Source: Simplicispira hankyongi
GTDB lineage: Bacteria > Pseudomonadota > Gammaproteobacteria > Burkholderiales > Burkholderiaceae_C
Assembly (NCBI RefSeq): GCF_003570885.1
Contig: NZ_QXJC01000001.1
Coordinates: forward strand, 682,001-746,000
Direction of reading: 5' to 3'
Length of the DNA: 64,000 nt
Positions within the stretch are counted from its first letter, which is position 1, and every line of letters begins with the position of its first letter. Position numbers and translations under genes: made by a program. Of the stretch, positions 1 to 64,000 are shown in pieces. A model generated the notes under the pieces. That model ran no database searches and was not told the origin of the DNA. It saw only the letters and a program-made list of their open reading frames with translations.

Positions 1-1
1 G

Positions 2-892
2 GTATTTGGCCCCGTACTGCATGTGGTGCGCTATGCGCGTACTGCCCTCCCCCGGTTGCTCAAAGACATCAACGCCACGGGCTACGGCTTGACGCTGGGG
101 GTACACACGCGCATCGACGAAACCATTGCGCAGGTGCTGGCGCAGGCACATGCCGGCAATGCCTATGTCAACCGCAACATGGTGGGCGCTGTGGTGGGCG
201 TACAGCCCTTTGGCGGCGAAGGCTTGTCAGGCACCGGCCCCAAAGCCGGTGGGCCGCTGTACCTGCGCCGCCTGGTCGCGCAAGCACCCGGCAGCGCCCG
301 CGGCACGATTTGCAGCCCCGATACGGAAGACGCACCCTCCGCCCTGGCCCCGCTCAATGCCCTGCAGCAATGGGCGACGGCCACAGGCCGCTCCGCGCTG
401 GCAACCAGCTGCCAGATGTTTGCAGCCCAGTCTCCCACGGGTGTCTCTCAGACCTTGCCTGGCCCCACGGGCGAGCGCAATGTCTATTCGGTGCTGCCGC
501 GTGCCATCACAGGTTGCCTGGCAATACAAGACGTCGACTTGCTAACGCAGCTTGCGGCTGTGCTCGCCGTGGGATCGCAGGCTCTGTGGCAGGGGAACGC
601 TGCAGCAAGCCTGCGCGAACAACTGCCCGCCGCCGTGCAGCAGCACGTCACGCTGGCTGCCGTGGGCGTGCTGGACGCGCCAGCACTCGACGTGGTGCTG
701 CAACACGGAACAAGCGCCGACCTGCAGCGCAGCAGCGAAATCCTGGCCAAGCGCCCGGGGCCCATAGTTCTGCTGCAGGGCCTTGCACCTGGCGAGACGG
801 CCATTGCTCTGGATCGATTGGTGCTGGAGCGTTCGCTCAGCGTGAACACCGCAGCGGCCGGCGGCAACGCCAGCCTGATGACCATAGGCTGA
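2..892 (+). CDS. putA: PutA C-terminal part (proline dehydrogenase / P5C dehydrogenase), 5' truncated by window
   Basis: The reading frame is open from base 2, so this is the 3' end of a longer gene (about 296 residues visible). The first 90 residues carry the end of an aldehyde dehydrogenase fold, including the stretch NRNMVGAVVGVQPFGGEG, the usual C-terminal ALDH signature of PutA. About 200 residues follow that match the C-terminal ALDH-like dimerisation flap of long PutA proteins. The enzyme oxidises proline to glutamate in two channelled steps at the membrane. The catalytic Cys and the proline dehydrogenase domain lie outside the window. The stop is 14 bp from the stop of the convergent neighbour, with no room for a separate terminator. 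Confidence 0.9.
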   Translation, partial: VFGPVLHVVRYARTALPRLLKDINATGYGLTLGVHTRIDETIAQVLAQAHAGNAYVNRNMVGAVVGVQPFGGEGLSGTGPKAGGPLYLRRLVAQAPGSARGTICSPDTEDAPSALAPLNALQQWATATGRSALATSCQMFAAQSPTGVSQTLPGPTGERNVYSVLPRAITGCLAIQDVDLLTQLAAVLAVGSQALWQGNAAASLREQLPAAVQQHVTLAAVGVLDAPALDVVLQHGTSADLQRSSEILAKRPGPIVLLQGLAPGETAIALDRLVLERSLSVNTAAAGGNASLMTIG

Positions 893-906
893 TAAGTGGC
901 CTGCGC

Positions 907-3594
907 TCAGAGCGCATGGCTGACGAGCTTGAAGTCAGGGTCTTCCGCAAACGCCTTGACGCTGAAACCCAGGCTGCGCATAAGCTTGAGCATGCCAGGG
1001 TTGTTGGCCAGCACCAGGCCTTCCATTTCGCTCAAACCACGTTCACGCGCTACGTCCATGATGCTGAGCATCAGGCGCGAACCCAGGCCACGGCCACTGA
1101 AATCGTCTGCCACTACGAGGGCGAACTCACAACTGCTGTGGTCGGGATTGGTGATGTAGCGCGATACGCCGACAACGCGCTCGGTCTCCACCATTTCCCC
1201 ATCCGCGCCCGGCGCGCGTTGCTTGAACACGGCGACCAGCGCCATTTCCCGGTCGTAGTCGATCAAGGTGAACCGCGCCAGCATGCTGGGCGGCAGCTGC
1301 GCCATTGAGGAGATGAAGCGGAAATAACGGCTCTCAGGCGAAAGGCTGTGCACCAAGGCCTGGAGCATCTGCGCATCGTCAGGACGTATCGGGCGTACCG
1401 TGTATTCGCCGCCACCGCTGAGCGGCCAGACCTGGCGAAAGCGTGCCGGGTACGGCAGGATGGCCAGATGGCTGTAGTGCGCGGCACTGCCGCTGGCCTG
1501 CGGCGCATGGTCGACCACGATGCGAGCATCCACCGCAATGACGCCGGAGGCATCGACGATCAACGGATTGATGTCCATTTCGCGCAACTGCGGAAGCTCG
1601 CACACCATTTCGGAAACGCGCAGCAGCACCTGTTCCAGCGCATTGCGGTCCACTGCGCTTGCGCCGCGCCACTCGTCCAGGGTTTCAGCAACACGGGAGC
1701 GCTCAATGAGCCGGCGCGCCAGGAACTGGTTGAGGGGCGGAAGCTCCATGGCTCGGTCATCGATCAGTTCGATCATGGTGCCACCAGCGCCAAAAGTGAT
1801 CACCGGACCGAAGGGATCGTCGGTCACCAAACCAATACACACTTCGCGGCCACGCCGGCTGCGCGCCATCTTCTGCACCGTCACGCCGTTGATGCGCGCG
1901 TTGGGCAGCTGCTGCTTGACCCGCTGCACCATATCGGTATAGGTGTCGCGGGCATTGGCGCCGCTCATGATGTTGAGCGCCACGCCCTGCACATCCGACT
2001 TGTGGCTGACGTCGGGCGAGTCGATCTTGAGTGCCACCGGAAAACCCAGCTGCGTCGCGATCATCATCGCTTCGGTGGCGCTGCGAGCCAGAATGGTGTT
2101 GGTGACAGGAATGTGGAAGGCGGCCAGCAGCGTCTTCGATTCCATCTCGGTGAGCACCTTGCGCCGCTCGGCCAGCACACCTTCGATGACCAGCCGAGCC
2201 CCCTCGATGTCCGGTTTCGCCAAAGTAGTCAACGGTGGCGGCGTTTGCTGCAGCAACTGCTGATTTTGGTAAAACGACGCAATGTTGCCGAAAGCGCCCA
2301 CGGCAGCTTCCGGTGTGCGAAAGCTGGGAATGGCTGCCTCGACCAAGACAGCGCGAGCCGCCACCACGGAGCTGTCGCCCATCCAGCACGAGAGCAGCGG
2401 TTTGCTCATCTGGCGCTTGGCTTCAACGACCGCCTGTGCCACCGCCGTGGCATCCACACCCGTCTTGGGCGAGTAAATGGCCAACACGCCGTCGATTTGC
2501 CGATCGCGGCTCGCCGCTTCCACCGCAAGGCGGAAATGCTCGGGGCCGGCCTCTTCCGACAAATCGATCAAATCGCACAAGGAAGCGAGCAGCGGTAACT
2601 GAGGCTGCAAGGCTGCAATGGATTCAGGCGACAGACGCCCCAGGTCAAGAAGAATCTCGTTCACCCAATCGGCTGCCAGAACCCCTGGCCCACCTCCGTT
2701 GGTCACGATAGCAAGCCGCCGGCCCACAGGTCGGTAGCGCGATGCCAGGCACTTGGCTGCCGAAAAAAGCTCTACAAACGACCGCACCCGCACGGCACCC
2801 GCACGGCGCAGCACGGCGTCGAACGCATCGTCGCTGCCGACGATAGCGCCGCTGTGGGTTTGTGCTGCAGCATTACCCGCAGGTTTTCTACCCGCCTTGA
2901 GAACGACCACGGGCTTGGCGTTGGCCGCGGAGCGCAATGCACTCATGAAGCTGCGCGCGTTGGAGATACCCTCTAGATAGACAACGATGCTGTGCGTCTG
3001 TGGATCGCTGGCCAGATAGTCCAGCACTTGGGCACTGTCCAGCGACGTGTTCGGCCCCACCGACACGACGGACGAAAACCCCACGGCATTCTGGGCCGCC
3101 CAGTCCAGGATGGATGCCGTCAACGCCCCAGACTGCGACACCAAGCCAAGAGACCCCTGGCGGGCCAGTGGCCCTGCCACACTAGCGTTGAGCCCAAGCG
3201 CAGGGCGCTGAAACCCAAGGGAATTAGGCCCCAGCAGGTACACCCCTTCGCGATGGGCAATCTTGGCCAACACCGCCGCTTCGTCCTGCCCCATGCCGCT
3301 AGAAATAACCAACGCTGCGCGACATGCCATGCGCCCCGCCACCTCCAACGCCGCCGGCACATCTTTCGGAGGCAGCGCGATGATGGCCAGGTCGGCGCGC
3401 GCCTGTGCCAGATCGGCCAGAGTGCCAGTGGTTTCAATGTCGAGAAACTGCAAACGACCGCCGAAGCGCTGGGCACTGATCGCTTCGCGAAGCAACCTGC
3501 CTTGCGGGATCTGGCTCTCCTCGCGTGCAGAGTCGCCGGAGAAAACGACGATGGATTCTGGTGAGAAAAGAGGTGTCAGAAAGTGCTTGTCCAC
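907..3594 (-). CDS. NDP-forming acyl-CoA ligase-like / GNAT protein acetyltransferase fusion (Pat/YfiQ type)
   Basis: This 895-residue protein has the Pat/YfiQ layout: an N-terminal CoA-binding Rossmann domain (about 10-135), succinyl-CoA-ligase-like domains (to about 460), an ATP-grasp domain (about 485-700) and a C-terminal GNAT domain (about 735-895). The GNAT acetyl-CoA loop is visible as GRGLGSRLM. In enterobacteria such proteins acetylate lysines, notably on acetyl-CoA synthetase. The motif THSGAIVGSD keeps a His where ADP-forming acetyl-CoA synthetases have their phosphorylated His, so ligase activity is not excluded. The start is a GTG with a strong GGAGG ribosome site 7 bp upstream. 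It follows tRNA-Pro on the same strand, separated by a large hairpin. Confidence 0.88.
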   Translation of the reverse strand: MDKHFLTPLFSPESIVVFSGDSAREESQIPQGRLLREAISAQRFGGRLQFLDIETTGTLADLAQARADLAIIALPPKDVPAALEVAGRMACRAALVISSGMGQDEAAVLAKIAHREGVYLLGPNSLGFQRPALGLNASVAGPLARQGSLGLVSQSGALTASILDWAAQNAVGFSSVVSVGPNTSLDSAQVLDYLASDPQTHSIVVYLEGISNARSFMSALRSAANAKPVVVLKAGRKPAGNAAAQTHSGAIVGSDDAFDAVLRRAGAVRVRSFVELFSAAKCLASRYRPVGRRLAIVTNGGGPGVLAADWVNEILLDLGRLSPESIAALQPQLPLLASLCDLIDLSEEAGPEHFRLAVEAASRDRQIDGVLAIYSPKTGVDATAVAQAVVEAKRQMSKPLLSCWMGDSSVVAARAVLVEAAIPSFRTPEAAVGAFGNIASFYQNQQLLQQTPPPLTTLAKPDIEGARLVIEGVLAERRKVLTEMESKTLLAAFHIPVTNTILARSATEAMMIATQLGFPVALKIDSPDVSHKSDVQGVALNIMSGANARDTYTDMVQRVKQQLPNARINGVTVQKMARSRRGREVCIGLVTDDPFGPVITFGAGGTMIELIDDRAMELPPLNQFLARRLIERSRVAETLDEWRGASAVDRNALEQVLLRVSEMVCELPQLREMDINPLIVDASGVIAVDARIVVDHAPQASGSAAHYSHLAILPYPARFRQVWPLSGGGEYTVRPIRPDDAQMLQALVHSLSPESRYFRFISSMAQLPPSMLARFTLIDYDREMALVAVFKQRAPGADGEMVETERVVGVSRYITNPDHSSCEFALVVADDFSGRGLGSRLMLSIMDVARERGLSEMEGLVLANNPGMLKLMRSLGFSVKAFAEDPDFKLVSHAL

Positions 3595-3646
3595 TGGTGT
3601 TCCTCCAACCCCGGTCAGCTTATTGGTACCACCTGAGCTGAAAATG

Positions 3647-3682
3647 ACAACGGGTCACAGCATTGCTGCTGTGACCCGTTGT
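3647..3682 (-). terminator. Hairpin between tRNA-Pro and the Pat-like gene
   Basis: Two perfect 16-bp arms (3647-3662 and 3667-3682) enclose a 4-nt loop. Read on the minus strand it lies just 3' of tRNA-Pro and is followed by CATTTTC. The T-run is weak, so termination efficiency is uncertain, but stem length and position fit a tRNA transcript terminator. Confidence 0.6.
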
Positions 3683-3697
3683 CTCTAGTCAAATTAT

Positions 3698-3774
3698 TGG
3701 TCGGCGTGAAAGGATTCGAACCTTCGACCCCTTGCACCCCATGCAAGTGCGCTACCAGGCTGCGCCACACGCCG
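3698..3774 (-). tRNA. tRNA-Pro (anticodon GGG)
   Basis: A 77-nt cloverleaf on the minus strand. The acceptor arms CGGCGTG and CACGCCG pair fully, the discriminator base is A and CCA is encoded. The anticodon stem CTTGC/GCAAG frames the loop ATGGGGT, giving anticodon GGG. The D arm holds AGCCTGGTAGCGC and the T arm GGTTCGAATCC. It lies 25 bp beyond the stop of the MerR-type gene, the usual order after the pheST-ihfA operon in this family. Confidence 0.97.
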
Positions 3775-3799
3775 AACAGCTTCGAATTATAGATCCAAA

Positions 3800-4222
3800 T
3801 CACGCTGCCACCGACAGAAGACCTCGGATTTCAAACAATTCACGGCGTACCGATTCGAGGTCTGCGGGCAGTACTGCCTGAGGGGCTGGGCCATTGGGAT
3901 CAGATCGCGCTACGTGGCCCGCATCCAAGGCGTCTTGCAGCGGATCACCGGCGAAGGACAGCGCCTGCGCCCCGTCTTGAAGCTGATTGCGGGCACCACT
4001 GATCGTGAAGCCTTGGTCGTAGAGCAGATCCCGTATGCGACGAATCATCAGCACCTCATGGTGCTGGTAATAGCGCCGGTTGCCGCGGCGCTTCATAGGG
4101 CGCAATTGTGTGAATTCCTGCTCCCAATAGCGCAGTACATGCGGCTTGACAGCGCACAAATCGGCCACTTCACCAATGGTGAAATAGCGTTTGGCTGGTA
4201 TGGAAGGAAGCGCAGATCCCAT
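3800..4222 (-). CDS. MerR-family transcriptional regulator downstream of ihfA
   Basis: 140 residues. The N-terminal part (about 12-80) is a MerR winged helix-turn-helix (FTIGEVADLCAVKPHVLRYW). A short helical tail follows instead of a Cys-rich metal site, so the ligand is unknown. This small MerR protein is a constant neighbour of ihfA in many proteobacteria, where it is often annotated only as a MerR regulator. It has an ATG start and is separated from ihfA by about 105 bp with no clear terminator, so it probably shares the operon transcript. Confidence 0.88.
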   Translation of the reverse strand: MGSALPSIPAKRYFTIGEVADLCAVKPHVLRYWEQEFTQLRPMKRRGNRRYYQHHEVLMIRRIRDLLYDQGFTISGARNQLQDGAQALSFAGDPLQDALDAGHVARSDPNGPAPQAVLPADLESVRRELFEIRGLLSVAA

Positions 4223-4327
4223 GAAACGAGCGCGCCACCGCGCGCAAGATGCGATAAACCTTCTAGCCTACAGCAGACGCATCCGTTGCGCTATGCGTTG
4301 TAACGGCCCAACAACGCGGAAGCTGCA

Positions 4328-4663
4328 TCATTCCGAGGGGAAATGCCCCTGAATTTGTTCCTTGAGCTTGGTACTGGCATGAAAAGTCACCACCCGGCGT
4401 TCACCAATGGGGATGGCCTCACCCGTGCGCGGATTGCGACCTGGGCGGGGTGCCTTGGTGCGAATCTGGAAATTGCCAAATCCTGATAACTTGACATCGT
4501 CCCCCTCCACCAGGCTGCGCGCAATCAAATCGAAAAACGCGTCCACCATGTCTTTGGACTCCCGCTTGTTCAGCCCGATCTGGTCAAACAAGAGCTCCGC
4601 AAGCTGCGCCTTGGTGAGCGCGGGCGTTTCCAGGCTTTCCACTGAAAATTCGATGCGTTGCAT
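4328..4663 (-). CDS. ihfA: Integration host factor subunit alpha
   Basis: 111 residues with the full HU/IHF fold: an N-terminal helical dimer part (LTKAQLAELLFDQIGLNKRE) and the beta-ribbon arm with RPGRNPRTGEAIPI, whose Pro intercalates into bent DNA. It pairs with IhfB to bend DNA at promoters, recombination sites and origins. It lies 10 bp after pheT on the same strand, the classical pheT-ihfA arrangement. An N-terminal extension of about 10 residues over E. coli IhfA is usual in betaproteobacteria. Confidence 0.97.
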   Translation of the reverse strand: MQRIEFSVESLETPALTKAQLAELLFDQIGLNKRESKDMVDAFFDLIARSLVEGDDVKLSGFGNFQIRTKAPRPGRNPRTGEAIPIGERRVVTFHASTKLKEQIQGHFPSE

Positions 4664-4673
4664 CGTATGTCTC

Positions 4674-7118
4674 CTAGGCCCGCAGGCGAGCGCCGTGGCG
4701 CAGACCCAGTTGCTCCACGATCGTCTGCACCGCCGTATCGATCTGCAACTCGGTCAGCGCGGTTTCCCCCCCAAGCACCAGTCGAATCGCCATGCTCTTC
4801 TCTCCCACGGCAAGCGAGCCAGGCGCTGCAAGCTCGCCAGTTTTGTTGAGCTTGGGCCGGAAGACGTCAAACAAGACCACATTGCGCAGAAGACCGGCAT
4901 CCACCGCACTGGCGATGGTGTCCTTGATCTGCGCGTAGATGATGCGCTCGTTCACCACGACCGCGATATCACGTTCCACCACCTGGTGCCGGGCAACTGG
5001 ACGGAACGCTGGCACCGTGCGGCGGAGCACCGGGTCAAGTTCCAGCTCAAACATCACGGGCGCCTGAGCAAAACCCCAACTCTGTCGCCACTTGGGGTGC
5101 AGTTCACCCACATACCCCACAGCACAACCGTCGACCAAAACCCGTGCACAGCGACCGGGGTGCATGGCGGGATGCTCTGCAGCCTCAAACACCGGCACGC
5201 GCGGTGCCAACAATGCCTCGACGTCGCCCTTGATATCGAAGAAATCGACATTGCGCGGGCTAACCGACCATTGGACACCGTCGGCAGGGCCGAAGGCGAG
5301 ACCGGCAACGCGCTGCGGCTGGTGATAACCCGCCACACTGTTATCAGAGTCCTGCACGGATGCGTCGCGCAAGAAGATGCGGCCAATCTCGAAGACCCGC
5401 ACCCGCTCTGCCCGTCGGTCTGCGTTGTACTTTAAAACCTGTAGCAAGGAACCTAGAAGGGACGAGCGCATGACGCTCATTTGGGACGAAATTGGATTGA
5501 GCAAACGGATCGGGGCAGTGTTGGAGGTCAACTCACGTTCCCAACCCTCGTCGACAAAGCTGAAATTGATCGTTTCCTGGTACCCCAGCGAGGCGATCTG
5601 ACGCCGCAAGGTGAAGGGACTGCGCCTGCGCTCCTCGCGCAGCGTGGGCGTGACAGGCGCCAGCGGCGGCGTATCGGGCAATTGCCCGTATCCCACGATC
5701 CGCGCAACCTCTTCGATCAGGTCTTCTTCAAGCGCAAAATCAAACCGGTAGAGCGGCGGTGTGACGGTGAGCACGTCGGCCGACTCGACCACCTCAAGGC
5801 CAAGCCGTGTCAGCACCTCGGCGCATTGGGCTTGCGAGAGCGGCATGCCGATCACCTTGGCCGCCCGGGAGACACGAAGACTCACGGGGACGCGCTGTGG
5901 CATACGCGGCTGTTGGTCATCGACCGGGCCACAAACCGTCTCGGGCGTGCCGCAAATATCCAGCACCAGTTGCGTGATGCGCTCAATGTGCAGGACTGTC
6001 TGCTCGGGGTCTACCCCTCGCTCGAAGCGATGCCCTGCCTCGGTGGCGAAGCGAAACTGCCGCGAGCGGCCGGCCACGGCTGCAGGCCACCAAAATGCTG
6101 CTTCGATGTAAATATCCTGCGTGTCGTCGGAGACGGCCGTCGCATCGCCACCCATGATGCCGGCGAGGGATTCGACCTGCACTTCGTCCGCAATCACGCC
6201 CACGCGTTCGTCCAGATCCACCGTGCTGCCATTGAGCAAGGCCAGTCTTTCACCCACGCGTGCCCAGCGAACGTCAAGGCCTCCGTGGATTTTTCCGAGA
6301 TCAAAAATGTGCGAGGGCCGCCCCAGTTCGAACATCACGTAGTTCGAGATATCCACCAGCGGCGAGACGCTGCGCTGTCCACAACGCGCCAAACGCTCCA
6401 CCATCCACGCGGGAGTGCTGGCACGCGGGTTGACCCGGCGCACGATGCGACCGGAAAACCGTCCACAGAGGTCGGGCGCGCTGATCTTGACCGGCAAGGT
6501 ATCCAAAATATTTGCAGAAACTGAGCCAATGTTTGGCTGCATGAGTGGGGAACCGGTCAGCGCAGCCACTTCACGCGCCACCCCGAAGACGCTCAAACAA
6601 TGCGCCAGATTGGGCGTCAGTTTGAGTGTGAACAACGTATCGTCCAGCGCCAGCACGTCGCGTACGTTGGCACCGAGAGGCGCCTCAGAAGCGAGCTCCA
6701 GCAGTCCACCGTGGTCGTCGGACAGCTTGAGCTCCTTGGCAGAACACAGCATGCCGAAGCTTTCCACCCCACGCAGCTTACCTACGCGAATAGCAAATGG
6801 CTTGCCATCTTCTCCGGGTGGTAGCTGCGCCCCCACGACAGCGCAGGGCACCTTGATGCCAACACGCGCATTGGGTGCTCCGCAGACGATGTTGAGCAGT
6901 TGCGCTTGGCCAATATCCACCTGGCAAATGCGCAACCTGTCGGCATCGGGGTGCTGCACCGCCTCACGGATTTCGCCCACCACCACACCGGTGAAAGGGG
7001 GCGCGACCGGCCGCAGTTCTTCGACTTCCATGCCGGCCATGGTCAAGGTATCGGCAAGCTCTTGCGTGCTCAAGGGCGGATTGCAAAATTGGCGCAGCCA
7101 CGATTCAGGAAATTGCAT
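4674..7118 (-). CDS. pheT: Phenylalanine-tRNA ligase beta subunit
   Basis: 814 residues, the normal bacterial length. Domain order is visible: the N-terminal B1 part (1-38), the EMAP/OB tRNA-binding domain (about 39-155, with VVVGEIREAVQHPDADRLRICQ split by the usual turn), the B3/B4 editing domain (about 215-400), the B5 DNA-binding-like domain, the catalytic-like core, and the C-terminal ferredoxin-fold anticodon-binding domain (about 720-812, ending in the FRPK region and LRA). It forms the alpha2-beta2 synthetase with PheS, charges tRNA-Phe and clears mischarged tyrosine. It has an ATG start and lies 71 bp after pheS. Confidence 0.98.
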   Translation of the reverse strand: MQFPESWLRQFCNPPLSTQELADTLTMAGMEVEELRPVAPPFTGVVVGEIREAVQHPDADRLRICQVDIGQAQLLNIVCGAPNARVGIKVPCAVVGAQLPPGEDGKPFAIRVGKLRGVESFGMLCSAKELKLSDDHGGLLELASEAPLGANVRDVLALDDTLFTLKLTPNLAHCLSVFGVAREVAALTGSPLMQPNIGSVSANILDTLPVKISAPDLCGRFSGRIVRRVNPRASTPAWMVERLARCGQRSVSPLVDISNYVMFELGRPSHIFDLGKIHGGLDVRWARVGERLALLNGSTVDLDERVGVIADEVQVESLAGIMGGDATAVSDDTQDIYIEAAFWWPAAVAGRSRQFRFATEAGHRFERGVDPEQTVLHIERITQLVLDICGTPETVCGPVDDQQPRMPQRVPVSLRVSRAAKVIGMPLSQAQCAEVLTRLGLEVVESADVLTVTPPLYRFDFALEEDLIEEVARIVGYGQLPDTPPLAPVTPTLREERRRSPFTLRRQIASLGYQETINFSFVDEGWERELTSNTAPIRLLNPISSQMSVMRSSLLGSLLQVLKYNADRRAERVRVFEIGRIFLRDASVQDSDNSVAGYHQPQRVAGLAFGPADGVQWSVSPRNVDFFDIKGDVEALLAPRVPVFEAAEHPAMHPGRCARVLVDGCAVGYVGELHPKWRQSWGFAQAPVMFELELDPVLRRTVPAFRPVARHQVVERDIAVVVNERIIYAQIKDTIASAVDAGLLRNVVLFDVFRPKLNKTGELAAPGSLAVGEKSMAIRLVLGGETALTELQIDTAVQTIVEQLGLRHGARLRA

Positions 7119-7189
7119 GAGGAGATTTTTGGTTCGTCAAAAGAGCGCTGGCGCGCTGATCGCAGGGCAGTGGAAAGCGTCCTTGCACA

Positions 7190-8242
7190 TCACTGGAATT
7201 GCGACAAGAAGCGGATATCGCCGTCAAAGAAGAGCCGCAAATCATTCACCCCATAGCGCAGCATGGTCAAGCGGTCAAAGCCCATGCCAAAGGCGAAACC
7301 TATGAAGCGCTCGGGATCGAGCCCCATGTTGCGCACCACATTGGGGTGCACCTGGCCTGACCCGGCCACTTCCAGCCAACGACCGGCAAGCGGCCCGCTT
7401 GGAAATTGAATGTCAATTTCGGCACTCGGCTCGGTGAACGGGAAAAAACTGGGTCGAAAGCGCAGCACCAAGTCGTCTGTCTCGAAAAAAGTGCGGCAAA
7501 ACGCGGTGAAGATGTACTTCAAGTCCTTGAAACTGACGTTCTCGCCGATCCACAACCCCTCGCACTGGTGAAACATGGGCGAATGCGTGGCATCGCTGTC
7601 TACACGGTAAGTGCGACCAGGCGCAATGACGCGAATTTCCGGCATGGGCTGGCCGGCATCGATTGCGGCGCGGTGGCGCTTGACGTGCGCGATCGCATGG
7701 CGAATCTGCATCGGACTGGTGTGCGTGCGCAGCAAATGGGGCGCATGCTCGCTCCCACCTTCCAAATAGAAAGTGTCATGCATGGAGCGTGCCGGATGGT
7801 CTTCGGGCGTATTGAGCGCCGTGAAATTGAACCAATCGGTCTCGATTTCCGGCCCATCGGCCACCTCGAACCCCATGGAGCCAAAGATGCTCTCGATGCG
7901 CTCCAAGGTCAGCGATACCGGATGCAGCCCGCCCTGCCCACGTTGGCGCCCAGGCAGGGTCACATCCAGGGCTTCGGCGTGCAACTGGGCATTGAGCTCG
8001 GCGTCGGCCAAAGCCTGCCGCCGGGCCGTCAAAGCAGCCTCTATGGCTTGTTTGGCAAGGTTGATGGCCGCACCGCGCGACTTTTTCTCGTCGGGCGAGA
8101 GCTGCGCCATGCCCTTCATGAGTTCTGTCATGCGCCCCGACTTGCCAAGGAACTGCGCCTTGGCGTTTTCGAGATCGGCCGGCGTGCCACTCGCAGCAAA
8201 AGATTGCTGCGCGGCACCCACCAAGGAATCCAGATCGTTCAT
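7190..8242 (-). CDS. pheS: Phenylalanine-tRNA ligase alpha subunit
   Basis: 350 residues. An N-terminal coiled coil (1-85) binds tRNA and is followed by the class II catalytic core. Motif 2 region [15 protein letters not shown] and motif 3 [17 protein letters not shown] are intact, and the Phe pocket residues [12 protein letters not shown] are present. It is the catalytic subunit partnering PheT. A terminator-like hairpin lies just upstream of its ATG, so transcription may be split from rplT or attenuated here. Confidence 0.98.
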
Positions 8243-8249
8243 AAGTGCT

Positions 8250-8297
8250 CTTGAAAAAGAAACAAGGGCTAGCGCCCTTTCAAGCCCTAGCCCTTGT
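8250..8297 (-). terminator. Intrinsic-terminator-like hairpin between rplT and pheS
   Basis: Perfect 11-bp arms (8262-8272 and 8287-8297) with a 14-nt loop are followed on the minus strand by TTTCTTTTTC. The hairpin ends about 20 bp before the pheS start. It could end the infC-rpmI-rplT transcript or attenuate pheST. I looked for a Phe-rich leader peptide ahead of it, as in enteric pheM, and found none: the only short ORF reads MTRARA. Confidence 0.7.
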
Positions 8298-8342
8298 CAT
8301 GGTTGCGGTACAAGCTATCAATAAAATAGCAAGTCGCTACGC

Positions 8343-8702
8343 TCAAGCAGCCAGTTTTGCCTTGACCTGCTCCACAATGCTGCCAAAGGCAGCCTTGTCG
8401 TGCACAGCCAGATCGGCCAGCATCTTGCGGTCGATCTCGATGGATGCCTTCTTCAGGCCGTTGGCGAACTGGCTATAGGTCAGGCCCAGCTCACGGGCTC
8501 CAGCGTTGATACGGGCAATCCAGAGGCGGCGGAACACGCGCTTCTTGGCACGGCGATCGCGATAGGCATATTGCCCAGCCTTCATGACCGCTTGTTTGGC
8601 GATCCGAAAGACATTACCGCGGCGACCGCGAAAACCCTTGGCAAGGGCCAGAACTTTTTTGTGACGGGCGTGAGCCGTTACACCACGTTTGACGCGAGGC
8701 AT
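8343..8702 (-). CDS. rplT: 50S ribosomal protein L20
   Basis: 119 residues of standard L20 sequence, MPRVKRGV at the start and the conserved [13 protein letters not shown] core. It binds 23S rRNA early in large-subunit assembly. In enterobacteria and some other bacteria L20 also represses rpmI-rplT translation by binding the leader mRNA. It lies 26 bp after rpmI in the infC-rpmI-rplT set. Confidence 0.99.
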
Positions 8703-8728
8703 GTGAGTACTCCTTGTTCGTCCGTTGA

Positions 8729-8932
8729 TTACAGGCCAGCGAAGGGCAGCATCTGCGCCATATGACCCATATTGGTCTCATGGACAGACGTGATGCCACG
8801 CAGATGGCGCTTGTTCTTGGTGGTCTTCTTGGTCAGGATGTGACGCTTGAAGGCGTGGCCGCGCTTGACGGTACCACCCGGGCGAACGCGAAAGCGCTTC
8901 TTTGCGCTGCTCTTGGTCTTCATTTTGGGCAT
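8729..8932 (-). CDS. rpmI: 50S ribosomal protein L35
   Basis: 67 residues from [14 protein letters not shown] to the C-terminal AQMLPFAGL, the exact family length. The longer open frame upstream (to 9091) has no family similarity and was rejected as the start. A GGAGCATTTCC-type purine run precedes the ATG at 8932. It is a small basic large-subunit protein, between infC and rplT. Confidence 0.98.
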
Positions 8933-9058
8933 GGAAATGCTCCTTTTATTGTGCTCGTGAGGCGCCTGCAAAACAGCTTGCAAGCTTGTTGGCCCCGAGA
9001 CACTTCTTTTGACCGGTTTTGCATCCGGCCCAGGACAGCGGCAACACCGCTCTCCATT

Positions 9059-9093
9059 TTTTGATCGCCCAGGCGAACCCGGGCGGATCAAAA
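9059..9093 (-). promoter_or_regulatory. Stem-loop in the infC-rpmI gap, possible L20 autoregulatory structure
   Basis: A near-perfect inverted repeat (arms 9059-9070 and 9081-9093, one bulge) lies in the 175-bp infC-rpmI spacer. It has A-rich rather than T-rich 3' flanks on the coding strand, so it is not a good terminator. In E. coli the same spacer folds into the L20 translational operator. That function is inference from position only. Confidence 0.35.
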
Positions 9094-9107
9094 TCTTAAA
9101 TCTATCG

Positions 9108-9710
9108 TCAGGCTGCGTTCACGTCCGAACCAGCAGCCACCTCAGCCGATCGCGCAGCCGCAGTCTTTTTACGTGCCGGTGCGATCATCATGATCATCTG
9201 CCGACCTTCAAGCCGGGGAAACTGCTCCACGAGAATGGTGTCACCCAAATCGTCGCGCAGTCGGTTAAGCAACGCCAGACCGAGATCCTGGTGCGTGATC
9301 TCACGGCCACGAAAACGCAGCGTAATCTTGCATTTGTCACCCTCAGCGAGAAAACGCCGGATGTTGCGCAACTTGATGTTGTAGTCGCCGTCATCGGTGC
9401 CCGGGCGGAACTTGATTTCCTTGATCTCGATGACCGTCTGCTTGGCCTTCGCTTCCGCCGCACGCTTTTGCTCGATGTACTTGAACTTTCCATAGTCCAT
9501 CAGACGGCAAACAGGCGGGTTGGCCGTCGCGGAAATTTCCACGAGGTCCACATCCAGCTCCCCGGCCATGCGCAAGGCGTCCATCAGGCTCACAACACCC
9601 AAAGGCTCGTTCTCTGGGCCCGACAAACGGACTTCCGGGGCCATGATTTCACGGTTCAAGCGGTGCTTGCGCTCTTCACGGTGGCGACGATCACGAAATT
9701 CAGTAGCTAT
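9108..9710 (-). CDS. infC: Translation initiation factor IF-3, apparent AUA start codon
   Basis: 200 residues if translation starts at the ATA codon 9708-9710. Both IF3 domains are present: N domain with the [11 protein letters not shown] segment and [15 protein letters not shown], a linker helix, and C domain with [13 protein letters not shown]. The ATA is placed 6 nt after a strong AAGAGGTG ribosome site (9717-9724), and homologues begin at the [15 protein letters not shown] sequence right after it. The upstream in-frame ATG at 9746 would add 12 unrelated residues and bury the ribosome site. A non-AUG start is the known basis of IF3 self-control in E. coli (AUU there). A C-terminal Ala-rich tail is extra. 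Confidence 0.95.
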
Positions 9711-9789
9711 GGTTCTCACCTCTTGTGTTGAATTTAAGAATCCCAAGACCGCCCAAACACCGCCGCAAAGCGGCTGGCATCAGACAATC

Positions 9790-11709
9790 TCAAGTTCTTT
9801 CGGCAACTGCGCTGGTAAGAAGTCGAATGAAATCATCGACTGGCATTACCCCGAGATCCTTGTTGCCTCGGGCGCGCACTGCAACGGCACCGGCTGCACG
9901 CTCTTTCTCGCCAGCGACGAGGATAAAGGGCAGCTTTTGCAACGAATGCTCACGTATTTTATACGTAATCTTCTCGTTTCGTAGATCCAGCGCGATGCGC
10001 AGCGGGTGCTGGGGCACCGCTTGCTGGATTTTTTCGGCAATTTCACGACAGTAATCGCCCTGCGCGTCAGTGATGTTCAGAATACCCACCTGCACCGGCG
10101 CGAGCCAGACCGGCATAGCCCCAGCGTGCTGCTCGATCAGAATACCAATAAAACGCTCCAGGCTGCCGACGATGGCACGGTGCAGCATGACGGGTCGATG
10201 TCGGTTGCCGTCCTCACCGACGTACTCGGCATCCAGCCGCTCTGGCATGGAGAAATCGACCTGGATCGTGCCGCATTGCCACTGGCGTCCGATGGCATCC
10301 TTGAGCGTGTACTCGATCTTGGGCCCATAGAACGCCCCCTCGCCCGGCGAAATTTCGTACGCGCAGCCCGAGGCGTCGAGGCTGGTGATCAGCGCTGCTT
10401 CTGCTTTGTCCCAGCTTTCATCCGAGCCAATGCGCGCATCGGGGCGCGTGGCGACCTTGTAGATAATGTTCTCGAATCCAAAGTCTTGGTACACCTTCTG
10501 AAGCAAAGCGGTATAGGCGGTGCATTCCGCAAGAATTTGGTCTTCGGTGCAGAAGATATGCCCATCGTCTTGCGTAAAGGCGCGCACACGCATGATGCCG
10601 TGCAGGCCGCCCGTCGGCTCGTTACGGTGGCACTGGCCAAACTCACCGTAGCGCAGCGGCAGATCCCGGTAGCTCTTGATGCCCTGCTTGAAGATCAGGA
10701 TATGCCCGGGACAGTTCATCGGCTTGAGCGCGTATTCGCGCTTTTCCGATTCGGTCGTGAACATGTTTTCGCGGTACTTGTCCCAGTGCCCGGTCTTTTC
10801 CCAGAGCGTCTTGTCCAGAATCTGCGGGCCTTTGACTTCCTGGTAGCCGTTGTCCTGGTAGACACGGCGCATGTACTGCTCCACTTCCTGCCACAGCGTC
10901 CACCCCTTTGGGTGCCAGAACACCGTACCAGGCGAATGCTCGTCGATGTGGAACAAATCCAGCTCACGCCCCAGCTTGCGGTGGTCGCGCTTCTCGGCCT
11001 CTTCCAGCATCGTGAGGTATTGCGCAAGCTCGTCCTTGGTCGCCCAGGCCGTGCCGTAGATGCGCTGCAGCATCTCGTTGCGGTGGTCACCGCGCCAATA
11101 CGCGCCTGCCACTTTCATCAGTTTGAAATGCTTGAGCTTGCCCGTGCTCGGGACGTGGGGGCCGCGGCACAAATCCTCAAAAGTGCCTTCGCGGTAAAGG
11201 CTGACATCCTCGCTGCTGGGAATGCTAGCGATGATTTCCGCCTTGTAATGCTCACCAATACCTTTGAAATACGCGACTGCTTCATCACGTGGCAGCACAC
11301 GACGCACCACTGGCTCGTCCCTGGCGGCAAGAGCCGTCATGCGTTTTTCGATGGCTTCCAGGTCTTCTGGCGTGAACGGGCGCTTGTACGCAAAGTCGTA
11401 AAAGAAACCATTTTCAATTACCGGGCCAATCGTGACCTGGGCATCCGGAAAAAGCTCCTTGACTGCATAGGCAAGCAAGTGCGCCGTCGAGTGGCGAATT
11501 ACGTCCAGTCCTTCAGCATCCTTTGCCGTCACGATAGAAAGCGGACTATCCTGGCTGATCAGATAACTGGTATCGACCACCTTGTCGCCCACTTTGCCCG
11601 CCAGGGCTGCCTTGGCGAGGCCTGAACCGATCGAGGCAGCCACTTCGCCAACGGTGACGGGGCCCGGATACTCGCGCTGCGAGCCATCGGGAAGGGTGAT
11701 GTGAATCAT
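9790..11709 (-). CDS. thrS: Threonine-tRNA ligase
   Basis: 639 residues. It has the TGS domain (1-61), the N2 editing domain with [18 protein letters not shown] and the zinc-type HxxxH, a class II core with MNCPGH and the [14 protein letters not shown] region, and the C-terminal anticodon-binding domain (about 535-639). It charges tRNA-Thr and edits Ser-tRNA-Thr. ATG start. The 80-bp gap to infC has no terminator, so both genes are probably cotranscribed. The 217-bp leader upstream carries a candidate attenuator, listed separately. Confidence 0.98.
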
Positions 11710-11758
11710 GGGAATCCTTGTCGAATCTTGGGGGAAACCGCGCGGCGCCCTTCAAAGC

Positions 11759-11785
11759 AAAAGCGCGGACCATGTCCGCGCTTTT
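11759..11785 (-). terminator. Candidate attenuator hairpin in the thrS leader
   Basis: Perfect 12-bp arms (11759-11770, 11774-11785) with a 3-nt loop. On the minus strand the GC-rich stem ends in TTTTGCTTTG, and it lies about 50 nt before the thrS start and about 40 nt after the stop of a Thr-rich mini-ORF. The arrangement fits a premature terminator controlled by translation of that leader. Confidence 0.6.
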
Positions 11786-11820
11786 CAGGTAAAAGTTGAA
11801 TCCTGTGCAGGCACGAACAG

Positions 11821-11837
11821 CCAGCCTCAGCGGCTGG
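11821..11837 (-). promoter_or_regulatory. First hairpin of thrS leader, overlapping the leader-peptide stop
   Basis: The 6-bp GC-rich arms 11821-11826 and 11832-11837 pair, with the leader-peptide stop codon lying across the stem-loop. A ribosome stalled on the Thr codons or released at the stop would affect this stem differently. Its role as a pause or antiterminator stem is inferred. Confidence 0.4.
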
Positions 11838-11868
11838 TAACCATCTCCGGTGTAGTTCGCGGTGTCAT
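11827..11868 (-). CDS. Putative thrS leader peptide, Thr-rich, 13 aa
   Basis: A mini-ORF reads MTPRTTPEMVTSR and stops with TGA: four of thirteen residues are Thr (codons ACA, ACT, ACA, ACC). An AAAGG motif lies about 10 nt upstream of the ATG. It sits between the aceA terminator and the thrS attenuator-like hairpin, in the leader of a threonyl-tRNA synthetase gene. Such regulatory-codon-rich peptides are the hallmark of ribosome-mediated attenuation. It is too short for similarity support, so the call rests on codon content and position. Confidence 0.5.
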   Translation of the reverse strand: MTPRTTPEMVTSR

Positions 11869-11926
11869 AACCAAAGTGCCTTTCTTGCCCTTGTTGGTGG
11901 ATTCTGCATTTCATTTTAACCGGTAC

Positions 11927-11961
11927 AAAAAAAGGCCCGCAACGAGCGTTGCGGGCCTTTT
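11927..11961 (-). terminator. Intrinsic terminator of aceA
   Basis: An 11-bp perfect GC-rich stem (11934-11944 with 11947-11957) is followed on the minus strand by a run of seven T. It lies 20 bp beyond the aceA stop and separates aceA from the thrS leader. The + strand side also has TTTT, so it may work in both directions. Confidence 0.9.
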
Positions 11962-11980
11962 CACATCTCCGCAGAAAAAA

Positions 11981-13312
<1,332 letters not shown>

Positions 13313-13368
13313 GTGAACTCCATGAAGGTTGAAAAAACGACCGCGCTGCTCGGCAGTTGCATGGCTTC

Positions 13369-13418
13369 ACTTTAAGTCTTCTATAAGACTTGTGCAAGCT
13401 CTTATGTCTTATAGAAGA
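13369..13418 (-). promoter_or_regulatory. aceA promoter with 13-bp perfect inverted repeat operator
   Basis: The arms 13377-13389 and 13406-13418 are exact reverse complements (TCTTCTATAAGAC and GTCTTATAGAAGA), centre-to-centre 29 bp. On the minus strand a TTGCAC box (13392-13397), a 17-bp spacer and TAAAGT (13369-13374) form a plausible sigma-70 promoter. One arm lies between the -35 and -10 boxes and the other just upstream of -35, which fits a repressor clamp or dimer-pair site. The regulator is not in the window. Confidence 0.6.
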
Positions 13419-13635
13419 GTCAGATTAATTTTCACAAAATCAAGATGTTGCGATGAACTTTTCACATTACAAAATCATCTTAATGAAACGGGCTCTTCGG
13501 TATTGGCGTGGAACGTTATCAAATTTTCACATCAAGAAATGATATTTCCATAATATGAAACTTCTTGCTGCCATTGATCGAAAACTTCCCCATCCCCTAG
13601 CCGTTGTCCACAGCTGAGCTGTTTTACCTGCGCAC
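13419..13635. other. AT-rich spacer between aceA promoter and integrase remnant
   Basis: About 217 bp of unusually AT-rich sequence for this window, with no ORF or hairpin I can support. The change to AT-rich composition next to a broken integrase suggests leftover mobile-element DNA. No copy of the guaA 3' end was found here that could mark the far attachment site. Confidence 0.5.
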
Positions 13636-14457
13636 CTATCTGCCCGTCAGGTAGACCACGTGCGGCTTGCGTCCCTTCATGCGCTGCTTTGGAATCGTCC
13701 AGGTCGCGCTCTCGAAATCGACCTCACCCCAAGTGGCCTGGATCAGTTCGCTCTTGCGAACCAAGGTCACCATGATCATGCGCAGCGCCAGCCGGATGGA
13801 CGGATAGGTCGCCACCGATTCCATCATCCGGATCTCCAGCGGTGACAGGGCGCGATCCTTGGGCACGAAGGTCGCTATCGACGCTTCGCCCACTCCGGCC
13901 GCTGGGTTGTCCACCTTCTCTCTATGAAGTAGGGTGAAAGCATAGATTTGCTTCACGATGTCGCGGGTGTGCATCGCAGTGGCCGGGGCGCCCCACCCTT
14001 TCACCTTGCCGCACAGGGCGCGCAAGTCGTCGGCGGTGATTTCGTTGAGCATGCGGTTCTGGAAGGCCGGCAGGATGTCCCGATCAACGATGCTCTTGCG
14101 CATCGCTCGCGTGCTGTCGGCCATCCGGGCACCGGCAAGCCACTGGGCGGTCATGTCGCCGAAGTTCTTGGCGGCGGTCAGGCGGCGCTTCTCGCGCTGC
14201 TTCTCATGCGCCGGGGACTTGCCCTGGGCGACGGCCTTCTTGGCATCCAGCAGCTTTTCGCGGGCCATCGTGAGCGAAATGCGGGACGGCCCATACCGTC
14301 CAATGGTCAGCGTCTCGCGCCGGCCGTTGAGACGGTAATCGTAGCGGAAGGTGACGGTACCGGTGGGCGATACCGTCACGTACATCCCATCTCGGTCAGA
14401 AGCCTTATAAGTCAAGGGCTTAGGCTTCAAATTGCGCAGTGCGGTGTCGGTAAGCAT
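13636..14457 (-). pseudogene. Truncated tyrosine-type integrase (P4/DUF4102 family)
   Basis: The open frame gives 273 residues where intact P4-type integrases have about 400. The N-terminal DUF4102 arm-binding domain (LTDTALRNLKPKPLTYKASD), the SAM-like core-binding domain and the first catalytic box with Arg in LVRKSELI are present. The HxxR box, the third His and the Tyr nucleophile are missing, because the frame stops after VVYLTGR. It lies 300 bp downstream of guaA and points away from it, as integrases of guaA-integrated islands do. It cannot be an active recombinase and marks a deleted island. Confidence 0.85.
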
Positions 14458-14483
14458 CGAGGTTTTCCTCCTGTTGGTGACGG

Positions 14484-14740
14484 CTTTTACCGTCAGGGGT
14501 CAGGAGACCTGCTGATGCCCGGAAAGCCACATGAAATCAGCTTTCCAGAGGAGACTTTTACCGTCAAAGACCGATTTGGTCTCAATAGTGAACGGGAGGG
14601 TCTTAATCCGGCCTCCGGTTCTTACCGCCACTTTTACCGCCAACCTATTCCGCTGGCCGGCGATAGCCACCGATAGCTGCAGTCACGTATTTCTTTCTAA
14701 ATCAACACGTTACGGCAGTTTTTCGATAGCTGGCGATAGT
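14484..14740. repeat. Arm-type direct repeats between integrase remnant and guaA
   Basis: Two short repeat families occupy this gene-free 300 bp. CTTTTACCG occurs at 14484, 14555 and 14631. CGATAGC (last copy CGATAGT) occurs as two tandem pairs at 14661/14671 and 14724/14734, each pair 10 bp apart. Repeats of this kind beside an integrase and its attachment site usually bind the integrase arm domain or the excisionase. They remain though the element is gone. Confidence 0.6.
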
Positions 14741-14757
14741 CCCCGAAGGACCTGATT

Positions 14758-14775
14758 TCACTCCCACTCAATCGT
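14758..14775 (-). other. Probable attachment-site half at the guaA 3' end
   Basis: The last codons of guaA (encoding TIEWE and stop) are a known integration target for islands carrying P4-type integrases. The integrase remnant and arm repeats start right here. Because insertion preserves the gene end, guaA is intact. I found no second copy of the 3' end within the window, so the crossover core cannot be defined. Confidence 0.4.
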
Positions 14776-16371
14776 CGCTGGCGGCTTGGAACTGACGTCG
14801 TAGGTCACCCGATTGATACCCCGGACCTCATTGATGATGCGGCCGGAAACTTTCTTGAGCAGCGCGTAGGGCAGCTCGGCCCAGTCGGCCGTCATGAAGT
14901 CGCTGGTCTGCACGGCGCGCAGTGCCACCACATAGTCGTAAGTGCGGCCATCCCCCATCACGCCGACGCTCTTGACCGGCAGGAAAACGGCGAAGGCCTG
15001 GCTCGTCAAGTCGTACCAACTCTTTCCGCTTGCCTCGTCCTTAAAGTTGCGCAGTTCCTCAATAAAGATGGCATCTGCACGGCGCAGCAGGTCGGCATAT
15101 TCCGGCTTCACTTCGCCCAGAATACGCACGCCCAGGCCGGGGCCGGGGAAGGGATGGCGATAAACCATCTCGGGCGGCAGACCCAAGGCTACGCCTAGCT
15201 CGCGCACCTCGTCCTTGAACAGATCGCGCAGGGGCTCTAGCAGCTTCAATCCCAACTGCTCCGGCAGGCCGCCCACGTTGTGGTGGCTCTTGATGGTGAC
15301 CGCTTTTTTGCTCTTGGCGCCACCCGATTCGATCACGTCGGGGTAGATAGTGCCCTGCGCGAGCCATTTGGCGCCCTTGGCACCAGCACTGGTCAGCTTG
15401 GCTGCTTCCTGCTTGAACACCGTGACGAACTCGCTTCCAATGATCTTGCGCTTGGCTTCCGGATCGGCGACGCCCGCGAGCTTGCCGAGAAACAGCTCGC
15501 TCGCATCGACACGAATCACTTTGGCGTGCAGCTTGCCAACAAACATGTCCATGACCATGTCGCCTTCATTGAGGCGCAGCAGGCCGTGGTCCACGAACAC
15601 GCAGGTCAGCTGATCACCAATGGCACGGTGAATCAGCGCAGCAGCCACGGATGAATCCACTCCGCCCGACAAACCAAGAATCACTTCCTCGTCACCCACC
15701 TGCTTGCGAATCAGTGCCACTGCTTCGGCCACGTGGTCGCGCATGACCCAATCGGGTGAGATCTGGCAGATGCCCAGCACAAAACGCTCGAGAATGGCCT
15801 TGCCTTGCCGCGTATGCGTCACCTCCGGGTGAAACTGCACTGCATAAAACTTGCGCTCCTCATCGGCCATGCCCGCGATGGGACAGGAATCGGTGGACGC
15901 CATGAGTTTGAAGCCAGGAGGCATCTCGGTCACGTTGTCACCGTGGCTCATCCAGACATGCAGCATGCCGTGGCCTTCGGGCGTTGCGTAATCCTGGATG
16001 CCTTCGAACAACTGGGTGTGGCCACGTGCACGGACTTCGGCATAACCGAATTCGCGCTTATGCCCGCCTTCGACCTTGCCCCCCAGCGCGGCAGCTATTG
16101 CGTACATGCCAAAGCAGATACCGAGCACCGGAATACCGAGTTCGAACACCACCTGCGGCGCCCGCAGGGTTTCGTCTTCCCAGAGGCTGGCATGGCTGCC
16201 CGAGAGGATCACACCTTTGAGCATGCCGTCTGCGGCGAACTCGCGGACCCAGGCATCGGTCACGTCGCAAGGGTGCACCTCGCAGTACACATGGGCTTCG
16301 CGCACACGGCGGGCGATCAACTGGGTGACCTGGGAGCCGAAATCGAGAATGAGAATTTTCTGGTGTTGCAT
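14758..16371 (-). CDS. guaA: GMP synthase (glutamine-hydrolysing)
   Basis: 537 residues from [14 protein letters not shown]. An ATG 36 bp further upstream is open but adds residues unlike the family. The class I glutamine amidotransferase half has the CFGMYAIA nucleophile Cys and PEVTHT; the ATP-pyrophosphatase half has the [14 protein letters not shown] loop; the C-terminal dimerisation domain ends TIEWE. It converts XMP to GMP with glutamine. It follows guaB with only a terminator-like hairpin between them. The C-terminal codons overlap a probable island attachment site. Confidence 0.98.
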
Positions 16372-16395
16372 GGCAGGCGACAGAAAGAAAGACAA

Positions 16396-16427
16396 AGGCC
16401 CGAACACCGTGAACTGGGTTCGGGCCT
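16396..16427 (-). terminator. Hairpin between guaB and guaA
   Basis: Arms 16396-16405 and 16418-16427 pair perfectly over 10 bp. On the minus strand they are followed by TTGTCTTTCTTTC. It lies 14 bp after the guaB stop and just ahead of guaA, so it may set the guaB:guaA ratio by partial readthrough. Confidence 0.75.
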
Positions 16428-16441
16428 GCGGAGCAGTAGCG

Positions 16442-17980
<1,539 letters not shown>

Positions 17981-17993
17981 CTAAACTGCAAGC

Positions 17994-18524
17994 ATGAAGC
18001 TGCACAAACTCTGTCTGGTGACGCTGGCCTGCGTTTGGTCGGTGGGCGCCGTAGCGCAATGGCAATGGATCGACAAGGACGGCCGCAAGGTTTTCAGCGA
18101 TCGTCCGCCGCCGCTGAGCATTCCGGATAAAGACATCCTTCGCCAACCACAGCAGCAACCTCGACCCGTAGCGCCAGCCAACGCCGATGCAGACACGCAG
18201 GCAGATGCGCAGCCTGCCGCTGCCAAGGCGGCTGCAAAGCCTGCCGCCAATGCGCCAGGCAAAGGCGTAGACAAGGAGCTCGAAGAACGCAAGGCCAAAG
18301 CCGATGCGGAAAAAGCGGCCAAGGACAAGGCAGACGAGAAAAAAATGGCTGCCGCCAAGGCAGAAAACTGCACCCGCGCCAAGCAGTCCAAGGCCACGCT
18401 GGACTCGGGTCAGCTCATGAAACACACCAATGCCAAGGGCGAGCAAGTGTTCCTCGACGACGCAGCGCGGGCCGCCGAGCGCAAACGCGCACAGGCGGTC
18501 ATCGACTCGGACTGCAAACCCTGA
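17994..18524 (+). CDS. Secreted DUF4124-domain protein
   Basis: 176 residues. A signal peptide (MKLHKLCLVTLACVWSVGAVAQ) is followed by a short DUF4124 domain with WQWIDKDGRKVFSDRPPP. A long Ala/Lys/Glu-rich helical stretch (about 65-125) and a C-terminal part with two Cys residues, possibly a disulfide, complete the protein. It is a periplasmic protein of unknown function that often neighbours guaB in Burkholderiales. It is divergent from guaB and its stop is 4 bp from that of rnfH. Confidence 0.85.
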   Translation: MKLHKLCLVTLACVWSVGAVAQWQWIDKDGRKVFSDRPPPLSIPDKDILRQPQQQPRPVAPANADADTQADAQPAAAKAAAKPAANAPGKGVDKELEERKAKADAEKAAKDKADEKKMAAAKAENCTRAKQSKATLDSGQLMKHTNAKGEQVFLDDAARAAERKRAQAVIDSDCKP

Positions 18525-18527
18525 GCA

Positions 18528-18860
18528 TCATCGCTTCGGAACCGGTTTGCGTACAAACAGCCCGGCGCTTCGCGCACCCTGGCTAACAAAGCGTTCACGC
18601 CGGGCCACCTTGGGATCCACCCTCAGCGCTCGGTAGGTCTCTACCCGATCGCCATCACGCAACACCTGGGTGAGCGGCGCAGCCTTGCCCCAGATACCGA
18701 CAGAATCCAGGGCTGTCACATCGCAGCCAGCGAGGCGCAGGGCGTCCACAAGTTGCGCGCCGGCAGGCATATCACCGCACCATTCGCGCACCGCGCCTGG
18801 TTCTGTGCAGACGGCCACCGTCACCCGCAGCCTCTGTGGCACTTGGCCAGCGTCAGCCAT
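18528..18860 (-). CDS. RnfH/RatB family protein
   Basis: 110 residues from MADAGQVPQ. This ATG overlaps the ratA stop, favouring it over an upstream ATG at 18890. The fold is ubiquitin-like (RVTVAVCTEPGAVREW, ALRLAGCDV, GDRVETYRAL). It pairs with ratA as in E. coli ratAB (pasTI). An antitoxin role was suggested for the E. coli partner but is disputed; the molecular function is unknown. Confidence 0.85.
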   Translation of the reverse strand: MADAGQVPQRLRVTVAVCTEPGAVREWCGDMPAGAQLVDALRLAGCDVTALDSVGIWGKAAPLTQVLRDGDRVETYRALRVDPKVARRERFVSQGARSAGLFVRKPVPKR

Positions 18861-19293
18861 AAACCTGCTCGGCGCGCTTGACGAAGGCATCCATCAAGCT
18901 GCTGGCAATACGATCGAACACCGGCCCCACCACCGCGGCCAAGGGTGCGCTGTTGAACCCGTAATCCAAATGCAGATTAATGCGCGCTGCGCGCTGCGCG
19001 CCGTCCCCCACGGGTTGGAAATGCCAATCGCCATTCAAGCGGGAAAATGGACCCTTGATCAGTTGCATCTCCACCCGCCGACCGGCCTCATGCAGGTTGC
19101 GGGTAACAAAACTCTGGCGAATCCCCGCCATGGAAATGCCGATTTCTGCCACCACGCCGCTGCTTTCCTGTTCCAGCACACGGGCGTGGTCGCACCAAGG
19201 AAGAAACTCGGGATAACGGTCCACATCGGTGACGAGGCTGAACATTTCCTCCGGGCTGTACCAAATGAGGACAGATTTGTTGACGTTCTTCAT
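18853..19293 (-). CDS. ratA: RatA/COQ10-like START-domain protein
   Basis: 146 residues from MKNVNKSVLIWYSPEEMFSL. It is a single polyketide cyclase/START domain: the FSLVTDVDRYPEFLPWC motif is typical of ubiquinone-binding COQ10/RatA proteins. Proposed roles are binding ubiquinone for respiratory function and, in E. coli, interfering with ribosome subunit joining. It overlaps rnfH by 8 bp and is divergent from smpB, the conserved ratAB/smpB arrangement. Confidence 0.88.
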   Translation of the reverse strand: MKNVNKSVLIWYSPEEMFSLVTDVDRYPEFLPWCDHARVLEQESSGVVAEIGISMAGIRQSFVTRNLHEAGRRVEMQLIKGPFSRLNGDWHFQPVGDGAQRAARINLHLDYGFNSAPLAAVVGPVFDRIASSLMDAFVKRAEQVYG

Positions 19294-19415
19294 GAAATGG
19301 GACTGCGGGGCGCCAGGCCGCGCTCCGACCATGGCACACCCTAGAATCAGGACTGCGCGAGAACAGCAATTGTAAAGAGGGGCGTCCGCCCCCTCCGCTG
19401 GCGCCTTACGACCCG

Positions 19416-19889
19416 ATGGCCAAGAAACCTGATTCCAATTCCCGCATCGCCGACAACAAGAAGGCCGCGTACAACTACTTCATTGAGGAGCGCTATGAGG
19501 CAGGCTTGGTCCTGCAGGGCTGGGAAGTGAAGGCGCTGCGCGAAGGCAAGGCGCAGCTGACAGATGGCTATGTGGTGATCCGCGAGGGCGAGCTGTACCT
19601 GATTGGATGTCAGATCAATCCGCTCAAGACCGCGTCCACCCACGTCAGCCCCGAGGCCGCGCGCACCAAAAAGCTCCTGCTGCACAAGGAGGAGATCAAG
19701 CGCCTGATCGGCAAGGTCGAGCAAAAGGGCTACACGCTGGTGCCCCTGAATCTGCATTGGAAGGACGGCCGGGCCAAATGCGACATCGCCCTGGCCAAAG
19801 GCAAGGCCGAACACGACAAGCGCGACACCATCAAGGACCGCGAAGGCAAGCGCGAGGTGGAACGCGCCCTGAAAAGCCGCAGCCGCTGA
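19416..19889 (+). CDS. smpB: SsrA-binding protein (trans-translation)
   Basis: 157 residues of canonical SmpB: the core begins [20 protein letters not shown], with [11 protein letters not shown] and a basic C-terminal tail (KSRSR). It binds tmRNA and guides it to stalled ribosomes. ATG start at 19416, after a 122-bp divergent region shared with ratA. A strong terminator follows 18 bp after the stop. ssrA itself is not in the window. Confidence 0.98.
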
Positions 19890-19906
19890 GGCAGCGCGCG
19901 GTAGGG

Positions 19907-19949
19907 GCCCGGCACCGAGTGCCAAAGGGCACCGGGCTTGGGTTTTTTT
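19907..19949 (+). terminator. Intrinsic terminator of smpB
   Basis: A GC stem (GCCCGG at 19907-19912 with CCGGGC at 19932-19937, with inner pairing between GCAC and GTGC segments) is followed by TTGGG and seven T. It separates smpB from the lipoprotein-sigma factor group. Confidence 0.8.
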
Positions 19950-20039
19950 GCGGAGCCGTGGAATAAACATCGGGGCCCATGTGTTTGTTCAAGTGCAAGG
20001 CAGCATCCGCCTCCGCCTGCATCCCACCTGGAGAAACCC

Positions 20040-20411
20040 ATGAAAAGATTGATCTCGATGGCCGTATTCGCCGCAGCAGCCTCGCTGGCTGGCTGCGCTA
20101 CCATGGACGACTCGCCCGTGAAAACCATGGACGGCGCACTGGTCGGCGCTGGCGGCATGACGCTCTACACCTTCGACCGAGACGCCGCGGGCAGCGGCAA
20201 GTCGGCGTGCAATGGCCCCTGCGCCGCCAACTGGCCGCCGCTGATGGCCAGCAAGGCCCCCGGCGGCGACTACAGCGTCATTACCCGCGACGACGGCATG
20301 ACCCAACTGGCCTACAAGGGCAAGCCGCTGTACTACTGGTCCAAGGACACCAAGCCTGGCGACAAAACCGGCGACGGCGTGAACCAGGTTTGGCATACCG
20401 CACGACCATAA
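20040..20411 (+). CDS. Small lipoprotein with COG4315 repeats
   Basis: 123 residues from MKRLISMAVF; the longer upstream frame (from 19938) runs through the smpB terminator and was rejected. A lipobox LAGC (Cys 19) follows the signal peptide. The mature part holds two copies of the secreted-repeat motif: GGMTLYTFDRDAAGSGKSAC with NWPPL, and DGMTQLAYKGKPLYYWSKD. Members are of unknown function. It lies 21 bp ahead of an ECF sigma gene on the same strand, so it is likely its operon partner or target. Confidence 0.88.
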   Translation: MKRLISMAVFAAAASLAGCATMDDSPVKTMDGALVGAGGMTLYTFDRDAAGSGKSACNGPCAANWPPLMASKAPGGDYSVITRDDGMTQLAYKGKPLYYWSKDTKPGDKTGDGVNQVWHTARP

Positions 20412-20432
20412 AGTTCACGAAGCACCGCAGGC

Positions 20433-20978
20433 ATGAACCGCACCCAGGTCGTCGAGCAGCTGCCCGGGCTGCGCCGTTATGCCCGGGTGCTGACGGGCGA
20501 GGCCTGGGCGGCCGATGATCTCGTACAGGACACGCTCGAGCGCGCCTGCAGCAAGTGGCTGCTGTGGCGTACGGGAACTGACCTGCGCGCCTGGCTGTTC
20601 ACGCTGATGCACAACCTGTACCTCAACCAGCGCCGCGCGCTGTCCTCGCCAGCGCCCGTCAATATCGAGGACGTCCAGGACCAGTTGCCCGGTGGCAGTG
20701 GACCTTCGGATGAGGCGCTGGACCTGGAACGCTGCCTGCAGCGCCTGCCGCCCGACCAGCGAGCTGTGCTGCTGCTGGTCGCCATGGAGGACATGAGCTA
20801 TGAAGACACAGCCCGGATCCTGGGCATCCCGGTGGGCACCGTCATGTCGCGCCTGTCGCGGGCCCGCACACGCCTGCGCGCGCTGATGGACCGCGAACCC
20901 ACACCAGGCCTCTCCCAGGCGGCCCCCGCGGGCGCGCCGACCACAGGCCCGGCACCTGCACTGCGCCGCCTGAAGTAA
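20433..20978 (+). CDS. ECF-type sigma-70 factor
   Basis: 181 residues. Region 2 covers about 10-75 (WAADDLVQDTLERAC) and region 4 about 110-160 (LPPDQRAVLLLVAMEDMSYE followed by GTVMSRLSRARTRLR). No extra domains. It is encoded 21 bp after the lipoprotein and 5 bp before the membrane protein that should be its anti-sigma factor. It directs RNA polymerase to an extracytoplasmic stress regulon of unknown signal. Confidence 0.93.
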   Translation: MNRTQVVEQLPGLRRYARVLTGEAWAADDLVQDTLERACSKWLLWRTGTDLRAWLFTLMHNLYLNQRRALSSPAPVNIEDVQDQLPGGSGPSDEALDLERCLQRLPPDQRAVLLLVAMEDMSYEDTARILGIPVGTVMSRLSRARTRLRALMDREPTPGLSQAAPAGAPTTGPAPALRRLK

Positions 20979-20983
20979 CGACC

Positions 20984-21919
20984 ATGACCCGCTCCTCCAC
21001 CATCGATCCGAGCCAGCACGCCTCTCGCCCTCAGGCCGACGAGAGTGCCCACTGGCATGCGCTGGTGGACGGCCAGCTGCCACCCGCACAGGCGCAGGCG
21101 CTGCACGAGCAACTGCTTGACGATGAGGCCGCCCAGGACGCCATGGCCCACTGGCGGGCGCAGGGGGACCGGCTGCACGCGCTGCACCAGGATCTGCTCC
21201 ACGCCCCCGTCCCCGACATGCTGCTCGCCGCCGCGTTGCGAACCGCAGACCGCGGGCAGCAGCAGGCGAGGTGGTGGCGCTGGGGTGGCATGGCCGCCTC
21301 GGTGGTGCTGGCCTTTGGGCTGGGATGGACGGGACGCAGCCAATGGCCCGGCCTTGCACCTGGCGTTGCACCTGGGAGCAGCATGGCAATCCGGAACGCA
21401 GCGCCGCTGGCGGCAGAAACCCCGCAGCGATTTGCCCAGCAGGCCGCGGTGGCCCACGCGGTGTACCAGCCCGAGGTGCGCCACCCGGTCGAGGTTACCG
21501 CCGCGCAGCAAGACCATCTGGTGCAGTGGTTGTCCAAACGGCTGGGCCGGCCGCTCAAGGTCCCTGCCCTGGGCTCGCTTGGCTACGAACTGGTCGGCGG
21601 TCGGCTCTTGCCCGGCGATACCGGGGTACGCGCGCAGTTCATGTACCAAAACAGCGCAGGCCAACGGATCACGCTGTACCTGGGCGCTCTCGCACCCGCG
21701 TCGGCCGGTGCCGTCCGCAGCGGCTTGCCGGGACCAATCGCCCCGGCGCCCGGGGCGACTTCGCCCTCCGACACCGCTTCTTTCCAGTTCACCCAGACAG
21801 GCCCGGTGTCCGGCTTCTACTGGACAGACGCCGGATTTGGCTACGCCTTGAGCGGGCAGCTCTCGCGCCCGGAGCTACTGAGCCTGGCAACAGCCGTGTT
21901 CCAGCAATTGAATCTCTGA
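20984..21919 (+). CDS. Membrane anti-sigma factor
   Basis: 311 residues. The N-terminal about 95 residues are cytoplasmic with an acidic helical start (HWHALVDGQLPPAQAQALHE), typical of anti-sigma domains but without the HxxxCxxC zinc motif. One membrane helix follows (about 99-115, GMAASVVLAFGLGW), then a large periplasmic part that resembles the C-terminal domain of DUF-type anti-sigma proteins. It lies 5 bp after the sigma gene, so translational coupling is likely. A zinc-independent release mechanism is inferred. Confidence 0.85.
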   Translation: MTRSSTIDPSQHASRPQADESAHWHALVDGQLPPAQAQALHEQLLDDEAAQDAMAHWRAQGDRLHALHQDLLHAPVPDMLLAAALRTADRGQQQARWWRWGGMAASVVLAFGLGWTGRSQWPGLAPGVAPGSSMAIRNAAPLAAETPQRFAQQAAVAHAVYQPEVRHPVEVTAAQQDHLVQWLSKRLGRPLKVPALGSLGYELVGGRLLPGDTGVRAQFMYQNSAGQRITLYLGALAPASAGAVRSGLPGPIAPAPGATSPSDTASFQFTQTGPVSGFYWTDAGFGYALSGQLSRPELLSLATAVFQQLNL

Positions 21920-21932
21920 GGCCAACGACAGT

Positions 21933-23024
21933 TCAGGCCAACTGGGCCAGCGGATGTGCGTAGGCAGGCCAGGGGCTGGTAAAGAACGGCGCCACCATCG
22001 CGGGTGTCACGTCTTCGATGCGCGCCGGGTTCCAGTGGGGCGTATGGTCCTTGTCCACGGCGAGTGCACGGATGCCTTCCAGGGTTTCGCTCTGGCCTGG
22101 ACGCAGGGTGAAGCAGTGGCGCACCATGTCGCGCTCCATGCGCAAATCGTCGGCCAGTTCCATGCTCCGCGCACGGCGGATTTGCTGCAGAACGACGCTC
22201 AGCAACAAGGGCGAACGCTTGCGCAGTGTCGCCGCGGTGTCGTGCTCCCACTCGCCGTCAGCGGCTTCGAGGGCAGCCACGATTTCGCCCACGCTGGGGA
22301 GTGAAAAATATTGGTCAATTTGAGCTCTAGCGCTTATGTAATATGCGCTTACAGCTATCATTTTTGATTTCACAAGCGCGGTAACCGCACCAGCGTCAGC
22401 GAAGTGCTGTGTCCCCAGAGCCTCCCACAACGACGCCTGTGTCTCCAGTGCGATGCGCCCGTCCGCCAAGCCCAGCGCCAGGGCGGCATCCCCTCCGATC
22501 GCCTCGCCGGTCAGCGCCAGCCACTCCCCCGTATGGCCGGGGCAGCGCGAAAGAAAGTAGCCGCCGCCCACGTCCGGAAACAGGCCAATGGCCGTCTCGG
22601 GCATCGCCATCTTCGTGCGCTCGGTCACCAGCCGCAGCGCAGCACCCTGGCTGATGCCCATGCCGCCACCCATGACGATGCCATCCATGAAGGCAATGTA
22701 GGGCTTGGAGTAGCGATGGATCAGGTGGTTGAGGGCGTATTCCTCGGTGAAAAAATCTTCCAGGCGCGGATCGCCCGTACTGCCCGCCTGGTGCAGAAAC
22801 CGGATGTCGCCGCCAGCGCAGAAAGCGCCAAACGGACCTTCCTTGTTACTGCCGCGCACAGCGACGGCCAGCACGGCGGGGTCGTCCTGCCAGGCGAGGA
22901 GCTGCTCCATCAGGCCGCGCACCATGTCAAGCGAGAGCGCGTTGAGCGCACGTGGCCGATTCAAGGTAATGAAGCCAACCTGGCCTCGTCGTTCGCACTG
23001 CAGTTCCACCAAATGCTCCGTCAT
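21933..23024 (-). CDS. Enoyl-CoA hydratase/isomerase family, 3-hydroxyisobutyryl-CoA hydrolase type
   Basis: 363 residues from MTEHLVELQCERRGQ; an upstream ATG 180 bp earlier lies inside the EamA gene and was rejected. The crotonase fold is clear: FCAGGDIRFLHQAG, GIVMGGGMGIS for the oxyanion hole, PETAIGLFPDVGGGYFLS. The length and C-terminal extension match HIBYL-CoA hydrolases of valine breakdown. A dispersed repeat (22315-22370) is translated in frame as about 19 residues including IAVSAYYISARAQ. Its ATG overlaps the EamA stop by 4 bp. Confidence 0.88.
   Translation of the reverse strand: MTEHLVELQCERRGQVGFITLNRPRALNALSLDMVRGLMEQLLAWQDDPAVLAVAVRGSNKEGPFGAFCAGGDIRFLHQAGSTGDPRLEDFFTEEYALNHLIHRYSKPYIAFMDGIVMGGGMGISQGAALRLVTERTKMAMPETAIGLFPDVGGGYFLSRCPGHTGEWLALTGEAIGGDAALALGLADGRIALETQASLWEALGTQHFADAGAVTALVKSKMIAVSAYYISARAQIDQYFSLPSVGEIVAALEAADGEWEHDTAATLRKRSPLLLSVVLQQIRRARSMELADDLRMERDMVRHCFTLRPGQSETLEGIRALAVDKDHTPHWNPARIEDVTPAMVAPFFTSPWPAYAHPLAQLA
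22315..22370. repeat. Dispersed palindromic repeat, copy inside hydrolase gene
   Basis: It contains CTCTAGCGCTTATG, a short AT centre and GCGCTTACAGCTATCA, the hallmark halves of the repeat family also seen at 26288, 34205, 40898, 48108, 50824 and 56126. It is AT-richer than the gene around it and adds a run of hydrophobic residues without breaking the frame. Confidence 0.7.
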
Positions 23025-23935
23025 GTCTGCTCTCTCCACCCCAGTAATTCGTTGAAAACCAGTGCGCCAATCACCAGCGCGCCTCCCGTCAGCACGGCCG
23101 GACCGGGTCGCTCGCCCGCGCCCCACCATGCCAGCAAAATACCAAAAATCACCTCCAGCAGACCGAGAAGCGCCATCTCGGGCGCTTTCAACACCCGGCC
23201 GCAACGCACCACCAGCAGGCAGGGGACCGCCAGCTGCACCAGACCCAGAAAAGCGAGCAGCAGCAGGTCATGGCCGGAGGCGGCAAACGGCAGCGCAAGC
23301 GGCAGGGTAGCCAAGCTGGAGATCACGGCGCCGATCAGTACCGCAGGCATCAGGTCGACCGATTCCCCATGGCGCTGCGCGTGCTGCACCACCGTCCAGT
23401 TCACGGCCGCAGCCAGGGGCACACACAGGGCAACCAAGGTGCCCGCCAGCGGTACGCTGCGCACCTGCGTACCGAACATCCAGGCGATGCCCAGCCCCGC
23501 CACTGCAATGGCCATCCCGGTGCGGGGGGCGATGCGATGGCCGATGAAAACCCGGGCTACCAGAGCGGTCAGTAGCGGGCCAGAGGCCATGGTGACCAGT
23601 ACGTTGGCCACCGGCATGAGCGTGATGCCGACCATGAAGGCCGTGAACATCACGCTCCAGCACACGCCCGAGAGCCACAGGGCATGCCCGCCGCGCAATA
23701 GCGGCGCCAGGGCGTTTCGCCCGCGCACGGCAGGCAAAAGCACCAGAAGAGAGGCGAGCGTGAACACGCTGCGCCAGAACGTCACCTCGAAACTGCGCGC
23801 CTGCTCAAGGTGGCGGGTGACCACGCCCGCTATCGACCACAGAAAGGTGGCACCCACCATGGTCCACACCGCGCGGGTATGGGTCAGGCTTCGTCCTGCC
23901 TGCAGCAACGAAGCTTGGGCCGGATGCGTTTCCAT
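23021..23935 (-). CDS. EamA/DMT superfamily transporter
   Basis: 304 residues from METHPAQAS. Ten hydrophobic helices in two EamA halves are visible, the first starting VWTMVGATFLWSIAGVVTR and the second near VPLAGTLVALCVPLAAAV. It is an inner-membrane drug/metabolite transporter of unknown substrate, likely an exporter. The stop overlaps the start of the hydrolase gene, so the two form a coupled pair. It lies 76 bp after typA. Confidence 0.88.
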   Translation of the reverse strand: METHPAQASLLQAGRSLTHTRAVWTMVGATFLWSIAGVVTRHLEQARSFEVTFWRSVFTLASLLVLLPAVRGRNALAPLLRGGHALWLSGVCWSVMFTAFMVGITLMPVANVLVTMASGPLLTALVARVFIGHRIAPRTGMAIAVAGLGIAWMFGTQVRSVPLAGTLVALCVPLAAAVNWTVVQHAQRHGESVDLMPAVLIGAVISSLATLPLALPFAASGHDLLLLAFLGLVQLAVPCLLVVRCGRVLKAPEMALLGLLEVIFGILLAWWGAGERPGPAVLTGGALVIGALVFNELLGWREQT

Positions 23936-24011
23936 CACGCGGCAATGAAGGCGCGCGCAGCGCATTGCAGCGGCCACCGCGCTGGGGCCAGCGCTACCGG
24001 GGCTTGTGCGC

Positions 24012-25831
<1,820 letters not shown>

Positions 25832-25835
<4 letters not shown>

Positions 25836-26830
25836 GTCGTTTCCAAAATACCGGCGTTTGCGGCGCTCGGCGTGCTCTTCAAGATTTGTTCGATTTCGAT
25901 CGGGCTCAGCAACCGGTCGGGGATAAGTTCGCCTGCCACCACGTGGCCCGCGCCCAACAGCGCGGCAGGCGCTTGCCCGAACACCGCAACTTCTGGCGCA
26001 TCGGGCCAGGCGCCGCGGCGGCGCAGACCGGAGAGAAAACGCCCGGCCTCGTAGGCGTCCAGCTCAATGCGAGGTTGACCGGCGAGCAACAACTCAGCCG
26101 GCGCCAGGCAGGCAAGGCGAGCGTCTTCGTCCATGGCTTCCAGCGCCTCAAGCGTGACGCAATCGGCCAGCCCCAAGCCTCCGGTTTCAATGCGGCGCAA
26201 AAAGGTCAGGTGGGCGCCACAACCGAGTGCCGCTCCGATATCTTCGCCGAGGGTGCGGATGTAGGTGCCTTTGCTGCATTTCACTACGATATTGATAGCT
26301 GGATGCGCAGATGTATCCTGCGCTGGAGCCAGATTTAACTCAAAAATTTCTACGTTACGCGGCGCGCGCTCCACCTCAATGCCCGCGCGCGCGTATTCGT
26401 AGAGCGCGCGCCCGTCCTTCTTCAAGGCGCTGTGCATCGGCGGCACCTGCGCCATGGGGCCGGTGAACTGGCGCTGCACAGCCGCAAGCCGCTCTGGGGA
26501 GAGTGCGTCAGCCGGAACCGGCCGCTCGGCCAGCACGTCACCTTCCGCGTCGCCCGTGCTGGTCGTCACACCGAGGCGCGCCACCGCGTGGTATGTCTTA
26601 GGGGCGTCGAGCTGCAACTGGCTGAATTTGGTCGCCGCGCCAAAACACAGCGGCAGCACGCCAGTGGCCAGCGGATCGAGCGTACCCGTATGGCCCGCCT
26701 TTTCCGCGCGCAACAGCCATTTGGCCTTTTGCAAGGCTTGGTTGCTGGAGAGCCCCAGCGGCTTGTCGATGAGCAGCACCCCATGCACCGGGCGCCGCTG
26801 CACCCGAATGCGGGGAGCCGGCGCGGTCAT
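25832..26830 (-). CDS. truB: tRNA pseudouridine(55) synthase
   Basis: 332 residues. The catalytic loop [17 protein letters not shown] with its Asp is present, as is [15 protein letters not shown]. It makes pseudouridine 55 in the T loop of tRNAs. The segment between EIFELNL and VVKCSKG is longer than in most TruB proteins and coincides with a dispersed repeat (26288-26346). It overlaps rbfA and typA by 4 bp each. Confidence 0.97.
26288..26346. repeat. Dispersed palindromic repeat, copy inside truB
   Basis: The halves TTGATAGCTGGATGCGCAG and CTGCGCTGGAGCCAGATTT match the family consensus around the AGCTATCAA end. It encodes about 12 extra residues ([11 protein letters not shown] region) ahead of the conserved CSKGTY motif, in frame. 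Confidence 0.65.
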
Positions 26831-27204
26831 TCGTTGTCTTCTTTTGAGCGCGAAGCGACCGCCTGGGCAATCAGCGCATTCATATCCGCCGCATGCTCGG
26901 GCGTGCGGTCGAACACGAAGTGCAGCGTGGGCACGGTATGGATGTGCAGGCGCTTGAACAGACCGGCGCGCAAAAACCCCGCCGCCTGATCCAGTGCTTC
27001 TTGCGTGGCGGCCGGCTCGCCGGTCAGCACGCTGTAGAACACCTTCGCATGGGCGTAATCGGGGGTCACCTCCACCGACTGGATGGTGACCATGCCGACG
27101 CGCGGGTCCTTGAGCTCGCGCGCGATCAGCTCCGACAGATCGCGCTGGATCTGGTCGGCCACCTTGAAGGCGCGGTTAGGCGTGGAGGATTTCTTGGCGG
27201 CCAT
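26827..27204 (-). CDS. rbfA: 30S ribosome-binding factor A
   Basis: 125 residues from [15 protein letters not shown] (an ATG 21 bp upstream is less likely). The single KH-like domain shows [20 protein letters not shown] and [13 protein letters not shown]. It matures the 16S rRNA 5' end and supports cold adaptation. It lies between infB and truB, separated from infB by a 165-bp spacer carrying a REP-like repeat. Confidence 0.96.
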
Positions 27205-27264
27205 GTTAGTAACCCACTGCGCCAATCACCGACGACGCCGCGTGAACGTGGCGCGGCCAATGCC

Positions 27265-27369
27265 AGCGCCCCCGCACAAGGGCCGCCCCGCCGTGCTGGG
27301 GGCGTCCCCCTCCCGAATCGCAAAGCGATTCGAGAGAGGGGGAAGGCGCGAAGCGACTCAGGGGGTGCT
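27265..27369. repeat. REP-like GC-rich repeat between infB and rbfA
   Basis: It contains CCCCCTCCCGAATCG, an AAAGC turn, CGATTCGAGAGAGGGGG and a trailing GGCGCGAAGCGACTCAGGGGG, so long inverted arms are possible. Similar GC-rich sequences lie at 43513-43590 and 52310-52376. It falls inside an operon and may act as an mRNA stability or partial termination element. Confidence 0.65.
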
Positions 27370-30240
27370 TCATAGCGTCCGCGCGATTTCCTTGACGTCG
27401 AAGAATTCCAGCTGATCACCTTCCTTGACGTCGTTGTAGTTCTTCAGCTTGATACCGCACTCGAAACCTTCCTTGACATCCTTGACGTCGTCTTTCAGGC
27501 GGCGCAGCGACTCGACTTCGCCGGTGTAGATGACGACGTTCTCGCGCAGCAGGCGGAACTTCGCATTGCGATGCACCATGCCGGACGTGATGTACGAACC
27601 CGCAACGGTACCGATCTTGGAGGCCACGAACACCGTACGGATTTCGGCCGTGCCGATGATCTCTTCGCGCTGCTCAGGTGCCAGCATGCCGGACATGGCC
27701 ACTTTCAATTCATCGACGGCGTCGTAGATGATGCTGTAGTAGTGCAGTTCGACATCGTTGGCTTCAGCCAGCTTGCGCGCACCGGCGTCGGCCCGCACAT
27801 TGAAGCCGATGACGATGGACTTGGATGCAATCGCCAGGTTGATGTCCGACTCGCTGATCGCGCCTACGCCGGTATAGACCAGTTGCACCTTGACTTCGTC
27901 GGTCGAGAGTTTGAGCAGCGACTGCGACAGCGCCTCTTGCGAACCCTGCACATCGGCCTTGACGATGATGGGCAGCATCTTGACTTCGCCCGCCGTCATG
28001 TCGGAGAACATGTTCTCCAGCTTGGCTGCCTGCATCTTGGCCAGCTTGGTATTGCGGAACTTACCGGCGCGGTAGGTCGCGATTTCGCGTGCACGGCGCT
28101 CGTCGGTGAGCACCATGAACTCGTCGCCAGCCTGCGGCACTTCCGTCAAACCCTGGATTTCCACCGGAATGGACGGACCTGCGGACTTGGCGGTCTGGCC
28201 ATTTTCATCCAGCATGGCGCGCACGCGGCCAAAGGTCTGGCCGGCAAGCACCACGTCGCCCACCTTGAGCGTACCGGACTGCACCAGCACCGTCGCAACC
28301 GGGCCACGGCCTTTGTCGAGCTGCGCTTCAATCACGAGGCCCTTGGCCAGCGTCGTCACCGGCGCCTTGAGCTCCATCACTTCGGCTTGCAGCAGTACCT
28401 GTTCAAGCAGCGCGTCGATGCCCATGCCGGTCTTGGAAGACACTTGCACGAAAGGTGTGTCGCCACCGTATTCTTCAGGCACCACCTGCTCGACCACCAG
28501 CTCCTGCTTGACGCGCTCAAAGTTGGCGTCGGGCTTGTCGGACTTGGTGATGGCCACCACCATGGGAACACCGGCCGCCTTGGCGTGCTTGATGGCTTCC
28601 TTGGTCTGCGGCATGACGCCGTCGTCGGCTGCCACCACCAGAATCACGATGTCGGTCGCCTGTGCACCACGGGCACGCATGGCGGTGAACGCCTCGTGAC
28701 CGGGGGTATCGAGGAACGACACCATGCCGCGCGGGGTCTCGACGTGGTAAGCCCCAATGTGCTGCGTAATGCCGCCCGCTTCACCCGTCGCCACCTTGGT
28801 GCGGCGGATGTAGTCCAGCAGCGAGGTCTTGCCGTGGTCCACGTGGCCCATGACGGTGACAACCGGCGCGCGCGAGACGAGCTCGGCGGTTTGCAACGAT
28901 GCATCCTCTTGCGCAAAAGCTTCCGGATCGTCCAGCGCGGCGACCACGGCCGTGTGGCCGAGTTCCTCGACCACGATCATCGCGGTGTCCTGGTCCAGCG
29001 GCTGGTTGATGGTCACCATCTGGCCCATCTTCATCAGCGCCTTGATGACTTCAGACGCCTTGATGGACATTTTGTGCGCCAGCTCGGCCACCGTAATGGT
29101 TTCAGGCACGTGCACTTCAATGGCGCGCATCTCCACCGGTGCGGCGTGTGCGTGCTGATCAGAACGGTCGCGGTCGTTGCCACGGCGGCCGCCGCTGCGC
29201 GAACCGCTGCCACTGCGCCAGGCACTGGCTCCACCACGTCCACCGCCCGTGTCGCCACGGGTGGGAATGCCCTTTTTCTTGGCTGCGTCACCCGCCCAAC
29301 TCGACGAGAGCTTGGCTGACTTGACTTCCTTGCCGGCACCCCCTGGGGCACCTGGGGAGCCCGCCGCACGCGGTGCCGCACCAGGGGCGGCAGCCGGCTT
29401 GTGCAAGGTGCCCTTCTTGGCGTCGCCAGCGCGCGCAACCACCTTGGGCTCTTCCGGCTTCTTGGCTACCAACACCTTGGCAGGCGCCGACATCATGGAG
29501 CGAATGGCAGCGGCTTCCGCCAATGCCTTGCGACGGCGCTCATCCAGATCGCTGGCGCGTTCGGCTTCCTCGGCGGCACGCGCGCGGGACTCGGCTTCGG
29601 CCTTCTCACGCGCTTCGGCCTGTGCGGCCGCGCGGGCTGCGGCCTCGGCGGCCTGCTCACGCGTGGCCTCCTGCTTCTCAGCAGACGCCTGCGCCTTTTT
29701 CTCGGCTTCCTGCGCGGCATAGGCTGCGGCGCGCTCTGCGGCTTCGCGTTCGCGCTGCTCGCGCATCTCGCGGTCGCGGCGTTTCTCGCTCAGATCCTGC
29801 TCCTGGCGGCTGATCAGCTCGGCCTGGCGACGCGCTTCCTCCTCGCGGCGTGCGAGATCAGCGTTGTCCTGTTCTGGCGCCTGCTCCACGTCTTCCGGCA
29901 CGGCATCAATGTCCGACAGTGCTGCAGCCTCCGCCGCATCGTCACGCTTGACGAAAGTGCGCTTTTTGCGCACTTCCACCTGAATGGTACGCGCCTTTCC
30001 AGAGGCATCGGCCTGCTTGATTTCGCTGGTGGAGCGCTTTACCAAGGTAATTTTTTTGCGATCCGATGCTGCAAGACCATGGCTGGCCTGCAGATGCGCG
30101 AGCAGCTTTTGCTTGTCGCTCTCGGTCAGAACGTCGGACGCAGCGGCCTTGGAGACACCGGCAGACTTGAGCTGTTCGAGCAAGACGTCAGAGGTTTTTT
30201 TGAGTTCGCTGGCGAACTCGGCAACGGTATTACTGGACAT
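27370..30240 (-). CDS. infB: Translation initiation factor IF-2
   Basis: 956 residues from [15 protein letters not shown]; the ATG 45 bp upstream lies in the nusA spacer and was not used. The N-terminal IF2_N modules and a very long Ala/Glu/Arg-rich coiled region (about 150-270) are followed by a Gly/Arg-rich hinge and the GTPase core with [15 protein letters not shown] and DTPGHEAF, then domains II to IV. It places fMet-tRNA on the 30S subunit. It follows nusA by 23 bp. Confidence 0.97.
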
Positions 30241-30263
30241 ATGTGGTTCGTGCCTCCCGACCT

Positions 30264-31748
30264 TTACGCTTGCCCCGCGAACCAATGCTCGCGTGCTTTC
30301 ATGATCAATGCCTTGGCGTCGTCTTCGGTTTGCCCTGTCAGCTCGATGAGCTCATCCAGGCCCAAGTCGGCCAAATCGTCGCGTGTGTGTACGCCACCCC
30401 CAGCCAGCTTGGCAATCAGCTCGGGCGTCACGCCTTCGAGATCGCGCAAATCCTGAGAGACGCTCTCGACACTGTCTTCGCGTGCGATTTCCATAGTCAA
30501 CAAGGCATCCTTGGCGCGCGCGCGCAGTTCGTTGACGGTGTCTTCGTCGAAACTCTCAATCTCCAGCATTTCCTGCAGCGGCACGTAGGCCACTTCTTCG
30601 AGGGTGTTGAAGCCCTCTTCGATCAGGGTGTCGGCGATCTCCTGGTCAACATCAAGCTTTTCCATGAACAGGTGACGCGCCATATTGGTCTCGTTGGCCT
30701 GCTTCTGGGCCGATTCGGCAGCGTCCATGATGTTGATTTTCCAACCCGTGAGGTCAGACGCAAGGCGCACGTTCTGGCCGCCACGGCCGATGGCAATGGC
30801 GAGGTTTTCCTCATCCACCACCACATCCATAGCGTGCTTTTCCTCATCGACCATGATCGATGAGACATTCGCTGGCGCCAGGGCGCCAATGACAAACTGC
30901 GCCGGGTCTTCGGACCACAGCACAATATCGACACGCTCACCAGCGAGTTCGTTGGTCACGGCATTGACGCGCGTGCCACGCACACCGACGCAAGTGCCGA
31001 TGGGGTCCACGCGACGGTCATGCGAGAGCACGGCAATTTTGGCCCGGCTGCCGGGGTCACGGGCACAGCTCTTGATCTCCAGCAGGCCCTGCTCGATCTC
31101 GGGCACCTCATGGCGGAACAGCTCGATCATGAATTCTGGCGCCGAGCGCGAGAGGATGATGGGCGCGCCGCGCAGCGTCAGGTCCACCTCCATGATCATG
31201 GCGCGCACGCGGTCGCCGCTGCGCAGGTTTTCCTTGGGAATCATCTCGCTGCGGCGCAGACGCCCTTCGACGCGGCCAGACTCGACAATGAGGTCCCCCT
31301 TGTCCATGCGCTTGACGGTACCTGTCAGAATCTTCTCGCCACGCGACATGAAGTCGTTCAGCAACATTTCGCGCTCGGCGTCACGAATCTTCTGCAGGAT
31401 GACCTGCTTAGCAGCCATCGCGCCAATGCGGCCGATGGGCACAGATTCGATGCCTTCCTCAATGTACTCGCCGACCTCAACGTCTGGAACGCGCTCCCGC
31501 GCATCCATCAGCAACTCTTCAGCGTCAGGGTTTTGCAGACCGGCGTCGTCAGGCACCACCAGCCAGCGACGGAAGGTTTCGTAGTTACCGCTGTCGCGGT
31601 CAAGCGCCACGCGGATATCTACTTCGCCGGAATAGAGTTTTTTCGTCGCCTGGGCCAAGGCGGATTCAACGGCACCCAGCACCACGTCCCGCTCAACGCT
31701 TTTTTCGCGCGAAATGGCATCCACCAACATCAACAATTCGCGATTCAT
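30264..31748 (-). CDS. nusA: Transcription termination/antitermination protein NusA
   Basis: 494 residues. The N-terminal polymerase-binding domain (1-130), the S1 domain (about 135-200, [18 protein letters not shown]), two KH domains ([35 protein letters not shown]) and two C-terminal acidic repeats (about 360-490) are all visible. It controls pausing, termination and antitermination. The order rimP-nusA-infB is conserved, with 75 bp between rimP and nusA. Confidence 0.98.
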
Positions 31749-31823
31749 GCAACGACTCTCCTATTTCTTTCACCTTGGGGCCACACGCAGGCGGCCCGGA
31801 CCGACTTCATCCCTCACGGGATA

Positions 31824-32408
31824 TCACCCCGACGCCGCCCCCGCGCCGCGCCCTTTGAAATTCACAATGGGCGCCAAGCGCACCTCCTTGAGTTCATCAA
31901 GTGCAAAACCCAGCGCCTGGAGCGGCGTCTGCGCCCGTTTGGCGCTGACACGCTGACCAGGCTTGATCGGCGGCTCGTCGCGCCACGTAATCTGCCAGCC
32001 GCCACCCTCGGCACGCTCAAGCGTGCCGCGAAACTTCTTGCGCAGCGGGCTCACCTGCCCTGCCGCGGCAGCGCCTATGGGCTGCTTGAGGACAAGATCA
32101 ATCACCTGACCCTCAAAACGCACAAAATCCTGCTCGTGGCGCAAAGGCCGATCGATACCGGGCGAAGACACCTCAAGCCGCGTGTACTCCACCGCATCCA
32201 CTTCCAGCGCAAACTGCAGCTGCCGCGTGACCTTCTCGCAATCTTCCACGGTGATGAATTGCTCAGACCGCGAACCACCGATTTCTGCCGGCGCCTGCCA
32301 AGGCAAATCAATGGTGATGCGCAACAGGCCACCGGGGCAGCGAGCCACCTCGACCAAGTCGTACCCCAGGCCGATGACAGTTTGCTCGACGATTTGCTGC
32401 AGCGCCAC
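31824..32408 (-). CDS. rimP: Ribosome maturation factor RimP
   Basis: 194 residues with a GTG start (MALQQIVEQTVIGLGYDLVE). The N-terminal alpha/beta domain has the DCEKVTRQLQFALEVDA-type core with YTRLEVSSPGIDRPLR, and an Sm-like C-terminal domain follows. It is needed for 30S maturation. First gene of the nusA-infB operon. It has a longer basic tail than the E. coli protein. Confidence 0.95.
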   Translation of the reverse strand: MALQQIVEQTVIGLGYDLVEVARCPGGLLRITIDLPWQAPAEIGGSRSEQFITVEDCEKVTRQLQFALEVDAVEYTRLEVSSPGIDRPLRHEQDFVRFEGQVIDLVLKQPIGAAAAGQVSPLRKKFRGTLERAEGGGWQITWRDEPPIKPGQRVSAKRAQTPLQALGFALDELKEVRLAPIVNFKGRGAGAASG

Positions 32409-32430
32409 GTATTGAATTCAATTCCGGAAA

Positions 32431-32511
32431 AACAAAAAACCCGAGAACCCCCTGAGGCTTCGAGCTCCAAAAGCTTACGGCCAAAAAAAACGGGCGGTTG
32501 GTACCCGCCCG
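32431..32511 (-). terminator. Tandem terminator-like hairpins upstream of rimP
   Basis: The distal hairpin (32491-32497 with 32505-32511, 7-nt loop) is followed on the minus strand by eight T, a strong intrinsic terminator. A second, imperfect hairpin (about 32441-32468) is followed by TTTTTTGTTTTT, 23 nt before the rimP start. The first may end the thioredoxin-like gene transcript. Alternatively, both may form a NusA-responsive leader of rimP-nusA. Sequence alone does not decide. Confidence 0.7.
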
Positions 32512-32632
32512 CTTGGTCGTGAGAGAGCCATTGTAGCCCGGAAAACCTCCTCACAAAAGCCCCTGGCCCCTGAAAAACGCAAAAACAGGCCTTGCCACAC
32601 CCCCAGCAAACGGCTGGCGCAGGGCCGCACGG

Positions 32633-33034
32633 TCAGTTCCTGCTTGCACGGACCCGCTCGAACAGCGCCTGCCCCTGCGGGTCCACCCCAGGCGCCAGCC
32701 CTGAGGCGCCCGCCTGCAGGTTGCTGATGAGGCGCGTCAGAACGCCGGCCTGCGGCAGCAAGGGGCCGAGAAAGCGCGTGCCACTGGCATCGGCCACTAA
32801 CAGCGTGGGAAAGGTTTCCACGTCGACATCGCCCGTGACTTCGGCTTCATCCTCGATGTCTACCCATTCAAAGCGAATCGCCGGCCACTGGCGCGCAACG
32901 GCTTCGAACGTCGCACGGTAATCGCTGCAAGTATTGCACCAGCCGGCGCATAGACACACCACCCACAAGAGGCTGGGGGCCGACTTCGGTTCGGTGGCCA
33001 AAGGTTTCACGGCGTGGGACTGCGTCATAGGCAT
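32633..33034 (-). CDS. Thioredoxin-family protein
   Basis: 133 residues with a WCNTC redox motif (CAGWCNTCSDYRATFEA) and the cis-Pro segment VETFPTLLVADA. No signal peptide is visible, so it is probably cytoplasmic. The active-site dipeptide Asn-Thr differs from Gly-Pro of thioredoxin and Pro-His of DsbA, so its partner is open. It is transcribed toward rimP. Confidence 0.85.
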   Translation of the reverse strand: MPMTQSHAVKPLATEPKSAPSLLWVVCLCAGWCNTCSDYRATFEAVARQWPAIRFEWVDIEDEAEVTGDVDVETFPTLLVADASGTRFLGPLLPQAGVLTRLISNLQAGASGLAPGVDPQGQALFERVRASRN

Positions 33035-33342
33035 TTAAGGGAGGCGCCGCACCATAGGTGCGCACGACAGGTCGCCATGGTAGCCGCAGTCGCTCTGGTC
33101 ACAGAACATGTTTACGATCTCTCCAAGGTCACACAAGCGTCTTTTCAGAACGGCATACAAGATGCAGCAGCCTGCCCGGAAAGTCGCTTTCCCTTCAGAT
33201 TGGGGCGAAATCGGGCGATTTCCACGTCCGGCAGCTTGGCAATGGGCATGCACCGATGCTGCGCAGCCAGGCTTAAACTTGTCCTGATTGCGCCCGAATG
33301 CGGCCCCGGATGGATCGTCAACACGTTCTGATAGGAGATCCC
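33035..33342. other. Divergent intergenic region, thioredoxin-like gene / universal stress protein
   Basis: 308 bp with no gene. A 7-bp palindrome GAAATCGGGCGATTTC lies at about 33208-33223. A sequence with GG-N10-GC spacing (33237-33252, TGGCAATGGGCATGCA) resembles a weak sigma-54 promoter about 90 bp before the usp start. Neither is strong enough for a firm call. Confidence 0.35.
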
Positions 33343-34200
33343 ATGAACAAGGTCTACGCCTGCATCGACGGCCGCACCACCACCGCCGCCGTCATCGACT
33401 GGGCCGCCTGGGCGGCGCAGCGCCTGTCTGCGCCACTCGAATTGCTGCATGTGCTGGAGCGCCCGCCCGAGCTGCCCAACGTGGGCGACTACAGCGGCAC
33501 GATCGGCCTGGGGGCACAAGAGGTGCTGTTACAGCAACTGAGTGCACTCGATGAGCAACGCAGCAAGCTGGCGCAGCAGGCCGGACGCGACATGCTGGAA
33601 GCTGCCAGCCTGCGCGCCCAAGCTGCCGGCCTGCCGGTGCCCGCCACGCACATGCGCCACGGCGAACTCGTCGATACCCTTTTGGAACTCGAACCCGAGC
33701 TGCGTTTGTGCGTGCTGGGCGCGAACCACCGGGCCAGCGGGCCGCGCCGGCTGCACCTGGACCACCATGTCGAGCGCGTCATCCGGGCGCTGCAACGGCC
33801 GGTACTGGTAGCCACCAGCGAGCGCTTTGCCCCGCCCGAGCGCTTTGTGGTGGCCTACGACGCCAGCCCCACCGCCCGGAAAATGGTGGACATGGTGGCT
33901 GCCAGCCCCCTGCTGCGCGACCTGCCGGCACTGATCGCCATGGTGGGCGAAGACACGCCCGAGGCGCAGGAGCCACTCGCTGCTGCCGCCGAACTGCTGC
34001 GCGTCGCGGGTTTTTCGGTGCAGACGCGGCTGTTACCGGGCGAGCCCGAAAGTGCGCTACCCGAACTGCTCGCCAGCCAGGGCGCGGCCCTGCTGGTCAT
34101 GGGTGCCTACGGCCATTCGCGCATTCGCCAGCTCATCGTCGGCAGCACCACGACGACGCTGCTGCGCTTGTCCGATGTGCCGGTGTTGATTCTTCGGTAA
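33343..34200 (+). CDS. Universal stress protein, tandem Usp domains
   Basis: 285 residues from MNKVYACIDGRTT, with AGGAG at 33333-33337 as ribosome site. Two UspA domains are present (about 1-150 and 160-285). The second has the ATP-binding loop VMGAYGHSRIRQLIVGSTT, of the G-2x-G-9x-GS type. The first is more degenerate. It is a cytoplasmic stress protein; the neighbouring ars operon converges on it. Confidence 0.9.
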   Translation: MNKVYACIDGRTTTAAVIDWAAWAAQRLSAPLELLHVLERPPELPNVGDYSGTIGLGAQEVLLQQLSALDEQRSKLAQQAGRDMLEAASLRAQAAGLPVPATHMRHGELVDTLLELEPELRLCVLGANHRASGPRRLHLDHHVERVIRALQRPVLVATSERFAPPERFVVAYDASPTARKMVDMVAASPLLRDLPALIAMVGEDTPEAQEPLAAAAELLRVAGFSVQTRLLPGEPESALPELLASQGAALLVMGAYGHSRIRQLIVGSTTTTLLRLSDVPVLILR

Positions 34201-34204
34201 CTCT

Positions 34205-34257
34205 GTTTTTGATAGCTGCTAGCGCTTACCCAATAAGCGCGAGAGGCCATTTTTATC
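34205..34257. repeat. Dispersed palindromic repeat at the arsA 3' end
   Basis: TTTTGATAGCTGCTAGCGCT, a short centre and AAGCGCGAGAGGCC then ATTTTTATC: a near-consensus copy with two pairing halves. It overlaps the end of arsA and supplies the last about 13 codons and the stop codon. It may also act as the shared terminator of usp and arsA. Confidence 0.75.
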
Positions 34258-36063
34258 GGATTTTATGCCTACCTCAGACACGGTCCGTTCTCCCTGAGCC
34301 TGGAAGGCCGATCCGGCAAGCTCCAGCAGGCGCGCAATGCCGACGGGCTCCTCGCTCAGCAGCGGGACGATGGCCCAGCGCGTGGCGTGCTGCGTGATGA
34401 CGGCATCGATCTCGCGCAGCTCGTTGCGGGCGCGCTGGCGCAGCAGCGGCGAGGTCACCCGAGCAGCCGCCACGCTGTTGTTGATGACCCAGGCCCAGGG
34501 CTCAATGCCGGCGCGGCGCAGGTCGTTCTGCAGGTTGGCGGCTTCCAGCACCGGCGTGGTCTCGGCCAGCGTGACCAGAACCACCTTGGTCTGCTTGGGG
34601 TCCTGCAGCTGCATCATCGGCGTGGTGAAGTGCACGCCTGTGCTGCCCATCTGGCGCACGATGTCGCGGTGGTAGGCGCCGGTGGCGTCCAGCAACAGCA
34701 GCGTGTGGCCGGTGGGGGCCGTGTCCATCACGACAAACTTCTTGCCCGCTTCGCGGATGGTGCGCGAGAAGGCCTGGAAGACGGCGATTTCTTCGGTGCA
34801 CGGCGAGCGCAGGTCTTCTTCGAGCAGTGCGCGCCCTGCGGCGTCGAGCTTGGCGCCCTTGGCTGCCAGCACCTGCTGGCGGTAGCGCTCGGTCACCTCG
34901 TGCGGGTCGATGCGGCTCACGGTGAGGTTCTCCAGCGCACCGCTCAGGGTTTGCTCCAGGTTGGCCGCCGGGTCCGACGTGGACAAGTGCACCGCAAAGC
35001 CCCGGTGCGCCAGCTCCACAGCGACGGCGGCGGCCAGGGTGGTCTTGCCGACGCCGCCCTTGCCCATCAGCATGACCAGCCCGTGGCCATCGGCGGCGAT
35101 GCCATCCACCAGCGCGGCCAGGCGCGGCAGGTCGGTCTGTGGCTGCTCGCCAGCGTCGTCAGACATCACCGCCGGTACGGTCTCCACCAGCAACTGGCGC
35201 AAGGCCTCGCGCCCCACCAGGTTGAAGGGCTTGAGCGCCACGAGGTCGGTGGGCAGCGCCTGCAAGGCGGGCGGCATGGCGGCGAGCACGGCCTGCTCGC
35301 GCCGGCAGATGGCGGCGGCCAGCGGGTCTTGCGCCGCTTCGCCGGGCGGAAACACGCCGTTCACCACCAGGAATTGCTGCCCCAGGCCGATCGCGTCCAG
35401 TTCGCCATGCGTGCGCGCGGCTTCGCGCAGCGTGGACTGCTGCGCGCGCGCCACCAGCACCAGCCGGGTGCGCGTGCCGTCGGCCAGCGCCGCCACGGCC
35501 GCCGCGTACTGGCTGCGCTGCTTTTCCAGCCCGACCAGCGGGCCCAGGCAGGAGGCATCGCCCTTGCCAGACTCCAGAAAACCGCTCCAGGCCCCCGGCA
35601 ATTGCAGCAGGCGGATGGTGTGGCCGGTGGGCGCGGTGTCAAAAATGATGTGCTCGTAGCGCGCGTCCAGGCTGTCGTCGGTCAGCAGCGCGGTGAATTC
35701 GTCAAACGCGGCAATCTCGGTGGTGCAGGCGCCCGAGAGCTGCTCTTCAATGCCCTTGACCACGTCGTCGGGCAGCACGCCGCGCACCGGCCCGACGATG
35801 CGGTCACGGTAGCCCTGCGCGGCCGCCTGGGGATCGATCTCCAGTGCCCACAGGCGCGGCACCTCGGGCACGGCCGTGACCTGGTTGCCAATGGCGACGC
35901 CAAACACCTGGCCCACGTTCGACGCCGGGTCGGTGCTGACCAGCAGCACGCGCTGGCCCTGCGCGGCCAGTTGCATGGCCGTGGCGCACGCCAGCGAGGT
36001 TTTGCCGACGCCGCCCTTGCCGGTGAAAAATAGAAAGCGCGGCGCGCTGTCGAGAAATTTCAT
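34219..36063 (-). CDS. arsA: Arsenical pump-driving ATPase
   Basis: 614 residues with two homologous halves. Each has a P-loop GKGGVGKT (residues 15-22 and near 335) and a DTAPTGH switch. The three metalloid-binding Cys of E. coli ArsA have counterparts in SGACTTEIAAF, GDASCLGPL and RSPCTEEIAVF. It hydrolyses ATP to drive arsenite export through ArsB or Acr3 and receives arsenite from ArsD. No pump gene follows: the operon ends here in a dispersed repeat that encodes the final residues. ATG start, 13 bp after arsD. Confidence 0.96.
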   Translation of the reverse strand: MKFLDSAPRFLFFTGKGGVGKTSLACATAMQLAAQGQRVLLVSTDPASNVGQVFGVAIGNQVTAVPEVPRLWALEIDPQAAAQGYRDRIVGPVRGVLPDDVVKGIEEQLSGACTTEIAAFDEFTALLTDDSLDARYEHIIFDTAPTGHTIRLLQLPGAWSGFLESGKGDASCLGPLVGLEKQRSQYAAAVAALADGTRTRLVLVARAQQSTLREAARTHGELDAIGLGQQFLVVNGVFPPGEAAQDPLAAAICRREQAVLAAMPPALQALPTDLVALKPFNLVGREALRQLLVETVPAVMSDDAGEQPQTDLPRLAALVDGIAADGHGLVMLMGKGGVGKTTLAAAVAVELAHRGFAVHLSTSDPAANLEQTLSGALENLTVSRIDPHEVTERYRQQVLAAKGAKLDAAGRALLEEDLRSPCTEEIAVFQAFSRTIREAGKKFVVMDTAPTGHTLLLLDATGAYHRDIVRQMGSTGVHFTTPMMQLQDPKQTKVVLVTLAETTPVLEAANLQNDLRRAGIEPWAWVINNSVAAARVTSPLLRQRARNELREIDAVITQHATRWAIVPLLSEEPVGIARLLELAGSAFQAQGERTVSEVGIKSDKNGLSRLLGKR

Positions 36064-36076
36064 AGGGTCTTTCGGT

Positions 36077-36439
36077 TCAGCAGCAGGCGCCGCCCGAGCA
36101 GCAAGCGCCCGTGGACTGCGGCTCGGCAGCGGGCAGCGCGATGCCGGCCCAGCGCGCCAGATCGCTGCGGCTGGGGTAGCGGCCAGCCAGCGCCACCTCG
36201 CCCGCCACCAGCGTGAGCGGCAGGGCCTCCTGACCCGAGCGCTGCAAAAAGCCTTTCACCAAGGGATTCTCGGCAAACGCCAGGGGCTGCTGCGCGAGGT
36301 TGAAGCGCTCGATCTGCGCGCCGTTCTGGCGCGCCCAGTCGGCATCGGCGGAGAAGTTGACGAGGGCTTGGTCCACGTCAGTGCCGCACACGCCGCTGCT
36401 GCAGCACAGGGCCGGGTCAAAAATCTGGATGGTGCTCAT
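36077..36439 (-). CDS. arsD: Arsenite metallochaperone / weak repressor ArsD
   Basis: 120 residues from MSTIQIFDPALCC, exactly the E. coli length. The essential Cys12, Cys13 and Cys18 are in place (LCCSSGVC), and vicinal Cys pairs at 113-114 and 119-120 close the protein. It hands arsenite to ArsA. An upstream extension of the frame (to 36676) overlaps arsC and was rejected. Confidence 0.97.
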   Translation of the reverse strand: MSTIQIFDPALCCSSGVCGTDVDQALVNFSADADWARQNGAQIERFNLAQQPLAFAENPLVKGFLQRSGQEALPLTLVAGEVALAGRYPSRSDLARWAGIALPAAEPQSTGACCSGGACC

Positions 36440-36474
36440 GGGGAACTCCTGGTATTTGGGGCCTGTTAAAGGCC

Positions 36475-36975
36475 CTAGTGGGAAGACAGGCCGCGTGCGG
36501 TTTCCTCTAGCAGGTGCTGTTGCAGCTTCTCGACCGGTAGGTTGAGCAGCAGTTCGAGGCGGCGCTTGATGGCGTGCAGCGTCTGGCGGAAGGCCTCGCG
36601 CTTGACTGCATCCGGCGCATCGCCCGCCGACGGGTCGGCATAGCCCCAGTGCGCGCTGGCGGGGTGGCCGGGCCAAAGGGGGCAGACCTCGCCTGCAGCG
36701 CTGTCACAGACGGTGATGATCAGGTCCATGTGGGGCGCGCCCGGGGCGGCGAATTCGTCCCAGTTCTTGCTGTGCAGGCCCTCGGTAGAAATACCGGCGC
36801 GCTGCAGAACCTCCAGCGCCAGCGGGTGCGGCTGCTGCCCGGGCCGGGGGCTGCTGCCAGCCGACCAGGCCTGGAAGCGCCGCGTGGGTGCCCGGCTGTC
36901 CAAGTGGTTAAGCAGCGCTTCGGCCAGGATGCTGCGGGCGGAGTTGTGGGTGCAAAGAAACAGGACGTTGCGCAT
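36475..36975 (-). CDS. arsC: Arsenate reductase, LMW-phosphatase type
   Basis: 166 residues from MRNVLFLCTHNSARS. The P-loop CTHNSARS (Cys8 to Arg14) is the phosphatase-like catalytic site, and Cys90 and Cys98 in TVCDSAAGEVCPLWPG are candidates for the disulfide cascade. It reduces arsenate to arsenite with a thiol donor. It lies between arsR and arsD, with 56 bp and 35 bp spacers. Confidence 0.95.
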   Translation of the reverse strand: MRNVLFLCTHNSARSILAEALLNHLDSRAPTRRFQAWSAGSSPRPGQQPHPLALEVLQRAGISTEGLHSKNWDEFAAPGAPHMDLIITVCDSAAGEVCPLWPGHPASAHWGYADPSAGDAPDAVKREAFRQTLHAIKRRLELLLNLPVEKLQQHLLEETARGLSSH

Positions 36976-37031
36976 GGCTTGTGGTCGATCCGAAGGATGG
37001 TGGAGTGGAAAAAGGCCTGCGTTTTGGGGCG

Positions 37032-37370
37032 TCAGGCGCGGTTGGTGCAGGCTGCCATGGCGCCAGCCGGCAGACAGGCCTCGGGGTGGCCTGCGCAGCA
37101 TTCGTCCGTCAGGTAAGCGATCAGTTCGACCATCAGGGGAATGTGGGCGCGGTAGCGCTGGTAGCGCCCCTCCTGTGTGGCGGTGAGCAGGCCGGCCTGC
37201 GTGAGGGCCTTCAGGTGAAACGACAAATTGGTGGCTGGCACCCCCAGCGCGGCCGCAATCTCGCCCGCCACCAGGCCCTCAGGGCCTTGTTTGACGAGGA
37301 GGCGAAAGACATCAAGCCGGACACCCGATGCCAGCGATTCAAAGACAGTGGTAGCGGTTTCTTTTTCCAT
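37032..37370 (-). CDS. arsR: Arsenic-responsive repressor ArsR
   Basis: 112 residues from MEKETATTVFESLAS. The winged helix has VPATNLSFHLKALTQAGLL. There is no CxC motif in the DNA-binding helix. Instead Cys91, Cys92 and Cys99 (DECCAGHPEAC) lie near the C-terminus, as in the Acidithiobacillus-type ArsR. An upstream ATG at 37427 would place the operator palindrome inside the gene and was rejected. The ATG follows the palindrome by one base, so the mRNA may be leaderless. Confidence 0.94.
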   Translation of the reverse strand: MEKETATTVFESLASGVRLDVFRLLVKQGPEGLVAGEIAAALGVPATNLSFHLKALTQAGLLTATQEGRYQRYRAHIPLMVELIAYLTDECCAGHPEACLPAGAMAACTNRA

Positions 37371-37371
37371 T

Positions 37372-37405
37372 TTGCAATTATTCAATAATAATTGAATAAT
37401 TGCAA
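37372..37405 (-). promoter_or_regulatory. arsR operator-promoter, 15-bp perfect inverted repeat
   Basis: The arms 37372-37386 and 37391-37405 (TTGCAATTATTCAAT type) are exact reverse complements with a 4-nt centre. On the minus strand TTGCAA, 17 bp, AATAAT forms a sigma-70 promoter lying wholly within the palindrome. The -10 box ends 6 bp before the ATG, so bound ArsR would block the promoter and transcription would begin at or next to the start codon. Confidence 0.8.
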
Positions 37406-37462
37406 CGTAATGAACCCAAGCGCACAAGGCGTCAGGCGGCCCGAACGAACCGGCTCCGCTTC

Positions 37463-38032
37463 TCAGGCCGACACGCGGATGGCCGAAAAAGCCAGGTGGT
37501 GCATGAATTCACGCAGGATCAGCAGCACAGCCGCAAACGCTGTGCTGTCGGGCAGGCCTTCGAGTACCGCCGGGCGGCCCTCGGCCACGGCGGTCAGCCG
37601 CTCAAAAGTCTGCTCCATGCGCTCCAGGGGCAGCACCATGCACGCGCCAGGGGCCACGCCCGCCATCAGGGCAATGTCACGCACCGACGGGTCCGTCGAC
37701 CACAGAGTGGAACGGGGCGGCAACAGCGCAGCCAGGCGCATCACTTCGTCCTCCACCGTGGCAATGGCGTTTTCCATTTCCAGCGGCGTCGGCGGGCTGC
37801 GCCGGAAGAACATTTGCGCCGTTTTCAGCGCACCGATCGGCAGTACGAGGGTGGCGGCCGCCTCGGCGCCCTCCCCCGTGGCCACGACCGTGTGCTCGGC
37901 ACCGATGTGCAGCACCGTAAGAGCCTCGGTCGACCCGGCATACACGCGCACCGTTCGGTAGGCATGGCGGATGCTCGCCTCCGCATCCCAGGGCGTCGGT
38001 GCGGGTTCAGGGGGCGTAGCGTGTGGTTCCAT
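37463..38032 (-). CDS. Uncharacterised protein, weak Ppx/GppA-like features
   Basis: 189 residues from MEPHATPPEPAPTPW. No signal peptide or membrane segment. The segment LHIGAEHTVVATG followed by LPIGALKTAQMFF and an alternating helix resembles the second half-site of the exopolyphosphatase/acetate-kinase fold, but the Gly-rich phosphate loop is lost. I regard the resemblance as weak and assign no function. It lies 86 bp after the RNase II-like gene on the same strand and converges with nothing; arsR follows after 92 bp with its own promoter. Confidence 0.7.
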   Translation of the reverse strand: MEPHATPPEPAPTPWDAEASIRHAYRTVRVYAGSTEALTVLHIGAEHTVVATGEGAEAAATLVLPIGALKTAQMFFRRSPPTPLEMENAIATVEDEVMRLAALLPPRSTLWSTDPSVRDIALMAGVAPGACMVLPLERMEQTFERLTAVAEGRPAVLEGLPDSTAFAAVLLILREFMHHLAFSAIRVSA

Positions 38033-38118
38033 GGAATATTTCCTTCGGTGAGCGCCCTTGCCGCCAAGGGCCAAATGCAAACCAAGCGCCTGAACGGTCC
38101 AGGCGGGGACCGAGCACA

Positions 38119-39591
38119 CTAGGCGATCTGCTCAAAATCGATGAAACCCCGCTCCACATTGGTCGCCACCAATTTGACGCGCAGCTTCTGGCCCACATCC
38201 AGGTGGGTGCCAACGCCCACCAGCATGCCTTCGGCAGGCGGCACGAAGATGCGCACCCAGGTGGCGCGGTCGGTCGCGCCGGTGACGACGGCGTCGAACT
38301 TTCTGCCCACCAGCCCCTGCAGGTACAGCGCGGCTTCGGACTTGCGCACACTGCGCTCCACCTTCTGCGCTGCGTCTTCCTGCTGCGTGCAGTGCTCGGC
38401 CAGAAGCTCCAGCTCCGCCGCGCCATAGGGCGAGTGCTCGCCCTGCAGCAGCGCCTTGACCATGCGCAGCGTGATCAGGTCGGGGTAGCGCCGATTGGGC
38501 GCGGTGGAATGGGTGTAGTCGCGCACCGCCAGGCCGAAGTGGCCGATCGGCTCGCCGCGCGGGCGTTCCACCACGTATTCGCCCGAGCCCATGAGCTTGA
38601 CGATCACTAACGAGAGGTCGGGAAACCTCAGCGGGTCGGCCTTGCGCCGGCGCGCCAAAAAACCCTCCAGCGCGCGCGAATCGGGCGCCGACGGCAGATG
38701 CTCGCCGTATTTGGCGGCCACCTCCACGATGCGCTGCCAGCGCTCGGGCGAGCGCACCACCCGGCGCAGGGAGCTGGCGCCGTGCTGCGCCAGGAACTGC
38801 GCGGTGCAGGTGTTGGTGGCGATCATGAATTCTTCAATCAGCTGGCGCGCGCGGTTTTGCGCCTGCTGGACGATGTCCACCACGCGCTCTCCCTCGAACA
38901 CGGCGCGTGGCTGGAAGGTTTCCAGGTCAAGCGCGCCCTGCTCGCGCCGGCGTGCGCGCATGCGCTGGGCCACGGCGTCCTGCGTACGCAGTTGCTCGTC
39001 CATACCCGGCACGTCGCGCGCGGCGTCTGGCAAATCGCCCACGCCCTCGATCCACGCGGACACGGCCTCGTAGGCCAGCTTGGCCTGGTTGCGCACGCGG
39101 GCACGGTGCACGGTGCTGTGGGTCACCACGCCACCGTGGTCGACCAGCATTTCGGTGACGATGGCCAAGCGGCTCTGCCCGGCATTGAGCGAAGTCAGGT
39201 TGGTGGACAAACGCTCGGGCAGCATGGGAAACACCCGTGCCGAGGTGTAGACCGAAGTGGTGTTGGTGCGCGCATGCACATCGATGGCGGAGTTTTTCTT
39301 CACCAGCGCGTCCACATCGGCCACGGCGACAAAAATCTTCACTGCACCGCGGCCCATGGCAGCGCAGGCGGTGAGCTGGTCGAGATCGAGCGAATCGTCG
39401 TTGTCGATGGAGCACCAGGGTAGCGCCGTGAGGTCGCGGATGGTGGAACTGGCGTCTCTGCCTGGGCCCGTGATGGCATGGAGTTCCTGGAGGGCGCCAG
39501 CAGGAAATTCGGGTTCCAGGCCGCGCTCCTTCATAGCCTCGGTGGCAATGCGAACCAGGTCGCTGCGGCGAAAGTTTTGTGGATGGCTCAT
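38119..39591 (-). CDS. RNase II-like (RNB domain) protein, copy 1
   Basis: 490 residues from MSHPQNFRRSDLVRI. The RNB catalytic cluster is present (DNDDSLDLDQL) together with the later motif DYTHSTAPNRRYPDL, the counterpart of the THFTSPIRRY-type segment of RNase II. The N-terminal cold-shock domains of RNase II are missing and a short S1-like tail ends the protein. It may be a 3'-5' exoribonuclease with unusual substrate handling. It is a close paralogue of the protein at 40981-42531, with a transporter gene between. Confidence 0.88.
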   Translation of the reverse strand: MSHPQNFRRSDLVRIATEAMKERGLEPEFPAGALQELHAITGPGRDASSTIRDLTALPWCSIDNDDSLDLDQLTACAAMGRGAVKIFVAVADVDALVKKNSAIDVHARTNTTSVYTSARVFPMLPERLSTNLTSLNAGQSRLAIVTEMLVDHGGVVTHSTVHRARVRNQAKLAYEAVSAWIEGVGDLPDAARDVPGMDEQLRTQDAVAQRMRARRREQGALDLETFQPRAVFEGERVVDIVQQAQNRARQLIEEFMIATNTCTAQFLAQHGASSLRRVVRSPERWQRIVEVAAKYGEHLPSAPDSRALEGFLARRRKADPLRFPDLSLVIVKLMGSGEYVVERPRGEPIGHFGLAVRDYTHSTAPNRRYPDLITLRMVKALLQGEHSPYGAAELELLAEHCTQQEDAAQKVERSVRKSEAALYLQGLVGRKFDAVVTGATDRATWVRIFVPPAEGMLVGVGTHLDVGQKLRVKLVATNVERGFIDFEQIA

Positions 39592-39613
39592 GGTGCAACT
39601 GTAGGGCAGCGGA

Positions 39614-40855
39614 TCAGTGCGCCGGACCCGCAGCGGGCCGCACGCGCACAAAAACCGCCATCGCCGCCAGCGACAGCGCAGCCGCCAGGCCAAACGCCAG
39701 GCTGGGGGACAACGTCCACAGCGCCCCGGCCACGAGCGAGGCCGGCAGGTACAGCAAACCCGTAACGAAGTTGTAGGCCCCCATGGCCGTGGCGCGGCGC
39801 TCGGGTTCGATATCGGCAATGAAGGCCTTGCTTTGCGACTCTTCAATCGCATAGAAAACGCCGTAGATGCAGAACACCGCGATCATCTCCCAGCGCGTGC
39901 CGGCAAACACCATCCACAGGTTCAGGCCGGCGTACGCCCCGTAGCCCAGCAGCACGATACGGCTGCGCCCTACCCGGTCGCCCAGGTGTCCCACCAGCGG
40001 CGCCACAACGACGCAGGTGGTGTTGAACAAAGCATAGAGCAGCACCACGTCGGTCATGCTGAAGCCCACGTCGTGCGCGCGCAGCAGAAAAAAGCCCAGG
40101 CTGAAGTAGCCCAGCGCAAACACGCCGGCCGGCAGCAGGAAGCGCTTGAAGCCGGGGCTGAGCTGCTGCCAGTTCTGGCGCAGGCCTTCGCGCGGATGCG
40201 GCTGGCCCGGAGCGTTCGAGATGAGCATGAGCACCAGCACGGCGAGCACCGCCGGCACCACGGCCACCAGGAACAGCAGGCGGTAGGTGCTGGCGGATTC
40301 GCCCAGCCATTTCAACAAGCCGTAGGCCACCAGGGGGCCGACGACGGCGCCCGATTTGTCCAGCGCCTTGTGTACGCCGAGCGCATAGCCGCGTGTGGCC
40401 TGGCCCGCCACCGACACCAGCCAGGCGTCGCGCGGCGGCCCGCGAAAGCCCTTGCCCAGGCGCTCGAGCACACGGAACACCGCCAGGCCGGCAATGGACG
40501 AAGACACCAGCAAAATCAGTTTGGCCACTGAAGAAAAACCATAGCCCGCCGTGGCGAACCACTTGCGCTGACCGCTGCGGTCCGACAACCAGCCGGCCAG
40601 GTAGTTGAGCGAGGAGGCGGAAAAATCCGCCAGCCCCTCGATGAGCCCCAGCAGCGCACTCGATGCGCCGGCCACCGTGGTGAAGAACACGGCGAACACC
40701 GAGAAAATCATCTCCGAACTCAGGTCGGTGAGAAAGCTCACCAGGCCGAGCTTGAGCACATCGGGGTGCAGCTTGGCCCTGGGTTGGCCCAGCGCTGGAG
40801 GCGCCGTGGAGTCAGGTGCTGCGGGTGCGGACGGAAGCGGTGGCTCTGGGTGCAT
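39614..40855 (-). CDS. MFS transporter
   Basis: 413 residues with twelve predicted helices. The start is LKLGLVSFLTDLSSEMIFS, and an MFS loop 2-3 motif GWLSDRSGQRKW is visible. A charged cytoplasmic linker joins the halves (about 205-235). The SFLTDxSSEM start is typical of a bacterial MFS subgroup of unknown substrate. It lies 22 bp before copy 1 of the RNase II-like genes and is probably cotranscribed. Confidence 0.9.
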   Translation of the reverse strand: MHPEPPLPSAPAAPDSTAPPALGQPRAKLHPDVLKLGLVSFLTDLSSEMIFSVFAVFFTTVAGASSALLGLIEGLADFSASSLNYLAGWLSDRSGQRKWFATAGYGFSSVAKLILLVSSSIAGLAVFRVLERLGKGFRGPPRDAWLVSVAGQATRGYALGVHKALDKSGAVVGPLVAYGLLKWLGESASTYRLLFLVAVVPAVLAVLVLMLISNAPGQPHPREGLRQNWQQLSPGFKRFLLPAGVFALGYFSLGFFLLRAHDVGFSMTDVVLLYALFNTTCVVVAPLVGHLGDRVGRSRIVLLGYGAYAGLNLWMVFAGTRWEMIAVFCIYGVFYAIEESQSKAFIADIEPERRATAMGAYNFVTGLLYLPASLVAGALWTLSPSLAFGLAAALSLAAMAVFVRVRPAAGPAH

Positions 40856-40897
40856 GTCTGTCGGGCGGCGCCCAGAGGCGGCCGGGTTAGATACTAT

Positions 40898-40960
40898 TAA
40901 AACTATAGCTGGTAGCGCATACGGTATAAGCGCTAGAGGCGATTTTTATCTGAAATTTTT
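40898..40960. repeat. Dispersed palindromic repeat upstream of the MFS gene
   Basis: Halves ACTATAGCTGGTAGCGCAT and ATAAGCGCTAGAGGCGATTT, ending TTTTTATC, near consensus. It lies in the 125-bp gap between RNase II-like copy 2 and the MFS gene and could act as a terminator or stability element between them. Confidence 0.7.
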
Positions 40961-40980
40961 CTGCCCATAGCAAGGCAGCA

Positions 40981-42531
40981 TCAAGGAAGCGGCGCGAAAT
41001 CAATAAACCCCTGGGCCACATCGGCGCTGAGCAGCTTGACACGCAGCTTCTCGCCCACCTCCACCTGCGCCCCGGCGCCCTCCAGTTTGCCTTCCACCGG
41101 CGGCACCAAGGTACGAATCCAGGTGCCCCGGTTGTTCCTGCCGGTGACGATGGCGTCGAACTCGGCGCCTATCTTGTCCTGCAGGAACAGCGCGGCCTCA
41201 GACTTGCGCAGACTCCGCTCCACCTTCGTGGCGGCGCTTTCCTGGTGGTTGCAGTGCTCGGCCAGGGCCTGCAGTTCGGCCACGCTGTAGGGCGCGCTCT
41301 GCCCCGCCAGCACCGCCTTGACGAGCCGGTGGCTGATGAGGTCGGGGTAGCGGCGGTTGGGCGCGGTGGAGTGCGCGTAGTCCCGAATCGCGAGGCCAAA
41401 GTGGCCATAGTCCTCGATGGCTACGGTTTTTGAGCGATCCACCGGCACGCCGGGCTGGGCATCCTCGATCACGTATTCGCCCGCGCCCATGAGCTGCACG
41501 ATGGTGAGCGAGAGGTCGGGGAAACGCAGCGGATCGGCTTGGCGCCGGCGCTCCAGAAAGGCCTCCAGCGCCTTCGAATCGGGCTCGGCCGGCAAGCTAT
41601 CGCCGTATTTCTTGGCCACCTCGACCACGCGGCTCCAGCGCTCGGGCGAACGCACCACACGGCGCATGGCCAAGCCGCCGTGCCGCTCCAGAAACTGCGC
41701 GGTACAGATGTTGGTCGCCACCATGAATTCTTCAATCAGCTGGCGCGCGCGGTTGTGCTCGCGCTGCGAAATGGCCACCACCTGATCGCCTTCGACCTGT
41801 GCGCGCGGCTCGAAGGTTTCGAACTGCAATGCGCCCTGCGCCGTGCGGCGTTGGCGCAGCGCCTGGGCGGCGGCGTCCTGCAGGCGCAGTTGTGCATCCA
41901 TGCCGGGCGCGGCACGAACGGCGGCAGGCATTTCGCCGTTGCCGTCCAGCCAGGCGGCCAGAGAGTTGTAGGCCAGCTTGGCCTGGTTGCGCACCTGGGC
42001 GCGGCAGATGGAGAAGCCACTCACCTGCCCTTCCGCATCCACCACCATGGCCGTGACGATGGCCAGGCGGTCCTGGTGCGCGCCCAGTGAGCTGAGGTCG
42101 GTGGAGAGCCGCTCGGGCAGCATGGGAAACACGCGGGCCGCGGTGTAGACCGAAGTGGTGTTGCGCTGCGCCTGCAGGTCGATGGCCGAGCCCTTGTGCA
42201 CCAGCGCATCGACATCGGCAATGGCGACGGACACCGTCCACCCGCTGCCCGACGGCTCGCAGCAGCTGAGCTGATCGATGTCTTGCGAATCGTCGTCGTC
42301 AATGGAGCACCAGGGCAAGGCACGCAGGTCGCGGATGTTGGGCCCAGCCTCCTGCGCAGGGCCGGCAATGGTGGCCAGCTCAGCCAGTGCAGCGGCTGAA
42401 AAATCCGGGGCCAGGCCGTGCGCGGCCAAGGCCGCCACCGCAAGCTGCACCAGGTCGCTGCGACGCGAAATGGCTGGGGTGGTCGCTGTGGCATGGACCT
42501 GAACGGCTTCGGTGCTGGAGGGTTCGCTCAT
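40981..42531 (-). CDS. RNase II-like (RNB domain) protein, copy 2
   Basis: 516 residues from MSEPSSTEAVQVHAT. It has the same layout as copy 1, with DDDDSQDIDQL, RQLIEEFMVATNICTAQFLE and DYAHSTAPNRRYPDL. Copy 2 has a longer N-terminus and a 13-residue insert (around VPVDRSKTVAIED) before the second motif. Side-by-side reading shows about half of the residues identical, so the pair arose by duplication. Function as in copy 1. Confidence 0.88.
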   Translation of the reverse strand: MSEPSSTEAVQVHATATTPAISRRSDLVQLAVAALAAHGLAPDFSAAALAELATIAGPAQEAGPNIRDLRALPWCSIDDDDSQDIDQLSCCEPSGSGWTVSVAIADVDALVHKGSAIDLQAQRNTTSVYTAARVFPMLPERLSTDLSSLGAHQDRLAIVTAMVVDAEGQVSGFSICRAQVRNQAKLAYNSLAAWLDGNGEMPAAVRAAPGMDAQLRLQDAAAQALRQRRTAQGALQFETFEPRAQVEGDQVVAISQREHNRARQLIEEFMVATNICTAQFLERHGGLAMRRVVRSPERWSRVVEVAKKYGDSLPAEPDSKALEAFLERRRQADPLRFPDLSLTIVQLMGAGEYVIEDAQPGVPVDRSKTVAIEDYGHFGLAIRDYAHSTAPNRRYPDLISHRLVKAVLAGQSAPYSVAELQALAEHCNHQESAATKVERSLRKSEAALFLQDKIGAEFDAIVTGRNNRGTWIRTLVPPVEGKLEGAGAQVEVGEKLRVKLLSADVAQGFIDFAPLP

Positions 42532-42944
42532 GCCGCAATGGTAGAGCCTCACGCGCCTACCAAAGGGGTATCCGCCCATGGCGCTTATTCCATTGCCCAA
42601 TCCATCGAGCACGCGAAGGCGAAGCGCAGACAGTGCTGTAGCACAGGAAGCGAAGTCGGCAAAGGAATCGCTTGATTGAGAAATGGAATCACCCGGCGTT
42701 CGGAGTCCGAAACCTGCTTTCGTCGATTGGCTGGGGCCGGGATGGCACCATTCAATGGCATTCAGGTCGAGAGGGGATTGCTATCATAACAATAGCATGA
42801 ACCGCTGAACTGAAAGGCGCTAGGTGCCAATTCCGGCAAAAAAATCTACCAATACCGTCAGGACGGATGATCGGCTGCCTACACTGAGACACGCAACACG
42901 CCTGGCCGCGCCAAATTGCGGCGACCCATGCCCCGTCCAATGAA
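42532..42944. other. Intergenic region with a 103-bp imperfect inverted-repeat element
   Basis: 413 bp without a credible gene; a 137-residue minus frame here is a shadow that runs into the ATPase. Imperfect 16-bp arms (42587-42602 and 42674-42689, 13 of 16 match) bound a 103-bp segment. A short TGCTAT/ATAGCA palindrome (about 42780-42797) could belong to the ATPase promoter. Confidence 0.45.
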
Positions 42945-45635
42945 GTGATTTCCATGCCTACCAGAATGACGCGCTCGCCTTCTCCACCCGAGGCTACCGG
43001 GTCAATCGCCACCCACCATGGCCTGAGCGCCGCCGAGGCTGCCCGCCGCCTGGCTGCGGACGGACCCAATATGCTTCCCGGCAGCGCACCCAAGTCCAGT
43101 TGGGCCATCGTGCGGGACGTGCTCACCGAGCCGATGTTCCTGATGCTGTTGGCCGCGGGCGGCATCTACCTGGCGCTGGGCGACCGGGGCGAGGCACTGT
43201 TCCTGCTCGGCTTCGTGTTCGTGGTCATCGGCATCACGCTGGCACAGGAGCGCAAGACGCAGCGCGCCCTTGAATCCCTGCGCGATCTGTCGGCACCGCG
43301 CGCGCTGGTCATCCGCGACGGCCAGGAGCAGCGCGTGGCCGGACGCGACGTGGTGCGCGATGACCTGCTGGTGCTGCATGAGGGTGATCGCATCGCCGCC
43401 GACGCCCTACTGATCGACGGCCAGCTCGAAGTGGATGAATCGCTGCTCACCGGCGAAGCGGTGCCTGTGGCCAAGCTGTCCGTGGTACAGAACGAGCAGA
43501 CGGCCGCCAACGCCGGGCCGCCCCAAGAGAGGCCAGCCCCCTTGGGGGGCAGCGCGGCACACGAAGTGGCAAGCGTGGGGGCACTATTCGCCAGCACCGT
43601 GGTCACGCGGGGCGTGGGCATGGCCCGGGTGTGCGCCACCGGAGCCCAGACAGCCGTCGGACGCATTGGCGCCGACCTGGCGGCCACCACCGAGCCGCCC
43701 TCGGCGCTGCAGGAAGGCTCACGCCGGCTGGTGCGCAACCTCGGCATCGGTGCCTTAGTGCTGGCGCTGGCCCAGGTGCTGCTGGGCTGGTGGTGGAACG
43801 GCCGGCCGCTGCTGGAGAGCCTGCTCTCGGGCATCGCCCTGGCCATGGCCATCCTGCCCGAGGAGATTCCGGTCATCCTCACCGTGTTCCTGGCCCTGGG
43901 GGCGTGGCGCATCGCGCACCAGAAGGTCCTGACGCGGCGCGTCACCGCCGTCGAGGCACTGGGCGCCATCACCGTGCTGGCCGTGGACAAGACGGGCACG
44001 CTCACCGTCAACCGCATGGCGGTGGCGGAACTGGCCACTCCCGAACAGCATTTCCGCCCCGAAGGCGCCAGCCATCTGCCCGAAGACTTTCACCTGCTGG
44101 CCGAATTCGCCATGCTGGCGACGCCGGGCGATCCGTTCGACCCCATGGAAAAGGCCATTCAGCATTTCGGCCACCAGTGGCTGGAAGGCACCGAGCATGT
44201 GCATGACGGGCGTGAGCCCGAGTTCGAATACGCCCTCTCGGGCGAGATCCTGGCCATGACGCGCGTGTTCGCCAGCGACGAGCCGGACGTGCACCTGCTG
44301 GCCACCAAGGGCGCACCCGAGGCCGTGGCCGATCTGTGCCATCTCGACGCGGTGCGGCTGGGCGCGATCCGCAGCCAGGTTGAAGCCATGGCCGAGCGCG
44401 GCCTGCGCGTGCTGGGCGTGGCGCGGGGGCGCTGGCGGGGCCAGGCCCCGGCGCCCGACCAGCCCCCGCCCTGGCCGCAAAGCCAGCACGACTTCGATTT
44501 CGACTTCCTGGGCCTGGTGGCCCTGGCCGACCCACCCCGCCCCGAGGTGCCCGCCGCGCTGGCCGAATGCCGACGCGCCGGCGTGCGTGTGATCATGATG
44601 ACCGGCGACCACCCGGCCACGGCCCGCGCCATTGCCCAGCAGGTGGGCCTGTCAGACCGCCCCGACGTCATCACCGGCGCAGAGCTGGAAGCGCTGGACG
44701 ATGCGGCCCTTGCCGAGCGGCTGCGCCACGTGGACCTGTGCGCGCGCCTCCAGCCCCAGCACAAGCTGCGCCTGGTGCAGCTGCTGCGCGCCAGCGGCGA
44801 GGTGGTGGCCATGACCGGCGACGGCGTGAACGACGCCCCCGCACTCAAGGCCGCCGACGTGGGTATCGCCATGGGCGAACGCGGCACCGACGTGGCGCGC
44901 GAGGCCGCCGCGCTGGTGCTGCTGGACGACAGCTTTGCGCGCATCGTGGCCGCGATCCGCCAGGGACGGCGCATCGACGACAACGTGCGCAAAGCCACGC
45001 GCTTCACCTTTGCGGTCCACATCCCCATCATCGCGCTGGTGCTGGGCCCCACGCTGCTGAAATGGCCCACGCTGCTGATGCCGGTGCATATCGTGCTGCT
45101 GCAGTTGCTGATCGACCCCACCTGCGCGGTCGTGCTGGAAGCCGAGCCCGAAGCCAGCGGCAGCATGGAACGGCCGCCCCGCCCTGTTTCCGACTCGCCC
45201 TTTGCCATGGGCCCCTTGCTTTACTCCGTGCTGCAAGGCATTGGCATGGCGGCCGTGCTGCTGGCTGGGCAGGCCTGGCTGGCGGACCAAGGCTGGAGCA
45301 GCGCCCAGAGCCGCACCGTGGTCTTCCTCACGTTGGTGCTTGGCGTGATGCTGTTGATTCTGGCAAACCGCGATCTGTCGCGCCCCGCGCTACTGGGCAT
45401 CACCGCCCCCACTCCCTGGCTGTGGCGCATCACCGCCGCCATGCTGGTGCTGCTGGCTGCGGTGCTGGCCATTCCATGGCTGCGCGCCCTGATGGGGTTG
45501 GTTTTGCCCGGATCTCAGGGCATGGTGGTGGCCGCGGGCCTGCTGGTGCTGTGCCTGGCGTGGCTGGAACTGCTGCGGCTGGCGGGACGGCGCCTAGTGC
45601 GGCCCCGGTTGCCCGGGCCTGCTCTGCGCCAATAA
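42945..45635 (+). CDS. Cation-translocating P-type ATPase, unknown ion
   Basis: 896 residues, GTG start (an ATG lies 9 bp in). Visible parts: N-terminal cation-ATPase domain, helices 1-2, actuator domain with DESLLTGEAVPVAK, helix 4 with ILPEEIPVILTVF, phosphorylation motif DKTGTLTVN (Asp near 348), hinge TGDGVNDAPALKAADVGIAMG, and six C-terminal helices. Helix 4 PEEIP differs from the CPx of heavy-metal pumps and the PEGLP of calcium pumps, so the ion cannot be named. A REP-like repeat (43513-43590) is translated in the actuator domain. Confidence 0.92.
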   Translation: MISMPTRMTRSPSPPEATGSIATHHGLSAAEAARRLAADGPNMLPGSAPKSSWAIVRDVLTEPMFLMLLAAGGIYLALGDRGEALFLLGFVFVVIGITLAQERKTQRALESLRDLSAPRALVIRDGQEQRVAGRDVVRDDLLVLHEGDRIAADALLIDGQLEVDESLLTGEAVPVAKLSVVQNEQTAANAGPPQERPAPLGGSAAHEVASVGALFASTVVTRGVGMARVCATGAQTAVGRIGADLAATTEPPSALQEGSRRLVRNLGIGALVLALAQVLLGWWWNGRPLLESLLSGIALAMAILPEEIPVILTVFLALGAWRIAHQKVLTRRVTAVEALGAITVLAVDKTGTLTVNRMAVAELATPEQHFRPEGASHLPEDFHLLAEFAMLATPGDPFDPMEKAIQHFGHQWLEGTEHVHDGREPEFEYALSGEILAMTRVFASDEPDVHLLATKGAPEAVADLCHLDAVRLGAIRSQVEAMAERGLRVLGVARGRWRGQAPAPDQPPPWPQSQHDFDFDFLGLVALADPPRPEVPAALAECRRAGVRVIMMTGDHPATARAIAQQVGLSDRPDVITGAELEALDDAALAERLRHVDLCARLQPQHKLRLVQLLRASGEVVAMTGDGVNDAPALKAADVGIAMGERGTDVAREAAALVLLDDSFARIVAAIRQGRRIDDNVRKATRFTFAVHIPIIALVLGPTLLKWPTLLMPVHIVLLQLLIDPTCAVVLEAEPEASGSMERPPRPVSDSPFAMGPLLYSVLQGIGMAAVLLAGQAWLADQGWSSAQSRTVVFLTLVLGVMLLILANRDLSRPALLGITAPTPWLWRITAAMLVLLAAVLAIPWLRALMGLVLPGSQGMVVAAGLLVLCLAWLELLRLAGRRLVRPRLPGPALRQ
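43513..43590. repeat. REP-like GC-rich repeat inside the P-type ATPase gene
   Basis: CCCCAAGAGAGG, then CCCCCTTGGGGGGCAGCG, then a GAAGTGGCAAGCGTGGGGG tail resemble intergenic REP-type elements of this family. It is in frame and encodes about 26 residues (AGPPQERPAPLGGSAAHEVA) between two conserved actuator segments. Confidence 0.65.
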
Positions 45636-45641
45636 AACGAC

Positions 45642-46595
45642 CTACCGTGCCACGGGCGGCGCGGCGTGGTCCAGGTCGGGCAGGCGCCACGGGTCCACAT
45701 GGGTCATGAGGTTGAGCACACGGTGGCGCTGCAGCACGCGCTGGCGCGCTGCAACGGCAATGTCGTGGCCGGCCTCCACGGTCAGCGCGGCATTCACCTC
45801 CAGGTGCGCATCAACGACGATCATGTCGCCCATCTTGCGCGTGCGCACGTCGTGCACACCGCTCACGCCAGGGGTGTCGAGCAGCGTCTGGCGGATGGCC
45901 TGCACCTCCTGCTCGTCCACCGAACGGTCCATGAGGTCGTGCAGCGCATCCCAGCCAAACCCCCAGCCCATTTTTGCGACCATGAAGCCGACGATGAGCG
46001 CGGCGATCGGGTCCAGGATGGGATAGCCGGCCAGATTGCCGGCGATGCCGACACCCACCACCAGCGACGAGGCGGCGTCCGAGCGCGCATGCCAGGCGTT
46101 GGCCACCAGCATGCTCGACTTGACGCGCTTGGCCACGGCCAGCATGTAGCGGAACAGCAGCTCCTTGCCCAGCAGCGCGCCGCCAGCCACCCACAGGGCG
46201 ATCACATGCACCTGCGGTACGGTTTCGGGGTTCTCCAGCTTGACAACCGCGGACCACACCATGCCCACGCCCACGCCCAGCAGCAGCAGACCCAGCACCA
46301 GCGAGGCGGCTGTCTCGAAACGGTGGTGACCGTAAGGGTGGCCCTCGTCGGCGTCTTTCTGGGCATGGTGGTTGGCGAACAGCACCACGAAGTCGGCCAC
46401 GAGATCCGACAGCGAATGGATGCCGTCGGCGATCAGGCCCTGCGACTTGGCCAGCACGCCCACCACGATCTGCACCGAGGTCAGCAGCACATTGACCCCC
46501 ACGCTCACCCAGGTGCTGCGCGATGCGGCGGCGGCCCGCTGCTGGGGCGTGTGTTCGGTGTGCTCGGTATCGTCTTCAAGTTCGCTGAATTTCAT
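45642..46595 (-). CDS. CDF-family cation diffusion facilitator
   Basis: 317 residues, six helices. The metal site residues are seen in DGIHSLSDLVADFV (helix 2) and HARSDAASSLVVG (helix 5), the D/H pattern of Zn, Fe or Mn exporting CDF proteins. HHAQKDADEGHPYGHHRFE contributes further His. The cytoplasmic C-terminal domain covers about 220-300. It exports divalent metal by proton antiport. It is convergent with the P-type ATPase, with 6 bp between stops. Confidence 0.92.
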   Translation of the reverse strand: MKFSELEDDTEHTEHTPQQRAAAASRSTWVSVGVNVLLTSVQIVVGVLAKSQGLIADGIHSLSDLVADFVVLFANHHAQKDADEGHPYGHHRFETAASLVLGLLLLGVGVGMVWSAVVKLENPETVPQVHVIALWVAGGALLGKELLFRYMLAVAKRVKSSMLVANAWHARSDAASSLVVGVGIAGNLAGYPILDPIAALIVGFMVAKMGWGFGWDALHDLMDRSVDEQEVQAIRQTLLDTPGVSGVHDVRTRKMGDMIVVDAHLEVNAALTVEAGHDIAVAARQRVLQRHRVLNLMTHVDPWRLPDLDHAAPPVAR

Positions 46596-46687
46596 CGCCG
46601 GGGTTCCGTAGTGTCAGCACGCCTTCGCGCCACGCGGGGATTCTGCCCCGCCGCTGCGGCGGCCTGCCGGTGGCATAGCAGAAAACA

Positions 46688-47635
46688 TCAGCCCGCAGCG
46701 CCAGCGCCGGCGGATTGGATCTCGACCGTGATATGGACCAGTTCCTCGTGCACCCGCAGCTGCTGCTTGAAATATTCCGGGTCTGCACCCGGTGCCGTCA
46801 CCAGCGACACGATGCAGGCATAGTCGCCCCGGCCCACGCGCCAGACGTGCAAATCGCTGATGCGCGCCGGCACCGGGCTGGCCGCAATGACCTCGCGGAT
46901 TTCCTCCACCACCGGCGCCTCCATCTCGGCATCGAGCAACACCTTGCCCGCGTCGCGCAGCAGCCCTTGGGCCCACACGGCCACCAGGCCCGCGCCCGCC
47001 AGGCCCATCACCGGGTCGAGCCAGTCGAAGCCCCAGAGCTTGCCGCCGAACAGCGCCACGATGGCCAGCACCGAGGTGGCCGCATCGGCCAGCACATGCA
47101 GGTAGGCCGAGTGCAGGTTCAGGTCATGGTGGTGGCCCGCATGGCCATGGGAATGCCCGTGGCCGTGGCCATGGTGGTGGCCGTCGCGCAGCAGCCAGGC
47201 GCAGGCCAGGTTGACGAGCAGACCCAGCACACCGATGGCGATGGCCTCGTCATAGTGGATGGGCTGGGGCGCCAACAGCCGCTGGAGCGACTGCACCAGC
47301 ATCACGCCCGCCACCAGCACCAGCGCCAGCGCGCTGGTGTAGCCCGCCAGCACCTCGATCTTCCAGGTACCGAAGGAAAACCGCCGGTCGTGCGCATAGT
47401 GCCGCGCCGCCGCATAGGCCATGGCCGACAGGCCCAGCGCCAGCGCGTGCGAACTCATGTGCCAGCCGTCGGCCAGCAAGGCCATGGAGTTGAAGATCCA
47501 GCCGCTCGCGATCTCGACCACCATCATCGCCGCCGTCAGGGCCATCGCCCAGCGCGTATGGCGTTCGGCCAGCGGGTTGCCCTGGTGGAAATGGTGGGAA
47601 TGGGTCCAGTCCGGGTTCTGGGCAGAGGCTTGCAT
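46688..47635 (-). CDS. dmeF: CDF exporter of the DmeF type (Co/Ni)
   Basis: 315 residues from MQASAQNPDWTHSHHF; the upstream ATG at 47773 lies inside dmeR. It has the DmeF pattern: a His-bearing N-terminus, DGWHMSSHALALG in helix 2, a His-rich loop (GHHHGHGHGHSHGHAGHHHD) between helices 4 and 5, and HVLADAATSVLA. DmeF proteins give cobalt and nickel resistance. It is divergent from its likely repressor dmeR, with the operator between. Confidence 0.92.
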   Translation of the reverse strand: MQASAQNPDWTHSHHFHQGNPLAERHTRWAMALTAAMMVVEIASGWIFNSMALLADGWHMSSHALALGLSAMAYAAARHYAHDRRFSFGTWKIEVLAGYTSALALVLVAGVMLVQSLQRLLAPQPIHYDEAIAIGVLGLLVNLACAWLLRDGHHHGHGHGHSHGHAGHHHDLNLHSAYLHVLADAATSVLAIVALFGGKLWGFDWLDPVMGLAGAGLVAVWAQGLLRDAGKVLLDAEMEAPVVEEIREVIAASPVPARISDLHVWRVGRGDYACIVSLVTAPGADPEYFKQQLRVHEELVHITVEIQSAGAGAAG

Positions 47636-47666
47636 GGGAGGAAGGCGGCGGGAGAATGCCTGAAAT

Positions 47667-47683
47667 ATACTCCACCCCAGTAT
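47667..47683. promoter_or_regulatory. RcnR/DmeR-type operator between dmeF and dmeR
   Basis: ATACTCCACCCCAGTAT: ATACT/AGTAT arms around a C-rich (G-rich on the other strand) centre, the form of RcnR and DmeR sites (TACT, about six G, AGTA). It lies in the 65-bp divergent gap, so one bound tetramer could control both promoters. Confidence 0.75.
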
Positions 47684-47700
47684 CAAAAAGGGCAAGCACC

Positions 47701-47976
47701 ATGGCACACACCATCGCAGGGAAGAAGCAGTTGCTGGCGCGCGTGCGCCGCATCCAGGGCCAGGCCGCTGCACTGGAAAAAGCCCTGCTCGCCGAGACCG
47801 ACTGCGCCGCCGTGCTGCAGCAGATCGCGGCAGTGCGCGGCGCTGTCAACGGTCTGATGGCCCAGGTACTGGAAGGCCACCTGTGCGAGCACGTAGGCGC
47901 ACCAGGGCTTTCAGAGGCGGCCCGCAGCGAAGCCATGAACCAGGTCACGGCCGTGCTGCGCTCGTACCTGCGCTAG
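47701..47976 (+). CDS. dmeR: RcnR/CsoR-family metal-sensing repressor
   Basis: 91 residues from MAHTIAGKKQ. His3, Cys35, His60 and His64 coincide in number with the Ni/Co ligands of E. coli RcnR, and a further Cys62 is present. The four-helix fold has RVRRIQGQAAALEKAL as DNA-contact helix. It should release DNA on Co or Ni binding and induce dmeF. The 15-bp inverted repeat begins at its stop codon. Confidence 0.92.
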   Translation: MAHTIAGKKQLLARVRRIQGQAAALEKALLAETDCAAVLQQIAAVRGAVNGLMAQVLEGHLCEHVGAPGLSEAARSEAMNQVTAVLRSYLR

Positions 47977-48061
47977 CCTCTGCACGAATCGTCGCGCCGT
48001 GTGCATCTGCGGCCTCGGGCGATCCGCAGCGCCCACTTGCCACGCAATTCGTGCAGAGGCT
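47975..48061. repeat. Short inverted-repeat element (15-bp perfect ends) after dmeR
   Basis: AGCCTCTGCACGAAT (47975-47989) and its exact reverse complement (48047-48061) bound 87 bp with no ORF. The left arm overlaps the last two bases of the dmeR stop. Ends of this form resemble IS5-type terminal repeats, so a MITE-like remnant is possible; a long stem-loop for mRNA stability is the alternative. Confidence 0.55.
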
Positions 48062-48075
48062 CCTTAGCCGAAATG

Positions 48076-48102
48076 CATCGGGCCGCACAGAGCGGCCCGA
48101 TG
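48076..48102. terminator. GC-rich hairpin downstream of dmeR and of the DUF4382 gene
   Basis: Perfect 11-bp arms CATCGGGCCGC/GCGGCCCGATG with a 5-nt loop. T-runs on either side are weak. Lying between convergent transcription units, it may end both. Confidence 0.5.
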
Positions 48103-48107
48103 ATTGC

Positions 48108-48167
48108 TACTTATTTAATAGCTATATGCGCTTATCCAGTAAGCGCCACAGGCCGTTTTTATATAAA
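48108..48167. repeat. Dispersed palindromic repeat, intergenic copy
   Basis: AATAGCTATATGCGCTTATC, a short centre and TAAGCGCCACAGGCC then GTTTTTATATA, near consensus. It lies between dmeR and the convergent DUF4382 lipoprotein gene. Confidence 0.7.
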
Positions 48168-48210
48168 ACAGGCACTGTGCAGAGCGCTCGCCCTGCCTGT
48201 CCGCTTCCCC

Positions 48211-49374
48211 TCAGGGGAAAGTGAAGTTGGCGGTGGCGGCGCCCCCAGCGGTCAGGGCGGGCAGCACAGCGTCCTTGTCGGCAAAGCCCGGCAGGCTGGC
48301 GCGCAGGGTGTACCGGCCGGCCGCAGACGCGTCGGCAGCGAACACCAGCGGCGCGGGCGCTGCGGCATAGGCGGCCACCAGCGGGGCGCTGACCGGCAGC
48401 GAGAAGGCATAGGCGCCCGTAACGCTGTTCACGTACTGGCCGTCGATCTCCACGGTGCCCACTGCGAGAGGTTGCAGCGCGCGCACCAGCGTGTCGGCTG
48501 GCGCGGTGCCCGTAGCGCTGGCGCTGGCCGAGGGTGGCAGGGCCACGGGCGCAGCCGCACTGGCCACGGGTGTCACGGTCTCCGCCGCCACGGGCACCCC
48601 GGTGACCACGGCCGACGTATGGCCCGGTGCCGCCATGACCAGCGTGTAGTTGCCTGGCGCCACGGGCTGCAGCAGGAACTTGCCGGTGCTGTCAGAAGTG
48701 GTCGCTTTCACGACGGTGCCGTTGACCTGCAGCGACACGCGGGTGGCACCCGCGCTCAGGGCCGGGTCCACATACCCTTGCACGCCGGACACATAGCGCG
48801 GGATCACCGCCACCACCGGCTTGAGCAGGTACTGGCCGGACGCCCCGGCCTGCACCACCGACTTGCAGGCATCGAAGTCCAGCACGAAATCGGCCATCTT
48901 GTTCTCGGCGATGTCGATATTGATGTTGGTCTTGACACCCGACTGCTGGCCGCTCGGCGTCTTGAGGGCCACTTCGCGGCCGCCAGTGGGCAGCACCGAA
49001 TTGGCCAGCGGCTGGGTGGCGCTGTTGTCGGCCAGCACCAGGCGCATCTGGGTGTATTTGCCCGTGGGCAGCGGTACCTGGCCCAGTTCCATCAACACGC
49101 CATTGGTAAGGCCGAGGAGGTCCACCCGGCGCGCGGGGTTCAGCACGATTTCGGACCAGCCAGCATCGGCATCGCTGGCGCTGCTGTTCTGGTGGACACG
49201 GACTTTCGTGACGGTGACATTGACAGCGTCGTAACCGCAACTGGGCGCATCGGTCAGTGCCAGACGCAGCGTGCCGCTGCCCGCGGCGCTGTCGCTGCCA
49301 CCACCACCGCAGGCCGCCAGACCGGCCAGCAGGGCGGCGCCCAAGGTGAACTTCATATTTCGGAATAAGGTCAT
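48211..49374 (-). CDS. DUF4382 lipoprotein with Ig-like regulatory domain
   Basis: 387 residues from MTLFRNMKFTLG (a start six codons later is possible). The lipobox LAAC is followed by a Gly/Ser linker. DUF4382 covers about 35-190 (GTLRLALTDAPSCGYDAVNV). A carboxypeptidase-regulatory-like beta domain follows (about 205-265, STGKFLLQPVAPGNYTLVM), then a low-complexity Ala/Pro stretch and a second such domain to the end. It is probably outer-membrane anchored, with unknown function. The frame upstream to 49701 overlaps yejF and was rejected. Confidence 0.85.
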   Translation of the reverse strand: MTLFRNMKFTLGAALLAGLAACGGGGSDSAAGSGTLRLALTDAPSCGYDAVNVTVTKVRVHQNSSASDADAGWSEIVLNPARRVDLLGLTNGVLMELGQVPLPTGKYTQMRLVLADNSATQPLANSVLPTGGREVALKTPSGQQSGVKTNINIDIAENKMADFVLDFDACKSVVQAGASGQYLLKPVVAVIPRYVSGVQGYVDPALSAGATRVSLQVNGTVVKATTSDSTGKFLLQPVAPGNYTLVMAAPGHTSAVVTGVPVAAETVTPVASAAAPVALPPSASASATGTAPADTLVRALQPLAVGTVEIDGQYVNSVTGAYAFSLPVSAPLVAAYAAAPAPLVFAADASAAGRYTLRASLPGFADKDAVLPALTAGGAATANFTFP

Positions 49375-49594
49375 GAGGGGTCTCTCTCGGTTGGCACACT
49401 CTTCAGGCAGTGCGATTGAATGCGAATTTTTCACATTCATAGAATAAAGGCCCGACACCCCGCGACCCGTAGGACTGCGCCCTCCGCGTGGAAACAGATG
49501 TAAGAACGTGTGTTCACGATCTCCCAGCCTGCGCACGGGGGCAGACCATGGCGCGCCGGCTTTGGCCTGCGTCTTGTTGCGGCCGGCGCCCCGG

Positions 49595-51226
49595 TCAGCG
49601 CACCGGCAACGCCGTGGCCGCCGCCACGAGACGCTGCGTATAGGGGTGGCGCGGTGCGTCGAGCACCTGGCCGACGCTGCCGCTTTCGAGCACCTCGCCA
49701 TCCTTCATGACCAGCACGTCGTGCGCCATGGCGCGGATCACCTCCACGTCGTGCGTGATGAGCAGGTAACCCAAGCCCTTGTCCTTCTGCAGGCGCTGCA
49801 GCAGGGCCAGCACCTGCTGCTGGATGGTGACGTCGAGCGCGCTGGTGGGCTCGTCGAGCACCAGCACGCGCGGCTGCACGATGAGCGCCCGCGCAATCGC
49901 CAGGCGCTGGCGCTGGCCGCCCGAAAACTCATGCGGGTAGCGCGCCAGCAGGCCCGGAAATTGCGCGTCTGTCAGGCCTACCTCGGCGAGCGCAGCCTCC
50001 ACCCGGCGCCGGCGCTCGGGCAAGGGCAGAGCCGGTTCATGCACGCGCAGGCCCTCACCGGCAATTTCCTCCACCGTCAGGCGCGGCGAGAGGGACGAGA
50101 ACGGGTCCTGGAACACCACCTGAATCTGCCGGCGCAAGCGCTGGTTGGCGGGCGTGTTGCGCGCGCTGGGTGCCTGCCATGCACTGCCCACCACCTCGAC
50201 GCTGCCCTGGTACGGCAGCAGGCCCAGCAAAGCCTGCGCGAGTGTCGATTTGCCCGACCCTGATTCGCCCACCACGCCCAGCGTGCGGCCGGGCAACAGG
50301 CACAGGTCGGCGCCGTGCACCGCAATGAATTCGCCCTTTTTGAACCAGCCGCGCACCCCCGGCAACGGCGTCGGGTAGCCCACGCGCAGGTGTTGTGCAC
50401 GCAACAGCGGCTTTGCGGCCGCATCCGGCGCGCCCTCCACCACGTCGCGCTTGGGCTGGCTGGCGATGAGCCGGCGCGTGTAGGCGTGCTGCGGGGCCCG
50501 AAAGATGTCGGCCACGGGGCCCTGTTCGACCAGCACGCCCTGCTCCATCACGGCCACGCGGTCGGCAAAGCGATGCACCAGATTCAGGTCGTGCGTGATG
50601 AGCAACACCGCCATGCCAGTCTGGCGCTGCAGGTCGGACAGCAGGTCAAGAATTTGCCCGCGCAGCGTGACATCGAGGGCCGTCGTGGGCTCGTCGGCCA
50701 GCAACAGTTTGGGGCGGCTGGCCAGCGCCATGGCAATCATGGCGCGCTGGCGCTGCCCGCCCGAGAGCTGGTGCGGGAACGCGGTGGCGCGGCGCGCAGG
50801 CTCGGGGATGCCCGTGCTTGCAATCAATTCGATAGCTGCCTGCCAAGACTGCGCCTGCGTCAGCGCCTGTTTTAGCTCCAAAACTTCGCTGATCTGCCGG
50901 CCCACCGTCATCAGCGGATTGAGCGCCGTCATGGGTTCCTGGAAAACCATGGCAATGTCGCCACCGCGCACACCGCGCAGCTCGCGCTCGGTGAGTGCCA
51001 GCAGGTCGCGGCCCTCAAACAGCGCCTGGCCCTGCACCAGCGCATCGCCTGCCAGGCGCAGCAGGCTGAGCGCGGTGATGGTTTTGCCCGAGCCCGATTC
51101 GCCCACCAGTGCGAGTTTTTCGCCGGGTGCGATCTCGAAGCTCACATCGCGCACCACTTCCTTGGCGCCAAAGCGCACGCACAGGTCGTGCACTTGCAGC
51201 AAAGGCTGAGCCGAAGTTGCCGTCAC
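49595..51226 (-). CDS. yejF: Oligopeptide ABC transporter, tandem ATP-binding protein (YejF)
   Basis: 543 residues, GTG start overlapping the permease stop by 4 bp. Two complete ABC modules: first Walker A GESGSGKTITALSLL and signature LSGGQRQRAMIAMAL; second GESGSGKSTLAQALLG and FSGGQRQRLAIARAL. It powers the yejABE importer. A dispersed repeat (50824-50886) is translated in frame in the first module. Last gene of the yejABEF operon. Confidence 0.95.
   Translation of the reverse strand: MTATSAQPLLQVHDLCVRFGAKEVVRDVSFEIAPGEKLALVGESGSGKTITALSLLRLAGDALVQGQALFEGRDLLALTERELRGVRGGDIAMVFQEPMTALNPLMTVGRQISEVLELKQALTQAQSWQAAIELIASTGIPEPARRATAFPHQLSGGQRQRAMIAMALASRPKLLLADEPTTALDVTLRGQILDLLSDLQRQTGMAVLLITHDLNLVHRFADRVAVMEQGVLVEQGPVADIFRAPQHAYTRRLIASQPKRDVVEGAPDAAAKPLLRAQHLRVGYPTPLPGVRGWFKKGEFIAVHGADLCLLPGRTLGVVGESGSGKSTLAQALLGLLPYQGSVEVVGSAWQAPSARNTPANQRLRRQIQVVFQDPFSSLSPRLTVEEIAGEGLRVHEPALPLPERRRRVEAALAEVGLTDAQFPGLLARYPHEFSGGQRQRLAIARALIVQPRVLVLDEPTSALDVTIQQQVLALLQRLQKDKGLGYLLITHDVEVIRAMAHDVLVMKDGEVLESGSVGQVLDAPRHPYTQRLVAAATALPVR
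50824..50886. repeat. Degenerate dispersed repeat inside yejF
   Basis: TTCGATAGCTGCCTGCCAAG, then GCGCCTGCGTCAGCGCCTG and TTTTAGCTCCAAA follow the family layout, with arms partly eroded. It encodes ELKQALTQAQSWQAAIELIA in frame between conserved ABC segments. Confidence 0.5.
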
Positions 51227-52266
51227 TTATCTGCCTTGCGGGGGTCGAGCGCGTCGCGCAGCGCGTCGCCCATAAAAGTCAGCAGCAGCAGCGTGACCAC
51301 GAGCACGGCGAAGGTGGAGAGCGAAATCCACCACGCATCAATGTTGTTCTTCCCCTGGCTGAGCAGTTCGCCCAGCGACGGCGTCCCCGGCGGCACGCCC
51401 AGGCCCAGAAAATCCAGCGAGGTCAGCGCAAGGATGGCGGCGCTCATGCGAAACGGCAAAAACGTGACCACGGGCGTCAGGCTGTTGGGCAGGATGTGGC
51501 GCCAGATGATTTGCCCGTTGCCCACGCCCAGCGCCCGCGCGGCCTTGACGTAATCGAGCTGGCGGTTGCGCAGGAACTCGGCGCGCACGTAGTCCGAGAG
51601 GCCCATCCAGCCAAACAGGCTCAGCAAAACCAGCAGCAGCCCAATGCTGGGCGCGAGCACTGCGCTGAAGATGATCAGCAGATACAGCTCGGGCATGGAA
51701 CCCCAGATCTCGATGAAGCGCTGGAACGCCAGGTCCGTCTTGCCGCCAAAGAAGCCCTGGATGGCGCCCGTCACCATGCCCAGCAGCACGCCGGTGGCGG
51801 TGAGCGCCAGTGCAAACAGCACGCTGACGCGAAAGCCGTAGAGCAACTGTGCCGCAAGGTCGCGCCCCCGGTCGTCCGTGCCCAGCCAATTCTCGGTCGT
51901 GGGCGCTGAGGGATTGGGCTCTTTGGCAAAATAGTTCAGCGTGTTCGGGCCGTAGGGGTTGAGCGTGAACAGCGCCCAGTTGCTGCCTTCCTTCAACTTC
52001 TTTCGAATGTACGGATCCAGATAGTCGGTGGCGGTCAAAAAATCGCCGCCGAAAGTGGTCTCGGGGTAGTCCTTCAGCATGGGAAAGTAGAGCTGCCCTT
52101 CGTAGCGCACCACCAGCGGCCGGTCGTTGCTGACCAGCTCGGCACACAGACTCACCGCCACCAGCACCACGAAAATCACCAGGCTCCAGTAGCCCAGACG
52201 GTTGCGCTTGAAGCGCAGCCAGGCGCGGCGGCTGGGCGACAAGGACGGCGGCGCCGACGCCGCCAC
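51223..52266 (-). CDS. yejE: Oligopeptide ABC transporter permease (YejE)
   Basis: 347 residues from a GTG at 52266 (VAASAPPSLSPSRRAWLR), which matches YejE length and places similarity at the N-terminus. The frame is open to an ATG at 52398, but that stretch is a REP-like repeat overlapping yejB, so I prefer the GTG. Six helices and the EAA-type loop (YVKAARALGVGNGQIIWRH) are clear. It pairs with YejB to form the channel. Confidence 0.9.
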   Translation of the reverse strand: MAASAPPSLSPSRRAWLRFKRNRLGYWSLVIFVVLVAVSLCAELVSNDRPLVVRYEGQLYFPMLKDYPETTFGGDFLTATDYLDPYIRKKLKEGSNWALFTLNPYGPNTLNYFAKEPNPSAPTTENWLGTDDRGRDLAAQLLYGFRVSVLFALALTATGVLLGMVTGAIQGFFGGKTDLAFQRFIEIWGSMPELYLLIIFSAVLAPSIGLLLVLLSLFGWMGLSDYVRAEFLRNRQLDYVKAARALGVGNGQIIWRHILPNSLTPVVTFLPFRMSAAILALTSLDFLGLGVPPGTPSLGELLSQGKNNIDAWWISLSTFAVLVVTLLLLTFMGDALRDALDPRKADK

Positions 52267-52309
52267 AGCGCCATCGCCAGCGCCCCCACGGATCGGGCTT
52301 TGTCCTGCC

Positions 52310-52376
52310 GCCAGGGGCGCCCCCCCTGCGGTGCGAAGGCGGCCTTCGGCCGATGCAGGGGGGCTAATCGAATTTG
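52310..52376. repeat. REP-like repeat at the yejB/yejE junction
   Basis: GGGGCGCCCCCCCTGCGG, then GAAGGCGGCCTTCGGCC and GATGCAGGGGGGCTAAT: nested inverted repeats of the same character as those at 27265 and 43513. It spans the last codons of yejB and the spacer before the preferred yejE start, where it could hide or set translation initiation. Confidence 0.6.
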
Positions 52377-53395
52377 ACACGCGGGTCCACCCACACATAG
52401 CAGAGGTCGGAAATCAGCTTGGTGACCAGGCCGATCAGCGTGAACAGGTACAGCGTGCCCATCACCACCGGGTAGTCGCGCCGGATCACGCTCTCGTAGC
52501 TCAGCAGCCCCAGGCCATCGAGCGAAAACAGCGTTTCGATCAGCAGCGACCCCGTGAAAAACGCGCCAATGAACGCCGCCGGAAACCCCGTGATGATGGG
52601 GATCAGCGCATTGCGAAACACATGCTTCCACAGCACCTGGCGTTCAGACAGGCCCTTGGCACGCGCGGTCAGCACATACTGTTTGCGAATCTCTTCCAGG
52701 AAGGCGTTCTTGGTCAACATGGCCGTCACCGCAAAGCTGCCCGCCACCATGGCGATGATGGGCAGCGTGATATGCCAGAGGTAGTCCGCGATGCGCGCGC
52801 CCCAACCCAGCTCGTCCCAGTTGCTCGACGTCAGCCCGCGCAGCGGAAACCACTGCAACTGCCCGCCGAATATGACTAGCAGTGCCACACCAAGCACAAA
52901 ACCCGGAATGGCATAGCCGACCAAAATCAGCAGCGTCGTGACCAGATCGAAGCGGGAACCCGCCCGCACGGCCTTGGCCACGCCCAGCGGCACGGCGACC
53001 AGGTAGCTGATGAAAAAAGTCCACAGGCCCAGGCTGATGGACACTGGCATCTTTTCCTTCACCAGTTGCCACACGTCCTTGTTCTGGAAAAAACTGCGCC
53101 CGAGATCGAAGCGCGCGAACTGGCCCAGCATCTGGACAAAACGCTCCATCGGCGGTTTGTCAAAGCCATACAACTTCTTGATTTGCTCCAGGCGCTTGGG
53201 GTCCACGCCCTGCGCGCCGCGGTAGCCCAGCCCGCCGCCCTCTGCGCCCGCCCGCCCTGCGCCCGCTTTGGCCTCGGCGAGGTACTGCTCCACCGGCCCG
53301 CCGGGCACGAACTGCACCACGGCGAAGGTGAGCATCAGTACGCCCAGCAGTGTGGGCAGCATGAGCAGGATGCGTTTGAGGATGTAGGCGAACAT
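52364..53395 (-). CDS. yejB: Oligopeptide ABC transporter permease (YejB)
   Basis: 343 residues, six helices, N-terminus MFAYILKRILLMLPTLLGVL and the loop QYVLTARAKGLSERQVLWKH that contacts the ATPase. A Gly/Ala-rich stretch (about 45-60) is longer than usual. It follows yejA by 3 bp. With YejE it forms the inner-membrane pore for oligopeptides. Confidence 0.95.
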   Translation of the reverse strand: MFAYILKRILLMLPTLLGVLMLTFAVVQFVPGGPVEQYLAEAKAGAGRAGAEGGGLGYRGAQGVDPKRLEQIKKLYGFDKPPMERFVQMLGQFARFDLGRSFFQNKDVWQLVKEKMPVSISLGLWTFFISYLVAVPLGVAKAVRAGSRFDLVTTLLILVGYAIPGFVLGVALLVIFGGQLQWFPLRGLTSSNWDELGWGARIADYLWHITLPIIAMVAGSFAVTAMLTKNAFLEEIRKQYVLTARAKGLSERQVLWKHVFRNALIPIITGFPAAFIGAFFTGSLLIETLFSLDGLGLLSYESVIRRDYPVVMGTLYLFTLIGLVTKLISDLCYVWVDPRVKFD

Positions 53396-53398
53396 GGC

Positions 53399-55225
53399 TT
53401 AGCGCGGGCTGGGTTCGGTCTGAGGTGGAATGCGTACCCACCAGGTGTCGATCACCCAGGTTTCGCCCGGAGAATACGGCGGCACCACGTCTGGCTTGGC
53501 CAGGCGCCAGGCGTTGTAAGCCATGCGGTGCGTGCCCGCGCTCCACTGCGGGATGAGGTAATGGCCGGCCACGATGGTGCGTTCGAGTGCATGGCAGGCG
53601 GGCAGCAACTGTTGCTGCGTTTTGGCGCTGGTCATGGCGCTGATCATGGCATCGACCGCCGGGCTCTTCACCCCGGCGAAGTTGCCAGAATCCTCCGTGT
53701 CAGCGGCCTTGCTGCCAAACAGGTCGGCGAATTCCTGGCCGGGGTTGTTGGTGCCCTGGTACGCAATCGACGTGATGTCGAAATCGAACTTCTGCAGCCG
53801 CTCCTGGTACAGCGCGAAATCCACCGAGCGAAACTTGAGCGTGATGCCGAGCTTTTCCAGATTGCGCATCCAGGGTGAGACGGTGCGCACGCCACCTTCG
53901 TTGCTGTCCATGTATTCGAGCACCATGGGCTCGCCCTGAGCGTTGCGCAGCAGCCCGTCTTTCACGGCCCAGCCTGCCTCATTCAGCAGGGTTTTCGCAT
54001 GGCGCAGGTTGTCTCTCAAACTGTGGTCGCCATCGGTGCGCGGGGGCTGCGGCATGGGACCGAACGCAGCAGCGGGAATGCTCTTGCGCCAGGGCTCCAT
54101 CAGCGCCAGTTCCTCGGACGAGGGGCTACCGTGCGTCTCGCAAGCGGTGTTGCCAAACAGGCCGTGCACGCGCTGATAGGCCCCATAGAAGAGCTGGCGG
54201 TTCATCCACTCGTAATCGATTGCCAGGCCCAAGGCCTCGCGCACGCGCTCATCTTGCAGATAAGGCCGGCGCGTGTTGAGCACATAGCTTTGAAACCCCG
54301 TGGGAAGCTTGTGCGCGAATTCGCCCTTCACCAACTCGCCCGTGTCGAACTTCTTGCCGTTCACGCGCCGGGCCCAATCGCCCGCGCTGAAGAAACGCAT
54401 CAGGTCGAATTCGCCCGCCTTCAACGCTTCGAGCCGGGCCGTGGCGTCCTTGTAGATCTTCACTTCGATGCGGTCGAAATTGTTCTGGCCGCGTCGCACG
54501 TTCAGGTCGCGCGCCCAGTAGTTCGGGTCACGCACGTAGGTGATGTCCTTGCCAAAGCGCACCGGGCCGATTTTGTAAGGCCCGCTGCCGATCGGAATGT
54601 CGGTCACCACCTGGTCGAAGGGTTTGGACCTGCCGTTCTCCCTGCCCCAGGCACGGCTGAAAATGGGCAGGCCGCCGACGGTCAGTGGCAGTTCGCGGTT
54701 GGGCTTCTTGAAACGAAAGCGCACGGTGCGGTCGTTCACCACATCCACACCCGCCACGTCGATCAGCAGTGTTTTGTAGGCGGGCGAGGTGAAGGGCCCC
54801 ACCAGCGTCTCGTACGTCCAGGCCACGTCCTGCGCCAGCACCGGGTCGCCGTTGTGAAAGCGCGCCTCGGGCCGCAGACGGAAGGTGGCCGAGAGGCCAT
54901 CGCTCGCCACGCTCACGTCTTCGGCCAGCAGGCCGTAGCCGGTGGCGGTTTCATCCAGCGAGCCGGTCAGCAGGCTGTCGAACATCAGCTCGGTCAGGTA
55001 GGCCGGCGCCGCGCCGCGCATGGTGAAGGGGTTGTATTTGTCGAAGGTGGAGGTGCGCTGGTTGCTCACCAGGCGCAACTCGCCACCCTTGGGAGCATCA
55101 GGATTCACATAGGCGAAGTGCGTGAATCCGGGCGCATACAGCGGCTCGCCCCACAGCGCATACGCATGCGCTGCCCAGGCCGGCAGCGCCAGCCAGCAGG
55201 ACAGGAAGATCAGCCAGATTCGCAT
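53399..55225 (-). CDS. yejA: Oligopeptide ABC transporter solute-binding protein (YejA)
   Basis: 608 residues from [21 protein letters not shown], a cleavable signal peptide; an ATG 75 bp upstream lacks one and was rejected. The SBP_bac_5 fold is clear ([40 protein letters not shown]). YejA proteins bind peptides; in enterics the system imports microcin C and antimicrobial peptides. First gene of yejABEF, divergent from fabI with about 107 bp between. Confidence 0.95.
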
Positions 55226-55332
55226 GCGAGAATTCTGCACCACGCTGGCAAGGCTCCCGCCCCACAAGGCATGCGGCAAACCCTGCCCTGGCCAGCGCAT
55301 TCACTTTCCCATTTCGCTACAGGAGAACCACC

Positions 55333-56121
55333 ATGGGCTTTCTAACCGGCAAGAAGCTGCTGATTACCGGCGTGCTGTCCAACCGCTCCATTGCCTACGG
55401 CATTGCACGCGCCTGCCACCAGCAGGGCGCCGAACTCGCCTTTAGCTACGTCGGCGAACGCTTCAAGGACCGCATCACCGAATTCGCCGCCGAGTTCGGC
55501 TCCGAGCTGGTGTTCGATTGCGACGTCGCCAGCGACGAGCAGATCGAGCGCATGTTCCGTGATCTTTCAGCCACCTGGCCCAAGCTCGACGGCTTCGTGC
55601 ACAGCATCGGCTTTGCCCCGCGCGAAGCGATTGCCGGGGATTTCCTCGAAGGGCTCTCGCGCGAAGGCTTTCGCGTGGCGCACGACATCAGCGCCTACAG
55701 CTTCCCGGCCATGGCCAAGGCCGCCCTGCCCTACCTGAACGACAAGTCGGCGCTGCTGACGCTGTCGTACCTGGGCGCGCTGCGCACCATTCCCAACTAC
55801 AACACCATGGGCCTGGCCAAGGCCAGCCTGGAGGCGAGCGTGCGCTACCTGGCCGAAGCGCTGGGCCCCAAGGGCATGCGCGTCAACGGCATCAGCGCCG
55901 GCCCCATCAAGACACTGGCCGCCAGCGGCATCAAGGATTTCGGCAAGCTGCTCTCCGGCGTGGCCAGCGCCTCACCCCTGCGCCGCAACGTGACCATCGA
56001 AGACGTGGGCAACGTGGCAGCGTTTCTGCTGAGCGATCTGGCCAGTGGCATGACGGCCGAAATCACCTACGTGGATGGCGGTTTCAGCCAGACGGCAGGC
56101 ATCAGCCGCGACATGGTGTAG
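55333..56121 (+). CDS. fabI: Enoyl-ACP reductase (NADH)
   Basis: 262 residues. SDR fold of the FabI type: [20 protein letters not shown] for NAD binding and the active-site Tyr-x6-Lys in [13 protein letters not shown]. It carries out the last reduction of fatty-acid elongation and is the target of triclosan. AGGAG lies 8 bp before the ATG. The yejA-fabI divergent pair is common in this family. Confidence 0.98.
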
Positions 56122-56125
56122 GCTT

Positions 56126-56196
56126 CAAAATTTAAAGCCAAATCAGCCTTTAGTGCTTGCCCCTTATGCGCATGCAGCTCTCACTAAGATAGCAAC
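56126..56196. repeat. Degenerate dispersed repeat between fabI and ligase gene
   Basis: TTTAGTGCTTGCCCCTTATG, then CGCATGCAGCTCTCACTAAG and ATAGCAAC, a diverged copy of the AGCTATCA family. It fills the whole spacer up to the ligase ATG. Confidence 0.45.
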
Positions 56197-57045
56197 ATGC
56201 AGAGACGGCTCGCGCTTTTTTGGTGTGCGCTGGCGCTGTGGGCACCCGCCCAGGCCGGGGAACCGCCGGCCCTGCTGCTAGCGAGCGTCTACCGGCCAGG
56301 GTTGCCCCTGGCCGACTATTGGGTCAGCGAAAAATACGACGGCGTACGCGGCTATTGGGACGGCCAGCACCTGCGTACCCGAGGCGGCGAGCCCGTCACC
56401 CCGCCCGCCTGGTTCACCGCCAACTGGCCGAGCACGGCGATGGACGGTGAACTGTGGGCTGGGCGGGGCCAGTTTGCACAGGCCCAGTCCACCGTGCGCA
56501 GCGTGGACGCTGGCGACGCCGCCTGGCGGCAGATGCGCTACATGGTGTTTGACCTGCCGGCATACCCTGGCACTTTCGACCACCGCCTGCCAGAGCTGCA
56601 AAGAACGATCGCGCACATTGGTCAACCCTGGGTACAGGCGGTTGCGCAGCACCGCATCAGCAGCCCGGAAGCACTGCACGCCCTGCTGCTGCGCACGGTG
56701 CGGGCGGGCGGCGAGGGGCTGGTATTGCACTGCGGCGATTCGCTCTACCGCGAAGGTCGCAGCGACGATCTCATCAAAGTAAAAACCCACGACGACGCCG
56801 AAGCGCGTGTGGTCGCTCACCTGCCCGGCAAGGGCAAGCACGCCGGCAAGATGGGGGCGCTGCTGCTCGAAATGCCGGGTGGCCAGCGCTTCAAGCTGGG
56901 CACGGGCTTTAGCGATGCAGACCGCGCCGCACCGCCTCCGGTGGGCAGTTGGGTGACCTACCGCTTTCTCGGCACGCACGACAGTGGTCTGCCGCGCTTT
57001 GCCAGCTTTGTCAGGGTGCGCGAGGACATGCCGACCGAGCATTAA
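56197..57045 (+). CDS. Secreted ATP-dependent DNA ligase (LigE-type)
   Basis: 282 residues. A signal peptide (ALFWCALALWAPAQA) precedes a minimal ligase: motif I SEKYDGVRGYWDG with adenylated Lys46, motif III MRYMVFDLPA, motif IV GEGLVLHCG, motif V DLIKVKTHDDAEA, then an OB domain ending FRVRED-like. Lig E proteins are periplasmic and tied to DNA uptake in several proteobacteria. No competence genes are in the window. Confidence 0.9.
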   Translation: MQRRLALFWCALALWAPAQAGEPPALLLASVYRPGLPLADYWVSEKYDGVRGYWDGQHLRTRGGEPVTPPAWFTANWPSTAMDGELWAGRGQFAQAQSTVRSVDAGDAAWRQMRYMVFDLPAYPGTFDHRLPELQRTIAHIGQPWVQAVAQHRISSPEALHALLLRTVRAGGEGLVLHCGDSLYREGRSDDLIKVKTHDDAEARVVAHLPGKGKHAGKMGALLLEMPGGQRFKLGTGFSDADRAAPPPVGSWVTYRFLGTHDSGLPRFASFVRVREDMPTEH

Positions 57046-57097
57046 AAAACCCGCCGGCCATGTGCACGGCGAGCGGGTCGGGCTGGGCAAGCCGCAC

Positions 57098-57664
57098 TTA
57101 CTTGGGCATGAGCACCTTGTCGACCACGTGAATCACGCCATTCGACTGAACCACGTCGGCAATGGTCACGTCAGCCGTGCCACCCTTTTCGTCGGTCACC
57201 GTGACGCCCTTGCCCATGGCACCCGCCTTGGCTGTCAGCGTGCCGCCCTCTACCGTCTTGAGCTTGGCCATGCCGTGACCGTCGGCGATCATTTTCATGA
57301 TGGCAGCCGCGTCGTACTTGCCGGCCACCACGTGGTACGTCAGCACCTTGGTCAGCGTGGGTTTGTTCTCGGGCTTGAGGAGCGTGTCCACCGTGCCGGC
57401 GGGCAGTGCAGCAAAGGCGTCGTTGGTGGGGGCAAAGACGGTAAATGGACCTGGACCCTTGAGCGTCTCGACCAGGCCTGCAGCCTTGACGGCGGCGACC
57501 AGGGTTGTATGGTCGTTGGAGTTGACGGCATTGTCGATGATGTCCTTGCTGGGCAGCATGGGCGCACCGCCCACCATGACCTGGGCCGTCGCAGGCAGTG
57601 TGGCGGCAGACAGGGCAACAGACAGGCCGATGGCGGCAAGACGGGGTTTGAAATGAATGCGCAT
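57098..57664 (-). CDS. Secreted fasciclin (FAS1) domain protein
   Basis: 188 residues. Signal peptide ending ATAQ, then one FAS1 domain with [17 protein letters not shown] (H1 motif) and the C-terminal YxH-type segment [13 protein letters not shown] (H2). It is a periplasmic or extracellular adhesion-like protein. It is convergent with the ligase gene (52 bp between stops). Confidence 0.93.
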
Positions 57665-57819
57665 GGAAAACTCCTATGGGGTTTGAGACAGACCGCTCGA
57701 ACAAAAAATCGGGCGGCTGACAACCCATACGCATGCGTTGGCCGAGTGGATTCAGAGGGCCTCAAAAAAAATCGCTCCACGGCCTGCGCCGGGAGCGATC
57801 TCATGCCGGCGTCTTCGCG

Positions 57820-60186
57820 TCAGACCTGCCGGTGAAACGGTCCATCGTCGCCCACCTGCACCAGGTTTTCGACAGTGGCCAAGGGCTTGGGCGCGCGTTC
57901 TGCGTCGCCCGCGGCCACGCAATCGGCGTAGTAACGCACGGTGCCCGCGTCGTCCTCGATTTCCACCAAACCGTGAATGTCGGTTTCGAAGCCTGGGCAC
58001 AGCTTGGCAAATTCGCGCGCGAACTTGAGGTAGTCCACGATCTTCTTGTTGAACACCTCGCCCGGAATCAGCAGCGGAATGCCGGGTGGGTACGGCGTGA
58101 CCAGGCCGACGGTGATGCGGCCCTCCAGATGGTCGATTTCCACCCGCTCGGTCGTACGGTGCGCGATATGCGCGAAGGCATCCGATGGTTTCATGGCCGG
58201 GGTCAGATCCGAGAGGTACATCTCGGTCGTCAGGCGCGCGATGTCGTACTTGGCGTACATCTCATGCACGTGCTGGCACAACTCCTGCAGCCCCATGCGC
58301 TCGTAGCGTTTGTGCTGCTGGCAGAACTCGGGAAGGATGCGCCACATGGGCTGGTTCTTCTCGTAATCGTCCTTGAATTGCTGCAGCGCGGTCAGCAAGG
58401 TGTTCCAGCGGCCCTTGGTGATACCGATGGTGAACATGATGAAGAAGCTGTAAAGCCCCGTCTTCTCCACCACCACGCCGTGCTCGGCCAAATACTTGGT
58501 GACGATGGATGCCGGAATGCCCGTCTTGTCGAACTTGCCGTCGAGGTTCAGCCCGGGCGTGACGATGGTCGACTTGATCGGGTCGAGCATGTTGAAGCCG
58601 TCGGCCAGCTGGCCAAAGCCGTGCCACTTGCTGCCCACCTTGCGGCTCTTGCTGTCGCTGCGGATGATCCAGTCTTCAGCGCGGCCAATGCCTTCGTCGA
58701 CCAGCTTTTCCGGCCCCCAGACCTTGAACCACCAATCTTTCTTGCCGAACTCTTCTTCAATCTGGCGCATGGCGCGGCGAAAATCCAGCGCCTCCAAAAT
58801 GCTTTCTTCCACCAAGGCAGTGCCACCGGGCGGCTCCATCATGGCGGCGGCCACGTCGCAACTGGCAATGATGCTGTACTGCGGGCTCGTGCTGGTGTGC
58901 ATCAGATAGGCCTCATTGAAGAGGTGCCTGTCGAGCTTGGTGGTCTGCGAATCCTGAACCAGCACATGGCTCGCCTGGCTGATGCCGGCGAGCAGCTTGT
59001 GGATGGACTGCGTAGCGTAGGTCACCGAATGCTGGGGCCGCGTACGCTTCTTGCCCATGGCGTGGTAGCTGCCATAAAACGGGTGAAACGCTGCATGCGG
59101 CAACCACGCCTCGTCAAAGTGCAGGTTCTCCACGTAGCCGTCGAGCATGCCCTTGATGGTTTCGGTGTTGTAGAGCACACCGTCGTAAGTCGACTGCGTA
59201 AGCGTCAGCACGCGCGGCTTCACCTTTTTGGCATCCACGCCCTTGAGCAGTGGGTTCTTTTTGATCTTGGCCTGGATCGTGGCTGGCTCAAACTCGCTTT
59301 TCGGAATCGGGCCAATGATGCCAAAGTGGTTGCGCGTGGGTTTCAGGAAAACCGGAATCGCCCCCGTCATGATGATGCTGTGCAGGATGGATTTGTGGCA
59401 GTTGCGGTCCACCACCACCACATCACCCGGCGCCACGGTGTGGTGCCACACCATTTTGTTCGACGTGCTGGTGCCATTGGTCACGAAGAAGCAGTGGTCG
59501 GCGTTGAAGATGCGCGCCGCGTTGCGCTCGCTCTCGCCAATGGCGCCGTTGTGGTCGAGCAGTTGGCCCAGCTCCTCCACCGCATTGCAGACGTCGGCGC
59601 GCAGCATGTTCTCACCATAGAACTGGTGGTACATCTGCCCCACCGGGCTTTTGAGGAACGCCACACCACCCGAATGCCCTGGGCAGTGCCAGGAATACGA
59701 CCCATCCTCTGCGTAGTCGAGCAGCGCCTTGAAGAACGGCGGCTGCACGCCTTCGAGGTAGCTCTTGGCCTCGCGGATGATGTGCTTGGCCACGAACTCG
59801 GGCGTGTCCTCGAACATGTGGATAAAGCCATGGAGCTCGCGCAGGATATCGTTGGGCAAGTGGCGGCTGGTCTTGGTTTCACCGTGCACGTAAATAGGCA
59901 CATCGACGTTCTTGCGCCGCACTTCTCCAATGAAGCTGCGCAGGCTCAGCACGATTGGATCCAGCCCTGATCCCAGGGTGAATTCTTCATCGTCAATCGA
60001 CAGAATGAAGGCGCTCGCCCGGCTTTGCTGCTGCGCAAACTGCGACAGATCGCCGTAGCTCGTTACCCCCAGCACCTCGAAGCCCTCGGACTCAATCGCC
60101 TGGGCCAGCGCGCGAATGCCCAGCCCGGACGTGTTTTCCGAGCGGTAATCCTCATCGATGATGATGATGGGAAAGCGAAACTTCAT
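57820..60186 (-). CDS. Arg/Lys/Orn decarboxylase, inducible fold-type I family
   Basis: 788 residues from MKFRFPIIIIDEDYRS; the frame continues upstream through nfeD DNA and was cut at this ATG. The N-terminal wing domain (1-130) is receiver-like. The PLP core has HFDEAW (around 356-361) and the Schiff-base Lys397 in TQSIHKLLAG, and a large C-terminal domain follows. Members form decamers and consume protons, giving acid resistance or polyamines. Substrate cannot be chosen from sequence alone. Divergent from nfeD. Confidence 0.92.
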   Translation of the reverse strand: MKFRFPIIIIDEDYRSENTSGLGIRALAQAIESEGFEVLGVTSYGDLSQFAQQQSRASAFILSIDDEEFTLGSGLDPIVLSLRSFIGEVRRKNVDVPIYVHGETKTSRHLPNDILRELHGFIHMFEDTPEFVAKHIIREAKSYLEGVQPPFFKALLDYAEDGSYSWHCPGHSGGVAFLKSPVGQMYHQFYGENMLRADVCNAVEELGQLLDHNGAIGESERNAARIFNADHCFFVTNGTSTSNKMVWHHTVAPGDVVVVDRNCHKSILHSIIMTGAIPVFLKPTRNHFGIIGPIPKSEFEPATIQAKIKKNPLLKGVDAKKVKPRVLTLTQSTYDGVLYNTETIKGMLDGYVENLHFDEAWLPHAAFHPFYGSYHAMGKKRTRPQHSVTYATQSIHKLLAGISQASHVLVQDSQTTKLDRHLFNEAYLMHTSTSPQYSIIASCDVAAAMMEPPGGTALVEESILEALDFRRAMRQIEEEFGKKDWWFKVWGPEKLVDEGIGRAEDWIIRSDSKSRKVGSKWHGFGQLADGFNMLDPIKSTIVTPGLNLDGKFDKTGIPASIVTKYLAEHGVVVEKTGLYSFFIMFTIGITKGRWNTLLTALQQFKDDYEKNQPMWRILPEFCQQHKRYERMGLQELCQHVHEMYAKYDIARLTTEMYLSDLTPAMKPSDAFAHIAHRTTERVEIDHLEGRITVGLVTPYPPGIPLLIPGEVFNKKIVDYLKFAREFAKLCPGFETDIHGLVEIEDDAGTVRYYADCVAAGDAERAPKPLATVENLVQVGDDGPFHRQV

Positions 60187-60336
60187 GCGGGGCCTCCGAG
60201 CAGCCGCGCCTCTGCGCGGCGATAAAAAGCGAAATAGCCGCGCAGTGTAAGGAATATGTCGACCCGATCGCGTAAGTCTCTGTCTTTTGACCCAGAATGC
60301 GGGCTCATGAAGCAATAAGCATACGGAGGCGGCGGG

Positions 60337-60762
60337 ATGGCGGAATCGACAATCTGGTGGCTGCTGGCGGGGGGCACGGTGGTGGCCGAACTGCTGACCG
60401 GCACCTTCTACCTGCTGATGCTGGCCGTGGGCTTTGCAGCGGCAGCCCTCGCGGCGCACGCAGGCGCGTCCACCGTGGTGCAAATCGTGACCGCCGCCTT
60501 GGTGGGAGGCGGCGCAGTCGTCGCGTGGCACTGGGCCCGGCGCCGGCGCCCCGGCGATCCTTCTGCCCGGGCAGACCGGAGCGTGAATCTCGACGTGGGC
60601 GAGTTGGTCATGATCGACAGCTGGAATGCCGATGGCACCGCCGCTGTCAAATACCGCGGTGCCAACTGGACTGCCGTGCACCGCAATGGCGTCACGCCCA
60701 GCGTGGGCATGCACCGTGTGGCCGAACTGGTGGGCAGCCGTCTGTTGGTCGATCCAGTCTGA
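60337..60762 (+). CDS. NfeD-family membrane protein
   Basis: 141 residues. Two or three helices (about 5-70, WWLLAGGTVVAELLTGTFYL) and a C-terminal OB-fold domain (about 80-140, VGELVMIDSWNADGTAAVKY). It is the short NfeD type, which partners SPFH proteins at the membrane; the SPFH gene follows after 41 bp. Confidence 0.93.
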   Translation: MAESTIWWLLAGGTVVAELLTGTFYLLMLAVGFAAAALAAHAGASTVVQIVTAALVGGGAVVAWHWARRRRPGDPSARADRSVNLDVGELVMIDSWNADGTAAVKYRGANWTAVHRNGVTPSVGMHRVAELVGSRLLVDPV

Positions 60763-60803
60763 GCGCCCACACCTATTTCAACGACACAGAGGGAACGTTC
60801 TCC

Positions 60804-61724
60804 ATGCAAGTCGCCATCGTCATTCTCGTCATCGCCATTCTGTTCATCGCGCGCTCAATCAAGGTCGTGCCGCAGCAAAACGCCTGGGTCAAGGAGCGCC
60901 TGGGCAAGTACGCCGGCACCCTCACGCCCGGTCTGAATTTCCTCGTGCCGTTCGTGGACCGCGTGGCGTACAAACACAGCCTGAAGGAAATCCCGCTCGA
61001 CGTGCCCAGCCAGATCTGCATCACGCGCGACAACACGCAGTTGCAGGTGGACGGCATCCTGTACTTTCAAGTGACCGACCCGATGCGCGCGAGCTACGGT
61101 TCGAGCAACTACATCGTCGCCGTGACGCAACTGGCGCAGACCTCGCTGCGCAGCGTCATCGGCAAGCTCGAACTCGACAAAACCTTTGAAGAACGCGACA
61201 TCATCAACGCCCAGGTGGTGCAGGCCATTGACGAGGCAGCGCTGAACTGGGGCGTGAAGGTGCTGCGCTACGAGATCAAGGACCTCACGCCTCCCAAGGA
61301 AATCCTGCACGCCATGCAGGCCCAGATCACCGCCGAGCGCGAAAAACGCGCCTTGATTGCCGCCTCCGAAGGCCGCCGCCAGGAGCAGATCAACATCGCC
61401 ACCGGTGAGCGCGAGGCCTTCATCGCCCGCTCAGAAGGCGAGAAGCAGGCGGTCATCAACAACGCACAGGGTCAAGCGGCCTCCATTCTGGCCGTCGCCG
61501 ATGCCACGGCCCAGGCCATTGAACGCGTCGCCAACGCCATTCGCCAGCCCGGCGGCGATCTGGCGGTACAGCTCAAGGTGGCAGAAAAAGCCGTGGAGGC
61601 GTACAGCAAGGTCGCAGCCGACGCCACCACGACGCTGATCGTGCCTAGCAACATGACCGAGGTGTCGGCATTGATCGGGTCGGCGATGAAGATGGTGCAG
61701 AGCACTGGGCAGCGCGCCGCGTAG
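60804..61724 (+). CDS. SPFH/Band 7 membrane protein (QmcA/paraslipin type)
   Basis: 306 residues. An N-terminal anchor helix (VAIVILVIAILFIA), a Band 7 domain (about 20-200, VVPQQNAWVKERLGKYAGTL), a coiled coil (about 185-250, AQITAEREKRALIAASEGRR) and a C-terminal tail ending in GSAMKMV. It assembles into membrane cages or microdomains and works with NfeD. Upstream frame in the nfeD region was ignored. Confidence 0.94.
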   Translation: MQVAIVILVIAILFIARSIKVVPQQNAWVKERLGKYAGTLTPGLNFLVPFVDRVAYKHSLKEIPLDVPSQICITRDNTQLQVDGILYFQVTDPMRASYGSSNYIVAVTQLAQTSLRSVIGKLELDKTFEERDIINAQVVQAIDEAALNWGVKVLRYEIKDLTPPKEILHAMQAQITAEREKRALIAASEGRRQEQINIATGEREAFIARSEGEKQAVINNAQGQAASILAVADATAQAIERVANAIRQPGGDLAVQLKVAEKAVEAYSKVAADATTTLIVPSNMTEVSALIGSAMKMVQSTGQRAA

Positions 61725-61736
61725 AGGTTCTTTCTT

Positions 61737-62068
61737 CCAACGCTTTTCGCATTGCTAGCCGAACGGATGGCACAGGCCATGCGGTAAACGGACCAAGTGT
61801 CCGGGTTTGGTGGAGAAGCGTTGGTACTGTTGCAGCCCGATACCTCGGAAGAGAATTCCCTGCACCTGGCCCACAAGCTGCGACAAAACTCGCCGATCCG
61901 CCAGTTGCCAGCCTGGGCACGCTCGGGGCTGCCAACATAGGCTTGGCTTGCATGGCGGCAGGAAGTACACAGCGCTTGGACGCCTGGCTCCAGCATGCAG
62001 ACGACGCACTCTGGCAAGCCAAATACGAGGGGGCGGAACCGAACCATGGCGGCGAAAATTTCTGGTGA
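61737..62068 (+). pseudogene. Remnant of a GGDEF (diguanylate cyclase) domain
   Basis: Three pieces of the C-terminal part of a GGDEF domain can be read. FALLAERMAQAMR is followed by an in-frame TAA; then TDQVSGFGGEALVLLQPDTS with NSLHLAHKLRQN; then, after a frameshift near 61918-61940, GAANIGLACMAAG and LDAWLQHADDALWQAKYEG ending in TGA. The active-site motif is degraded to GGEAL and the N-terminal part is absent. It lies 12 bp after the SPFH gene, and cannot make a cyclase. Confidence 0.75.
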
Positions 62069-62284
62069 CCGTCCACCAACCTGCCTTGCAGGCAGAGCAG
62101 GCGATCCGCACGACGACCATTGACGGTGAGGCGGACACACTGCCCGAGCTTGCGGACCCATCCCCCATGAAATTGGCCAGGGCGCTGAAATCGCACACGG
62201 GCGCAAGACAGACGCGCCAGTCACGCTCTTAATCACGCCAAAGCGCCCAGCACGCACCGCGCACATGGCATAATCGTGGGCTTC

Positions 62285-62374
<90 letters not shown>

Positions 62375-62379
62375 GATAC

Positions 62380-62387
62380 AGGCCTAA
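62380..62387 (+). terminator. Left fragment of the tRNA-Ser terminator stem (IS-split)
   Basis: AGGCCTAA is the first part of a 12-bp stem whose remainder lies beyond the IS at 63553. Joining 62387 to 63553 restores AGGCCTAAGTGA, a 5-nt loop and TCACTTAGGCCT followed by a T-run. The last four bases are the CTAA target duplication. Confidence 0.85.
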
Positions 62388-63548
62388 GGAAAGTCTGCAT
62401 AAATCGGCTTCCGATGTGCTCGGCGAGCCGATGAGCTGAGAAAATCTGAAGCATGAAGCAAGCGGACCTTGGCCTGAACCTGACAACCAAGCGCACGCGC
62501 AAGCGTGAGTTCCTGGGGGAGATGGAGCGCGTGGTGCCGTGGGCGGAACTGGTTGCTCTGATCACGCCGTACGCACCGCAAGGCAATCGCGGACGCCCGC
62601 CGTTTGCTGTGGAGACCATGCTGCGGGTGCACTTCATGCAGCAATGGTTTACGCTGAGCGATCCGGCCATGGAAGAGGCACTGCACGACGTGCCGTTGTT
62701 CCGTGAATTCGCTGGCCTGACCTGGGACACCGCAGTGCCCGACGAGACGACGATTCTTCGATTCCGCCGGCTGCTGGAAGAACACAAGCTGGCCCCGCAG
62801 ATCCTGGCGCTCATCAACGAACTGCTCAGCGCCAAGGGACTGCTGCTGCGCACCGGCACCGTCGTCGATGCCACACTGATTGCCGCACCGAGCTCGACCA
62901 AAAACGCATCGGGTAAGCGCGACCCGCAGATGAAGCAAAGCCAGAAGGGCAATCAGTGGTACTTCGGCATGAAGGCCCACATTGGCGTGGACGCGGACTC
63001 GGGTCTGGTGCACACGGTGCGGGGAACGGCAGGCAGCGTCAGCGATGTGGTCGAGGCCAATACCTTGCTGCACGGCGAGGAAGTCGAAGCCTGGGGCGAC
63101 GCTGGCTACCAGGGCGCTGCCAAGCGGGCCGATGCCAAGGAGGGCGTGCGCTGGAACATTGCCATGCGCCCGGGCAAACGCAAGCTGCTGGACAAGACCC
63201 GGCTGGTCGACGACCTGACCGACCAGCTCGAACGCATCAAGGCCAGCATCCGGGCCAAGGTCGAGCATCCGTTTAGGGTGCTCAAGCGCCAGTTTGGCCA
63301 CGTCAAGGTGCGCTACCGCGGCTTGAGCAAGAACACGGCACAACTGCACACGCTGTTTGCGCTGTCCAACCTGTGGATGGCCCGGCGAACTTTGATGAGA
63401 GCGCAGGGATGAGTGCGCCTGCAAACGGCCAAGGGGCCGAGAGAACTGCCCGTACAGGCTGAAAAATCGCTGCGCCACGCGCCCATTCTGCAAATTGGCT
63501 CAACTGGGAGCCATCAGCACACTCAAAGTCGCTTTAAGCAGAGCATCC
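62388..63548 (+). mobile_element. Complete IS5-family insertion sequence, 1161 bp
   Basis: The ends GGAAAGTCTGCATAAATCG and (complement of the right end) GGATGCTCTGCTTAAAGCG match at 14 of 19 positions. The element is flanked by CTAA on both sides (62384-62387 and 63549-63552), the 4-bp YTAR-type duplication of the IS5 subgroup. One intact transposase gene fills most of it. The intact target duplication indicates a simple, probably recent insertion. Confidence 0.92.
62453..63412 (+). CDS. IS5-family transposase
   Basis: 319 residues, uninterrupted. DDE triad: Asp in TVVDATLIAAP, Asp in GDAGYQGAAKR, Glu in VEHPFRVLKRQFGHVK, with the Y-2-R-3-E-6-K type C-terminal signature. The N-terminal DUF772 helix-turn-helix region has RGRPPFAVETMLRVHFMQQW. 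Length and motifs suggest an active element. Confidence 0.97.
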   Translation: MKQADLGLNLTTKRTRKREFLGEMERVVPWAELVALITPYAPQGNRGRPPFAVETMLRVHFMQQWFTLSDPAMEEALHDVPLFREFAGLTWDTAVPDETTILRFRRLLEEHKLAPQILALINELLSAKGLLLRTGTVVDATLIAAPSSTKNASGKRDPQMKQSQKGNQWYFGMKAHIGVDADSGLVHTVRGTAGSVSDVVEANTLLHGEEVEAWGDAGYQGAAKRADAKEGVRWNIAMRPGKRKLLDKTRLVDDLTDQLERIKASIRAKVEHPFRVLKRQFGHVKVRYRGLSKNTAQLHTLFALSNLWMARRTLMRAQG

Positions 63549-63578
63549 CTAAGTGATTGATTCACTTAGGCCTTTTTT
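63548..63578 (+). terminator. Right fragment of tRNA-Ser terminator, still able to fold
   Basis: CTAAGTGA (63549-63556) pairs with TCACTTAG (63562-63569), one more pair uses the last IS base, and CCTTTTTTATTTTT follows. The shortened stem should still terminate, now serving transcription out of the IS transposase. Confidence 0.8.
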
Positions 63579-63610
63579 ATTTTTAAAAGCGCTCACGCTG
63601 AAGCAACTGA

Positions 63611-64000
63611 CTACTCCCGATTCACGCTGCGCCCAACACCGTCCTGCCAGCGCCAAGCATCCTGGCACATGCGCTCCACGCCATGACGCGCTCGCCAGCC
63701 CAGCAGGCGCTCGGCCAGCGCCGGGTCGGCCCAGCACTCGGCCACGTCGCCAGGGCGCCGCGCCACCACCTGGTAGGGGACCGGGCGGCCGCTGGCCTGC
63801 TCGAAACCGCGAACCATCTCCAATACGGACACGGGTCGCCCAGTTCCCAGATTCACGGTGAGTACGCCCGTGTGGCTTTGCAGGTAGCGCAGCGCCGCCA
63901 CGTGGCCCTCTGCCAGATCGCAAACGTGGATGTAGTCGCGCACACCCGTGCCGTCGGGTGTAGGGTAGTCGTCGCCATACACGCTGAGGCATTTGCGTTG
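63611..64000 (-). CDS. galE: UDP-glucose 4-epimerase C-terminal part, cut by window edge
   Basis: 129 residues visible; the frame is open to the edge ([17 protein letters not shown]), so the NAD-binding start and catalytic Tyr lie outside. [19 protein letters not shown] and [18 protein letters not shown] are the C-terminal GalE signatures. It interconverts UDP-glucose and UDP-galactose for surface polysaccharides. It converges on the IS side, where the palindromic terminator lacks a T-run on its strand. Confidence 0.9.

Follow-up and report, generated by a model that had tools for sequence, protein, structure and literature searches.

Threonyl-tRNA synthetase (ThrRS) genes are regulated in different ways in different bacteria. 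In Escherichia coli, ThrRS binds the thrS operator and represses translation, a textbook case of autoregulation, while the T-box riboswitches ahead of thrS in Firmicutes bind tRNA directly, with the charging of the tRNA controlling transcription termination. The E. coli thrL leader (Rfam RF00506) combines Thr codons, a leader peptide and a terminator, and pheM encodes the leader peptide of E. coli pheST. Eight ACC codons are described in the thrL leader, which controls the operon for threonine biosynthesis (PMC1183508), leader peptides are proposed for hisS and hisZ in bacilli (PMC2965389), and the autoregulation of E. coli ThrRS is mentioned (PMC2965389).

The region ahead of thrS in Simplicispira hankyongi, found in a 64,000 nt stretch of contig NZ_QXJC01000001.1 that was analysed as a whole (the window), is in our judgement likely to be a transcription attenuator of the ribosome-mediated kind, sensing the charging of Thr-tRNA and thereby setting how far transcription enters thrS and, probably, the genes behind it. 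As with pheM-pheST and the bacillar hisS and hisZ, a synthetase gene lies behind a terminator and a short leader ORF rich in cognate codons, but the amino acid, gene, sequence and pairing arms all differ. Thr codons, a leader peptide and a terminator are likewise shared with thrL, although the thrS leaders have one to six Thr codons, mostly starting with CGA-ACT. The gene and type of operon are those of the E. coli thrS operator, where control is translational, whereas a terminator and leader ORF are found here; control of thrS termination by tRNA charging is the feature that would be shared with the T-box of Firmicutes. No Rfam 15 family reached its gathering score on the leader, and T-box covariance models matched neither the window nor 16 relatives. 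RF00506 scored 28.4 and 25.8 bits in the window, below its gathering score of 55 and in both cases on the terminator of the upstream gene aceA, and gave no match in the 16 relatives at E up to 0.1. The type of mechanism is classical, and the gene, the group of bacteria and the codon pair appear to be new: no earlier description of a Thr leader ahead of thrS was found in the literature searched, which was thin in subscription papers.

On the minus strand, the order is aceA, its own terminator, a -10-like hexamer, a Shine-Dalgarno sequence, a 13-codon ORF, a hairpin over the stop codon, a terminator-like hairpin and thrS, as follows in window coordinates:

11981-13312, minus: aceA, the upstream gene (Pfam isocitrate lyase)
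about 11926..11961, strand given as (.): terminator behind aceA
11913..11918, minus: -10-like hexamer TAAAAT, 50 nt before the leader ATG
11879..11885, minus: Shine-Dalgarno of the leader ORF, AGAAAGG, which would pair with a 16S 3' end CCUUUCU
11827..11868, minus: leader ORF MTPRTTPEMVTSR, ATG at 11868, 13 codons of which four are Thr, stop TGA
11855..11861, minus: segment 1, CGCGAAC, inside codons 3-5; pairs with segment 2
11854..11859, minus: codons 4-5, CGA-ACT (Arg-Thr), the control site predicted from codon conservation
11821..11837, minus: hairpin over the stop codon, CCAGCC-GCTGA-GGCTGG, with covarying pairs
11811..11818, minus: segment 2, GUUCGUGC (GUUCGCGC in most rows of alignment A1, below), from A1 and the window's own fold
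11774..11781, minus: segment 3, GCGCGGAC, predicted to pair with segment 2 in the antiterminator, and part of the terminator 5' arm
11763-11770, minus: segment 4, in the terminator-like hairpin
11759..11785, minus: terminator-like hairpin AAAAGCGCGGAC-ATG-GTCCGCGCTTTT, 12-bp arms, tail GCTTTG
9790..11709, minus: thrS, threonyl-tRNA synthetase, first gene of thrS-infC-rpmI-rplT-pheS-pheT

Pfam matches identified ThrRS (TGS, SAD, tRNA-synt_2b and anticodon-binding domains), IF3, L35 and isocitrate lyase, and rplT, pheS and pheT were assigned by eye. A sequence-only reading of this DNA had reported an ORF of 13 codons with four Thr ahead of thrS, a hairpin over its stop and a 12-bp-arm hairpin about 50 nt before the gene; all three are present as described, the last ending 49 nt before the thrS ATG (11709). 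Because aceA has a terminator of its own, this thrS-proximal hairpin is not needed to end the aceA transcript, and that role was rejected for it. Its U tract is interrupted, and a simple terminator scan of the window did not list it; a promoter scan returned nothing on the leader's strand, the TAAAAT hexamer included. The unconstrained fold of 11925-11690 was unremarkable (z -1.05, with 33 of 200 shuffles folding equally well). Further along the operon, between rplT and pheS (8297-8251, minus strand), there is a hairpin ACAAGGGCTAG...CTAGCCCTTGT, after which comes TTCTTTTTC; a six-codon ORF without Phe codons, MTRARA, starts at 8300. This element may be another terminator or attenuator, in front of pheST.

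In the proposed mechanism, the leader RNA would start near 11906 and the short ORF would be translated at once. With ample Thr-tRNA, the ribosome would pass codons 4-5 (CGA-ACT) and reach the stop, where segment 2 would be either covered or paired with segment 1, leaving segment 3 free for the 3:4 terminator to form. When Thr-tRNA is scarce, the ribosome would wait at codon 5, and also at codons 6 and 11, masking segment 1; segments 2 and 3 would then pair, the terminator would come too late, and RNA polymerase would enter thrS.

The conservation of these parts was assessed using upstream regions of thrS from 26 genomes of the genus (24 with a match) and from the best 80 of 571 confirmed named stretches. 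Eight of 111 loci were dropped as the thrS start was missing, and removal of five duplicates from the resulting 103 upstream regions left 98 distinct ones. The leader block recurs in 70 of these, so the ORF is not a chance reading frame; of the other 28, 27 lack the motif and one, L106, has the motif without an ATG. Between ORF and gene, a script called an intrinsic terminator in all 70 ORF-bearing leaders, the call for L081 being poor. With L081 dropped, 62 of 69 leaders were kept after removing near-duplicates above 0.95 similarity, and 41 of these 62 rows make up alignment A1, from which divergent leaders were left out. Throughout the 41 rows GGTTATGACACCGCGAAC is unchanged, and the 18 nt around the leader start codon are invariant. 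This 18-mer occurs once in the window's own genome, plus one match with three mismatches, while a control pattern at up to three mismatches gave one forward and two reverse matches; given the uniqueness of the motif save for that one match, a wider regulon was rejected.

Signals expected of a transcribed and translated leader accompany the ORF. In 91 of 101 family leaders, a hexamer of the form TA[AGC]AAT or GAAAAT is found 22-85 nt ahead of the leader ATG, at a distance of 48-51 nt in 65 of the 91, as against 4-9 of 101 in eight sets of shuffled controls. The Shine-Dalgarno AGAAAGG, placed for translation of the ORF, precedes it in 85 of 101 leaders; GGATCACCTCCTTTCT, which we take to be the 16S tail matching it, has a single occurrence, presumably in a 16S gene, in the window's own genome. 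Synonymous changes in the ORF (0.38 against 0.28 expected) give a weak test, as the pairs compared are not independent. Two leaders are decayed: L063 reads MAVRTRFAKGLS and retains Thr 5, and in L106 ATA replaces the ATG.

Codon composition was examined in 174 distinct upstream regions, many of them fetched because they matched the covariance model, and 146 of these contained motif-bearing ORFs. The invariant Thr is codon 5, not codon 2: with a search pattern that contained codon 5 and tolerated three substitutions, codon 5 was Thr in 146/146 leaders (ACT 132, ACG 14), codon 2 was Thr in 139 and codon 4 was CGA in 130. Hence the ORF, its frame and a specific Thr codon persist among leader-bearing relatives, which the alignment suggested by the sequence-only reading was meant to test. 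Thr codons, numbering between one and six per motif-bearing leader, are also in excess just beyond the predicted stall site, making up 35.6% of the 436 codons at positions 6-8 compared with 10.8% of the 821 past codon 8. Variants such as MRPPTT, MTPLTT and MVPPTTT have lost Thr 2 or Arg 4 and kept Thr 5, suggesting that control is exerted at codon 5. In 30 long ORFs of the window, CGA accounts for 5.6% of Arg codons, and ACT and ACC for 6.3% and 54% of Thr codons.

Matches to the covariance model occur in 236 of 299 family genomes, covering 109 of 126 genera, and, across the order, in 60 of 399 genomes, 13 of the 60 being from the window's own family; the element extends beyond that family. 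Among 95 loci at model matches, thrS lies behind the match in 89. The six without it (L188, L192, L193, L195, L197 and L201) look like chance terminator matches and were discarded; the first five follow, by eye, a cold-shock-type gene. The thrS gene was present in all 150 sampled genomes of the order, and the sample from other families comprised 145 genomes, with 140 upstream regions fetched and five left out. An MTPRT-type motif was found in 16 of the 140, in 8 of 48 families. The 124 motif-less upstream regions included 30 with an ORF of at least three Thr in eight codons (five when shuffled), 18 with at least four (0/124 shuffled) and 78 with a called terminator (four shuffled); 24 had both a Thr ORF and a terminator, some of these being tRNA-gene artefacts. 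Examples of the peptides are MSFRTTTTGTLNLG, MFKRTTTTRISR, MQLNRTTTTS and MAVRTTTTHP. When runs of at least four of one residue in five codons were counted in the 93 upstream regions with a called terminator, Thr gave 14, Arg one and all others none; at three Thr in five codons, the contrast was blurred by a Val artefact (27 versus 25 of 93). Thr clusters occur on 15/140 reverse strands as against 35/140 forward strands, so that the reverse strand is not a clean control. By these criteria, most of the genomes sampled in the order lack a Thr leader, and those that have one are scattered over families. Beyond the order, 66 genomes of the class had thrS, one of them the window's own, and 29 upstream regions were read: one had three Thr in six codons and none had more, and a terminator was called in 12, so that finding a terminator in front of thrS is not in itself remarkable.

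In many of the other-family genomes (L209-L348), a tRNA gene, by eye for Val, seemingly lies directly upstream of thrS. The tRNA-type hexamer GGTTAG is found in 95 of the 140 upstream regions, and Rfam tRNA matches at 10 of 16 relative loci. Such genes yield artefactual Val-rich ORFs and some Thr clusters, and a terminator ahead of thrS in these families may belong to the tRNA gene. Sub-threshold matches to RF02194 (HPnc0260; 42.9-52.9 bits, gathering score 59), on the strand opposite thrS in 7 of 16 relatives, run across the tRNA-leader region (L181, L185, L238, L271, L282, L302 and L335) and are probably an effect of tRNA and terminator complements.

The invariance of 18 nt around the leader start in 41/41 rows is more than a leader peptide should need, and could reflect the binding of ThrRS, or another protein, to a conserved leader RNA that it represses, the ORF then being incidental; ThrRS autoregulation is, after all, established in E. 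coli. Yet the ORF, its Shine-Dalgarno and Thr codon 5 are all conserved, the unrelated leader RNAs of other families share only short Thr ORFs and a terminator, and by eye no anticodon-arm-like stem-loop surrounds GGUU. We consider protein-mediated repression improbable.

The codon pair at the predicted stall site also recurs outside the family. In the 35 Thr-cluster ORFs found without the hexamer, CGA precedes the first Thr in 20 and no other Arg codon does so, though in L241, one of the 35, a Thr further on is preceded by CGC. Given the clusters on reverse strands, chance probably accounts for a part of the 35. In 42 hexamer-found leaders (44 minus two), the Thr codon following CGA is ACT in 34, ACG in seven, ACA in one and ACC in none; among the Thr codons that come later, ACC is the most frequent (35/75). 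A base-pairing role for CGA-ACT outside the family was rejected, since a downstream GUUCG is at the level of shuffles (8/42 leaders, shuffle mean 7.5) and pairing therefore does not explain the pair there. CGA slows ribosomes and raises readthrough in his leader constructs (PMC4046918), which suggests by analogy that the CGA codon of Thr leaders may have a kinetic role. We tentatively raise the possibility, without regarding it as the likelier case, of an order-wide family of thrS attenuators whose peptides, RNAs and arms have diverged while the pair of a rare CGA and then ACT or ACG was kept at the stall site; the slow Arg codon, occupying the P site, would tune the sensor together with a chosen Thr codon in the A site.

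The arms of the leader take the form of a 1/2/3/4 attenuator, with predicted mutually exclusive pairings 1:2, 2:3 and 3:4 and the stall codons on segment 1. The predicted antiterminator is formed by segments 2 and 3 (11818-11811 with 11781-11774), in competition with 1:2, and not by the stop hairpin. In alignment A1, 99.0% of cells are paired in helix 1:2, 93.6% in antiterminator 2:3 and 94.3% in the terminator helix. Covariation, which the sequence-only reading had put forward as a check on the stems, bears out only some of them: four of five counted pairs of the stop hairpin changed on both sides, as did pairs in the terminator tip, but in helix 1:2 five of seven pairs never vary and none changed on both sides. 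Segments 1-3 hardly vary within the family, and covariation therefore does not prove their helices.

Switching was predicted as the upstream pairing of segment 3 with a ribosome at codon 5 minus that without a ribosome. For the 62 family leaders the mean was 0.274, with 28 above 0.3 and none below -0.3, compared with means of 0.000 to 0.088 and 4-8 above 0.3 in 15 shuffle sets. The 44 other-family leaders gave a mean of 0.165 with 12 above 0.3 (shuffles -0.023 to 0.061, 1-6 above 0.3). A set of 30 unrelated Thr leaders, remaining from 34 hand-picked ones after four without a called terminator were dropped, gave a mean of 0.114 against shuffle means of -0.056 to 0.043, the two leaders above 0.3 being no more than the 0-4 of the shuffles. 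Stalled pairing alone (mean 0.89 against a shuffle mean of 0.77 in 69 leaders) is not special, as the GC-rich segment 3 pairs upstream in shuffles too, and it remains high when the ribosome is placed at the stop (mean 0.83, 69 leaders).

Predicted switching is above shuffles on average, but static folds do not display it in the window's own leader, where segment 3 pairing is 1.00 stalled and 0.99 free. The full-length RNA is predicted to fold as 1:2 plus terminator (-52.5 kcal/mol), and the leader stalled at codon 5 before segment 4 is made adopts the antiterminator fold (-27.9). Before segment 4, the ribosome-free RNA slightly favours the antiterminator (-36.3 versus -34.4 kcal/mol with 1:2 forced), and the terminator is the preferred fold of the complete stalled RNA (-35.3). 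Since these folds do not show the switch, its operation must depend on timing. By eye, the antiterminator arm of several other families includes the stop codon or sits inside the ORF, in which case a ribosome at the stop would block the arm directly.

Relatives that lost the leader bear on whether the hairpin is instead a constitutive partial terminator, or a stabiliser of the mRNA 5' end, that the ORF does not regulate. A terminator-type hairpin is kept in 18 of the 28 motif-less family upstream regions, three of them from the window's genus, with tails poor in T in L080, L082 and L107. A -10-like hexamer precedes it in 16 of the 18, and in 14 the hairpin is only 22-36 nt past the hexamer, the median for 59 leader-bearing upstream regions being 136 nt; the ORF and the upstream arms have therefore gone together. 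The retention of hairpins where the ORF was lost had been named by the sequence-only reading as counting against attenuation, and to that extent it does; together with the short distance from the hexamer in 14/18, it also speaks for an unregulated hairpin. In nine such upstream regions (L013, L017, L018, L057, L070, L073, L076, L085 and L095), among others, the hairpin lies 33-36 nt after the start of the hexamer, at a distance of 18-73 nt from thrS. In leader-bearing upstream regions, however, the hairpin is conserved jointly with segments 1 and 2, and predicted switching exceeds that of shuffles, if more weakly in unrelated Thr leaders; an unregulated hairpin accordingly seems unlikely to us. 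Action in trans on other genes by the leader RNA or peptide released on termination, for which there are the very strong conservation of the 5' block and the trp leader peptide peTrpL reported to act in trans in Sinorhizobium (PMC7298713), is very improbable as an explanation when neither peptide nor RNA sequence is kept in other families, though it could coexist with attenuation.

The conserved ORF and arms and the predicted switching thus support, in silico, the ribosome-mediated attenuator that was first suggested from the window alone. From sequence and modelling, the leader and its RNA switch would very probably serve to raise the level of the thrS enzyme when charged Thr-tRNA is short. 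Another group of bacteria appears to control by transcription attenuation, on Thr-tRNA charging, the operon that in E. coli is translationally autoregulated. Such attenuation would tie the supply of IF3, L35, L20 and PheRS to one amino acid. The leaders also offer a comparative set for studying how attenuators exchange their RNA arms and still retain the stall codon, and they allow a direct test of what a slow codon does when it precedes the control codon.
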